Source of the DNA: a virus
IMG/VR virus record: IMGVR_UViG_3300034101_002812
Span: 1 to 39,005 of that record
Length of the DNA stretch: 39,005 bases
Strand: one strand, 5' to 3'
Positions 1-39,005 of this stretch are shown piece after piece (position 1 is the stretch's first letter; each line of letters opens with the position of its first letter). The position numbers were made by a program, and so were the translations under genes. The notes beneath the pieces were generated by a model that was given only the letters and a program-made list of their open reading frames with translations, had not been told where the DNA came from and ran no database searches.

Positions 1-28
1 TGACTTTCGTGTGACGTCTACCGATAAT
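1..28 (+). promoter_or_regulatory. Sigma70-type promoter P1 with TGACGTC in spacer (5' base cut by window edge)
   Basis: The window opens with TGACT (the first T of a TTGACT -35 box would be base 0), then a 17-bp spacer and GATAAT at 23-28. The spacer carries GTGTGACGTC, with TGACGTC at 12-18, the same spacer position as in the promoters at 3819 and 8490. The predicted start of transcription (about 34-36) falls on the ATG at 35, so the first gene may be leaderless. Confidence 0.6.
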
Positions 29-34
29 ACCGCC

Positions 35-220
35 ATGAGCAACATCACCAAGCAACTCGAAAAACTCGCAGCCGCCCCGGCTGGCACGCTGAAGCGGATC
101 GCGAAGACGTGGGTCTTGTTCTGCCCCTCGCCTTGCGGCTCGCCACGGTTCAGCATCGACGGCCAAGAGTTTCGGATCGAAGACGCAGCCACCAGACTCG
201 CCAAAGGAGACGCCAAGTGA
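35..220 (+). CDS. Small early protein of unknown function (61 aa)
   Basis: Not recognised. The protein is basic overall, with a Lys/Ala-rich N-terminal helix and a short CPSPCGSPRF segment with two cysteines near the middle. The frame is open to the left edge, but the ATG at 35 fits the predicted transcription start of P1 and no Shine-Dalgarno precedes it, so a leaderless mRNA is likely. Its TGA overlaps the GTG of the next gene (GTGA). Confidence 0.6.
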   Translation: MSNITKQLEKLAAAPAGTLKRIAKTWVLFCPSPCGSPRFSIDGQEFRIEDAATRLAKGDAK

Positions 221-453
221 ACAACGAATTCCAAGTCGGCCAGACCTACCGCTGCACGAGCCGTGCGTCTGGAAAATGCAGTTGGGGCTTCCGCGTTGCG
301 TCTCGCACCGCGAGCAGCGTGAGGCTCGTGGGAGACGACGGAAAAGTCTCTCGACTCGAAATCTTCGTCGTCGACAACGTCGAGCGGTGCCTTCCCAAGA
401 AAAGATCACGGCTTGGGCTGATCCTGACCGCCAACGACCTTGTCATTTCCTAA
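217..453 (+). CDS. Small early protein of unknown function (78 aa)
   Basis: Not recognised. It starts at a GTG overlapping the upstream stop. The first 55 residues are beta-rich (VGQTYRCTSR, WGFRVASRTASSVRLVGDD), resembling a small SH3/KOW-like barrel, followed by a basic PKKRSR stretch and a hydrophobic C-terminus. Function is not inferable; a nucleic-acid-binding role is only a guess from the basic charge. Confidence 0.6.
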   Translation: MNNEFQVGQTYRCTSRASGKCSWGFRVASRTASSVRLVGDDGKVSRLEIFVVDNVERCLPKKRSRLGLILTANDLVIS

Positions 454-454
454 C

Positions 455-466
455 TTGTCCGGATAC
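455..466 (+). promoter_or_regulatory. TAGTACGGATAC-type motif, copy 1 (variant TTGTCCGGATAC)
   Basis: Lies directly after the TAA of the preceding gene and 37 nt before the GTG at 503. A TTGTCA hexamer (439-444) precedes a potential -10 GATACA by 16 bp, so this copy could double as a weak sigma70 promoter. Confidence 0.5.
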
Positions 467-502
467 ACTCGCCATCCCCAACGCCACGAAGGAGACTTAC
501 CA

Positions 503-1318
503 GTGAACTACTACATCCACCTCAAGTCCAACACGAACAACGCCTGCCAGAACCTGATCCTGTCGGAGAACGGCAAGGGCGTGTCGCTCGAAGCCGTAGC
601 GGCTTTTGCTGCCAGTTGGGGCAAGAGAAACGGCACCACCAGCGTCAGCTACGAAGTCTCGAACAGTGCTGGCGAGGTCGTTGAGAAGGAAACCGTCATC
701 ATCTCGATCAAGCCGCTCGCCGACACGCTCAACCTCGACAGCCGCGACAAGTTCTTTGGCGTGCTGGAGGCCTTGCAGCAGTACATCGACAACGGCGAGG
801 ACGCCGACCACCTGATCGAAGAGTCGAAGTACGATGAATTTCGTGCCAAGCTGGACGCCGTCGCCGCCTTGCGTGATCAACTCGACGCCGTGCTGGCTTC
901 TCTGGGAGACGCCCCGGAGTTCAAGATCGTGCCGAAGCCTGAGACCGGCATCCCGCAGCCCAAAGCCGTCGAGTTGCACCTCGGAACGTCCCCTGAGTTC
1001 ACCCGCTACTCGAAGAAGGTCAAGGCTCTCGGCGGACGGTACAGCGACTGCCGTGGGAACGCCTACAAGCGGTTCGTCGATCTGCCGTGGACCCCGGAAG
1101 GCCGGGAATTGGCTAACAAGCTGATCGCCGAGTTCGGACGTGGCAAGCGAACCACAGCCATCGTGCGAGGAGTCAACAGTTACAAAGGCAAGCACGTCAA
1201 CGCCCCTGTCGTCGTTCACTATATCGACCGGAACGCCAGCGACCCGTGCGAGAGCCTCCGGCTCGCCTACGAGGCCGCTTTCGAGCAGGCCTTCCCTGAC
1301 TGTCTCGCAAGTGTTTAG
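503..1318 (+). CDS. Early protein of unknown function (271 aa)
   Basis: Not recognised. GTG start chosen because AAGGAG at 489-494 is spaced 8 nt upstream; the frame is open further upstream but without a better site. The N-terminal 75 residues look beta-rich, residues about 85-135 are predicted helical and acidic (EALQQYIDNGEDADHLIEE followed by LRDQLDAVLASLG), a Pro-rich linker follows (PKPETGIPQPK), and the C-terminal 110 residues form a second, basic domain (FTRYSKKVKALGGRYSDCRG). The last domain could bind DNA but has no named motif. Confidence 0.8.
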   Translation: MNYYIHLKSNTNNACQNLILSENGKGVSLEAVAAFAASWGKRNGTTSVSYEVSNSAGEVVEKETVIISIKPLADTLNLDSRDKFFGVLEALQQYIDNGEDADHLIEESKYDEFRAKLDAVAALRDQLDAVLASLGDAPEFKIVPKPETGIPQPKAVELHLGTSPEFTRYSKKVKALGGRYSDCRGNAYKRFVDLPWTPEGRELANKLIAEFGRGKRTTAIVRGVNSYKGKHVNAPVVVHYIDRNASDPCESLRLAYEAAFEQAFPDCLASV

Positions 1319-1326
1319 TACGGACT
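1316..1326 (+). promoter_or_regulatory. TAGTACGGACT motif, copy 2
   Basis: The motif's TAG is the stop codon of the 503 gene. It is 38 nt upstream of the ATG at 1365. No -35-like hexamer is visible at a suitable distance. Confidence 0.5.
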
Positions 1327-1364
1327 CCCTCACCACTACATCCACCCGAAAGGAACCCACCCCA

Positions 1365-1757
1365 ATGTCAGCTTTCGTCGTCAGCAAGAAACACCTCGCC
1401 ACCATCGTGAACTTCGCCGTCCAGCACGCCACGTGGCTCGACGATCACCGCGCCAACGAGGCCGACTTCAGCCATATCTACAAAACCCTCGCGGAGGAGA
1501 ACGTCCGCAGCGTCTGCGCTCGCTACAAGGACGAAAAGCCCAGCGAGTACGCAGACTTCCTGCGGCCGACTCTCCGTGGCAAGACTCCGCCGGTCTCGCC
1601 CGTCACGATCCTGAAGCTGTGCGACTGCCTCGACTACCAGTCCTGCGAGACGGACGACTGGGAGTCGACGGCGGCGTGCAAACTGCTCCGTCGAATCCGG
1701 GCCGAGGCCGTCCGCCTCATCCCCGGCTACGAAGAAGCACCGTGGGCTATCGCCTGA
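1365..1757 (+). CDS. Early protein of unknown function (130 aa)
   Basis: Not recognised. ATG start with GAAAGGAACC upstream as a purine-rich ribosome site. Sequence looks all-helical, with repeated acidic/basic helices (FSHIYKTLAEENVRSVCARY, ACKLLRRIRAEAVRLIPGY) and a central Pro-rich loop (GKTPPVSPVTILKLCDCLDY) with neighbouring cysteines. It is the first of three genes sharing a nearly identical leader (see repeats at 1777 and 2006). Confidence 0.75.
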   Translation: MSAFVVSKKHLATIVNFAVQHATWLDDHRANEADFSHIYKTLAEENVRSVCARYKDEKPSEYADFLRPTLRGKTPPVSPVTILKLCDCLDYQSCETDDWESTAACKLLRRIRAEAVRLIPGYEEAPWAIA

Positions 1758-1758
1758 T

Positions 1759-1770
1759 TTGTCCGGATAC
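1759..1770 (+). promoter_or_regulatory. TAGTACGGATAC-type motif, copy 3 (variant TTGTCCGGATAC)
   Basis: Begins just after the TGA of the 1365 gene and lies 30 nt before the GTG at 1801. Shares the TTGTCC variant with copy 1. Confidence 0.5.
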
Positions 1771-1776
1771 CATTAC

Positions 1777-1796
1777 CATCACCTGAAAGGAACCCA
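1777..1796 (+). repeat. 20-bp identical leader repeat, copy A
   Basis: CATCACCTGAAAGGAACCCA, identical at 2006-2025 and close to 1340-1359 (CATCCACCCGAAAGGAACCC region). It holds the ribosome site GAAAGGAA of the downstream gene, so a motif-plus-leader cassette has been copied. Confidence 0.75.
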
Positions 1797-1800
1797 ACCA

Positions 1801-1986
1801 GTGGAACTCATCATCAAAATCAACCTCGACAACGCGGCCTTCGAGTCGAAGTACGAGATCGCCCGGTGCCTCTCGAAGACCGCCGGGGAGATTCTCGACA
1901 CGCCGGGCGAGGCTCCCGTGAACAGTGCGGGCTTCATCTGCGACGTGAACGGAAACAGCGTCGGCCAGTGGGACATCATCGACTGA
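1801..1986 (+). CDS. Small phage protein of unknown function (61 aa)
   Basis: The sequence opens with ELIIKINLDNAAFESKYEIARCL and ends with a CDVNGNSVGQWDI segment. This resembles a common small phage protein type (I-x-L-D-N-A-A-F, then D-x-N-G-N-x-V-G) of unknown function. GTG start, GAAAGGAA upstream. A role in early takeover is likely only from position. Confidence 0.7.
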   Translation: MELIIKINLDNAAFESKYEIARCLSKTAGEILDTPGEAPVNSAGFICDVNGNSVGQWDIID

Positions 1987-1997
1987 TAGTACGGACT
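1987..1997 (+). promoter_or_regulatory. TAGTACGGACT motif, copy 4
   Basis: Starts inside TGATAGTACGG just after the stop of the 1801 gene; 32 nt before the GTG at 2030. Confidence 0.5.
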
Positions 1998-2005
1998 CTT
2001 TTCCC

Positions 2006-2025
2006 CATCACCTGAAAGGAACCCA
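2006..2025 (+). repeat. 20-bp identical leader repeat, copy B
   Basis: Exact copy of 1777-1796, again directly in front of a GTG-started small gene and directly behind a TAGTACGGA motif. Confidence 0.75.
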
Positions 2026-2029
2026 GCCC

Positions 2030-2278
2030 GTGAGCAAGAACATTTTCTACTGGCCCGTCATCAGCGGCAGCATCCCCTGCCAGAACAAGTCGTTCTCAGA
2101 CAACTCAGAGAGTGTCGAGTCGATCGTCCCCGAGACTCTCGGCGAGGCTGCGAGTCTCGAAAAGACCACCATCGAGTACCTCTGTCTGGCGGCTGTGTAC
2201 CAGTTGCTCGAAGAGGGGAAGTTGACCCCGTCCGACATCCAAGCCGCTTACCAGAGAGGTGAATCTTCGTCCTCGTAA
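2030..2278 (+). CDS. Small early protein of unknown function (82 aa)
   Basis: Not recognised. Acidic protein: an N-terminal beta-like stretch (NIFYWPVISGSIP), a Ser/Glu-rich middle and a helical C-terminal half ending in QRGESSSS. GTG start behind the leader repeat. The following 80 nt hold no gene until the GTG at 2358. Confidence 0.7.
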   Translation: MSKNIFYWPVISGSIPCQNKSFSDNSESVESIVPETLGEAASLEKTTIEYLCLAAVYQLLEEGKLTPSDIQAAYQRGESSSS

Positions 2279-2357
2279 ACAAAGACCTCCTGAGACTCGC
2301 CACCGTGGCGACAGTCCAAACCCGACAGGCAACTCTCAAGCTGAAAGAGGTGCTGAA

Positions 2358-2636
2358 GTGAAACCATTCCGACTGTCAGCAAACTGGATCGCATACGCAC
2401 ACGGGCCGGCGGCAGACGACCGCCAGCCTACGGCAGTCGAACTCTGTGACTTGATCACCGAGCGAGACTACGTGCTGGTGCCGGGCGACCGGCTCGACCT
2501 CGTCAGGGAGATCATCGACGTGGCTGGCCTGTACTCATCGAGCTACGGCGGCGACCGGGAGGACAAGCTTCGAGCGGCACGGGCGAGGCGGCTGATTCAG
2601 CGAGCGTGCAAGTGGATCGAGGAGGTGCAGAAATGA
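2358..2636 (+). CDS. Small early protein of unknown function (92 aa)
   Basis: Not recognised. The GTG at 2358 is preferred because AAAGAGGTG lies 7 nt upstream; an in-frame ATG at 2259 would add 33 low-complexity residues overlapping the previous gene. The protein has a helical core (DRLDLVREIIDVAGLY) and a basic C-terminal helix (RAARARRLIQRACKWIEEVQK). Its TGA overlaps the next ATG. Confidence 0.7.
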   Translation: MKPFRLSANWIAYAHGPAADDRQPTAVELCDLITERDYVLVPGDRLDLVREIIDVAGLYSSSYGGDREDKLRAARARRLIQRACKWIEEVQK

Positions 2637-2911
2637 CTCAGGTACAGCTTGGACAGATCGTGACGACGGCAGGCGTGGCCGAGTGGATCGACGGATCGCA
2701 GCCGCAGTCGATCGAGATCGCACGGGCGGTCTGGCGGCACCGCTCGCGGGATTGGGGCGACATCTGCCGCGAAGACTGGACCGCGAACGATGAGGCTCTT
2801 CGCGGCGGCGGGCGGCTGCACTCGTCCTACAAGGTTGGCGGGCGTGAGATTTGGATCATCACCGAGTCGGATCGAAGCGTGACGACAGTCCTTTTCCCAG
2901 AGGAGTATTGA
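2633..2911 (+). CDS. Small phage/plasmid-type conserved protein (92 aa)
   Basis: The pattern W-RHRSRDWGDI, then ANDEAL--GGRLHSSY and a C-terminal IWIITESDRSVTTVLFPEEY matches, as I recall, a widespread small family on phages and plasmids (GDWG ... ITEADRSVTTVLLPEDY) whose function is unknown. The full family length is present. The ATG overlaps the upstream TGA, so translation is probably coupled. Confidence 0.75.
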   Translation: MTQVQLGQIVTTAGVAEWIDGSQPQSIEIARAVWRHRSRDWGDICREDWTANDEALRGGGRLHSSYKVGGREIWIITESDRSVTTVLFPEEY

Positions 2912-2914
2912 AGC

Positions 2915-3232
2915 ATGGAAGGGCAAGTAGTGGTGACTCGCGAGACTCTCCTGTCGCTGGCGGCGTCGCTGGCGATACGGCAACTCTCGCATTTCGGAGT
3001 GAAGCCGGCAGAGCTTGAGTCTCTGCGGCATCAAGTGCAGTCGGCCGTCGATCGGTCTGAGGGCACGATCCAGTACGTGGCCCAGAAGGAGACCGACACG
3101 CTGCGGGCGATGCTCGAAGACGACGACGAGCAGCCGGAGGTCGAGTTTGTCATGCTCCTGTCGGTTTACGCAGACGCAGGCGTGCGTATCGCTTGTCAGA
3201 TTCAACGCCAGAGACTCGCGGAGGCAAACTGA
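2915..3232 (+). CDS. Early protein of unknown function (105 aa)
   Basis: Not recognised. Predominantly helical and acidic (ETDTLRAMLEDDDEQPEVEF), ending in a basic helix. AGAGGAG precedes the ATG by about 9 nt. Ends in a TGATG overlap with the next gene. Confidence 0.7.
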   Translation: MEGQVVVTRETLLSLAASLAIRQLSHFGVKPAELESLRHQVQSAVDRSEGTIQYVAQKETDTLRAMLEDDDEQPEVEFVMLLSVYADAGVRIACQIQRQRLAEAN

Positions 3233-3675
3233 TGACCATCAACGAAGTGATCGAGCGGACGGTCGCCTGCGTGACCAGAGACGACCACGAGGTGCAGTGG
3301 TTCCACAACGAGAAGGACGCCGCCGCGTTCGTGCAACACGTCTACGGACTGACGCCGTATGACTTGATCGGGCACGAGAGTGTCGCGATCAAGAGCTTCT
3401 GCGACCGCGAGCCGAGGGCCGGAGACTTGATCAAAACCCCCCACGGCGTGGCCGTGATCTCTGGCGACGGCGAGGCGGTCCTCAACGCCCGGACGTTCCG
3501 CGCCGGCGAGCGAGTCTCCTGCTCCGGCGGACCGTGCGTCACGTACCACGCCGACCGTCTGCGGTTCGTCGGTCTGGAGACGGTGCGGTGCTGGCGGTGG
3601 GCCGACGGCTACCCGGCGGCTCATAACGGCGGCGACTACACCGTGACGGTCCCCGTCTGGAAGGAGGAAAAATGA
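3232..3675 (+). CDS. Early protein of unknown function (147 aa)
   Basis: Not recognised. ATG overlapping the upstream TGA is preferred over the earlier in-frame GTG at 3193. An N-terminal helical third is followed by a beta-rich domain (AGDLIKTPHGVAVISGDG ... VSCSGGPCVTYHADRLRFVG), with GDLIKTPHGVAVI resembling an SH3-like barrel strand pair. Two cysteines in CSGGPC could bind metal, but no second pair is seen. Confidence 0.7.
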   Translation: MTINEVIERTVACVTRDDHEVQWFHNEKDAAAFVQHVYGLTPYDLIGHESVAIKSFCDREPRAGDLIKTPHGVAVISGDGEAVLNARTFRAGERVSCSGGPCVTYHADRLRFVGLETVRCWRWADGYPAAHNGGDYTVTVPVWKEEK

Positions 3676-3803
3676 TTGACTACAGAAAGTTGATTGATTC
3701 CCTGCTCCTGATCCGGCTGGGGCAGGAACTGGGGACGGATAGTCCGCTGGCCCGGGCCGTTGCGGAATTGCTGGATTTGGCCCTAAAACAGGGCTTTTTC
3801 TGA
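3672..3803 (+). CDS. Very small protein (43 aa) whose 3' end forms the terminator
   Basis: Not recognised. A strong AAGGAGG at 3662-3667 sits 4 nt before the ATG and the ORF overlaps the previous stop, so translation is likely. The peptide is one long Leu-rich amphipathic helix (LIDSLLLIRLGQELGTDSPL ... ELLDLALKQGFF). Codons for the last residues (LALKQGFF) coincide with the stem-loop and T-tract at 3780-3799, so ribosomes reaching the stop would cover the terminator. Confidence 0.6.
   Translation: MIDYRKLIDSLLLIRLGQELGTDSPLARAVAELLDLALKQGFF
3780..3799 (+). terminator. Rho-independent terminator T1
   Basis: GCCCT-AAAAC-AGGGC followed by TTTTT: a 5-bp stem with 5-nt loop and five T. It lies inside the end of the 43-aa gene and 20 nt before promoter P2, so it separates two transcription units. 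Confidence 0.65.
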
Positions 3804-3818
3804 TCTGCGCCATAGCAC

Positions 3819-3847
3819 TTGACAACCGTGTGACGTCGCACTATACT
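3819..3847 (+). promoter_or_regulatory. Strong sigma70 promoter P2 with TGACGTC operator-like spacer
   Basis: TTGACA at 3819-3824, 17-bp spacer, TATACT at 3842-3847. The spacer has GTGTGACGTC, with TGACGTC at 3831-3837 (spacer positions 7-13). The downstream leader (GAACGAGACC, TCGAACCAAGGAG) resembles the leader behind P3. Drives the 3891-8444 gene run. Confidence 0.85.
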
Positions 3848-3890
3848 TGGGGGACAAGTGAACGAGACCTTCGAACCAAGGAGATCAACA

Positions 3891-4928
3891 GTGAACGCAA
3901 CCATCAACAACACGCCCGCCGCCTTCGCCCGCGCCGCCTTCGAGAAGGCCAAGTCTCTGCACGAGCAGTGGCGGTCCGAGATCGCCGCTGGCCGGTTCAT
4001 CTGGAGCGGTCCGTCGATCTGCCCGAAGGAGGGCGACGGCGTCTCTGAGAAGGTTCCCTCGAATCGGGAACTCCGGGCCAGCTACGCAGCCGCGACGAAC
4101 AGCCTGAACGACCACCTCGACCGTCTCGTGGCCCAAGAGACCGGCTTCGGCGGCTCGTTCATCGAACTCGTCGAGGCCCAGCGGGAGAACGGCTATCGCC
4201 CCTCGTTCTACGAGAAGACCAACCCCGCCGTGGAGGTTCTCGCCGACGCCTACGACTTCGTGGCGAAGCTCTGGGGGCTCCCCCTGACGTCCTACCGGCC
4301 CGAGCAGGCCAAGCCGATCCCGGCGTGCCCGCAGACGCTTCCGGCGGGCCTGCCGCCGCTCCCGGCGTGCATCAGGGACGACAAGAGGGGCTTCTACAAC
4401 TCGAACGGCTACGCCAGCCAGATCGTCCAGTTCATCGAGGCCGGGCGGATCGCAGACGCGGTCCTCCTCGCGGTTCGCGTGGCCGGTAATGATCACCGCC
4501 ACGCCGCCGACATTCGCGACTGGTTCAGCCGCGCCGCCGACTCGCTCAAGCACCGGCTCGACGATGATCGCCCGGCGGTGCTGACGCTCCAGTGGATCAA
4601 GGATCGGTGCCGCCAGCTTCGCGACATCGCTCACGCGGAAGCCAAGACGGTCGACTGCAAGTTCATCCGCTCGCGGGGGTTTGAGTACCGGCTCTGCTCT
4701 GAAGACGACGTGATCGAGGGTTCCGGTCCGGGCTGCAAGGAGCCGACGCTCAAGGGACTCCGGGCTGACGCCGCCCGGTGCCGCGAGCAAGGCGGAAGCT
4801 CGATCAACATCAGCGGCGGCTACGACGGCAGCGACGATTTCGAGTTCAGCGACTACCAGCCGTTCGTCACCGAGTGGAGCCTGACTCTGTCCGTCGACGA
4901 GATTCTGGCGATCGGCAAGAAGTCCTGA
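3891..4928 (+). CDS. Early protein of unknown function (345 aa)
   Basis: Not recognised. The GTG is chosen because AAGGAG at 3878-3883 is 7 nt upstream; an in-frame upstream codon at 3858 has no ribosome site. It is the first gene behind P2. Residues 1-120 are helical and charged, a Pro-rich linker follows around 135-160 (PIPACPQTLPAGLPPLPAC), then a helical segment (QIVQFIEAGRIADAVLLAVR) and a C-terminal domain starting near RLCSEDDVIEG. The first position in a strong early operon suggests high expression; no enzymatic motif is visible. Confidence 0.8.
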   Translation: MNATINNTPAAFARAAFEKAKSLHEQWRSEIAAGRFIWSGPSICPKEGDGVSEKVPSNRELRASYAAATNSLNDHLDRLVAQETGFGGSFIELVEAQRENGYRPSFYEKTNPAVEVLADAYDFVAKLWGLPLTSYRPEQAKPIPACPQTLPAGLPPLPACIRDDKRGFYNSNGYASQIVQFIEAGRIADAVLLAVRVAGNDHRHAADIRDWFSRAADSLKHRLDDDRPAVLTLQWIKDRCRQLRDIAHAEAKTVDCKFIRSRGFEYRLCSEDDVIEGSGPGCKEPTLKGLRADAARCREQGGSSINISGGYDGSDDFEFSDYQPFVTEWSLTLSVDEILAIGKKS

Positions 4929-4964
4929 GCATCACCAGCACCCCAAACCCGAAGGAGACTTCCA

Positions 4965-5636
4965 GTGAACAACATCATCACCCCCGAGATCGAGACCGAA
5001 GCCGCCCTCTACGCGGAGGGCACGAAGTACAGCAAGGCAGACATCATCGCTGAGTATCGAGCGCACGTTCGCCGTGCCGCTGAGGACGGCGTCGAGCATC
5101 TCGACATTCAGCGGTTCTGCGAGAACGTGCTGGGGATCGACGTCAGCGGCTCAGACGCCGTCGAACGAGTGATTGCCAGCCTCAAGGGAGAGCGTCTCAC
5201 GTCCGACCGTGTTGCAAAGGCTTTCGATAACATCGACGGCTACTACCCGGTGATCGACGGCGACCTCGTGCTGACCGGCGAGTTCCGCTACGCCGACCAG
5301 CCCGGCGATTGGTCGAGCTACCGCAACGAGGCTGCGATCGACAACGAAGTCGCCCTCGCCGCCGGGTGGACGATCGACGATGAGGGGTTCGCCGAGCCGT
5401 CGGAGTTTGCCGAAGACGGCATCGGCCTGCCTGCGGAGACTTTGTGCAAGCTCAGCGGACTCTCGCTCGAAGAGTTGGGGCTCGACGAGTCCTGCACGGT
5501 GACGGTGTTCCCGGACTACATCGGCGGGCTGGGCGGGCAGGGGCACGACCTCCCAGACTTGGCGGCAGGCAACAAGGACTTGGAGAAGCGTGTCTGGCAG
5601 GCAGCGGTCAAGTGGGCGAAGGGAGGTGACAAGTGA
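4965..5636 (+). CDS. Early protein of unknown function (223 aa)
   Basis: Not recognised. GTG start in the recurring cassette GAAGGAGACTTCCAGTGAAC. Acidic protein with an N-terminal helical region (KYSKADIIAEYRAHVRRAAEDGVEHL), a beta-rich middle (YYPVIDGDLVLTGEFRY) and a Gly-rich stretch (YIGGLGGQGHDLPDLA) near the C-terminus. Its TGA overlaps the next GTG. Confidence 0.8.
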   Translation: MNNIITPEIETEAALYAEGTKYSKADIIAEYRAHVRRAAEDGVEHLDIQRFCENVLGIDVSGSDAVERVIASLKGERLTSDRVAKAFDNIDGYYPVIDGDLVLTGEFRYADQPGDWSSYRNEAAIDNEVALAAGWTIDDEGFAEPSEFAEDGIGLPAETLCKLSGLSLEELGLDESCTVTVFPDYIGGLGGQGHDLPDLAAGNKDLEKRVWQAAVKWAKGGDK

Positions 5637-5863
5637 CCAGCATCAAGTGGCACGAAGTCGAACGACGTCGCTGGACGGCGGGCCGCTTCCGCATCACCTT
5701 GGGCAACGTCATCGGCCAGCCCTACAGACTTGAGGTGCTGGACAAGAGTGGCGACCGGTGGGGGTATGTCGGAATCGGAAGCTACAAAAGCCTGTCAAGC
5801 GCAAAGCAGGGTGCAAGAAACCATCAGTCTCGAACCAAACAACGCGAAGGAGACGACCAGTGA
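5633..5863 (+). CDS. Small basic protein of unknown function (76 aa)
   Basis: Not recognised. Beta-rich small basic protein (WHEVERRRWTAGRFRITLGN, GYVGIGSYKSLSSAKQGARNH); the closing helix after YKSLSSAK resembles a short DNA- or RNA-contacting helix but this is a guess. GTG overlaps the upstream stop, and its own stop overlaps the next GTG. Confidence 0.65.
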   Translation: MTSIKWHEVERRRWTAGRFRITLGNVIGQPYRLEVLDKSGDRWGYVGIGSYKSLSSAKQGARNHQSRTKQREGDDQ

Positions 5864-6084
5864 ACATCATCGGCAACGAAAACACGAGGACGGTCAACTT
5901 CGGCAAGCGGCACCGGGTCGCGGTGACGTTCACCCGGATCGACGGTCTGTGGCACGCCCACGGGGCGATGCTGCCGACGCCGAAGCGGAACTTCCGCACC
6001 GCCCGTGCGATCGTCGCGAGGCGGCTGGCGGGGATCAAGTTCGTGGCTCACGGCGGCAAGATTGAGATCGGAGGTGACGAGTGA
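5860..6084 (+). CDS. Small basic protein of unknown function (74 aa)
   Basis: Not recognised. The GTG is chosen over earlier in-frame starts because it carries the GAAGGAGACGACCAGTGAAC cassette. Strongly basic, two-layer beta pattern followed by an Arg-rich helix (TARAIVARRLAGIKFVAHGG), which resembles small nucleic-acid-binding folds. Confidence 0.65.
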   Translation: MNIIGNENTRTVNFGKRHRVAVTFTRIDGLWHAHGAMLPTPKRNFRTARAIVARRLAGIKFVAHGGKIEIGGDE

Positions 6085-6329
6085 CGCACCCCAACATCGA
6101 AGCCGCCGTGCGGTGGTCGCTCGACGAGTTCGACCGACGCACGCGGCTGCTCGAAGAAGACTCGCCCGAGGCGAGAGTTGACTGGATCAACCCGGACTAT
6201 CGAGTCTCGTGGACAGACGTCTGTGCAAGGTTCTTCGACGACCCGCCCGTGCGGCACTTCGCCGGACTGCGGATCGACTACGACACGGCGCTGAAACAGG
6301 AACTCACAAAAAGGAGGAACAGCAAGTGA
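6081..6329 (+). CDS. Small early protein of unknown function (82 aa)
   Basis: Not recognised. Acidic, helical, Trp-rich (VRWSLDEFDRRTRLLEED, VSWTDVCARFFDD). Translation is probably coupled to the previous gene through a GTGA overlap. Confidence 0.65.
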   Translation: MTHPNIEAAVRWSLDEFDRRTRLLEEDSPEARVDWINPDYRVSWTDVCARFFDDPPVRHFAGLRIDYDTALKQELTKRRNSK

Positions 6330-6595
6330 ACACTGTCTACACCCCCGATGCTCTGTCCAGAAGCGTTGCCAAGGGCAAGTACAAGACTTGCCTTCTGCGA
6401 GACCTCAGTAAGACCGACACGGACGACGCGTTCGTCTTCGTCTTTCCGTCGCCAGACTTGATCAACGCCGAGAACGGCGACGGCAACTTCCTCGAAGTCT
6501 GGGACTACGCCCGCGACCTGTCGAGTGTCACCACAAGCCGTGGCGACATCGCGACCACGCCCGAGACCGTCATCTACTACACGTGGGAGGACTGA
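6326..6595 (+). CDS. Small early protein of unknown function (89 aa)
   Basis: Not recognised. AAGGAGGAACAGCAA precedes the GTG. Acidic alpha/beta protein (DDAFVFVFPSPDLINAENGDG, TPETVIYYTWED). Short spacing to its neighbours places it in the P2 operon. Confidence 0.65.
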   Translation: MNTVYTPDALSRSVAKGKYKTCLLRDLSKTDTDDAFVFVFPSPDLINAENGDGNFLEVWDYARDLSSVTTSRGDIATTPETVIYYTWED

Positions 6596-6597
6596 GC

Positions 6598-6870
6598 ATG
6601 AGCAACGAATTCATCACGACTGACCACGCCTACGAAACGCTCGACTTGCTTCGGCGCAGTGTCGAGGACTTGACGTCAATACGGCGGATTCTCCGCCGGG
6701 CACGGCGTCAGGGCAAAGGCGTTCACCCCGGCAAGTGTCGAGACACGCTCTCGGCCTGTCTCGCCGACCTGATCGAGTCTTGCGCACACCTGTCGCAGGG
6801 CGACGACGCCGACCGGATCGAGTTGAGCAAGGAACTGGCGGCACGCATCATCAAGGAGGACTTGCAGTGA
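6598..6870 (+). CDS. Small helical protein of unknown function (90 aa)
   Basis: Not recognised. Four predicted helices with an Arg-rich second helix (IRRILRRARRQGKGVHPGKC) and an acidic C-terminal half. A small four-helix, possibly DNA-binding fold would fit, without a named family. ATG chosen; its in-frame upstream extension overlaps the previous gene. Confidence 0.65.
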   Translation: MSNEFITTDHAYETLDLLRRSVEDLTSIRRILRRARRQGKGVHPGKCRDTLSACLADLIESCAHLSQGDDADRIELSKELAARIIKEDLQ

Positions 6871-7241
6871 GCATCATTAGCGACAAGAAGGGCAGGCCTG
6901 TCTACGTAAAGCGAGACAACTGGTATGTCGTCTACAGGATCGGAAAGTTTGGAAGCTACGAGTGCGACGACGAGCGTGTCTACGGCTCAGTTGAAGACGT
7001 TCGTGCCGACTACCCTGAAGCGGTCAAGCACGTAGACAAGAGAGCAACAAAGGCCAAGAAGCGACACCCAGACACGCACTACAGGCCTTCCGGCAAGGCG
7101 GCTCAATGTCTTGGAACACCCGGATCAACGCTGAGCCATGATCAATGGCTCAACTGCAAAGCGACAAGCGACATATCGAAGGTGACTTGCAAGGAATGCC
7201 TGAAGCAAGTCCGCACACTCATCAACAGTAGGCTCAAATGA
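6867..7241 (+). CDS. Small protein with C-terminal zinc-binding pattern (124 aa)
   Basis: An N-terminal beta region (KRDNWYVVYRIGKFGSYECDD) is followed by HPDTHYRPSGKAAQCLG and DISKVTCKECLKQV. A His/Cys pair followed by V-T-C-x-x-C resembles small phage proteins with a C-terminal treble-clef-like zinc site; function is unknown. GTG overlapping the upstream TGA, after AAGGAGGACTTGCA. Confidence 0.65.
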   Translation: MSIISDKKGRPVYVKRDNWYVVYRIGKFGSYECDDERVYGSVEDVRADYPEAVKHVDKRATKAKKRHPDTHYRPSGKAAQCLGTPGSTLSHDQWLNCKATSDISKVTCKECLKQVRTLINSRLK

Positions 7242-7534
7242 CGCTACCACTCTACCCCGGCTCGCAGCCGTGCGTCGGATCAGGCTATTGCTGCAAGGTG
7301 CGACCGTGCCCGTTCGGCGAAGGGACGCCGTGCGTGCATCTCGTGCCGGTCGACGGCCTGCGGTACACGTGCGGCATCGCGGATGAGATCATGACCAAGC
7401 CGGGATGGGAACTCTCGCCAGCGTTCGGCGCGGGCTGTTCGTCGACGTTGTTCAACTCCGACCGCGACCTGATCATTCGATTGACCGATAGCGACAGTAC
7501 GGATATCATCACCGCCTCAAGGAGGGCAACATGA
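7238..7534 (+). CDS. YkgJ-like cysteine-cluster protein (98 aa)
   Basis: The first half carries C-x6-CC-x4-C and further cysteines (QPCVGSGYCCKVRPCPFGEG, TPC, YTCG, later GCSS), a pattern of the putative zinc/iron-chelating YkgJ-type domain also found in phage proteins. No substrate is known. The last codons overlap a TAGTACGGATAT-type motif, so the true stop may be conserved for the motif rather than for the protein. Confidence 0.65.
   Translation: MTLPLYPGSQPCVGSGYCCKVRPCPFGEGTPCVHLVPVDGLRYTCGIADEIMTKPGWELSPAFGAGCSSTLFNSDRDLIIRLTDSDSTDIITASRRAT
7495..7506 (+). promoter_or_regulatory. TAGTACGGATAC-type motif, copy 5 (CAGTACGGATAT)
   Basis: The only main copy inside a CDS end (it encodes STDI of the 7238 gene). 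It is 24 nt upstream of the ATG at 7531, with AAGGAGG between. Confidence 0.4.
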
Positions 7535-7731
7535 GCGGAGCCATTAGCGTGTTGGTAAACGTCGACAGACTCCCCGTGGGGGCGTTGTGGCAGACCCCGG
7601 ACCGTGGCCTGCATCGCAAGCTGTCCCCGTACAGCCACCGCAACGAGCGGACTGGCGAGATTGTTCTCGACGAGCGACTCTATGGGGTTCAACAGAGAGA
7701 GCCATTTTTCGTCGAGGAGGTGCTGGCGTGA
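7531..7731 (+). CDS. Small early protein of unknown function (66 aa)
   Basis: Not recognised. CTCAAGGAGGGCAAC precedes the ATG, which overlaps the upstream TGA. Beta-rich, small (AISVLVNVDRLPVGALWQTP). A GTGA overlap couples it to the next gene. Confidence 0.65.
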   Translation: MSGAISVLVNVDRLPVGALWQTPDRGLHRKLSPYSHRNERTGEIVLDERLYGVQQREPFFVEEVLA

Positions 7732-8111
7732 AGAAGCGTACCGTCGCGAGGCAGGTCAATGATCCGCTCAAGTACGTGAGGGAGTTCGCGCCGTCGCTCA
7801 CAGTGGCACGTGCAAGTCTCCTGCCGTTCGAGGACTTGATCGTCGCCGAGTCCGCCGGTCCGCAGAACGGCGACCCGGAAGAGCCCTACTTCGAGGTCAC
7901 GATCGACACTCTTCAGTGCGGCCCAGACTCGCGGGTCACAGCCCACGTGACGGCGGACTCCGTGACCATGTACGTTCTCGAACTCCTGTTCGACGAGGAT
8001 GGCGAGGTCGAGGAGGAGTTCGAGATAGACTCGTGGCGGTGTAGCCTCGAATCCCTCTGGGAGTATCTGAGGCAACTCCCCCGCCCGGCGAGGTCGTTTC
8101 GACGCCGTTGA
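7728..8111 (+). CDS. Early protein of unknown function (127 aa)
   Basis: Not recognised. GTG start behind GAGGAGGTGCTGGC. A basic N-terminus is followed by an acidic beta-rich body (EEPYFEVTIDTLQC, LLFDEDGEVEEEFEID) and a basic tail (RPARSFRRR). A 48-nt gap without clear promoter boxes follows. Confidence 0.65.
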   Translation: MKKRTVARQVNDPLKYVREFAPSLTVARASLLPFEDLIVAESAGPQNGDPEEPYFEVTIDTLQCGPDSRVTAHVTADSVTMYVLELLFDEDGEVEEEFEIDSWRCSLESLWEYLRQLPRPARSFRRR

Positions 8112-8159
8112 CTAATTGCTCTGATCTGAGAACAATAGACACATAAGGAGACCCTACTG

Positions 8160-8444
8160 ATGACCGCACCACTAACCACTCCGCCGGAGGTCCGTCTCGT
8201 GCTGACACGCGAGGCGGCGAAGATTCTGGGCATGTCGATGAAGCAGGTGAGATCGATCGCCCTCGAAGGCAAGATCAAGAGTTGGAGCCTTGGCCCCAAG
8301 TCATTCGCCTATGACATCGAAGAGGTGAAGAGGTACAAGGCCGAGAAAGAGGCAGGCCGACGAGCGGGCAAGGTTCGCGGATCACGCCCGCAGGGCTTTT
8401 CGGCACACGTCAGCCCTCCCAACCGGGCCAAGAAGAAAAAATAG
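8160..8444 (+). CDS. Helix-turn-helix DNA-binding protein, excisionase/MerR-like (94 aa)
   Basis: Residues about 13-60 match the winged HTH seen in excisionase-type and HTH_17 proteins: LVLTREAAKILGMSMKQVR, a turn, ALEGKIKSWSLGPKSFAY as wing, then DIEEVKRYKAEKEA. The C-terminus is Lys/Arg-rich, consistent with DNA binding. AAGGAGACCCTACTG precedes the ATG. As the last gene of the P2 unit, just before a terminator and P3, it is a good candidate for the regulator that reads the TGACGTC sites; that link is inference. Confidence 0.75.
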   Translation: MTAPLTTPPEVRLVLTREAAKILGMSMKQVRSIALEGKIKSWSLGPKSFAYDIEEVKRYKAEKEAGRRAGKVRGSRPQGFSAHVSPPNRAKKKK

Positions 8445-8451
8445 TGTCATA

Positions 8452-8486
8452 GCTGAAAAACCCCTGTTGTCCCGGGGGTTTTCAGC
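8452..8486. terminator. Stem-loop terminator T2 (probably bidirectional)
   Basis: GCTGAAAAACCCC (8452-8464) pairs with GGGGGTTTTCAGC (8474-8486) in 12 of 13 positions around a 9-nt loop. The A-run on one side and T-run on the other fit a two-way terminator. It ends 4 nt before the -35 box of P3. Confidence 0.7.
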
Positions 8487-8489
8487 CTA

Positions 8490-8518
8490 TTGACAACGGT
8501 ATGACGTCAGGCTATAAT
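8490..8518 (+). promoter_or_regulatory. Consensus sigma70 promoter P3 with TGACGTCA in spacer
   Basis: TTGACA at 8490-8495, 17-bp spacer, perfect TATAAT at 8513-8518. TGACGTCA (a perfect palindrome) at 8502-8509 occupies the same spacer position as in P1 and P2. The leader shares CTCGAACCAAGGAG-type sequence with that of P2. Confidence 0.9.
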
Positions 8519-8560
8519 GCAGGCACACGAGAACGATACCTCGAACCAAGGAGCCGACCA

Positions 8561-9325
8561 GTGAGCAACTTCCTCCGCAACAACTCGATCGAGAAGCCCT
8601 CGAAGACTGGCAAGTGCCGTTGCGACCGCTGCGGCGGGAGCGGCATCTACCACACCTACGGCACGTGCTACCGCTGCGGCGGCTACGGCATCGACCCCAC
8701 GGAACGCCAGTGGGCCTATCCCGCCTCGTGGACCGACGAGCAGTGTCAGGCCCACGTCGATACGCTCAACGCCCGCAACGCGGCCAGCCGCGAGCGTGCT
8801 GCGGCCAAGAAGCAGGCCAAGGCGGACGCCGTCTACGCTGCCAACGTCGCAGCCTGCCCGGCTCTGTCCCGGCTCAAAGACTCGGACTTCCGCAGTCAGT
8901 TCGACGACTTCATCCGCAACCTCTACTTCAAGGCCTCCAGCTTCACGCTGTCCGACAAGCAACTTGCCTGCGTGACGAAGGCGGTCGAGGGCAAGGACGC
9001 CTACCTCGCCCGGCGTGCCGCCCAGAAAGCAGAGGCGATCGCCAACGCCAAGCCGATCCCGGCCGGGCGTGTCGACATCGAGGGGACGATCATCTCGATC
9101 AAGTCTTACAGCCTGACCGTTGGCTACAACACGAACGTCACGAGCCTCAAGGCTCTGATCCAGTGCGACGGCTACAAGCTGTTTGGCACCCTGCCTGCCA
9201 GCATCGTCGACGCCAAGGTTGGAGACGCGGTCCGCCTGACCGCAACCGTCAAGGAGAAGGAGCCGGGCTTCGGCGTCTACAGCCGTCCGACCGGCGGCGA
9301 GATTCTGGTTCCCGCGACCGCTTGA
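8561..9325 (+). CDS. DnaJ-type zinc-finger protein (254 aa)
   Basis: Residues 19-43 hold two CxxCxGxG-type repeats (CDRCGGSG and CYRCGGYG), the zinc-binding unit of DnaJ central domains. A long Ala/Lys-rich helical region (about 65-180) follows and then a C-terminal beta domain (VDIEGTIISIKSYSLTVGYN ... DAVRLTATVKEKEPGFGVY) that resembles an OB fold. No J domain is present, so it is not a DnaJ orthologue; zinc-dependent binding of nucleic acid or protein is plausible. First gene behind P3; GTG preceded by AAGGAG. Confidence 0.75.
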   Translation: MSNFLRNNSIEKPSKTGKCRCDRCGGSGIYHTYGTCYRCGGYGIDPTERQWAYPASWTDEQCQAHVDTLNARNAASRERAAAKKQAKADAVYAANVAACPALSRLKDSDFRSQFDDFIRNLYFKASSFTLSDKQLACVTKAVEGKDAYLARRAAQKAEAIANAKPIPAGRVDIEGTIISIKSYSLTVGYNTNVTSLKALIQCDGYKLFGTLPASIVDAKVGDAVRLTATVKEKEPGFGVYSRPTGGEILVPATA

Positions 9326-9330
9326 CCGTT

Positions 9331-9341
9331 TAGTACGGACT
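9331..9341 (+). promoter_or_regulatory. TAGTACGGACT motif, copy 6
   Basis: Follows the TGA of the 8561 gene by 5 nt and is followed at 9352-9390 by a strong hairpin before the next ribosome site. Confidence 0.5.
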
Positions 9342-9351
9342 CGATTACCCT

Positions 9352-9390
9352 GCCACCCCGTCGACCGGTGCGTTACCGACGGCGGGTGGC
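9352..9390 (+). promoter_or_regulatory. Leader hairpin between motif copy 6 and the 9412 gene
   Basis: GCCACCC-CGTCG (9352-9363) pairs with CGACG-GC-GGGTGGC (9377-9390) with a 2-nt bulge and a 13-nt loop. No T-run follows, so it looks like a 5'-leader stabiliser or regulatory hairpin rather than a terminator. Confidence 0.45.
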
Positions 9391-9411
9391 TCAGAGAAGG
9401 AGACGCGACCA

Positions 9412-9903
9412 ATGCGACACAAGAGGACACGAAGGCCGAGCGGAGCGCAGTTGGCGGCGATCGGCAAGATCGACGCGGAGTGCAGGCGGCTTGGGGCGAG
9501 GTGCTGCAAGCGGCCCGATGGCATCTCTGACCGGACGTGGTTCAAGTGCTACGAACTGGGCTACATCGAGACGGCTGACAGGGACGGCGACACACCGCTG
9601 GTTCGAGTCGGCTCGCACGGGAACGTCTGGCTGTCGTCAGTCCCCAAGGTCTCGACCGTTCGCGTCCCGGCTGCGTTCCTCGACGATCACGAGTCGCGAG
9701 ACTGCGAGCCGTACTGCGATCCAGTGAAGCGGTCCGGTCGCTACGTCTGGCTCAGGCTCGACGACCCCGGCCTCGAAGAACTGCTCGACGACGCGCGGCA
9801 CTACGCCGATCCGACGTGGGCTCTCGACCCGTGCTACTTCGGCCTCAAGCGGTCCGCAGTGGCGACGGTCAAGGCGATCGAGGCGGCTCAGGTCAAGTCT
9901 TAG
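9412..9903 (+). CDS. Early protein of unknown function (163 aa)
   Basis: Not recognised. Basic N-terminus (RHKRTRRPSGAQLAAIGKID) with a possible short helical DNA-binding segment (LGARCCKRPDGISDRTWFKC), then a mixed domain with ESRDCEPYCDPVKRSGRYVW. Cysteines are frequent, but no clean zinc-finger spacing is visible. AGAAGGAGACGCGACC before the ATG. Confidence 0.75.
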   Translation: MRHKRTRRPSGAQLAAIGKIDAECRRLGARCCKRPDGISDRTWFKCYELGYIETADRDGDTPLVRVGSHGNVWLSSVPKVSTVRVPAAFLDDHESRDCEPYCDPVKRSGRYVWLRLDDPGLEELLDDARHYADPTWALDPCYFGLKRSAVATVKAIEAAQVKS

Positions 9904-9911
9904 TACGGACT
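9901..9911 (+). promoter_or_regulatory. TAGTACGGACT motif, copy 7
   Basis: Its TAG is the stop codon of the 9412 gene; 36 nt before the GTG at 9948. No -35 hexamer seen. Confidence 0.5.
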
Positions 9912-9947
9912 CTCTTACCCTCACCACCAGCAGCGAAGGAGACACCA

Positions 9948-10364
9948 GTGAAATTCACCGAGCAGTTCAATAAGTACGCGTGCGTCGGAGACTCGATTCG
10001 GCTTCGCATCTCCGACGACGTCAGCGTGGTTGCCAAGATCATCGCCGACAACGACAGAAAGCCGGGAGACTTCGACTGCTACACGGAGGCCGACATCTGC
10101 CGTTGGCGGCGTGACGAGTGGTTTTTCTGTGCGGTCTCGCTGTCTCTGGAGGTGAACCGGCGGGAGATCAAGGAGCAACTCGATTCTCTCTGGGGCGTTG
10201 AGTGCAACTACGGCGAGGACAACTCGTACCTCACGGAAGTCGCCAACGAGTTGCTGAACGACTGCGGATTTGACGAGATCGTGGCAGCACTGAAAGACAC
10301 GGCGCGGGCGGCTCGTGCGGGCGTAAAGGCGATCGAAGCATTCGAGAAGGAGGCAAGCAAGTGA
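9948..10364 (+). CDS. Early protein of unknown function (138 aa)
   Basis: Not recognised. GTG within the GAAGGAGACACCAGTGAA cassette. N-terminal beta strands (GDSIRLRISDDVSVVAKIIAD) and three C-terminal helices, the last Ala/Lys-rich (ALKDTARAARAGVKAIEAFE). GTGA overlap with the next gene. Confidence 0.75.
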   Translation: MKFTEQFNKYACVGDSIRLRISDDVSVVAKIIADNDRKPGDFDCYTEADICRWRRDEWFFCAVSLSLEVNRREIKEQLDSLWGVECNYGEDNSYLTEVANELLNDCGFDEIVAALKDTARAARAGVKAIEAFEKEASK

Positions 10365-10660
10365 ACATCATCCTCGACGCGGATACGTGGGACTGCCCCG
10401 GAGCGATCTGCAAAGTGCTGGACTCGACCGAGTCTCGCTCGATCCTCGTCCAGCAAGGCACCGACGCGCCGGGCGTGGCCTCGGCCTTCGGCTGGTCGCC
10501 CCGGTACGTGTCGTCGATCGCCGGATGCAAGCACCTCGGCACCGACGGCACGGTCGACTGCCAAGAGTGCGGAGCGAAGGCGATCCAGTTCATCGAGAGT
10601 GCGATCGAGTTTCTCAACGACAACGACGGGGCCGTCGCCGACGATCCCGGCTACTTCTAG
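10361..10660 (+). CDS. Small Cys-containing protein of unknown function (99 aa)
   Basis: Not recognised. It has cysteines at DCPGAIC, AGCKHLG and DCQECGAK; the pattern C-KH-x8-DCQEC could hold a zinc ion through C, H and CxxC. Acidic C-terminus. GTG overlaps the upstream stop. Confidence 0.7.
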   Translation: MNIILDADTWDCPGAICKVLDSTESRSILVQQGTDAPGVASAFGWSPRYVSSIAGCKHLGTDGTVDCQECGAKAIQFIESAIEFLNDNDGAVADDPGYF

Positions 10661-10670
10661 GAGGTGACCA

Positions 10671-10868
10671 GTGAGCGACAACAGGTGGAACCGATTTGAT
10701 TCGAGCGAGCGGCTGATCATCGAGGACGCACTCGCAACATACGCCGGAGAGTACCGCAACAACAGCAACCTCCTGCGTCTGGCCCAACAGATCGAAGACG
10801 AGCTTCGGGAGACGCTCAACGACGAGCGGGCTGACAACCTCGGAGAGACTGAGGAGGACTTTGCATGA
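10671..10868 (+). CDS. Small helical acidic protein of unknown function (65 aa)
   Basis: Not recognised. TAGGAGGTGACCA is an excellent ribosome site before the GTG. Entirely helical prediction with a highly acidic tail (DDERADNLGETEEDFA-like), which could be a DNA mimic or simply a small charged early protein. Stop overlaps the next ATG. Confidence 0.65.
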   Translation: MSDNRWNRFDSSERLIIEDALATYAGEYRNNSNLLRLAQQIEDELRETLNDERADNLGETEEDFA

Positions 10869-11071
10869 TCAAAGTCGGAGACATCGTTCGCTACGAACAC
10901 CCGGCCGAAGCCCGTCGCGGTTGTGGGCGGGTGCTGGACGTTGACGAGCGGTTCGTCACGGTGGACGGAGAGTGTTGCGGGCTGCGGATGCGTGTTCGCG
11001 TGAAACACGGCAAGGCGTGGCTCGACGAGAGACTCATGGAGGTCATGAACAATGCTAAGCGTTCGCGTTGA
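10865..11071 (+). CDS. Small KOW/SH3-like protein of unknown function (68 aa)
   Basis: The opening VGDIVRYEHPAEARRGCGRV and the following LDVDERFVTVDGECCG suggest a single SH3-like barrel. Basic C-terminus. No enzyme motif. It overlaps the next gene by 20 nt. Confidence 0.65.
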   Translation: MIKVGDIVRYEHPAEARRGCGRVLDVDERFVTVDGECCGLRMRVRVKHGKAWLDERLMEVMNNAKRSR

Positions 11072-11312
11072 ACATACGGATACGTTTGCCGGGGAACCTA
11101 ACTACGGCTGGGTTCACCGGCACGAGTTCGAGGCTGTCGACAACGCCAGCCGCAGGACTCTCGTGAGGCGAGCGAAGGCCGAGTGCGGCCTGACGAACGA
11201 ACCGTGCGACGTCATTGAGTGGGGAGACGACATCACGATCAAGCCTCTTCGGCTTCATCAGATCGTGTTCGTCACGTGCGAGACGAAGGAGGAATCCAGT
11301 GAGCAAGACTAA
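11052..11312 (+). CDS. Small early protein of unknown function (86 aa)
   Basis: Not recognised. Alpha/beta pattern (VRVEHTDTFAGEPNYGWVHR, ASRRTLVRRAKAECGL, CDVIEWGDDITIKPL). The ATG lies inside the previous gene after ATGGAGGTC, a usable ribosome site. Confidence 0.65.
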   Translation: MLSVRVEHTDTFAGEPNYGWVHRHEFEAVDNASRRTLVRRAKAECGLTNEPCDVIEWGDDITIKPLRLHQIVFVTCETKEESSEQD

Positions 11313-11658
11313 GAATCTAATTCATGTCATCCACCCCTATTGGGACCACGGCAGTCTCGTGTTCGACGACCCCAGCGTGGGGCTCGAAAAGGAGCCGTTC
11401 GTTGCCGGTGCCGACATCGCCCTTGGGATGCTGGCTTCTGCCGTGAAGGGATGCAAGAAGGAGTTCACGCTCGTGTTCTCGCATCTCGCGTTCCCCGGTC
11501 ATCAACTCGTCGCGACTCGCGGCAAGGCTGAGGCCGGAGGCTACTGGTACAGGTGGGACGCGATCGGCATCGACGGCTGGCTGTGCCCAGCGCTGTTCAA
11601 GTATTTCGAGAAGGCACCAAAGACTCTGTACGTGCAGATCAAACCAAAGGGGGGCTGA
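11299..11658 (+). CDS. DUF6717-like conserved protein (119 aa)
   Basis: The order of motifs HPYWDHGSLVFDDPSVGL, EPFVAGADIALGML, LVFSHLAFPGHQ, GGYWYRWD and GWLCPALFKYFEKAPKTLYV matches, from memory, a conserved bacterial/phage family of unknown function (DUF6717). Nearly the whole protein is covered. GTG preceded by AAGGAGGAATCCA, overlapping the end of the previous gene. Confidence 0.7.
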   Translation: MSKTKNLIHVIHPYWDHGSLVFDDPSVGLEKEPFVAGADIALGMLASAVKGCKKEFTLVFSHLAFPGHQLVATRGKAEAGGYWYRWDAIGIDGWLCPALFKYFEKAPKTLYVQIKPKGG

Positions 11659-11861
11659 TGAATGGCAGGCATTTAAGCCTGTCAACGGAGGTGCAGGCAG
11701 CACTGATTCGCGGAGAGCGAGAAGCTGCACGGAGGCTGATTGAAGCGGCGGTGGCGACTGGAACACGCGAGCGATTTGACCTGTGGGACATCCGTGTCGC
11801 AAAGGCGTTGCTCAAGAGTGAAGAGAATCACGGAGGGTTGTATGAAGACGGTCAGAACTAA
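11658..11861 (+). CDS. Small helical protein of unknown function (67 aa)
   Basis: Not recognised. Two predicted helices rich in Ala/Arg/Glu (ALIRGEREAARRLIEAAVAT; DIRVAKALLKSEENHGG). ATG overlaps the upstream TGA with GGGGG shortly before it. Confidence 0.6.
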   Translation: MNGRHLSLSTEVQAALIRGEREAARRLIEAAVATGTRERFDLWDIRVAKALLKSEENHGGLYEDGQN

Positions 11862-12165
11862 TTCGTATCGAGTGAGCGAGCGAGTCTTGCTGAGCAAGGG
11901 AGACAGGTTCAAGGCCACTGGAGGGCCATACTGGAAGTCGAAGGACGGCACGAAGGTCTCGCTCAAGTCTTACGGGCCGTACACGTTCCACGCTCACGTG
12001 AGACGTGGCGCGGTCGAGTGGATCGAGTGTCTCGACAAGGCTGGGTGCTTCGCCGTCCTGCACATCGCAGGACGACGCAAGCGGATCGACGGGTCGCTGG
12101 TGGCACGCCCCTACAAGATCACCGGAAAGAAAAAGTCGCTTGACTCAAAGCAGAGACGTCAGTAG
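11842..12165 (+). CDS. Small basic beta-rich protein of unknown function (107 aa)
   Basis: Not recognised. Strongly basic (VSERVLLSKGDRFKATGGPY, HIAGRRKRIDGSLVARPYK, Lys-rich tail), with SH3/OB-like strands, so nucleic-acid binding is plausible. CGGAGGGTTGT precedes the ATG. Its last codons contain the -35 and spacer of promoter P4. Confidence 0.65.
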   Translation: MKTVRTNSYRVSERVLLSKGDRFKATGGPYWKSKDGTKVSLKSYGPYTFHAHVRRGAVEWIECLDKAGCFAVLHIAGRRKRIDGSLVARPYKITGKKKSLDSKQRRQ

Positions 12166-12168
12166 TAT
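12140..12168 (+). promoter_or_regulatory. Sigma70-type promoter P4 with GACGTCA in spacer
   Basis: TTGACT at 12140-12145, 17-bp spacer, TAGTAT at 12163-12168. GACGTCA sits at 12155-12161, two bases nearer the -10 than in P1-P3. It precedes the DUF932-like gene by 42 nt. Confidence 0.6.
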
Positions 12169-12210
12169 GTATCAACTGGTTATTTCATCACCAACAAAGG
12201 AGTAGGACAC

Positions 12211-12939
12211 ATGACCCTGATTCTTCACTGCGGTGCGAAGGCGGCGACTCGCGAGGAAGTCGATTCGATCGCGACGCCGCATGGTACGGATACGTGGAGC
12301 CCGATCGCTCACGGCGAGTTCGCCGACGCGGTCGAGGCTTCGCTCTCTGGGACCGGGCTGGCCCCGAAGTCTGCGGACTACGGGCTCACCCGGGACGGTG
12401 CGAGACTGTTCGGCCTGTTCACTCTTGCCGGCGAACATCCGGACTACGCTCTGACCGTCGGATTCCGCAACAGCCACGACAAGTCGTTCGCGGCTTCTGT
12501 GTGCTGTGGTTCGAGAGTCTTCGTGTGTGACAATTTGTCGTTCGCCGGAGAGGTGACGATCACGTCGAAACACACGAAGCATCTCAAGAAGCGTCTCAAC
12601 CGCATCGTCTGCGAGGCGGTCGAGAAGCTCACGGCGAAGCGGGCTCTCGTGGAGCGTCGCATCGCCCTCTACAAGGAGACGGAGGTGCGAGGGCAGTCGC
12701 ACCTTCACGACCTCGTGCTGCGTTCGTTCCGGGCTCAGGCGATCCCTGCCCAAGCGATCGCGCACGTGATCAAGGAATTCGAGGAGCCCCGGCACCCGGA
12801 GTTCCGCGACTGGAACGTCTGGAGCCTCCAGAACGCGGTGACCGAGGTTCTCAAGGGCTACGGCGACATCGAGCGTCGGACCATCCGGCTCAACGGCGTC
12901 CTCGATACGGAGATCGGAGATAAGCTGCTCGCCGTTTAG
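12211..12939 (+). CDS. DUF932 (phage/plasmid-like) family protein (242 aa)
   Basis: TDTWSPIAHGEFADAVEASL near the N-terminus, then YALTVGFRNSHDKSFAASVC and SRVFVCDNLSFAGEV are the hallmarks I recall for DUF932 (R-N-S-H-D-K-S followed by V-C-D-N-L-x-F). The function is unknown; members occur on phages and plasmids near replication or defence genes. A helical C-terminal half follows. CAAAGGAGTAGGACAC is the ribosome site. Full length for the family. Confidence 0.75.
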   Translation: MTLILHCGAKAATREEVDSIATPHGTDTWSPIAHGEFADAVEASLSGTGLAPKSADYGLTRDGARLFGLFTLAGEHPDYALTVGFRNSHDKSFAASVCCGSRVFVCDNLSFAGEVTITSKHTKHLKKRLNRIVCEAVEKLTAKRALVERRIALYKETEVRGQSHLHDLVLRSFRAQAIPAQAIAHVIKEFEEPRHPEFRDWNVWSLQNAVTEVLKGYGDIERRTIRLNGVLDTEIGDKLLAV

Positions 12940-12947
12940 TATGGAAG
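12937..12947 (+). promoter_or_regulatory. TAGTACGGA-type motif, copy 8 (degenerate TAGTATGGAAG)
   Basis: Its TAG is the stop of the 12211 gene, as in the better copies, and a hairpin follows at 12954. Confidence 0.35.
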
Positions 12948-12953
12948 TGTTCT

Positions 12954-12984
12954 CCCGGCGGGCGGCAACTTCGCCCCCGCCGGG
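12954..12984 (+). promoter_or_regulatory. Leader hairpin before the 13014 gene
   Basis: CCCGGCGGG (12954-12962) and CCCGCCGGG (12976-12984) form a perfect 9-bp stem. A second small stem, GGTGGC/GCCACC, follows at about 12983-12997. There is no T-run. Confidence 0.5.
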
Positions 12985-13013
12985 TGGCACGGCCACCGGC
13001 ACGGAGGGAAAAA

Positions 13014-13343
13014 ATGGCACGACGAGACCCTAAGTTGACCTACCAGAACTTTGGCAAGTTCCGCCACACGTGGATTCACGAGGCTGACCGGATCGTCGCA
13101 GACTGCGAGGAACTGATCGCCCAGCCTCCGTCCGTGAGCCCGCAGTCGGCCCGGCACTGGCGTCGGGCGGCGAAGCTGTACGAGCGATCTGCGGATTTCT
13201 ACCGTCGGGCCGGGCTGGGCATCATGGCGATCGCTTCGTGGCAGGACGCGGAGTCTTGCTACAAGGCGCTTTCGATGGCTGACGATCAAGAGCGTTGCAG
13301 GCTCAAGAGTGTTTCGATACCTGTTTACTTCGAGGAGGAATGA
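13014..13343 (+). CDS. Early protein of unknown function, helical (109 aa)
   Basis: Not recognised. Helix-rich with Trp/Tyr at regular spacing (ARHWRRAAKLYERSADFYRR, IASWQDAESCYKALSMADDQ), resembling a pair of TPR-like helices. CGGAGGGAAAAA precedes the ATG. Confidence 0.7.
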   Translation: MARRDPKLTYQNFGKFRHTWIHEADRIVADCEELIAQPPSVSPQSARHWRRAAKLYERSADFYRRAGLGIMAIASWQDAESCYKALSMADDQERCRLKSVSIPVYFEEE

Positions 13344-13344
13344 C

Positions 13345-13638
13345 ATGGAAGTTGGTGACAAGGTCTACACGTCGACTGTTTTCGGAGGCGATCGGCCCTA
13401 CGTGCATGTAGCCGAGAGGACGGTCGCGGCAATCCTGCCGACTGGCCTCGTCGTCGAGGCCACGGGGCACCAGACGATCGTGCTGAAGGAGTCCGAAGCC
13501 TTCCCAAGCAAGGCCGAAGCGGCTGCTTCCGCAATTGACAGGCTGCGGCATCTCATGGCTGAGTCTATCGAGAGGCATCTCAAGGCGATTGAGGAGGTCG
13601 AGAAAAGTCACTTGCAGAGGACGGCGGTGGCGGTATAG
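13345..13638 (+). CDS. Early protein of unknown function with C-terminal helix (97 aa)
   Basis: An SH3-like beta start (VGDKVYTSTVFGGDRPYVHV, AAILPTGLVVEATG) is followed by a 45-residue helix likely to be a coiled coil (AASAIDRLRHLMAESIERHL). GAGGAGGAATGAC is the ribosome site. Its 3' end carries promoter P5, and its stop TAG is part of TATAGT. Confidence 0.7.
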   Translation: MEVGDKVYTSTVFGGDRPYVHVAERTVAAILPTGLVVEATGHQTIVLKESEAFPSKAEAAASAIDRLRHLMAESIERHLKAIEEVEKSHLQRTAVAV

Positions 13639-13639
13639 T
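13612..13639 (+). promoter_or_regulatory. Sigma70-type promoter P5 before the helicase gene
   Basis: TTGCAG at 13612-13617, 16-bp spacer, TATAGT at 13634-13639. No GACGTC in the spacer, so unlike P1-P4. Predicted leader about 30 nt without Shine-Dalgarno. Confidence 0.5.
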
Positions 13640-13656
13640 TTCGATCCACTAAACAG

Positions 13657-13668
13657 AAGTACGGATAC
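13657..13668 (+). promoter_or_regulatory. TAGTACGGATAC-type motif, copy 9 (AAGTACGGATAC)
   Basis: Ends 6 nt before the ATG at 13675. If GATACA acted as a -10 box, the transcript would begin at or very near the ATG. Confidence 0.5.
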
Positions 13669-13674
13669 ACGGAC

Positions 13675-15042
13675 ATGGTTTCACGGATGAAGCCGTGGCC
13701 CCACCAAGGGGCTGCGGTGGCGTGGCTGGCTGCACGCCAGTACGGATACTTAGGCCACGAGATGGGCACGGGCAAGACGCTCACGTCCATTTTGGCGACG
13801 GCAGGATGCCGGCTCACTCTCGTGGTCTGCCCGATCGCCGTCGGGCCTGCGTGGCCCAAGCAGGTCGGTCTGGCTGGCGATCAACGCAAGGTCTGCCTCG
13901 CGGTCGATGGACCGGCCGCGAGGCGGGCCGAGCGGATCAAGGCCGCGATCGAGTCGGGCGAGCCGACGATCGTGGTCGTCAACTACGACGCCGTCTGGCG
14001 TGGCGAGGTCGGCAAGCTGGTCGCCAAGACTCAGTGGGACTGCGTCATTCTCGACGAGGCTCACCGGATCAAGTCTCACACAGGCAAGGCCTCGAAGTTC
14101 ATCTCGAAGCTGGCGGATCGTCAGCCGAAGGCCAAGAAAATCTGCCTGTCCGGGACGCCGACGCCGCACTCGCCGCTGGACTGGTACAGCCAGATGCGGT
14201 TTCTCGACCCTGAGATTCTTGGCTGCTCGTTCCCGGCGTTCCGCAACCGAATCGCAAGCACGCACCCGAAGTATCCGGGCTGGGTCACAGGCTTCAAAAA
14301 GGAGGGTCTCGACGCTCTCCGTGAGCGGATCGACCAGCACGTACATCGCGTGAAGGCCGAGGACGTCCTCACACTGCCAGACGCGATCCACACCGTGATC
14401 GACGTGGAAATCACGGGCAAGACGCGGAAATTCTACAACTCGCTCGAACAGGACATGATCGCCTTCATCGACGGCGAGCCCGTCACGGCAGCGAACCAAC
14501 TTGTCGTAGTGAGCCGACTCCGCACGGCAGCGGCAGGATACACGCGGATCGACGGCGGCAACGAGTTTACCCTGATCGACGGCACTCCTGCCAAGAGTGC
14601 GATCTTCGCAGACTGGCTCGAAGACTTTCCCCGAGACGAGCCGCTCGTCGTGTTCTGCTCGTTTGTGAAAGACATCGAGGAGGTGGTCTCGCAGTGCCGG
14701 CAGAACGGACGCAAGGTCAGTGAGCTTCGCGGTGGCGTCAATCAGCTTGCCCAGTGGCAGGCCGGCGAGACTGAGGTGATCGTCATCCAGCAGCAGTCTG
14801 GCGGGGCTGGCATCGACTGTACCCGGGCGTCGCACTGCGTGTATTTCTCGATCGGACACTCGCTTGGCGACTACGAGCAGAGCCTCGCGAGACTCCGCAG
14901 GCCGGGGCAGGCCAAGACGTGCCGCTACTACCACCTCGTGGTGAAGAACACGGTGGAGGAGACGATCTACGCGGCGTTGCAAAACAAACGGGACGTGGTC
15001 GAGGAGGTTCTTTCGAGGCTCACACGGAGGGTTGGCTCATGA
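13675..15042 (+). CDS. SNF2-like DEAD/DEAH helicase (455 aa)
   Basis: A superfamily 2 ATP-dependent DNA translocase. Visible motifs are KPWPHQGAAVAWL near the start (Q-like), Walker A GTGKT at 31-35, DEAH at 127-130, SGTP at 159-162, and a C-terminal RecA lobe with GGAGIDCTRASHCVYFS and the SNF2-type motif VI YEQSLARLRRPGQAKTCRYY followed by NTVEETIYAALQNKRD. The R-x-x-R-x-G-Q and T-V-E-E-x-I signatures favour SNF2-like over plain DEAD helicases. The compact length is usual for phage members, which lack accessory domains. First gene of the replication/recombination module. No Shine-Dalgarno; an alternative ATG lies four codons in. The stop overlaps the exonuclease start. Confidence 0.93.
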   Translation: MVSRMKPWPHQGAAVAWLAARQYGYLGHEMGTGKTLTSILATAGCRLTLVVCPIAVGPAWPKQVGLAGDQRKVCLAVDGPAARRAERIKAAIESGEPTIVVVNYDAVWRGEVGKLVAKTQWDCVILDEAHRIKSHTGKASKFISKLADRQPKAKKICLSGTPTPHSPLDWYSQMRFLDPEILGCSFPAFRNRIASTHPKYPGWVTGFKKEGLDALRERIDQHVHRVKAEDVLTLPDAIHTVIDVEITGKTRKFYNSLEQDMIAFIDGEPVTAANQLVVVSRLRTAAAGYTRIDGGNEFTLIDGTPAKSAIFADWLEDFPRDEPLVVFCSFVKDIEEVVSQCRQNGRKVSELRGGVNQLAQWQAGETEVIVIQQQSGGAGIDCTRASHCVYFSIGHSLGDYEQSLARLRRPGQAKTCRYYHLVVKNTVEETIYAALQNKRDVVEEVLSRLTRRVGS

Positions 15043-15860
15043 GCAATGGTCTGGAAGTGTTTACCGATATGCCAAACGACGAGTATCACGGGCGAAAGTC
15101 GCACGTGAGTCGGTCGCAGGCGAGTCGCTATCGCGGTCTGCGTGGCGGTCGGGCGCAGCGGTATGAGGAGGTGAAGGGAGGCAAGCTCTTCGAGGGCAAC
15201 GCCGGGACGAGCTTCGGCACTCTCGTCGACACCGCCTTCGAGGCGGAGGCCCGTGGCCTCGACTGGCGGAGCCGGTGCGCGGTCGCGCCGCCGGGCGTGC
15301 TGACATCGAACAGCCAGCGGCGTGGCAATGCTTTTCAAGAGTGGAAGGCGAGTCTCCCGGCCGACGCGATCGAGTGCAGCGCCGCCGACTTCGTCAAGAT
15401 CGGCGACATCGTCGAGAGTCTCAAGGAACACAGACTTGCCCGGAAGCTCTTGGAGTCGATCAAGCACACGCAGTACAGCGTGTTCTGGACCGACGAGGAC
15501 GGCCACGACCGCAAGTCTCGTCCGGACGGCCTGAACGACGACGAGTGGTTCGACCTGAAGACGACGAGCAGCGAGTGGCACGAACTCAAGTATTCGTTCC
15601 GTCGCTTCGCATACGACTGGCAGGCGGCTTGGTACACGGACTCTGCGATCGCCGCCGGCTGGAAGCCGTTCCGGTTTCGGTTCATCGTCGTGCAGACGTT
15701 CGCCCCGTATGACGTCGCCGTCTTCAGCCTCGAAGACGAAGCGATCGAGAACGCTCGCCACGAGATCAAGAAGACTCTGGCGGACATCAAGCACCGCCGC
15801 GAGACGGGCGAGTACGTGCCTGATCAATATCACGCGGAACAGGTGTTGCAGTTGGGTTGA
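15039..15860 (+). CDS. PD-(D/E)XK exonuclease, RecE/Cas4-like (273 aa)
   Basis: Residues 7-31 (VFTDMPNDEYHGRKSHVSRS, then QASR) match the typical opening of phage exonuclease VIII-like proteins (PNxxYH...lSrS). GTLVDTAF near 60 replaces the usual G-x-x-x-H-x-x-x. K159, R161, D163 and D172-L-K174-T form the nuclease core, and Q195...Y199 the motif after it. Expected to resect double-stranded ends for recombination or replication. Coupled to the upstream helicase by an ATGA overlap. Confidence 0.85.
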   Translation: MSNGLEVFTDMPNDEYHGRKSHVSRSQASRYRGLRGGRAQRYEEVKGGKLFEGNAGTSFGTLVDTAFEAEARGLDWRSRCAVAPPGVLTSNSQRRGNAFQEWKASLPADAIECSAADFVKIGDIVESLKEHRLARKLLESIKHTQYSVFWTDEDGHDRKSRPDGLNDDEWFDLKTTSSEWHELKYSFRRFAYDWQAAWYTDSAIAAGWKPFRFRFIVVQTFAPYDVAVFSLEDEAIENARHEIKKTLADIKHRRETGEYVPDQYHAEQVLQLG

Positions 15861-15861
15861 T

Positions 15862-15886
15862 ATCGAGTCGGACTGTCCGACTCGAT
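15862..15886. terminator. 25-bp perfect palindrome, terminator-like
   Basis: ATCGAGTCGGAC, one central T at 15874, and GTCCGACTCGAT: 12-bp arms starting 2 nt after the exonuclease stop, followed by TTGTT. It could end or dampen transcription between the exonuclease and the next gene. The lack of a normal loop also makes a protein-bound dyad possible. Confidence 0.5.
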
Positions 15887-15915
15887 TTGTTCGGTAGGCT
15901 TAGGAGGATGACATC

Positions 15916-16659
15916 ATGGCGAATGCCATTGCGACGGTGGGCAGTTTCGGTCTCTCGGTCAGCGGAAGCGAGTTCCGCCGCAGCGAGCAGACCTTCGTGA
16001 AGATTCCGGGGGGAGGCGTGACCAAGTGGTCGTGGTCGACCATCCTCGGCGATCAGGTGGAGAGCGAGATCACTGGCGTGATCGTGGCTCTCAGCGAGGT
16101 GCAGCACGACCTGTGGCCGCATCAGGGGACGGCGAGCGAGAAGTCGTCGCCCTACATGCGGTCGCTCGACGGCAAGACGGCGAAGATCGTCGGCGACGAC
16201 GCCGGCGACCTCGACACCAAGCACATCGAGGCGGCTCGGATCGCGGGGACCGACACCTACGACTGCTCGAAGATCAGCTACTTCCTCTGGGAGAAGCAGG
16301 GCGATCGGAACATCCCGCCGCGTGCGAACGCGACGAGTGTGATCGGCATCCTGCGGCCGGGCGAGTCGGCTCCGCTCTTCATCCGGCTCTCGAAGACGAG
16401 CAGCCCGAAGGTGCAGGAGTTCGTTCGCAAGCTGCGTGGTCAGGGCGTGCAGCCCTACCAGTGCGTCGTGTCGCTGGGTCTGGAGAAGGTAACCGGCGGC
16501 AAGGCGAACTACAGCCGCGTGGTGCCGAAGTTCGTCAGCCCGGCCCCGGCCGAGATGGTGGACGCGTTCCGCGCCTACTTCGAGGAGGTCTCGCCGAAGC
16601 TGCGTGGCTCTCTGGAGAAGTACGTGGGCAAGGCCTCGCTCGAAGCGGTGCCCTTCTAG
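15916..16659 (+). CDS. Probable phage ssDNA-binding/recombination-associated protein (247 aa)
   Basis: No catalytic motif. The pattern W-x-W (KWSWSTILGD), ITGVIVAL--VQHDLW, SSPYMRSLDGKTAKIVGDDAG, a mid-protein Y-D-C-SKISYF where related proteins have more cysteines, ATSVIGILRPGESAPLFIRL and VSLGLEKV recalls a phage family with I-E-G-V-I-V and C-S-S-x-D-G signatures, often annotated as hypothetical and sitting with recombination genes. Its place between exonuclease and primase fits an ssDNA-binding or annealing role. TTAGGAGGATGACATC precedes the ATG; if this site serves, expression could be high. Confidence 0.7.
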   Translation: MANAIATVGSFGLSVSGSEFRRSEQTFVKIPGGGVTKWSWSTILGDQVESEITGVIVALSEVQHDLWPHQGTASEKSSPYMRSLDGKTAKIVGDDAGDLDTKHIEAARIAGTDTYDCSKISYFLWEKQGDRNIPPRANATSVIGILRPGESAPLFIRLSKTSSPKVQEFVRKLRGQGVQPYQCVVSLGLEKVTGGKANYSRVVPKFVSPAPAEMVDAFRAYFEEVSPKLRGSLEKYVGKASLEAVPF

Positions 16660-16663
16660 TCGA

Positions 16664-16674
16664 TAGTACGGACT
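16664..16674 (+). promoter_or_regulatory. TAGTACGGACT motif, copy 10
   Basis: Located 5 nt after the stop of the 15916 gene and 11 nt before a strong hairpin. Confidence 0.5.
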
Positions 16675-16684
16675 TGTGTTCTTC

Positions 16685-16718
16685 GCCCGGCCGGAGGGGC
16701 TGTTTCCTCCGGCCGGGC
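16685..16718. terminator. Strong GC hairpin before the primase gene
   Basis: GCCCGGCCGGAGG (16685-16697) and CCTCCGGCCGGGC (16706-16718): 13 perfect base pairs with an 8-nt loop. A looser T-rich stretch (TATTTTTCTC) follows 14 nt later. Terminator, attenuator or mRNA-stabilising leader are all possible. Confidence 0.55.
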
Positions 16719-16756
16719 ATCTCTCTCGCTATTTTTCTCACACCAAGGAGGGTTTT

Positions 16757-18355
16757 GTGGAGTACCGCGCACAAGAGGTGTTTCAGGCGGCTGCGGCCGT
16801 CGCACGCAAGGGGTGGAAGATCGTCAAGCTGTACGGCGTCAGAGACAACTGCACGTGTACATGTCACAAGGGGAAGGACTGCGAAAATCCGGGCAAGCAC
16901 CCGGCCGGCGGCGCGGACTGGCCCTCGCGAGCCACCGACGACGAGGAGGAGATCAGCGACTGGTTTCACTACGGCGACACGAACGAGAACATGCGGGTCA
17001 ACGTCGGCGTGAGACTTGGCAAGTCGAGCGGCATCATCGACGTCGAGTTCGACACGCCGGAGGCCGAGGCGACTCTCAAGCGGTTCGGTCTCGACAAGAT
17101 CGACACGCCAACTTACCGGGCCTCGCGGGGTTGTCACCGGATTTTCCTCTACGAGGACGATCTCCCTGACGTCGGGACGGTCAAGATCGACCAACTTGAG
17201 GTCCGACTTGGGGGCGGCGGCAAGGCGGCTCAGTCCGTGATGCCGTCCTCGTGGCACCGGACCGGCATCCAGTACCTGTGGCTCCCGGGAATGTCTCCTG
17301 ACGACGTCGAGCCTGCCCGCCTGCCTCCGGAGTTCAAGGAGGCGGTGAAGGCCAACTCCAAGAAGGGTGGCTCCGGCGCGATCGTGCAAGCCATCGACGT
17401 GGTCCGCGACAACAGGCAAGTCACGGCCGGAGGACGGCACGGATTCCTCGTCGGATACGCTTCGAGGCTCGCGAGGACTCTCAGGGACTTCACCGACGCC
17501 GATCGGGCGGAACTGACGAACGTCCTGTCCGCCTGCAACTACCGCTTCTGCTCGCCTCCCAAGGGCGAGGACGAGGTCGCCCGGATCGCCAGCGACCAGT
17601 TCAATCACTACCGGGACAGGGCTCTGGAGCGGAGAGCCGACAAGCCGTTCGAGAGATTCGGCCTGCGGTGGAACGACGAGACTCGCGAGTACGAGTCTGG
17701 GGACTGGCGTCTGACTGTTGTTTACTCCGATCCTGTCGAGTACAGGCTGAGGTTCCCATACGACGGCCGCGTGATCACGGCGTCCCTCGACTCGCGTCAG
17801 TTCGCGGAGCCGAAGGACGTCGCCGCCGCCGTTCTCGCGGCCAGCGGCAAGATCGACCTCCAAGACCCGCACAACTCCAAGTGGTGCGACATCTGGAAGG
17901 GATACACGATCAGGAACGACGACGGCGTTCGCGACGTGCGTGGACTCAAGTCGAAGCTCCTCGAAGAGGCCGACGAGGAGCGGCCGTCGGTGGACTCCTG
18001 CTCGTGGAGCCAGCACGCCGCCTTCCTGATCGCCTATCTGAGGCCGTTCTCGCGGTCCGACGACGACGACGATGTCCTCCCCTGCCCGGATGGCACTCCG
18101 AAGTGGATCAAGGGCGACGACGGCGAGTGGTGCCTGTACTTCAAGTGGAACGAGCTTTGCGCCGCCGCGTGGCGGTCTGCGAAGGCTGGCATCCCGACTC
18201 TCAAGGAGAAGACGAAGCTCCGCCGGCACATCCTCCACGAGGCCGGGCTCGAAGACTTTGTTGACAAGAAGTTCACCGTGAATGGGAAGCCCGGACGCTG
18301 GATCGTCTGGACCGACCGGCACATGGCCGCGCTCGACCGCCTGACTGGTGCGTGA
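16757..18355 (+). CDS. Bifunctional DNA primase/polymerase (prim-pol) protein (532 aa)
   Basis: Synthesises primers in phage replication. The N-terminal domain begins AAAAVARKGWKIVKLYG, holds GKHP at 46-49, DW, WF near 69-70, the metal site IIDVEFD (D95, E97, D99) and ASRGCHR with H127, the order seen in prim-pol (PF09250-type) domains. An inserted cysteine cluster (C32, C34, C36, C42) is common there and may bind zinc. A PriCT-like helical region follows (GGRHGFLVGYASRLARTLRD). No C-terminal D5/SF3 helicase motifs are visible, so a separate helicase must act. CAAGGAGGGTTTT precedes the GTG. Confidence 0.85.
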   Translation: MEYRAQEVFQAAAAVARKGWKIVKLYGVRDNCTCTCHKGKDCENPGKHPAGGADWPSRATDDEEEISDWFHYGDTNENMRVNVGVRLGKSSGIIDVEFDTPEAEATLKRFGLDKIDTPTYRASRGCHRIFLYEDDLPDVGTVKIDQLEVRLGGGGKAAQSVMPSSWHRTGIQYLWLPGMSPDDVEPARLPPEFKEAVKANSKKGGSGAIVQAIDVVRDNRQVTAGGRHGFLVGYASRLARTLRDFTDADRAELTNVLSACNYRFCSPPKGEDEVARIASDQFNHYRDRALERRADKPFERFGLRWNDETREYESGDWRLTVVYSDPVEYRLRFPYDGRVITASLDSRQFAEPKDVAAAVLAASGKIDLQDPHNSKWCDIWKGYTIRNDDGVRDVRGLKSKLLEEADEERPSVDSCSWSQHAAFLIAYLRPFSRSDDDDDVLPCPDGTPKWIKGDDGEWCLYFKWNELCAAAWRSAKAGIPTLKEKTKLRRHILHEAGLEDFVDKKFTVNGKPGRWIVWTDRHMAALDRLTGA

Positions 18356-18365
18356 GAATGTTCGA

Positions 18366-18380
18366 TCTCTCTATAGGGCA
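18366..18380 (+). repeat. Left arm of 14-bp inverted repeat
   Basis: TCTCTCTATAGGGCA; its 14-bp core pairs exactly with 18468-18481. The spacing between the arms is 87 nt. Confidence 0.8.
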
Positions 18381-18467
18381 GTTTTTTTTAGAACTACTTT
18401 TGAGAAGAGATTCCAACATTCCTTAAAAAGGCTGAAACCGAAAGTCTTGTCAGCAAAGGATTTAAGT

Positions 18468-18481
18468 TGCCCTATAGAGAG
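18468..18481 (-). repeat. Right arm of 14-bp inverted repeat
   Basis: TGCCCTATAGAGAG, reverse complement of 18367-18380; continues into AATCTCAC, which mirrors GTGAGA left of the other arm after a 7-nt offset. Confidence 0.8.
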
Positions 18482-18538
18482 AATCTCACAAAAGGCACCT
18501 GAGATTCCTGAGATTCCAAAAGCAAGGAGATGGGCGGC

Positions 18539-20206
18539 ATGGGAAGGATAGAGAGGCATCTGGGTGGTCCCGGCACCGGGAAGACCCACCTTATTCTCGA
18601 TCGTTTGACTGCAACTAAAGTCGAGTTCGGTTTGAGCGTGCATGAGATCGGTCTCTGTACGTTCACGAGGGCCGGGCGTCAGGAGCTATCGGAGCGAGCG
18701 GCTGGAGAGTGGGGATGCGACCCGGAGACCCTGACCAAGCACGGCTGGTTCAGAACCGCCCACTCGATCTCTCACCGTCAGTGCGGCATCGAGGAGGGGC
18801 AGTTGCTCGAAGGCAGCGAGGGAGCCGAGTGGATCGGCACCGCCGTCGGCGGGAAGGTCGCCACCCGTTTCGACCCCCGCAGTCGGGAGGTCAGCTACGT
18901 GTCCGGGGACGGAGACAACTCCCTGACTCTGGGACTCAAGGCTTGGGACTTAGCCCGCGCCAACATGACCAGCCTGAAGAGCGTCCTGCGACGGTGGGCG
19001 TTGGCCGGAGAGCGTGTGCCTGACGAGTCGGCCGTCCGCCGGTACATCGACCGGTACGAGCAGGCCAAGCGTCGAGAAGGGCGTCTGGATTACACGGACA
19101 TCATCTCCCGGTTCGCAGGGATCAGGTTCACTCTCGACGGCCCGGAGGAGACCGACCCGGAGGGCGAGGTGCCGACGGGGATTCGGGCGTTGGCGATCGA
19201 CGAGGCTCAGGACTCGTCTGTGCTGGTGGACCGAGTCTGCCGGAGACTCGCCGCCAGTCCGTCGATCGAGCGGGTCTTCCTGAGCGGAGACGCCTACCAG
19301 TCGATCTACTCGTTCAACGGCAGCGACTACCGGCTCTTCTTGAACTGGGAAGCCGAAGAGTTTGTCATGCCTCGCAGCTACCGATGCCCCCCGGTCGTGA
19401 TGGAACTGGGCGAACGCTGCATCCGAAGAATGCGTCACGGCTACCGAGACCGCCACATTCAGCCCGCGTCGCATTCCGGCCACGTCCGCCGCGCCGGTTC
19501 TCCAGAGCAGGCGATCGCTGCGATCAAGCCTGACGAGTCTGTCCTGATCCTTGGCCGGTGCGGGTTCGCTCTTCACGAGTACGAGGACATCCTCCGCAGC
19601 CGGGGCATCCCCTACACGTGGATCGACCGCGTCGGCAGTGCCGTCGAAATGTCTGGATACATGTGCCTGTGGAACCTTCAGCACGGCAAGGTCGTGCATC
19701 ACGACGACTGGTCAAACGCGATCTCGATGATTCAAGCGGCCGACAAGGACGTCGGACCACTGCTCGTTCGAGGCGAGAAGCAGGCGTGGAAGAAGGGGCT
19801 TCGCTCTCAGGTCGACATCATCAGGCCGGTTGACGAGGACTTCGCACTCGCCGGTGCCACGGAGACGTTCGCGAACATCGTCCGCGAGGGGCGGTGGCCG
19901 ACGTTTCTCGACAAGTCCCACGCCCAGAAGGCCGAGCGGTGGGTCGAGGCCGCGAAGAAGTTCGGGCCGGAGACGGCGTGCAACCCGAAAGTCCGCCTCT
20001 CGACCATCCACGGCGCGAAAGGCTGCGAGGGCGACACGGTGATCCTCTCGACGATCTCCAGCCCCGCCGTGGAGCGTGGCCGGCAGGCGATCGACGAGAT
20101 TCACGACGAGGAGTGCCGAGTGAACTACGTGGCCGTGACCCGCGCCCGTCGGGACTTGTGGATCGTGAACGACGGCGAGCAGTACGCGATGGAGATTCCC
20201 GCATGA
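18539..20206 (+). CDS. UvrD/Rep-like superfamily 1 DNA helicase (555 aa)
   Basis: A 3'-5' DNA helicase by family. Motifs in order: Walker A GGPGTGKT at 9-16, motif Ia CTFTRAGRQEL near 40, Walker B DEAQD at 221-225, motif III LSGDAYQSIYSF near 248-259, motif IV RSYRCPPVV near 279-287, motif V STIHGAKGCEGDTVIL, and motif VI EECRVNYVAVTRARRDLW close to the C-terminus. It is shorter than cellular UvrD (about 720 aa), typical for phage. ATG 18539 is used because AAGGAG at 18524-18529 is 9 nt upstream; an ATG at 18530 directly abuts that site. Likely the replicative or recombination helicase partnering the primase. Confidence 0.93.
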   Translation: MGRIERHLGGPGTGKTHLILDRLTATKVEFGLSVHEIGLCTFTRAGRQELSERAAGEWGCDPETLTKHGWFRTAHSISHRQCGIEEGQLLEGSEGAEWIGTAVGGKVATRFDPRSREVSYVSGDGDNSLTLGLKAWDLARANMTSLKSVLRRWALAGERVPDESAVRRYIDRYEQAKRREGRLDYTDIISRFAGIRFTLDGPEETDPEGEVPTGIRALAIDEAQDSSVLVDRVCRRLAASPSIERVFLSGDAYQSIYSFNGSDYRLFLNWEAEEFVMPRSYRCPPVVMELGERCIRRMRHGYRDRHIQPASHSGHVRRAGSPEQAIAAIKPDESVLILGRCGFALHEYEDILRSRGIPYTWIDRVGSAVEMSGYMCLWNLQHGKVVHHDDWSNAISMIQAADKDVGPLLVRGEKQAWKKGLRSQVDIIRPVDEDFALAGATETFANIVREGRWPTFLDKSHAQKAERWVEAAKKFGPETACNPKVRLSTIHGAKGCEGDTVILSTISSPAVERGRQAIDEIHDEECRVNYVAVTRARRDLWIVNDGEQYAMEIPA

Positions 20207-20679
20207 AAGACATGCTTTTCGACACGTCGCCCATCGAGGACGAGGACGGGAAGAAGAAGAAAAAGGCGGTACGCAAGAAGGCCGAGCCGGCCCCGGCATT
20301 TCACCGGGAGCCGGAAGTCGAAGGGCAGCACGCTGGATACCTCGCCAGCATCGACGGCCACTACTCCTGCGACCGGTGCGGAATCACGATGCTCGATCTT
20401 GTTGACGTCAGAAAGACCGAGAGTGGTACGAAGTGGCTGGTCATGTGCGGCTGGTGGTGCCTGCACTCGTGGCTTGTCGATCCGATCCCCGGCCTGCTCG
20501 ACAAGGAAGACCGCAAACAGGCTGCGGACGTCTTCAGGATGCGCGGGGGACGCTTCGACGGCAAGAGTTTCGACGAGATCGCTGCGGCAGGAGGTCGCTG
20601 GTACATCGAGTCGCTCGTCACAGTCTCGAAGCGAACAGCCGTCTCTGATGCAGCGAAAAAATGGCTTGACAGTCACTAA
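20203..20679 (+). CDS. Zinc-ribbon-like protein of unknown function (158 aa)
   Basis: Not assigned. Acidic start, then a Lys run (GKKKKKAVRKKAEP) typical of a flexible DNA-contacting linker, then YSCDRCGITML and VMCGWWCLHSW, four cysteines that could form one zinc ribbon. A helical C-terminus follows. ATG overlaps the helicase stop (ATGA), so it may be a helicase partner. Confidence 0.7.
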   Translation: MKDMLFDTSPIEDEDGKKKKKAVRKKAEPAPAFHREPEVEGQHAGYLASIDGHYSCDRCGITMLDLVDVRKTESGTKWLVMCGWWCLHSWLVDPIPGLLDKEDRKQAADVFRMRGGRFDGKSFDEIAAAGGRWYIESLVTVSKRTAVSDAAKKWLDSH

Positions 20680-20693
20680 ATAGTACGGATACT
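20666..20693 (+). promoter_or_regulatory. Possible sigma70 promoter P6 overlapping motif copy 11
   Basis: TTGACA at 20666-20671, 16-bp spacer and GATACT at 20688-20693. The TAGTACGGATAC motif supplies the -10. It would drive the ferritin-like gene with a leader of about 25 nt. Confidence 0.5.
20681..20692 (+). promoter_or_regulatory. TAGTACGGATAC motif, copy 11 (full consensus)
   Basis: Follows the TAA of the 20203 gene within 1 nt; 32 nt before the ATG at 20725. The only copy with a consensus TTGACA at promoter distance. Confidence 0.6.
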
Positions 20694-20724
20694 CACCCCC
20701 GCACCGCATTTCAAAGGAGTGAAA

Positions 20725-21192
20725 ATGCCCAAGCCTATGCCCGGCGTCGTTGACGCACTTCAGGCGTCTCTCAGGAATCACTGGACGCAGATCGCGGCCT
20801 ACGAGACTCAGGCGTCTCACTTCGCACGATGGGGATACGCCAAGCTGGGCGTGGCGTTTCTGGCATACGCCGTCGAGGAGCGCGACCACGCGAAGAAGCT
20901 GATTGATCGTCTGGAGTTCTTCGACGCCCAGCCGACCTACGAGTTCGAGCATCCGCTGTGGCCTCGACACGACTACGAGGGCATCCTCGAAGTGAACTAC
21001 ACGTTCGAGACGACGACGGCCAACGCCGAAAGGTCTGGATACCTTCTCTGCGTTGAACTGGGTGACGCCGAGACTGCGGCGATCTTCGCTGAACTCCTGA
21101 AGGGCAGCGAGAACGGCATGGCCGAGATCGAGGCCACGCGTCTCGTTATCGACCAGATCGGCATCGACAACTTCTTGGCGGACCGGACGTGA
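20725..21192 (+). CDS. Bacterioferritin-like protein (155 aa)
   Basis: Iron-storage family fold by sequence. Aligned with E. coli Bfr as I recall it, the W-G after helix A, E-x-x-H (E52, H55), E95 and the C-terminal IGIDNFL (cf. MGLQNYL) all coincide without large gaps, and length is nearly equal (155 vs 158). However, ligand positions E18, E127 and H130 are H19, S128 and G131, and the haem Met52 is R53. So the dinuclear ferroxidase centre is altered and haem binding lost; a structural, metal-binding or DNA-protecting role is possible. ATG with AAAGGAG 6 nt upstream is preferred to the GTG at 20719. Confidence 0.8.
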   Translation: MPKPMPGVVDALQASLRNHWTQIAAYETQASHFARWGYAKLGVAFLAYAVEERDHAKKLIDRLEFFDAQPTYEFEHPLWPRHDYEGILEVNYTFETTTANAERSGYLLCVELGDAETAAIFAELLKGSENGMAEIEATRLVIDQIGIDNFLADRT

Positions 21193-22391
21193 TCTTCATG
21201 GCATCGCAGAAGATCATCCAGAGCGACTGCCTAGACGGGCTTCGGACTCTTGCTGACGGCAGCATTCACTGCTGCGAGACGTCGCCGCCGTACTGGGGGC
21301 TGCGTGACTACGGACGCGATGGGCAGATCGGTCTGGAGGACACGCCAGAAGCGTATGTCGATCGACTTGTTGAAGTCTTCCGCGAGGTGCGGCGGGTGTT
21401 GCGCGACGACGGGACTTGCTGGCTGAACTTAGGGGACTCTTACAACAACGCCGGGTCGTCAAAGAACGGGACAGGGCTGGACGGCAAGATGCGAGGCGGC
21501 GCGACTGGTGCTGACGGAGAGTGCGGCTACAAGAAGCGAGACTTACGCCACGCCCTCAAAGGCAGCGGCATCAAGCACAAAGACCTCGTCGGCATCCCGT
21601 GGCGAGTCGCTTTCGCGTTACAGGCTGATGGTTGGTATCTCCGCCAAGATTGCATCTGGCACAAGCCAAATCCGATGCCAGAGAGCGTCCGCGATCGCTG
21701 CACGAAGGCCCATGAGTACGTGTTCCTGCTCACGAAGAGTGGGCGGTATTTCTATGACGCCGAGGCTGTGAGTGAGCCTTCTGTAACTGCGGCAGACGGT
21801 CGCGGATCAACAGAACAGAGGAAGGCTTTAGGCCACCCTTCTCGATATGGAGACACTGCTGGCAAGGCCTCTCGCGGCGATGGCTGGTCGATGCCGTCTC
21901 TTTCCCATAGGGCATCTGGCCGCAACCTCCGTTCAGTCTGGAAGATCGCCACTAAGTCATACCGAGGCGCACACTTCGCCACGATGCCTCCGCAGCTTGC
22001 GGAGACGTGCCTGCGGGCAGGAACGAGCGAGTCTGGTTGCTGCTCTGAGTGCGGAACTCCTCGCGAGCGAGTCGTCGATCGCAAGAGAGTCGCCACCCGG
22101 CCGGGGGCGGACACGAAAGTCACCGGCGACAAGATGACCGACGGCAACCGCGATCCGCAGCGGCACGTCACCACCACGACAACGACAGGCTGGCGTTCTC
22201 CCTGCGGCCACGACGCGCCGGGCGAGCCATGCACTGTGCTTGATCCGTTCGGCGGCTCAGGAACAACGCTCGCCGTCGCGGCTGAGCTTGGCCTGAATGC
22301 GATCGGCTTCGAGTTGAACAGCGACTACATCAACCTCGCAGAGGACCGGATCGCCAAGTCGAGAGGGAAGTCTCCTCTCTTCACGTCTTAA
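21189..22391 (+). CDS. DNA methyltransferase, beta-class with TSPPYW motif (400 aa)
   Basis: Modifies cytosine-N4 or adenine-N6 of DNA. TSPPYWGLRDYG at 31-42 is catalytic motif IV; S-P-P-Y is common in N4-cytosine enzymes but not exclusive. DPFGGSGTTLAVA at about 352 is SAM-binding motif I, followed by IGFELNSDYINLAEDRI. Motif IV before motif I gives the beta order. A zinc-knuckle insertion (CCSECGTP ... CGHDAPGEPC) lies just before motif I. No restriction gene adjoins, so it is probably an orphan phage methylase for genome protection. GTG overlaps the previous TGA; ATG at 21198 is an alternative. Confidence 0.9.
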   Translation: MIFMASQKIIQSDCLDGLRTLADGSIHCCETSPPYWGLRDYGRDGQIGLEDTPEAYVDRLVEVFREVRRVLRDDGTCWLNLGDSYNNAGSSKNGTGLDGKMRGGATGADGECGYKKRDLRHALKGSGIKHKDLVGIPWRVAFALQADGWYLRQDCIWHKPNPMPESVRDRCTKAHEYVFLLTKSGRYFYDAEAVSEPSVTAADGRGSTEQRKALGHPSRYGDTAGKASRGDGWSMPSLSHRASGRNLRSVWKIATKSYRGAHFATMPPQLAETCLRAGTSESGCCSECGTPRERVVDRKRVATRPGADTKVTGDKMTDGNRDPQRHVTTTTTTGWRSPCGHDAPGEPCTVLDPFGGSGTTLAVAAELGLNAIGFELNSDYINLAEDRIAKSRGKSPLFTS

Positions 22392-22554
22392 TACACAGGA
22401 CCACCATGTCCGCAGGGCGCTGCGTTCATCGGCCCCATTGGTCGCCAAGCCGAGGGTGGCGAGTAACCACGGCAGTCGAGGCTTGTGTTTAACTCCGAAG
22501 CTCTTTCCACGAGCGACTCGACCGTCCGCCTCACGTCACGAGGCCAATACAACC
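22392..22554. other. 163-nt gap, no clear gene
   Basis: Contains a 28-codon ATG reading frame at 22406 with weak AGGA upstream, and no recognisable promoter, motif copy or hairpin. The protease gene that follows has an unusually poor ribosome site (GAGGCC), so a missed upstream start or a leader is possible. Confidence 0.3.
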
Positions 22555-23259
22555 ATGACACCTCACGATTACCTTCGAGCGTTGGCGATCACCCTCGCGG
22601 CTCTCGCCACCACTGACGACCTAGTCCCAGACGAGTCGTTTGTCAGGTACGCGTCAGGTTTCCAGAACTACACCGCGAAACTCAAAGTACCGTGCGAGAA
22701 GAAGACATGCGAGGCCACTGCCACTCTCATCGCAGACCGGTGGGCGTTGACTGCCTTACACGTCGTCGGCGACGCGGAGTCATGCACTCTCACTGTCGGC
22801 GACAAGACTTGGAAGGTCGACCGGATCGTCAGACATCCGGACAAGGCTGACGTCGCCCTGCTCCGCTCCGAGGAGTCATTCGGGCTCGACTTCTACCCGC
22901 CCCTGAGCGACGGAGAAGAGGCAGAGGGCGACATCTGCTCGATCGCCGGGTACGGCGTCCACGGGCGAATGTCTGAGGGCCACAACCAGTACGACGGCAG
23001 GCTGCGTGCTGGAACGAACCACGTCGAGAGGTTCGAGAGAGACTTGATCGTCTGCACCGCGTCTCCCGGCAGGAGCAAGTACGAGGTGTGCATCGCCCCC
23101 GGAGACTCTGGCGGACCCCTGTTCTGCAAGGGAAAGCTCTGCGGCATCAACTCGATAACGATGGCACCGAAAGGGCCACTCAAGAGCCGCACGGGCGAGG
23201 AGAGCGGACACGTCCGCGTCTCGCTCTACAAGGCTTGGATCGAGGAGACGATCAAGTGA
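22555..23259 (+). CDS. Trypsin-like (S1) serine protease, probably exported (234 aa)
   Basis: Catalytic triad: H69 in WALTALHVV, D99 in DKADVALLR, S185 in APGDSGGPLF, with the expected family spacing. Six cysteines or more could form disulfides. The N-terminus YLRALAITLAALATTDD is a weak signal peptide, suggesting action outside the cytoplasm or in the virion. A frame start at 22438 is possible, but the added 39 residues look unlike protein. Role unknown: host protein or prohead cleavage, or surface digestion. Adjacent to a methyltransferase and a small unknown gene. Confidence 0.87.
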   Translation: MTPHDYLRALAITLAALATTDDLVPDESFVRYASGFQNYTAKLKVPCEKKTCEATATLIADRWALTALHVVGDAESCTLTVGDKTWKVDRIVRHPDKADVALLRSEESFGLDFYPPLSDGEEAEGDICSIAGYGVHGRMSEGHNQYDGRLRAGTNHVERFERDLIVCTASPGRSKYEVCIAPGDSGGPLFCKGKLCGINSITMAPKGPLKSRTGEESGHVRVSLYKAWIEETIK

Positions 23260-23510
23260 TGGACGAACTAGCTGAACTCAACCCTGACGCCCTGCTCGCC
23301 GACGGCCTCGAAAATGCTTTCGTTGGCTACACCGTCAACCACCACCACGCTCACGTCGCGGTCTATGACGTGCAGAAGTGCATCGACGTTCTCGTCGAGC
23401 GTGATGGCATGACTCACGAGGGTGCTGAGGAGTACCTGTCGTTTAACACGCTTGGTTGTTATGTCGGGCCGAATGGGCCGATTTACGTGAGGCTCTGCAA
23501 GGCTGAGTAG
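23259..23510 (+). CDS. Small acidic protein of unknown function (83 aa)
   Basis: Not recognised. VNHHHAHVAVYDVQKCIDVL has five His within eight residues and could bind metal. The ATG overlaps the protease stop (TGATGG), so the two are co-translated; an inhibitor or partner of the protease is a speculative option. Confidence 0.65.
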   Translation: MDELAELNPDALLADGLENAFVGYTVNHHHAHVAVYDVQKCIDVLVERDGMTHEGAEEYLSFNTLGCYVGPNGPIYVRLCKAE

Positions 23511-23519
23511 TACGGATAA
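23508..23519 (+). promoter_or_regulatory. TAGTACGGATAA motif, copy 12
   Basis: Its TAG is the stop of the 23259 gene; 26 nt before the ATG of the GIY-YIG gene, with AAGGAGG between. Confidence 0.5.
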
Positions 23520-23545
23520 GCATTCCCCGGCAAGGAGGCCGAGTC

Positions 23546-24442
23546 ATGCCATTCATCGTTTACGAGACGACGAACCTGATCAACGGCAAGAAGTACCGTG
23601 GCGTCCATTGGCAGGATGGCGAAGAGTTCGACGGTTATCTAGGGTCTGGCCGTGCCATCGTTCGAGCAATCAAGAAGCACGGCAAAACAAACTTTTCTCG
23701 CGCGACGATGTTTGTCTTCGAGTATAAAGCGGACGCCTACGCGTGCGAGGCTGCTGTCGTCGACGAGGATTGGTGTTGCAGAAAAGACACGTACAACTGG
23801 GCACTGGGCGGACTCGGCGGAAGTCCTCTGTATGACCCGGAGTATCTGGCAGCACAATCAGCCCGCATGAAGGCTGTGTGTGCGGACCCACAGTATCGGG
23901 CAGCACACTCAGCCCGCATGAAGGCTATCTGTGCGGACCCAGATTGGCGGGCAGCAACCTCAGCGCGCGTGAAGGCTATCTGTGCGGACCCAGAGTTTCT
24001 GGCAGCACGGTCAGCCCGCCTGAAGGCTGCTTGTGCGGACCCAGATTGGCGGGCAGCAACCTCAGCCCGCATGAAGGCTGCGCACGCGAGGCCAGAGTTT
24101 CGGGCAGCAAACTCAGCCCGCCTGAAGGCTGTATATGCAGACCCACAGTATCGGGCAGCACACTTGGCCCGCATGAAAGCCTCGCACGCGAGTCCAGAGT
24201 ATCGGGCAGCACAATCAGCCCGCATGAAGGCTGTGTGTGCTGACCCACAGCATCGGGCAGCACAATCAGCCCGCATGAAGGCCGTGCGCGCGGACCCGGA
24301 TTATCGTGCAGCGGCCTCAGACCGCATGAAGGCTAGGCATGCTGACCCAGAGTATCGGGCAGCACACTCAGCCCGCATGAAGGCGGGTTGGGTACGACGT
24401 CGCCTTAACAAAGCCAACAAGATGCTTTTCATCATTGACTGA
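23546..24442 (+). CDS. GIY-YIG endonuclease with eleven 17-residue repeats (298 aa)
   Basis: The N-terminal nuclease domain has FIVYETTNLINGKKYRGVHW (I-V-Y ... Y-R-G in place of GIY ... YIG), DGYLGSG, AIKKHGKTNFSRA and E68 as likely metal ligand, matching phage homing endonucleases of the 'YxTTNxINGKxYxGVH' type. From about residue 97 to 283, eleven copies of a 17-residue unit (D-P-x-Y-R-A-A-x-S-A-R-M-K-A-x-C-A) follow, like NUMOD-type DNA-binding repeats, then a basic tail. AAGGAGG precedes the ATG. Probably a free-standing homing enzyme; the repeat number is unusual. Confidence 0.85.
   Translation: MPFIVYETTNLINGKKYRGVHWQDGEEFDGYLGSGRAIVRAIKKHGKTNFSRATMFVFEYKADAYACEAAVVDEDWCCRKDTYNWALGGLGGSPLYDPEYLAAQSARMKAVCADPQYRAAHSARMKAICADPDWRAATSARVKAICADPEFLAARSARLKAACADPDWRAATSARMKAAHARPEFRAANSARLKAVYADPQYRAAHLARMKASHASPEYRAAQSARMKAVCADPQHRAAQSARMKAVRADPDYRAAASDRMKARHADPEYRAAHSARMKAGWVRRRLNKANKMLFIID
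23834..24394 (+). repeat. 51-bp coding tandem repeat, 11 units
   Basis: Units begin GACCC(A/G)... and share GCAGCACAATCAGCCCGCAT-type sequence. Identical stretches over 30 nt occur between distant units (23850 and 24206), showing recent duplication or gene conversion. Confidence 0.85.
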
Positions 24443-24452
24443 TTGGCAATCA

Positions 24453-25205
24453 ATGTCCGTAAAAACCCTCGCCAAAAAACACGTCATATACAGCGACCTC
24501 CTTGCCGACGGCGAGAGCCCGTTCAGCGTAAACCGCGTCACCGGCCACTCGCTGAATTTCCCGATCATCAACACATGCACGCCGACGATCGTCTGTGCGG
24601 AGACTTGCTACTTCGCGAAGGGTCCATCGACGTGGACGGCCTCGCTCAAGAAGCAGAGCAGGCTGATGAATTCCGTGAAAGCCTCGCCGAAGCACATGGC
24701 CGTGATCATCGCCGACTGGGCTCGACGCCTGAAGCTCGACTTCGTCCGCTGGAACGGCGGCGGAGACCTGTTCGCGGAGAGCGTCGACTGCATCAACCGG
24801 GCCGCGCCGCTCATGCCGACGATCCCACAGTGGGTCGTGAGCAGGAAGCCTAAGCTGGCAGCGGCGATCGAGCCTGCCTCGAACGTCTACGTGCATTTCT
24901 CAGTCGACAAGACGTCGTGGGATCGCCTCGAAGAGATGCAGAAGCTCGCACCGGCCGGTCTCCAGTGGTTCTGGAGCTATCAGTGCGACAAGGGCGAGAC
25001 GCCGCCAGACCCGTTCGTCGCCCCGGTGATCTTCCGCGACGGCTACGACCCCAAGGGGGGCGAATTGTACGGAAACGATTGCCCATTGAACGCGAACGAC
25101 GACATCGCAGGCGTCTGCGGCACATGCCGCCGTTGCTTTAACGGCTGGGCGATCGAGGGAGCGAAGGAATGTCGCCCATATCTTCGAGGGCAGCAGGCGA
25201 AGTAG
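24453..25205 (+). CDS. GP88-like cysteine-rich phage protein (250 aa)
   Basis: Shows C-x5-C-x3-CY (NTCTPTIVCAETCYFAKG), then FVRWNGGGDLFAESVDCINR, a beta/alpha body, and CGTCRRCFNGW near the C-terminus. The N-terminal Cys set, the R-x-N-G-x-G-D step and the C-terminal C-x-x-C-x-x-C are features I associate with phage 'gene product 88' and Gp37/Gp68-like families, thought to resemble radical-SAM or Fe-S proteins. No activity is established. ATG 24453 is chosen over a TTG at 24435. It overlaps the next gene by 37 nt. Confidence 0.65.
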   Translation: MSVKTLAKKHVIYSDLLADGESPFSVNRVTGHSLNFPIINTCTPTIVCAETCYFAKGPSTWTASLKKQSRLMNSVKASPKHMAVIIADWARRLKLDFVRWNGGGDLFAESVDCINRAAPLMPTIPQWVVSRKPKLAAAIEPASNVYVHFSVDKTSWDRLEEMQKLAPAGLQWFWSYQCDKGETPPDPFVAPVIFRDGYDPKGGELYGNDCPLNANDDIAGVCGTCRRCFNGWAIEGAKECRPYLRGQQAK

Positions 25206-25579
25206 GGAGGCTTCTGGCGTCGGCCGAGATGCTCCTGCACGGAATCTCCCCTTCGAGGCCAGAGGACGACCACGGATACGACATCGTCAGCGTGTTCGAG
25301 TCGAAGGTTTACAGGGTTCAGGTCAAAAGCACATACGAGCAGAAGGCGTCCCCGAAGACTGGCTCGTACAAGTTCAGCGTGCGGAGAGAAAAAAACAACA
25401 AACACGCAACAGACCGAGGCGCGCTGTACGGGGACGACGAGATCGACGCATTCGTGTTCGTGAGCATTGCAACTAAATCGTTCTGGGTGATGCCGGTGAG
25501 TGAAGTCAACCTGTCAGCATACAAGGTCTCGCACAGCCCGGGATCGACGTGGCACAACGCTTGGCATGTCCTGAAATGA
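25169..25579 (+). CDS. PD-(D/E)XK nuclease-like protein (136 aa)
   Basis: E11 in the first helix, D38 in HGYDIVSV and Q51-V-K53 in YRVQVKST give the E...D...QxK core of small PD-(D/E)XK endonucleases, similar to group I intron homing or resolvase-like enzymes. The remainder (SYKFSVRREKNNKH, DAFVFVSIATKSFWVMPVSE) fits the sheet and closing helix. The ATG lies within the previous gene. First of three nuclease-like genes in a row. Confidence 0.7.
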   Translation: MSPISSRAAGEVGRLLASAEMLLHGISPSRPEDDHGYDIVSVFESKVYRVQVKSTYEQKASPKTGSYKFSVRREKNNKHATDRGALYGDDEIDAFVFVSIATKSFWVMPVSEVNLSAYKVSHSPGSTWHNAWHVLK

Positions 25580-25863
25580 CGCTCGAAACCACCATCACGA
25601 AGTCGATCGTGGCACTCGCGAAAGCCAAGGGATGGTGGACGTTCAAGATCGCCGGCGGGCCGATGCAGATGGCAGGCGTTCCGGATTTGTTGACGGTGAA
25701 GCATGGGCGTGCGGTGTTCCTTGAGGTGAAGCAGCCGGGCAAGAAGCCTCGCCCGCTTCAAGTGCAGCGGATGAAAGAGATCAGGGAGATCGGCGGAGCG
25801 GTCGCCGAGGTGGTCACGAGCAAGGCCGAGGCAGAAAGGATTCTCGATGCGAACGACGCTTGA
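25576..25863 (+). CDS. VRR-NUC domain nuclease (95 aa)
   Basis: GVPDLLTVKHGRAVFLEVKQ carries D37 and E50-V-K52 of the PD-(D/E)XK core, and Q62 in PLQVQR the following conserved Gln. This is the usual full-length single-domain phage VRR-NUC protein, related to Holliday-junction resolvases and FAN1. Likely cleaves branched DNA during replication or packaging. ATG overlaps the upstream TGA. Confidence 0.88.
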   Translation: MTLETTITKSIVALAKAKGWWTFKIAGGPMQMAGVPDLLTVKHGRAVFLEVKQPGKKPRPLQVQRMKEIREIGGAVAEVVTSKAEAERILDANDA

Positions 25864-26311
25864 GTGGTACGAGGCAGCAATGGCTTCGGACGTCGGCCGC
25901 ATGAGGCACTTGGCTTCGATCAAGGCTGGAAGAAAAGACGCATACGGGTTCGACGGACTAGGGTGGTCTGAACACATCGAGGGCGCTTGTGGCGAGATGG
26001 CGCTCGCTAAGTGTTTGGGTGTTTACTGGGATGGAAGCGTCGACTCTTTCAAGGCAAACGATCTTCCGGGCATTCAGGTCAAGACTCGCAGCAAGGAAGA
26101 CTACGAGTTGATTGTTAGGCCCGGCGATTCAAGAGACTCCAAATACGTTTTGGTGACTGGCAAGTGTCCGACCTACGAGATTCGCGGCTGGATATCCGGC
26201 GGTGACGCCATGAAACAAGAGTGGCTCAAGGACTACGGCGGAAGGCCCCCCGCGTACTTTGTTCCGCAGGACGCTCTTGAGCCCATCTTGACATTGAAAG
26301 CGGGTGCTTGA
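25847..26311 (+). CDS. Phage PD-(D/E)XK-like protein (154 aa)
   Basis: E45 and E50 in HIEGACGEMALAKCLG, then D72 and Q77-V-K79 in NDLPGIQVKTR follow the E...D...(E/Q)xK order. YVLVTGKCPTYEIRGWISGGDAM is a frequent continuation in phage proteins of this kind, which are mostly called hypothetical. Overlaps the VRR-NUC gene by 17 nt. Confidence 0.7.
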   Translation: MRTTLEWYEAAMASDVGRMRHLASIKAGRKDAYGFDGLGWSEHIEGACGEMALAKCLGVYWDGSVDSFKANDLPGIQVKTRSKEDYELIVRPGDSRDSKYVLVTGKCPTYEIRGWISGGDAMKQEWLKDYGGRPPAYFVPQDALEPILTLKAGA

Positions 26312-26437
26312 TTGGGATCAATAACCTCTCGCGAGAAGTGGCCCCCTGAGCCTCCACAGAAACCTCCCAAACACTGGGAGTGGCAGATCGTCAACGGCGT
26401 CAAGAAACTTGTCGCCGTCCAGAAAAAACACCCTTGA
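26312..26437 (+). CDS. Possible 41-aa protein with TTG start
   Basis: A short open frame fills the gap between the nuclease gene and the next gene. It starts at a TTG directly after the upstream TGA and encodes a Pro-rich first half (KWPPEPPQKPPKHWEW) and a basic second half (QIVNGVKKLVAVQKKHP). Codon use is like that of neighbouring genes. No ribosome site is visible, so confidence is limited. Confidence 0.4.
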   Translation: MGSITSREKWPPEPPQKPPKHWEWQIVNGVKKLVAVQKKHP

Positions 26438-26440
26438 CGT

Positions 26441-26452
26441 TAGTACGGATAT
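26441..26452 (+). promoter_or_regulatory. TAGTACGGATAT motif, copy 13 (last copy)
   Basis: Starts 3 nt after the stop of the 41-codon frame and ends 9 nt before the ATG at 26462. As with copy 9, there is no room for a Shine-Dalgarno, so a leaderless transcript is implied if this is a -10 element. No copy follows in the remaining 12.5 kb. Confidence 0.5.
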
Positions 26453-26461
26453 CCATACTCT

Positions 26462-26866
26462 ATGCAAGCCTTCACGACGACGGTAGCGAAACTAAGCCTC
26501 ATCGATGCCGACTGCATCGCTACGAGGCTCACAAATCCGAAGTCGGAGTTTCAGGCCGAGGTCACGGAAAAAACCTCATCCACCCCGGTCGCAATCGTGA
26601 GGACGGATCAAGAGAGAGTCGCGGCATGGACGGCAACGCACTACTGGCGAGGGATGCAGACGCTGGAGGGTTTCACCGATCCCTCCTGTCGTCGTCGCGG
26701 CCTCGCCCGCGCGGCTGCGAGTCTTTTGGTTGCCGACGGCTCCATCGATCCACGCGAGACACTGGCAGTCTTCTCACCGCAGTGCGTTTCGATAGCGGCT
26801 GCGTTGGGTTGCAGGGACGTTCGGCTGTTCGAGCGTCGAGGTAAGGAGTGGGTCCAGAATTCTTAA
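26462..26866 (+). CDS. GNAT-like acetyltransferase (134 aa)
   Basis: The segment GMQTLEGFTDPSCRRRGLARAAASLL has R-R-x-G-L-A, the acetyl-CoA pyrophosphate-binding loop of GNAT proteins, preceded by a strand and followed by VFSPQCVSIAAALGCRDV as the second half of the fold. The N-terminal 50 residues are divergent. Substrate unknown. No Shine-Dalgarno (see motif copy 13). Confidence 0.6.
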   Translation: MQAFTTTVAKLSLIDADCIATRLTNPKSEFQAEVTEKTSSTPVAIVRTDQERVAAWTATHYWRGMQTLEGFTDPSCRRRGLARAAASLLVADGSIDPRETLAVFSPQCVSIAAALGCRDVRLFERRGKEWVQNS

Positions 26867-26881
26867 AGCCAAGGAGGGCTT

Positions 26882-27262
26882 ATGTTTTTTTCTTTGCTTT
26901 TGCTTGCCGTGCTGGGTGGTGACTGCACCGTCATGACCGAGGGCGAGGCCCAGATCGTCGCCGAGACGAATCTCGCCCGTGCGGAGGCCGGTCTCCCAGA
27001 ACTTGTCGTCGACTGCCGCCTGATGGGTCGCGCTCGCCGGCACGCCAATCGTATGGCGACCGAGGGGTTCTTCGCTCACTCCGGCGGGGCGATTGAGAAC
27101 ATCGCCTCCGGTCAGGCTCATGCCCAAGCTGCGGTTCGATCTTGGCTTGGTAGCCCCGGGCATCGAGCCAACATCATGAACCGACGATATTCACGGATTG
27201 GCGTCGCCGGCTACGTGGGCCGCGACGGCAAGACCTACTGGGTGCAGCAGTTCGCACCGTGA
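26882..27262 (+). CDS. Secreted CAP (SCP/PR-1-like) domain protein (126 aa)
   Basis: Short signal peptide MFFSLLLLAVLGG, then the CAP order: NLARAEAGLPELVVDCRL, ARRHANRMATEGFFAHSGG, IENIASGQ, AVRSWLGSPGHRANIMN, and a closing IGVAGYVGRDGKTYWVQQF. The HS-G, E-N-I and P-G-H-R-x-N signatures give the two His and Glu of the CAP cavity. Function in phage unknown; bacterial CAP proteins act at the cell surface. CCAAGGAGGGCTT is a good ribosome site. Confidence 0.85.
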   Translation: MFFSLLLLAVLGGDCTVMTEGEAQIVAETNLARAEAGLPELVVDCRLMGRARRHANRMATEGFFAHSGGAIENIASGQAHAQAAVRSWLGSPGHRANIMNRRYSRIGVAGYVGRDGKTYWVQQFAP

Positions 27263-27380
27263 CCGTCCCCTCCGGTGGTCCCGCCGTCGTCTCGTCGGGT
27301 AGGCGAGGCGGCGGTGGGCCACTTTGGAATTTCTCTGGAGCATTTCGTCATGATTTTCGACTTTTTTAGGAGGATTCTCG

Positions 27381-27728
27381 GTGGAAAAGACCAACGAACA
27401 GCTTGCGAGACGTCTGGGGCTGACGGTCAAGCAAGTGGAGTACGTGAAGGCAAGCTGGCTGACGACAAAAGTCGCGGAGATGGCGGCGAAGCTCAATGTC
27501 GGCGACCAGAAGCTGCGGAGGATCGCCCGAAAGCTCAGCCTAGGCCCAAGGCCAGAAAGAGAATCGCGGTTCGACCCAAGCCCGGAGGAGATCGAGCTTC
27601 GGGCGGCGGAAGTGCGAGCAAAGTGGACCCCAGCAGAAAAAAGATCGCGGGGGTACGGCGTAAAAAATTGGACCGCCCCAACGATCAGGGTCGGTGAGAT
27701 CGAAGCCCCATCCTACGCGAGGATTTGA
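27381..27728 (+). CDS. HTH-like small protein, paralogue of the 29823 gene (115 aa)
   Basis: Helical N-terminus with two HTH-like stretches (NEQLARRLGLTVKQVEYVKA; VAEMAAKLNVGDQKLRRIAR), then a FDPSPEEIELRAAEVRAKW motif and T-x-A-E-K-R-S-R. The S-P-E-E-I ... W-x-x-x-E unit recurs in the 29823 protein. DNA-binding is likely, function unknown. AGGAGGATTCTC precedes the GTG. A 118-nt gap upstream (27263-27380) has only weak GC stems and a T-run. Confidence 0.7.
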   Translation: MEKTNEQLARRLGLTVKQVEYVKASWLTTKVAEMAAKLNVGDQKLRRIARKLSLGPRPERESRFDPSPEEIELRAAEVRAKWTPAEKRSRGYGVKNWTAPTIRVGEIEAPSYARI

Positions 27729-27732
27729 CAGC

Positions 27733-28326
27733 ATGAACGGAATCGAAAACTGGCTCACCGCACCTGTGACAGAGGGGATCGAGAGGCTGGCGTCCAAGTC
27801 TCTCGCCGTCGACGTCGGCGCGAACGTCGGCACGTGGGCCGTGCCTCTGTGCGAACTGTTTGATGAAGTTCTGGCTTTCGAGCCTGACGAACGCAACTTC
27901 TCTCAGATTCCGACGAAGGCCAATCTCACGTCAGTGAAGGCGGCCGTGTCTGACATCACGGGCACCACCCCCTTCTACATCCGCGCGTCGTCCGGGCACA
28001 ACTCCGTCTTGGAGGTGCATCCGATCGGCGGCGACGGGATGGCACCCGTGCCTGTCGTCGAAGAGGTTCAGGTTCCCTGCCTGACGCTCGACGACGCGTG
28101 CGAGGGCGGGGCTGACTTCGTCAAGATCGACATCGAAGGCGGCGAGGTTCTTGCATTGCAGGGCTGCGTAGACTCGGGCAGGTGGGCTCGAACCCTGTTC
28201 GTGGTCGAGTGCCACGACACGTTCAACGACGTCGAGGCTGAGCTTTCCCGGCTTGGCAAGCGAGTCACCCGCATCCCGCACCCCCTCGTCGCCCACCCGG
28301 GGCATTGCTGGGCAATTGGCGAATGA
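27733..28326 (+). CDS. FkbM-family SAM-dependent methyltransferase (197 aa)
   Basis: SAM site DVGANVGTWAVPLCELF, acidic strand end VLAFEPDERNF, then LTLDDACEGGADFVKIDIEG and VVECHD, the ordered motifs of FkbM methyltransferases. They O-methylate sugars or small molecules. With the two following GT-like genes it forms a glycan-modifying set. Overlaps the next gene by 4 nt. Confidence 0.87.
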   Translation: MNGIENWLTAPVTEGIERLASKSLAVDVGANVGTWAVPLCELFDEVLAFEPDERNFSQIPTKANLTSVKAAVSDITGTTPFYIRASSGHNSVLEVHPIGGDGMAPVPVVEEVQVPCLTLDDACEGGADFVKIDIEGGEVLALQGCVDSGRWARTLFVVECHDTFNDVEAELSRLGKRVTRIPHPLVAHPGHCWAIGE

Positions 28327-28988
28327 TCCTTGTCTCACAGTCCTACACGGCGACGTCGGATAAAAGGAACTCTGAGCTTCTCAAGTGCAGGCTGCACAAC
28401 GAGGACTCTGGCCTGTTCGACCGCGTCGAGTATCTGGACGGACGCGACAGGACTTTGTCGTTCAGCGAGCTTCTCTCGCACTGCGTCAGCAAGTATCGCG
28501 GGCAGTGGTGCGTGATTTCCAACTCCGACATCACTTTCTCTTCGACCGCCTACATGCTCAGGGGGATGAAGAGAGAGGGGCGTCTCGTGGCTCTCACCCG
28601 ATGGGAGGACTTCTCCGGACCTCGCTTTGTTGGGTTCATGAGCGGCGACAAATTCTTCAGTGGAACCCAAGACTCTTGGGCTTTTGTCGCCGGCTCTCTG
28701 CCAGAGCTTCAGGTCGACATCCCGCTGGGGGTCGTCGGGTGCGATCAGTTGATCGCCGGCTGGGGCGTGACTAGCGGACTTGAGGTCATCGACCCGGCGT
28801 TGTCGATACGGACGACGCACCTGCACTCCATAGAAGACAGGCCAGAAGACAGGCCGGCTCTCTCTGGCTTCTTCGGATACCCTCACCTGACAACCATGAA
28901 TTCGAGCGGCGAGGTGCTGTGTCATGACTGGCCCAACAAGGACGGGGAATGGGAGTTTGATTGGCAACTATATCGCTACGCGAGATAG
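28323..28988 (+). CDS. Putative glycosyltransferase-like protein (221 aa)
   Basis: A mainly alpha/beta protein opening MILVSQSYTATSDKRNSELL, with GQWCVISNSDITFSSTAY (D in place of a DXD-type metal site), LVALTRWED, SGTQDSWAFVAG, LGVVGCDQLIAGWGV and H-L-H-S. The N-S-D-I ... T-R-W ... Q-D-S-W ... G-C-D order resembles GT-A fold proteins of phage and bacterial polysaccharide loci. Not a firm family call. ATG overlaps the upstream stop. Confidence 0.6.
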   Translation: MILVSQSYTATSDKRNSELLKCRLHNEDSGLFDRVEYLDGRDRTLSFSELLSHCVSKYRGQWCVISNSDITFSSTAYMLRGMKREGRLVALTRWEDFSGPRFVGFMSGDKFFSGTQDSWAFVAGSLPELQVDIPLGVVGCDQLIAGWGVTSGLEVIDPALSIRTTHLHSIEDRPEDRPALSGFFGYPHLTTMNSSGEVLCHDWPNKDGEWEFDWQLYRYAR

Positions 28989-29893
28989 AGCAGCATCGGC
29001 CTGACCTCCTGCTTCCACCGGACGCAGAGTTCGAGAGCTACTATGGCGAGTTCGAGGACATCGGCCGCTCGAAGGCCAAGGCTCTAAAGGTCGCGTTCGT
29101 GGCGATCTGCCGAAACGCGATGCCGTTTCTGCCGTTCACGCTCGACATGGTCAGGCGGGCCGGCGAGTGCTTTGCCGACTACGCGTGTTTTGTCTTCGAG
29201 AACGACTCGACAGACGGAACGAAAGACTTTCTGTCTCAGTCTGACGTCTACTACACAATGCAGGACAACGGCAGGCCTCACCTCAACTCGACCAAGCACG
29301 AGTCGAGAACGGTGGCGTTGGCCGAGTATCGCAACAAGTGCCGCCGATGGGTGGACAGTCGCTCGGAAGGCTTCGACTACGTGGTCGTGTTCGACACCGA
29401 CCCGTGGGGAGGGTTCAGCGTCGGCGGCATCATGAACACGATCGGTCGCATGGAGAGTAGAGAACACGCGGCAACGTCAGCGATGGCGAGCTACTCGTGG
29501 TGCGAGTGGGGTCCGCCGGTCTGGTCGAGGCCGACGCTGTGCCACTATGACGGTTGGGCATGCCGCTGGACGTGGTGGAAAGAGCGTCATGACATGCTCT
29601 GGTTCCACCTATGGCATCCGCCGGTTGGCTCGCCGCCCGTCAAGATGAACTCAGCCTTCGGCCAACTTGCCGTCTACCGCGAGAAGAGCTACCTGAAGGG
29701 GGTCTACTCGGGAGAAGACTGCGAGCATGTGCCTTTTCACCGCACGATGGGCGGAGACCTCTACCTGAACCCGTCAATGCGGTGTGTTTCTTTCTGGATT
29801 CCGGAGGGGGCAAGGATGCCCAATGGCTCGAACGAAAACGACCGTCTGCACGACGACGTTCACGCTGATGTGGAACGCCGGAACGCCGACTAG
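28961..29893 (+). CDS. GT-A type glycosyltransferase-like protein (310 aa)
   Basis: VAFVAICRNAMPFLPFTLD and CFVFENDSTDGTKDFL form the nucleotide-sugar-binding half, and YVVVFDTDPWGG carries D-T-D as DXD metal site. A later FGQLAVYREKSYLKGVYSGE, DCEHVPFHR and NPSMR complete a GT fold. The TTG at 28961, 28 nt inside the previous gene, gives the only long frame start. Expected to glycosylate virion proteins, lipids or host surface sugars. Confidence 0.75.
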   Translation: MATISLREIEQHRPDLLLPPDAEFESYYGEFEDIGRSKAKALKVAFVAICRNAMPFLPFTLDMVRRAGECFADYACFVFENDSTDGTKDFLSQSDVYYTMQDNGRPHLNSTKHESRTVALAEYRNKCRRWVDSRSEGFDYVVVFDTDPWGGFSVGGIMNTIGRMESREHAATSAMASYSWCEWGPPVWSRPTLCHYDGWACRWTWWKERHDMLWFHLWHPPVGSPPVKMNSAFGQLAVYREKSYLKGVYSGEDCEHVPFHRTMGGDLYLNPSMRCVSFWIPEGARMPNGSNENDRLHDDVHADVERRNAD

Positions 29894-30221
29894 GATCATC
29901 TCTCAGACTCTGAAGATATCGGCTGACCGCTGCGACACGACTCGCAAGCAACTGGGTCTCCCCCGCCGCGAGAGTTGGCATGGGTCGAAGACTGGTCACC
30001 GGAAGGCATACCTGCCGAGTCCTGAAGAGATCAGGCAAAAGTGCCTCGAATTTCAGGCAGGCTGGTCGGACGAGGAACGCGAGAGGCGTCGGGTCGGCGG
30101 GTCGGTGAAGCCAAACCCCTACGAGACCCCAGTGGTTCCTGAGTCGATCTTCCGGTTCGCCGACGATGACGAGACCGGAGCGAAAACCTTCCTCGAAGGC
30201 CTTATCGATACTTCAGGGTGA
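29823..30221 (+). CDS. HTH-like small protein, paralogue of the 27381 gene (132 aa)
   Basis: Residues 1-45 form a basic HTH-like segment (PTRIISQTLKISADRCDTTR), then YLPSPEEIRQKCLEFQAGWS and D-E-E-R-E-R-R-R, the module shared with the 27381 protein, and an acidic tail. The two flank the glycan cluster. ATG at 29823 overlaps the end of the glycosyltransferase by 71 nt. Confidence 0.7.
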   Translation: MARTKTTVCTTTFTLMWNAGTPTRIISQTLKISADRCDTTRKQLGLPRRESWHGSKTGHRKAYLPSPEEIRQKCLEFQAGWSDEERERRRVGGSVKPNPYETPVVPESIFRFADDDETGAKTFLEGLIDTSG

Positions 30222-30262
30222 GCGGCGGGGGTTGCTAGTCTGGATGCGAGGAGAGCCCCTGC

Positions 30263-30484
30263 ATGGGACGTGTCTATGTCTACGCGAGGCTTTTCCTCGC
30301 CGCCGGCAGCAGTCATGAGAAGGCTCAGGTCTTCGACGACGCTGTCGACTGGCTGGAAAGAAAGGCCGAGACGACGATCGAAGAAGGCCTAAAAAGCCGT
30401 ATTTTTGCCATTTTCTGCACCCGCGAGGGTGAGGATTTTCTCCGCTGGGTGACCGGGCATGACGGTGAAAACGTCCAACCTTGA
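30263..30484 (+). CDS. Small protein of unknown function (73 aa)
   Basis: Not recognised. Helical, with a Tyr/Phe-rich first helix (GRVYVYARLFLAAGSSHEKA) and an acidic middle. GAGGAG about 10 nt before the ATG. Overlaps the next gene by 26 nt. Confidence 0.65.
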   Translation: MGRVYVYARLFLAAGSSHEKAQVFDDAVDWLERKAETTIEEGLKSRIFAIFCTREGEDFLRWVTGHDGENVQP

Positions 30485-30821
30485 GCGTGTTCTGGCCGGG
30501 ATGCTGATCTCCGACAGGCTGTGGCTCAAGAGCATCTACGAGTCTGCCGCAGACGTCGTCCGAGCCGACGGCCTCGTGGGCACTCCGGTGATCGTCACCC
30601 TTGGTGACTGGGTGAAAATCCACAGGTCGATCCAAAACTTCATCTGGTCGGGCCTCTCGACCGTCTGCCCGGCGGTCTACCCGGACCTCGTTGCGGCGAT
30701 CGATCGGCGTATCGCGTCTGAAGTCGACACGTGTGACGGAAAAATGACGCCTGAATCGCGGAGAAAGCTGGCCGCGACCCTCGAAGGCATCGCGTGGGCA
30801 GGACTGGGGAGCGACGAGTAA
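30459..30821 (+). CDS. Protein of unknown function (120 aa)
   Basis: Not recognised. Helix-rich (NLERVLAGMLISDRLWLKSI, VYPDLVAAIDRRIASEVDTC) with a strand pair between. Stop overlaps the next ATG (TAATG). Confidence 0.65.
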   Translation: MTVKTSNLERVLAGMLISDRLWLKSIYESAADVVRADGLVGTPVIVTLGDWVKIHRSIQNFIWSGLSTVCPAVYPDLVAAIDRRIASEVDTCDGKMTPESRRKLAATLEGIAWAGLGSDE

Positions 30822-31192
30822 TGGTCTCCGACTCAGCTATCGCTGTCGCCAACGAAGAGCCGGGGCTGGCCGAGAAGGTCGCGGCCTACATATCCCGTGC
30901 CAAGGAACTCGCCTCTGATGGTCTAAGCGTGGCCGACTTCGCTGAACTGGCGACGTCTCTCTTGAGACTTGTCGTGTCGGCTCTCGACTCGATCCCGGCG
31001 GACGGCGAGCAGAAGAAGCTCTGGGCTGTCGCCGCCGTCGCAAGCCTGTTTGACGCAGTCGCCGACAGGTGCGTTCCTATTTACTTCGTCCCCTTCTGGG
31101 TTGTTGCTCGCCCCACCGCCCGCGCGATTGTTCTGTTGGCGGCCGGCGGCGTTGTTCAGTCAATTCTTCCGATCGTGAGGGCTGCAAAGTGA
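30821..31192 (+). CDS. Small membrane protein, holin candidate (123 aa)
   Basis: Residues 1-85 are helical and soluble-looking; residues about 88-120 (VPIYFVPFWVVARPTARAIV then LLAAGGVVQSILPIV) are hydrophobic, enough for one or two membrane segments. It opens a series of small membrane genes around the papain-like peptidase, so a lysis function is possible, but no holin family signature is visible. Confidence 0.6.
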   Translation: MVSDSAIAVANEEPGLAEKVAAYISRAKELASDGLSVADFAELATSLLRLVVSALDSIPADGEQKKLWAVAAVASLFDAVADRCVPIYFVPFWVVARPTARAIVLLAAGGVVQSILPIVRAAK

Positions 31193-31464
31193 TTTTCCTG
31201 ATCATCATCGCCGCTGCCGTTGCTCTGCTCCTGTGGCCTGAAGCTAAGGCGACGAGCAAGCCATCTGTCGCTTCCCAGCCGCTGCCGTCCGTGCCCGTGC
31301 CTGCGATCCCGCAGCCGCCGAAGGCTCCTAGCTACCGCAGCGCGATCGAGAGCCTCGCCGCCGTCAGAAGCCGCCTTATTGCGACCGAAACGCTTGACGA
31401 CAAGGCGAAGGCGGCGATCAACGAACTCACTTTGTGTCTCGTGGCTGGGAGCGACAAGGAATGA
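31189..31464 (+). CDS. Small N-terminally anchored protein (91 aa)
   Basis: MIFLIIIAAAVALLLWPEAK is a single membrane anchor or signal sequence, followed by a Pro-rich stretch (PLPSVPVPAIPQPPKAP) and a helical end. This layout (anchor, Pro-rich linker, helix) is spanin-like, but no lipobox partner was found. GTGA overlap upstream. Confidence 0.6.
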   Translation: MIFLIIIAAAVALLLWPEAKATSKPSVASQPLPSVPVPAIPQPPKAPSYRSAIESLAAVRSRLIATETLDDKAKAAINELTLCLVAGSDKE

Positions 31465-31928
31465 AACTTCTTCACCGTCAGGTCGCAGCGGCGTGTCTCG
31501 TGGCACTTGCGTTGCTGGCGTGGGCGATCAGCGCAAGCACTGACGATTCCATTCCGAACCCGGGGCCGGTGCCTCCGCAGGGGCTTGTTCTTCGCGGGCT
31601 CTTCATCGGCCCTAGTGCCGGCTCTGATGCCCAGATGCTTTCCGCCCTCACCTCAGAGATCGGTGATTGCATCGAGTACGACGGCACGCTGCCTGCCCCG
31701 CGACTGAAGACCGGGGTCGCCTTCGACGACCTTCGGATCGCCGCACGCGAGGCGAGGCTTCGCGGTGAGAGTCTGGGGTCTCGCCAGCCCAAGGTGCGAG
31801 ACGCGATCCACACGTACCTCGACGAGACCGTCGGGACGTCTGGCGGTCCGGTGACTCCGGCGGAGCGAGCCAAGTGGGTCGCCGCAATGAAGGACATCTC
31901 AAGGGCGTGTGCAGATGCCGCGAAGTAG
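31461..31928 (+). CDS. Secreted or anchored protein of unknown function (155 aa)
   Basis: MKLLHRQVAAACLVALALLA is a signal or anchor segment; the rest is a Pro/Gly-rich stretch and a helical domain (AFDDLRIAAREARLRGESLG, TPAERAKWVAAMKDISRACA). No enzyme motif. AAGGA before the ATG. Confidence 0.65.
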   Translation: MKLLHRQVAAACLVALALLAWAISASTDDSIPNPGPVPPQGLVLRGLFIGPSAGSDAQMLSALTSEIGDCIEYDGTLPAPRLKTGVAFDDLRIAAREARLRGESLGSRQPKVRDAIHTYLDETVGTSGGPVTPAERAKWVAAMKDISRACADAAK

Positions 31929-33018
31929 GCTCACAGTATCCGCTCTCCTAGGCGTGATCGTCGTGTCGTTCGTCGGCGCGCTCGTTCAACTGGCGACGTT
32001 CCGTCTGGCGAGTCATATCGAGAACAACTTCGGCTACCAGCCGAATCAGGCCGGGCTGAAGCAGTTCCTCAGCGAACTGAACGAGCCGACGTTCGCGCAG
32101 GCTGGTGCCGACGCCGTGAAGAAGGCGAAGGGGAAGGACGTGTACCTGTACCGGTACGCGGATCAGGCCCACCGCAAGGTCTATGGAACGCCGTTCACCG
32201 CGTGGAATCAGGGAAACGCGGGTACGTGTGTCAGTTTTGGGTGGGCTGTGTCGGCATTTATTGGGCAAGCGACGGATCACGCGACCGGCGAGCTACCGAA
32301 TCCACCTCTCGAAGTCGACACCTCTGGAATTTACGGCGGAAGTCGCACGGCTGGACGCATGCCTCCCGTGACGTTCGCGGGGTATTCAGATGGAAGCTAT
32401 GGGGCAGCGGCTGCGAGGTGGGTCTCCGGCAAGTGCAAGCAGCCCGGCATCGGCGGCATTCTCTACAAGCAGAAGTACGGACGCGTTGACCTGACGGAGT
32501 ATTCGATCCCGCGATCGCGTGAGTGGGGTGCCAATGGAGTGCCGCTCGATCTTGCGAAGGAAGCGAACAAGCACACGGCGAGAGCCGTGGCTCAGGTCTC
32601 TACGTGGGAAGAGTTGTGCGCCGCACTGGAGTCGGGTTACTGCGTCCCAATTTGCTCCAACGTCGGCTTCGCGGCGACGAACGTCAGAGACGAAGATGGC
32701 TTCCTCCCAAGGGGTGGGCAGTGGAGCCATTGCATGGCGCTGGTCTCGATTCGCCACGCCGCCAACGCCACCGAGAACGGCATGAAGCGTCCTCGCGATG
32801 GTGCTTTGTGTTTGAACTCGTGGGGCACGACGTGGGTGCGGGGGCCAAAGCTCCCTGCCGACCAGCCCGACGGAAGCTTCTGGATCGAACGCAAGGACGT
32901 CGAAGCCATCTTGGCTCAACAGGACTCATTCGCGATTGGCGGCGTCAACGGCTTCGCGTATCGCGATCTGGATCATGGTGGATGGCTGCAACCCGGGGGC
33001 AATGATGAAACCAAGTGA
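31915..33018 (+). CDS. Membrane-anchored papain-like (C1A) cysteine peptidase (367 aa)
   Basis: A single hydrophobic segment at about 6-28 (LTVSALLGVIVVSFVGALVQ) is followed by a C1A domain: Q99 of the oxyanion hole (TAWNQGNAGTC), nucleophile C105, H272 in GGQWSHCMALVS and N301 in CLNSWGTTW. All four catalytic residues are present with family order. No propeptide inhibitor motif is evident. It could act on host envelope proteins, cross-linked peptides or phage proteins; a role in lysis is inferred from neighbouring small membrane genes. GTG 31909 is an alternative start. Confidence 0.88.
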   Translation: MPRSRLTVSALLGVIVVSFVGALVQLATFRLASHIENNFGYQPNQAGLKQFLSELNEPTFAQAGADAVKKAKGKDVYLYRYADQAHRKVYGTPFTAWNQGNAGTCVSFGWAVSAFIGQATDHATGELPNPPLEVDTSGIYGGSRTAGRMPPVTFAGYSDGSYGAAAARWVSGKCKQPGIGGILYKQKYGRVDLTEYSIPRSREWGANGVPLDLAKEANKHTARAVAQVSTWEELCAALESGYCVPICSNVGFAATNVRDEDGFLPRGGQWSHCMALVSIRHAANATENGMKRPRDGALCLNSWGTTWVRGPKLPADQPDGSFWIERKDVEAILAQQDSFAIGGVNGFAYRDLDHGGWLQPGGNDETK

Positions 33019-33271
33019 ACGAAACATTGTGATTGCCGGTCTCGTGTGCCTCGCCATCGGCTGGTGGCTTGCATCGTCTCCGGCATCTCCGGTCAGGCCT
33101 GAGCCTCCGCGTCCCGAACGTCCCGTTCTTCGGTTTGTCGCGCGAGTCGCCAAGACGTTCCTGTGGGTGATGATGGTCGCCGAGCGTCCACCCCAAGAAC
33201 AGTCGCACATCGTCCACGCCCGCGTCGATGCAGACGGTCAGCAAGTCTTGAATCACGGAGAGGGGTGGTGA
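33002..33271 (+). CDS. Small membrane-anchored protein (89 aa)
   Basis: NIVIAGLVCLAIGWWLASSP is one transmembrane segment, followed by a Pro-rich linker (PRPEPPRPERPVLRF-like) and a second partly hydrophobic region (VAKTFLWVMMVAE). Unknown function; overlaps the peptidase gene by 17 nt. Confidence 0.65.
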   Translation: MMKPSERNIVIAGLVCLAIGWWLASSPASPVRPEPPRPERPVLRFVARVAKTFLWVMMVAERPPQEQSHIVHARVDADGQQVLNHGEGW

Positions 33272-33272
33272 C

Positions 33273-33407
33273 ATGGCCGCACTCTGGGCTTGGATTCTTG
33301 CCTTTCTAACCGGCCTGTCGGCTGACCCGCACGGGATGAACGTCGAGTCCCCGAAAGCAGCCGCCGCTGTGTCTGTGGCATACGCCTCCTTCGCGACGGA
33401 GAAGTGA
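33273..33407 (+). CDS. Very small membrane protein (44 aa)
   Basis: MAALWAWILAFLTGLSADPH is a short hydrophobic segment, then PKAAAAVSVAYASFATEK. GAGAGGGGTGGTGAC precedes the ATG. Its position after two anchored proteins and before fibre genes supports a real gene too short for routine calling. Confidence 0.55.
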   Translation: MAALWAWILAFLTGLSADPHGMNVESPKAAAAVSVAYASFATEK

Positions 33408-33408
33408 A

Positions 33409-33759
33409 GTGGCCGATTACGCGTTACTACCACAGAACTTGAATTTGCAGTTCGTCCGTGGGGACGAATTCTGGTTCACCGTCGACGCGTCGATCGACCT
33501 CACGGGTTACACGTTCTCTAGCTCGATCTACAAGGCGACGAACGTCACCAACGGGACCGTCACGGCGACACAAGAGGTTCTCCAGTTCACAATTACGACA
33601 ATCAACCTGTCCACCGGTCAGATCAACCTGTCTCTCCAAGAGAGCCAGACTCAGTCACTGAACCCGACCGACAGGCTCCGCTGGTATCTGCGTTGGGTTG
33701 CCCCCGGCGTCGTGACTCGGACTGTTCTCGCTGGCACCGTCACAGTGGGAGACCCGTGA
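33409..33759 (+). CDS. BppU-like fibre-associated protein (116 aa)
   Basis: Beta-rich small protein: LQFVRGDEFWFTVDASIDLT, GYTFSSSIYKATNV, FTITTINLSTGQINLSLQES and RLRWYLRWVAPG. The strand pattern F-x-R-G-D-x-F ... L-T-G-Y-T-F is that of BppU-N-like baseplate/fibre head domains. A similar start recurs in the gene at 38884. GTG 1 nt after the previous stop. Confidence 0.7.
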   Translation: MADYALLPQNLNLQFVRGDEFWFTVDASIDLTGYTFSSSIYKATNVTNGTVTATQEVLQFTITTINLSTGQINLSLQESQTQSLNPTDRLRWYLRWVAPGVVTRTVLAGTVTVGDP

Positions 33760-33760
33760 C

Positions 33761-36064
33761 GTGAGCGACGTCGTCGTCAACATCACACCGCCTGCTCCGA
33801 TCTCGCTCGCGTACACGCAGGGCGGTGCCGTGGGTCCGCAGGGTGCAGTTGGACCGGCCGGGCCAGAGAACAAGATCGTAATTGGTCAAGTGGTCAGCGG
33901 AACTGCGGTATCAGCCACAATCAGCGCCCAGACGGTTGCAAACGGAACAGCCACGCAGACGCTGAGCTTCGTGCTTCAGCGGGGCGAGACTGGCAGTCAG
34001 GGAATTCAGGGGGAAGTCGGCCCCGCCGGGCCTCCAAACGTCCTAACAGTCGGAACGGTCGCGACGACCTCGGCAACAACCGCGAGCGTCAGCATCACCG
34101 GCAACTCGCCGTCGCAGCAAATCTCATTCGTCGTGCCTCGCGGGCCGCAGGGCGAGGTTGGGCCATACACGTCGATTCAGGCGGGGACGGTGACGACCGG
34201 AGACGCCGGCACGTCCGCGAAGGTCGACGCGGTCACAAGCGGCAACACGGTCACGCTGAACTTCACAATCCCCCGTGGCGTCCCCGGCAGCGTCAACCTC
34301 GCCGACGAGACGCCGCAGCCGCTTGGGACGGCGAGCGCCGGCGTGGCCCTGTCCGCCGCTCGTGCTGACCATATCCATGCCACGCTGGCCTCGTTTCCAT
34401 ACGGCTCGCTGACCGGGGTGCCGACGACGTTCGCCCCATCGGCTCACACCCACACAGTGAGCGCGGTGAGCGGGTTGCAGGAGTTGCTCGACGGCAAGCA
34501 GACGGCCGGCTCCTACGCCCCGCTCGTCAACAACTTAGTGCCGTCCGCGTTTTTGCCGGGCTTCGTCGATGACGTTGTGGACGCAGGCGAGACACTGCCA
34601 GCCAGCGGCGATGTTGGGAAGATCTACGTTGTCTCGACAGGGGCGAACGTCAACAAAATCTACCGCTGGTCTGGCTCGACGTTCGTCGAAATCAGCCCGT
34701 CGCCCGGCAGTACCGACGCCGTGCCAGAGGGCAGCGTCAACCTCTACCACACCACAGGTCGCGCCGCAGCGGCAGCGCCCGTGCAGAGCGTGGCCGGGCG
34801 GACGGGCACGATCACGCTGACCTATTCGGACATTGGCGGAACGCCGCCTGTCGCCACGACGAAGGCTCTCGGAGCCGTGATTGTGGGTTCGGGCCTCACG
34901 ATCACCGACGGCGTGCTGGCGGCTACCGGCGGCGGCGGTGCCGCAAGCGTGTCCTACGACTACGCGACCACGGCTGATTTGCCGGCCACGGGCAACTCAT
35001 CGCTTCTCCACTGCACGACCGACACGGGGCGACTCTGGAGGTGGACGGGCAGTGTTTACGCGGAGGTCGGGCCAATTGGTGGTGGCGGCTCCGCAGCCGG
35101 CGGAACGGATGGCGGATTTTTTGCGGGCGAAGCAGCGCCGCAGCAGGCAATCTCAATCACGCAGCAACCCGCGAACCAGACTGCGGCAGCCGGCGGTGCG
35201 ACGTTCTCAGTTACTGCAACTGTAAGCCCATCCGGCACGCCGACCTATCAGTGGCAGCGGTCTACCGATGGAGGTGCAACGTGGACAGCTATTAGCGGAG
35301 CAACTTCGTCGTCTCTGTCCCTGACTGGCTTGATGTCTGGTGACAGCGGAAATCGCTATCGTGTAGTTGTCAGTTCGACGCTGGCGGCGAACGTCACAAG
35401 CAATTACGCCACGCTGACCGTTGGCTCCAGCGACGAGTTCGCGTCCAGCGTTTCGCTGCTGTTGCACTGCGATGGCAGCGACAACAGCACCTCGTTCGTA
35501 GATTCTTCGTTGAACCAGTTTCCTGTCACGACCAACGGCAACGCCAAGGTGTCGTCGACCGCCAAGTATGGCACTGGATCGCTGGCACTGGACGGCACTG
35601 GAGACTACCTCTCAGTGCCTGCGAACCCTGCCTTTGCTTTTGGCACTGGCAACTTCACAGTCGAGTTCTGGATTCGTCTTTCTGCAAGTAGCGATCGCGT
35701 TGGGGTATCCACCGGCGGCCAGTACACCAATTTCGACTGCTTCCTGTCGGGCAATGTGCCTTCGTTCTGGGCAGGGATCAGCGGCGTTGTGCAGACATTC
35801 GGCTCCGCTTTGTCGACAGACACATGGCATCACGTCGCATGGTGTCGTTCCAGTGGTCAGCTACGAGTGTTCGTGAACGGCTCGCAGGTCGGAAGCACTC
35901 TCACAATGACCGACTCGCTGGCGAACACGGCCTCGCTGAATATCGGCGCGACCTCTTACTACCCAGACTCCACCGCTGCATACATGGATGAAATTCGCAT
36001 TACGAAAGACGCTCGATACACGACCACATTCACGCCCGCAGCAGCGGCGTTCCCGAACCCGTGA
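33761..36064 (+). CDS. Tail fibre: collagen-like, Ig-like and LamG-like domains (767 aa)
   Basis: N-terminal Gly-X-Y stretches (VGPQGAVGPAGP; TGSQGIQGEVGPAGPP; RGPQGEVGPY) give collagen-like triple helices. A middle fibre region has SARADHIHATLASFPYGSLT (the D-H-x-H repeat end type) and YADIGGT-like segments (TYSDIGGTPP). An Ig-like domain (TYQWQRSTDGGATWTAISGA) precedes a C-terminal LamG/concanavalin-like domain (GTGSLALDGTGDYLSVPANP ... FTVEFWIRLS). Trimeric adhesin for host binding is the likely role. Confidence 0.88.
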   Translation: MSDVVVNITPPAPISLAYTQGGAVGPQGAVGPAGPENKIVIGQVVSGTAVSATISAQTVANGTATQTLSFVLQRGETGSQGIQGEVGPAGPPNVLTVGTVATTSATTASVSITGNSPSQQISFVVPRGPQGEVGPYTSIQAGTVTTGDAGTSAKVDAVTSGNTVTLNFTIPRGVPGSVNLADETPQPLGTASAGVALSAARADHIHATLASFPYGSLTGVPTTFAPSAHTHTVSAVSGLQELLDGKQTAGSYAPLVNNLVPSAFLPGFVDDVVDAGETLPASGDVGKIYVVSTGANVNKIYRWSGSTFVEISPSPGSTDAVPEGSVNLYHTTGRAAAAAPVQSVAGRTGTITLTYSDIGGTPPVATTKALGAVIVGSGLTITDGVLAATGGGGAASVSYDYATTADLPATGNSSLLHCTTDTGRLWRWTGSVYAEVGPIGGGGSAAGGTDGGFFAGEAAPQQAISITQQPANQTAAAGGATFSVTATVSPSGTPTYQWQRSTDGGATWTAISGATSSSLSLTGLMSGDSGNRYRVVVSSTLAANVTSNYATLTVGSSDEFASSVSLLLHCDGSDNSTSFVDSSLNQFPVTTNGNAKVSSTAKYGTGSLALDGTGDYLSVPANPAFAFGTGNFTVEFWIRLSASSDRVGVSTGGQYTNFDCFLSGNVPSFWAGISGVVQTFGSALSTDTWHHVAWCRSSGQLRVFVNGSQVGSTLTMTDSLANTASLNIGATSYYPDSTAAYMDEIRITKDARYTTTFTPAAAAFPNP

Positions 36065-36078
36065 CCTGAGATTGCGCC

Positions 36079-36930
36079 ATGCCTGACCGACAGCCAGTGA
36101 AGCCGATCAGAAACTACACCAGCGGCAGCGTGCCTGTGGTCAGTGGCGATACGCCTGACATCGAGCAGCACGAACTCGCCATCAACTGGGCGACGCCGGC
36201 GTTGTTCACTCGCGACGCCAATGATCAGTTGATCACGATCCCGCTTGGCGGCAGTGACTCGCGGTGGGCTGTTTTCCTTCCCCCAGCACCCACGAGCTTG
36301 TCCGCGACCGCTGGCAATGCTCAAGCCTCGCTGACGTGGAGTGCGCCTACTGTTCTGTCGCAGACGCCGATCACCGACTACATCGTGCAGTATTCAAGCA
36401 ACGGCGGCTCGACGTGGACGACTTTTTCAGACGGCACGTCTACTTCGACTTCAGCAACAGTCACCGAGCTGACCAACGGCACGGCGTATGTCTTCCGCGT
36501 GGCGGCGGTGAATGGCGTTGGCACGGGGGCGTACTCCAGCGTGACGAGCAGCGTGACGCCGAATAACCAAGCGATCCAAATGGGCAATCGCTACGTTGGC
36601 GGCGTGCTAGGAGCGTACTCAACGTGGACTGTTAGTGGCTCGGGCACCGCAGCCAGCCCAATCGTCGGCGCAATGCGAGGCGACGGTTCGTCCAGTGAGT
36701 GGCGATTTACGGCACTCACTAGCGGCACGCTTTCGATTACCGCCCGCAATGTCAGTGGGTCTGAGGGCTGGGGGAGTTGGGTTGTGCGCACAGTCACAGG
36801 CAGCACGACGCTAGTGAGCGGAGATGGCACGCTGAACTACGTCACCCGCACGGCATCTGTCACCGCCGGGACGCAGTACGCAATTTTTATCGACCCAAGC
36901 GGCGTCGATTTCTCTATGAGCATCGCGTAG
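36079..36930 (+). CDS. FN3-domain fibre or adhesion protein (283 aa)
   Basis: An N-terminal 60-residue linker domain is followed by a fibronectin type III domain at about 76-165 (PTSLSATAGNAQASLTWSAP ... ITDYIVQYSSNGG ... TNGTAYVFRVAAVNGVG) and a Ser/Thr/Gly-rich beta C-terminus. Such proteins are surface-exposed structural or accessory fibres in phages. Ten bases separate it from the next fibre gene. Confidence 0.82.
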   Translation: MPDRQPVKPIRNYTSGSVPVVSGDTPDIEQHELAINWATPALFTRDANDQLITIPLGGSDSRWAVFLPPAPTSLSATAGNAQASLTWSAPTVLSQTPITDYIVQYSSNGGSTWTTFSDGTSTSTSATVTELTNGTAYVFRVAAVNGVGTGAYSSVTSSVTPNNQAIQMGNRYVGGVLGAYSTWTVSGSGTAASPIVGAMRGDGSSSEWRFTALTSGTLSITARNVSGSEGWGSWVVRTVTGSTTLVSGDGTLNYVTRTASVTAGTQYAIFIDPSGVDFSMSIA

Positions 36931-36939
36931 GAGTAACAC

Positions 36940-38742
36940 ATGCCATTGAGTTTCCCCAGCAGCCCCAGCGTGGGCCAGCAGTCGCAGCAGAACGGCCGAA
37001 CCTACAAATGGACCGGCAGCGTCTGGGAGTTCGTGTCGACCGGCGGCGGCGGCTCTGGCCTCTCGTGGTCGAGCGTGCCCGCGTCCGCGACGGCGAGCGG
37101 CACGGCGGGGCAAATCGCGTATGACGCAAACAATTTCTACGTCTGCACGGCAACGAATACTTGGGGCCGGGCAGCGCTGTCGACGACGTGGCCTGTGACT
37201 ACCATCACCGGCCTGCAACTCTGGCTGGACGCGAGCGCGCCGGAAACGCTGTTCGACTCCACCACTGGCGGTTCGCTCGTCGCAGCCGATGGCGGCGTGG
37301 CGCGTTGGGAAGACAAGTCTGGCAACGCGAGGCACTTCACTCAATCGACCAGCGGTAACAGGCCGCTACGAAAGACGGGTCAGCAGAACGGGCTTGGTAC
37401 GTTGCTGTTTGCGGCCGGTGCCGTTGCAAGTCGCGGCGATGATATTTTGATCGGCTCTGATTTTGGTGATTACCTTCAATCCGGCCAGTCCGCGACAGTA
37501 TTTGTTGTATTCAAGACGCTAACGTCCGACGTGCGGCATGAATTGATAAATAAGCAGGACGCCTCGGGCGGATGGCGATTTCTTGTGGAAAGCGACAACA
37601 AGGTAAAGCTTTTCTTTGATGACAACAGCGGCGGTCGGACCACGGTAGAAACTGCCAGCACTGTCTCTACCAGCAGTTATTCTGTTCTAGTTTTTAAGGC
37701 TTCTGGCGGCTCGCTGTCGTCAGCAGCAATTTACAAAAACGGCGCTTCGCTTCCGGTATCTGCATCCGGGTCGGTGCAGAGCGTAGACGACAACTCGGCG
37801 GCTGTTGAGGTTGGCGGTGGAACGAGCGGGGGCGTGATATACGACTCGCTCAACGGCGACATCGGCGAGATCATCATCTACAACGCCGCACTCTCCGACA
37901 CCGACCGCGCATCTGTGGAGAGCTACCTGATCGCCAAGTGGGGGATCACGCCTGCCCCTGTCCCCCAGACGATTGCTGGCCTTCAACTCTGGCTTGACGC
38001 CTCCGACGCCAGCACACTTTACGACGCGACCACCGGCGGCTCGCTCGTCGCGGCGGATGGCGGCGTAGCGAGGTGGGAAGACAAATCTGGCAACGCGAGA
38101 CACGCTACGCAGGGCACCAGCGCGAATCGGCCAGCGAGGAAGACGGCAGTGCAGGGCGGCAAGGACGTGCTGCGGTTTGATGGGAGCAATGACTCTCTAT
38201 CTATCCCAAGCAGCACGGAGACGTTTAAGTTTTTGCACAGTGCCGATAGCACAGTGTTTGTAGTGCTTACGCGATCCACAACAGACAACAGCGCCATTAT
38301 TGATAATTGCGACGACGGTAGCTCAGCAGTCGGTTTTTCGTTGCGCTTCTTAGATGGCTCTGGCACTAGCGACGTACTGGTTCACCGAATAAGGCGCGGC
38401 GTTTCTGCAACCTCTGCTTTATCCAATGTTTCCGCAAACGGGTTTATGCCGTCTGGCTGGAGCGTGCTGTCATCGGTCGGCAGGCCAGGAAATGCAACCG
38501 CGTCCAATCGTTCTTCCATGCGGCTTAACTCTGGCACAGCAGTTACAAACAACACTGATACAAACGCTGTTTCAACAAGCAATGCTGCAAATGATTTGTG
38601 TATTGGAAGGTTTGTAACGAGCCCGAGCGCCAACACACATGGCGGCGACATCGCCGAAATCATCATCTACAACTCTGCACTCTCCGACACCGACCGCGCC
38701 GCAGTGGAGAGCTACCTGATCGCCAAGTGGGTGATCGCATGA
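36940..38742 (+). CDS. Receptor-binding fibre with duplicated LamG-like domain (600 aa)
   Basis: The N-terminal part (SFPSSPSVGQQSQQNGRTYK, WTGSVWEFV) is a standard fibre head type. Two consecutive LamG/concanavalin-like domains begin at 91 and about 346 with GLQLWLDAS and share TTGGSLVAADGGVARWEDKS and ALSDTDRA..ESYLIAKW. The first copy has an SFGQ-like FVVFKTLT; the copies differ mainly in the sheet loops. Duplication of a sugar-binding domain is typical of rapid receptor adaptation. ATG after GGAGTAACAC. Confidence 0.85.
   Translation: MPLSFPSSPSVGQQSQQNGRTYKWTGSVWEFVSTGGGGSGLSWSSVPASATASGTAGQIAYDANNFYVCTATNTWGRAALSTTWPVTTITGLQLWLDASAPETLFDSTTGGSLVAADGGVARWEDKSGNARHFTQSTSGNRPLRKTGQQNGLGTLLFAAGAVASRGDDILIGSDFGDYLQSGQSATVFVVFKTLTSDVRHELINKQDASGGWRFLVESDNKVKLFFDDNSGGRTTVETASTVSTSSYSVLVFKASGGSLSSAAIYKNGASLPVSASGSVQSVDDNSAAVEVGGGTSGGVIYDSLNGDIGEIIIYNAALSDTDRASVESYLIAKWGITPAPVPQTIAGLQLWLDASDASTLYDATTGGSLVAADGGVARWEDKSGNARHATQGTSANRPARKTAVQGGKDVLRFDGSNDSLSIPSSTETFKFLHSADSTVFVVLTRSTTDNSAIIDNCDDGSSAVGFSLRFLDGSGTSDVLVHRIRRGVSATSALSNVSANGFMPSGWSVLSSVGRPGNATASNRSSMRLNSGTAVTNNTDTNAVSTSNAANDLCIGRFVTSPSANTHGGDIAEIIIYNSALSDTDRAAVESYLIAKWVIA
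37215..38734 (+). repeat. Direct repeat of the LamG-like coding unit (two copies)
   Basis: The unit starting at about 37210 recurs near 37977. The segment GGCTCGCTCGTCGC(A/G)GC and nearby bases around 37269 and 38038, and GCACTCTCCGACACCGACCG at about 37889 and 38679, are identical or nearly so. Confidence 0.75.
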
Positions 38743-38879
38743 CCGACCTCCTGACAACCGCCGCCGTCTCCCTCGCTGCATGGCTGGCCTGCTGCGTCGC
38801 GCTGATGCAGGCGTTGCGGTGGCTCACGAGCCCGGAGGCGGTGCAGGTGATCGAGCAGGTCGCAGAGATGACGAGGTAA
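38739..38879 (+). CDS. Very small membrane protein (46 aa)
   Basis: One transmembrane segment (TTAAVSLAAWLACCVALMQA) and a short amphipathic tail (SPEAVQVIEQVAEMTR). ATG overlaps the fibre stop (ATGA). Of the size of small phage membrane proteins; function unknown. Confidence 0.65.
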   Translation: MTDLLTTAAVSLAAWLACCVALMQALRWLTSPEAVQVIEQVAEMTR

Positions 38880-38883
38880 CACA

Positions 38884-39005
38884 ATGGCGAACGCCCCGCA
38901 GACCCCCGGCGTCCTCAACGTCTCGTTCACGCGAGGCGCGGACTGGTCGCTGCTCGTCGACTTCTCCGACCCGGCCTCCCTTGTCGGTTACACGTTCACG
39001 AGCGG
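38884..39005 (+). CDS. BppU-like protein, 3' end cut by window
   Basis: The visible 40 residues (LNVSFTRGADWSLLVDFSDP then LVGYTFTSG) repeat the head pattern of the 33409 protein. GAGGTAAC before the ATG. It suggests a second head-plus-fibre pair beginning at the window edge. Confidence 0.7.
   Translation, partial: MANAPQTPGVLNVSFTRGADWSLLVDFSDPASLVGYTFTS

Follow-up and report, generated by a model that had tools for sequence, protein, structure and literature searches.

We sought to identify the function of the intergenic gap at positions 18356-18538 in a viral contig from IMG/VR that is 39,005 bases long and has no terminal repeats (hereafter the window). Origins of uncultured phages are rarely identified, and a sequence-only reading of this DNA had proposed one here, in an AT-rich gap between a primase gene and a helicase gene. 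The gap has a GC content of 41%, compared with 61% for the whole window, and contains the lowest-GC 150-bp stretch of the contig (18371-18520, 38%; the next lowest is 46%). In four of the five genomes checked (the window and three of four large relatives) the gap is the lowest-GC 150-nt stretch. Both flanking gene assignments were confirmed, as an archaeo-eukaryotic-type (AEP) Prim-Pol upstream and a UvrD-like SF1 helicase downstream (Table 1). A switch in GC skew, which had been named as a check, was not found at the gap. Since skew tracks gene strand in these genomes, it is uninformative as an origin marker here and was dropped. As set out below, the conserved layout of the locus, its co-varying iterons, a second site in seven relatives and a predicted winged helix in the Prim-Pol support the earlier proposal, and we consider it likely from these sequence comparisons that the gap serves the phage as its origin of replication, oriL-like and of the iteron type.

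Table 1. Features of the locus between the Prim-Pol and helicase genes, in window coordinates.
Feature	Positions	Strand	Basis
Prim-Pol (AEP) gene, candidate initiator	16760..18355	+	PF09250, E=1.6e-19; start by alignment with relatives (16-member alignment); AlphaFold2; Foldseek
Candidate replication origin, intergenic gap, 41% GC	18356..18538	.	composition and comparison with relatives
Arm 1 of the 15-bp inverted repeat, holding box CTATAG (18371-18376)	18366..18380	+	repeat search
T8 tract adjoining arm 1, within an A+T-rich stretch; putative unwinding element	18382..18389	+	sequence
Iteron L1, AGATTCC	18408..18414	+	repeat search
Iteron L2, ACATTCC, one mismatch; tandem pair kept in relatives	18416..18422	+	repeat search and alignment
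Conserved A+T-rich core, AAACCGAAAGTC...TTTAAG, between the left iterons and arm 2	18435..18466	+	alignment
Arm 2 of the inverted repeat, holding box CTATAG (18472-18477)	18468..18482	-	repeat search
Inverted iteron, AGAATCT on the + strand, one mismatch	18480..18486	-	repeat search
Iteron R1, AGATTCC	18502..18508	+	repeat search
Iteron R2, AGATTCC	18511..18517	+	repeat search
Probable ribosome-binding site of the helicase gene, AAGGAGAT	18524..18531	+	sequence; CAAGGAG motif in many relatives
UvrD-like SF1 helicase gene	18539..20206	+	PF00580/PF13361; phrog_1967; start by alignment, ORF opens at 18530

The most conspicuous element of the gap is an inverted repeat, described in the sequence-only reading as 14 bp long with 87-nt spacing. 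The spacing was correct, and the repeat is in fact a perfect one of 15 bp (TCTCTCTATAGGGCA), the longest perfect inverted repeat in the window at spacings of up to 200 nt. A 15-bp inverted repeat was reached in 1 of 100 shuffled whole windows, and none of 400 shuffled gaps contained one longer than 10 bp. Each arm holds a CTATAG box, with 95 nt between the two. In relatives these boxes read CTATATAG or CTATAG (with variants), that is CTATA(TA)G, and are likewise inverted and 87-97 nt apart; in several of them box 1 shares bases with the stop codon of Prim-Pol. Because the flanking bases pair weakly between the arms (outer flanks p=0.22, inner flanks p=0.04), the dyad behaves as two boxes rather than as one long stem. 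A long stem as the essential feature was rejected, since relatives keep the boxes only, and the 'dyad' is best read, from the alignment, as two inverted CTATA(TA)G boxes at fixed spacing. CTATAG is very rare in these genomes: the 39-kb window has two copies, both in the origin arms, and genomes of about 95 kb (G002, G003, G004, G009) have two or three, below the expectation from base composition.

Three direct copies and one inverted copy of GAGATTCC had also been listed for the gap. Those counts held, with exact direct copies at 18407-18414, 18501-18508 and 18510-18517 and an inverted copy matching at 7 of 8 positions at 18480-18487, and the list was short by one direct copy, ACATTCC, beside the first. 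The gap is the densest cluster of the 7-mer AGATTCC in the window. Taken alone, its repeat count is not significant, as 6 of 60 shuffles of the gap scored as high. Since a single sequence leaves the repeats short of significance, the argument depends on comparison with relatives.

Searches with the helicase and the Prim-Pol found relatives among uncultured phages, with Prim-Pols 28-85% identical. We aligned the gaps of 19 of these relatives (Prim-Pol 44-85% identical to the window's) with the gap of the window; some aligned gaps are near-identical, so one representative per group was used in tests where stated. The aligned gaps all sit between the same two genes and share one order of parts, namely box 1, iteron pair, core, box 2, inverted iteron, right iterons and ribosome-binding site. 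A gap model built without the window's clade recovered the gaps of all other clades tested and left those of the window and G001 unmatched at E<=1. What links the window's clade to the others is therefore position, part order and protein homology, and the evidence inside that clade (four close gaps and two second sites) is independent. Scans of bacterial genomes found no relatives, annotated phages gave only distant Prim-Pol matches (28-29% identity) and no significant match to the gap sequence, and plasmids gave a single Prim-Pol match (33% identity). No close cultured relative was found for the phage group to which the locus belongs. Distant relatives (L092, L098 and others) have a GC-richer, different dyad, GGTTTTCCCGGCA, in the gap after Prim-Pol, which may be another origin type.

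Across the aligned gaps the iteron sequence varies from phage to phage while its geometry remains constant, with units such as AGATTCC, GGGGTAT, AAGTTCA, AGGTAGC, and GGTATT changing to GGTTTA. We compared left and right iterons within gaps and in mismatched combinations, in which the two parts came from different gaps. Among 13 representatives, left and right iterons from the same phage gave 206 matches, whereas permuted pairings averaged 78 (p about 5e-5); the two sides co-vary. A stricter yes/no version of the test was uninformative because chance 7-mer matches are common. The change can be followed in a single pair of phages: the Prim-Pols of L077 and L091 share about 92% identity, and between the two phages GGTATT has become GGTTTA in several copies at once. 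Such co-varying iterons offer a sequence handle on the origin and on the specificity of its initiator.

The candidate initiator is the Prim-Pol itself. Its AlphaFold2 model comprises a Prim-Pol domain (residues 1-185), a helical bundle, a beta-rich middle part and a C-terminal winged helix (about residues 400-531; pLDDT 85, pTM 0.76). The top PDB match of the winged helix in Foldseek is a modest one, TcpK with oriT DNA (probability 0.98, E 6e-3, TM 0.39-0.47), and for the model of the whole protein there is a weak match to SaPIBov1 Rep as well. A sequence search with the Prim-Pol returned no solved structures, and no helicase domain was recognized in the protein, PF09250 being its sole family and the models containing no helicase fold. 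Where iterons differ (window and L069), the Prim-Pol domain is 81% identical and the rest only 44-56%; where they agree (window and L067), all parts are 76-91% identical. In partial correlations, the relation to the iterons was 0.37 for the middle part and 0.05 for the C-terminus, tying no specific domain to the iterons. The winged helix as iteron reader is accordingly not supported by correlation. Natural iteron swaps between similar phages (window and L069; L077 and L091) are ready-made specificity experiments.

The UvrD-like helicase downstream is not among the replicative helicases known to load themselves. In six relatives (L048, at 3977-6517, and L049-L053) this helicase carries an insertion of about 290 residues that is missing from the window's protein. 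The L048 insertion matches the intein splicing domain PF14890, and these six helicases therefore probably contain inteins. Further downstream, the window encodes a ferritin-like protein (20719-21192) and a trypsin-like protease (22438-23259). Upstream of Prim-Pol, at 13675-15860, lie genes for an SNF2-type helicase and a PDDEXK exonuclease-like protein (phrog_412, exonuclease VIII), which suggests a recombination module.

We then ran a model of the 20 gaps over 12 contigs, in each of which the main site is found by construction. Additional matches, the second sites, appeared in G002, G004 and G011 at E<=0.002 and in G003 at 0.046; the reversed-sequence control gave nothing better than E=1. A second site was found by blastn in G001 (1e-12) and by iteron density in G007. 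Each second site has the iterons of its own genome; for these six genomes the true pairing of main and second sites was the best of 720 permutations. The second site predicted for G013, a near relative of the window that had not previously been used, was found as AGATTCCAGAGATTCC 28.2 kb downstream of the main site. Seven relatives have a second site with the same genome-specific iterons as the main site, about 22-33 kb downstream of it (G002 and G003 counted as circular). In the window's clade and in G007 it is without the A+T-rich core sequence of the main site. No second site was recognized in G006, G008, G009, G010 and G012, several of whose contigs end before the expected distance; the G009 contig extends past it, and there the site may be absent or too diverged. 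The right end of the window lies 20.6 kb past the gap, short of the expected distance, and by alignment gene order is shared by the window, G001 and G013 as far as the tail-fibre region. From these sequence matches the system appears to have two sites rather than one. Terminase genes were identified in three of these relatives, in each case downstream of the second site: genes for the small and large subunits directly follow it in G002 and G003, an MT-A70 gene lies between site and terminase genes in G011, and in G013 the first gene after the site is not a terminase gene. G002 and G004 share a palindrome, GGATAGCCTATCC, located after the second site (L108:3750-3810, L114:400-460) and beside noncoding sequence, and degenerate repeats around ggcttggcctggaatg (L108:3400-3520) adjoin the second site of G002.

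Could the same features serve transcription instead? The gap might be a promoter with operator repeats through which a phage regulator controls the helicase operon, the second site doing likewise for the late (terminase) genes. Both sites do lie upstream of same-strand genes, with the second directly before the terminase genes in two relatives and one gene removed in a third; iterons and inverted boxes could equally be operators, and the boxes are TATA-like. On the other hand, the two boxes face each other, no sigma-70-like promoter was found in 17900-19000, and the site always follows the Prim-Pol gene within a run of same-strand replication genes; the gene after the second site of G013 also departs from the pattern. 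No T7-type RNA polymerase was found, in a search that gave no signal for its controls either, and with it the reading of CTATAGGG as a T7-like promoter was set aside. We regard regulation of this kind as rather unlikely to be the function of the gap, and note that origin and operator may coincide.

That both sites hold or cut the genome, as partition, packaging or recombination sites, we judge improbable. The second site lies upstream of terminase genes in G002, G003 and G011, where pac or cos sites often lie, and several contigs (G001, G004, G007) end close to it; yet G002 and G003 continue through the second site, the main site adjoins replication genes far from the terminase, and no ParA/ParB-like gene was noted among the genes searched around the gap. 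Least probable of all is that the inverted repeat acts in the transcript as an RNA stem-loop (or as a cruciform), for example on helicase translation. Both strands do fold with a 15-bp stem (z-scores of -1.7 for the + strand and -2.5 for the - strand), but the 20 sequences yield no consensus structure, Rfam gives no match, the box flanks barely co-vary, and the repeats that do co-vary are mostly direct and hence non-pairing. An RNA element was rejected on the Rfam and consensus-structure results, as was a conserved core hairpin, suggested by eye in L086, L046 and L070 and unsupported across the set.

For the gap as an origin, we infer the following sequence of events by analogy with known systems. 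The Prim-Pol, encoded directly upstream, would bind the iterons, open the A+T-rich core and prime DNA synthesis there, and the UvrD-like helicase encoded downstream, possibly with host proteins, would extend the bubble. With lower confidence, the second site would be a late origin or a fork-stalling site that aids formation of concatemers for packaging, as proposed for SPP1 oriR. The wider proposal, that an AEP Prim-Pol without a helicase is itself the recognizer that opens and primes at fast-diversifying iteron origins, of which there are two matched ones with the second near the packaging genes, is tentative, and we hold it to be possible rather than probable. Relative to known iteron origins, three things would be new: an AEP Prim-Pol that lacks a helicase, a dyad made of boxes, and a matched site elsewhere in the genome. 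The two-site design makes SPP1-type switching from theta to concatemer replication testable in AEP Prim-Pol phages.

The sequence-only reading had called the anatomy of the gap typical of origins, and known origins with similar anatomy indeed adjoin or follow replication-protein genes. As in iteron origins, there are several direct short repeats specific to the replicon (five copies in conserved geometry) and, judged by composition, an adjoining A+T-rich region. The closest AEP analogue is the Sulfolobus plasmid pRN1, whose essential stem-loop origin lies directly 3' of the AEP replication gene (PMC4234260). Here too, and as with the stem-loop of phages BIP-1/BPP-1, a dyad of about 100 nt lies directly 3' of the gene of an AEP protein with a C-terminal winged helix, a predicted one in our case (PMC4234260). 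The pRN1 origin differs in its 21-nt stem, its lack of iterons and the SF3 helicase within its replication protein; in our system there are iterons, the boxes of the dyad are kept while a long stem-loop is not, and only PF09250 was recognized in the Prim-Pol. In SaPIs the origin is found immediately after rep, and it is the initiator's C-terminal domain that recognizes the iterons (PMC7581432). The likeness to SaPI and SCCmec elements (Rep, Cch2) consists in the short iterons and in a candidate origin directly downstream of the candidate initiator gene (PMC7581432). Those elements, however, initiate with a helicase that loads itself and usually have a separate primase, whereas in our system the primase is the candidate initiator. 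Besides its origin, phage P4 carries another repeat site, crr, that is required in cis. The primase of P4, the alpha protein, has a winged-helix domain and binds the origin repeats (PMC4234260); alpha is a DnaG-type primase with its own helicase domain, and we liken it by description. Phage NrS-1 also has an AEP Prim-Pol, which starts DNA synthesis at a specific motif (PMC8718748). The NrS-1 start motif TTTGGTTA occurs in the core of L082 and is absent from the window's gap, and this reading was rejected.

The two-site arrangement is like that of SPP1. This phage has a pair of origins, each with direct repeats and an A+T-rich region, to both of which one protein, gp38, binds; at the late one, forks are proposed to stall and so set off concatemer synthesis (PMC6316719, PMC3485210). 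As with oriL and oriR, there are two distant sites with direct repeats and an A+T-rich region, the first inside the replication module and the second among late genes, the distant site carrying the same repeats in the seven relatives and expected beyond the end of the window. In SPP1, oriL is located within the gene that encodes the protein binding it (PMC6316719, PMC3485210). SPP1 relies on a dedicated origin-binding protein, a helicase loader, a DnaB-type helicase and host DnaG, whereas Prim-Pol and a UvrD-like helicase flank the site here and no binding protein, loader or DnaB helicase of the gp38/gp39/gp40 type was found among the gap's neighbor genes. The origins are 12-13 kb apart in SPP1 and 22-33 kb here, and here, unlike in SPP1, the iterons change from phage to phage. 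Taken together, the system resembles by analogy a combination of pRN1, SaPI and SPP1, in which the sequence features of an iteron origin are joined to the two-site feature of SPP1.
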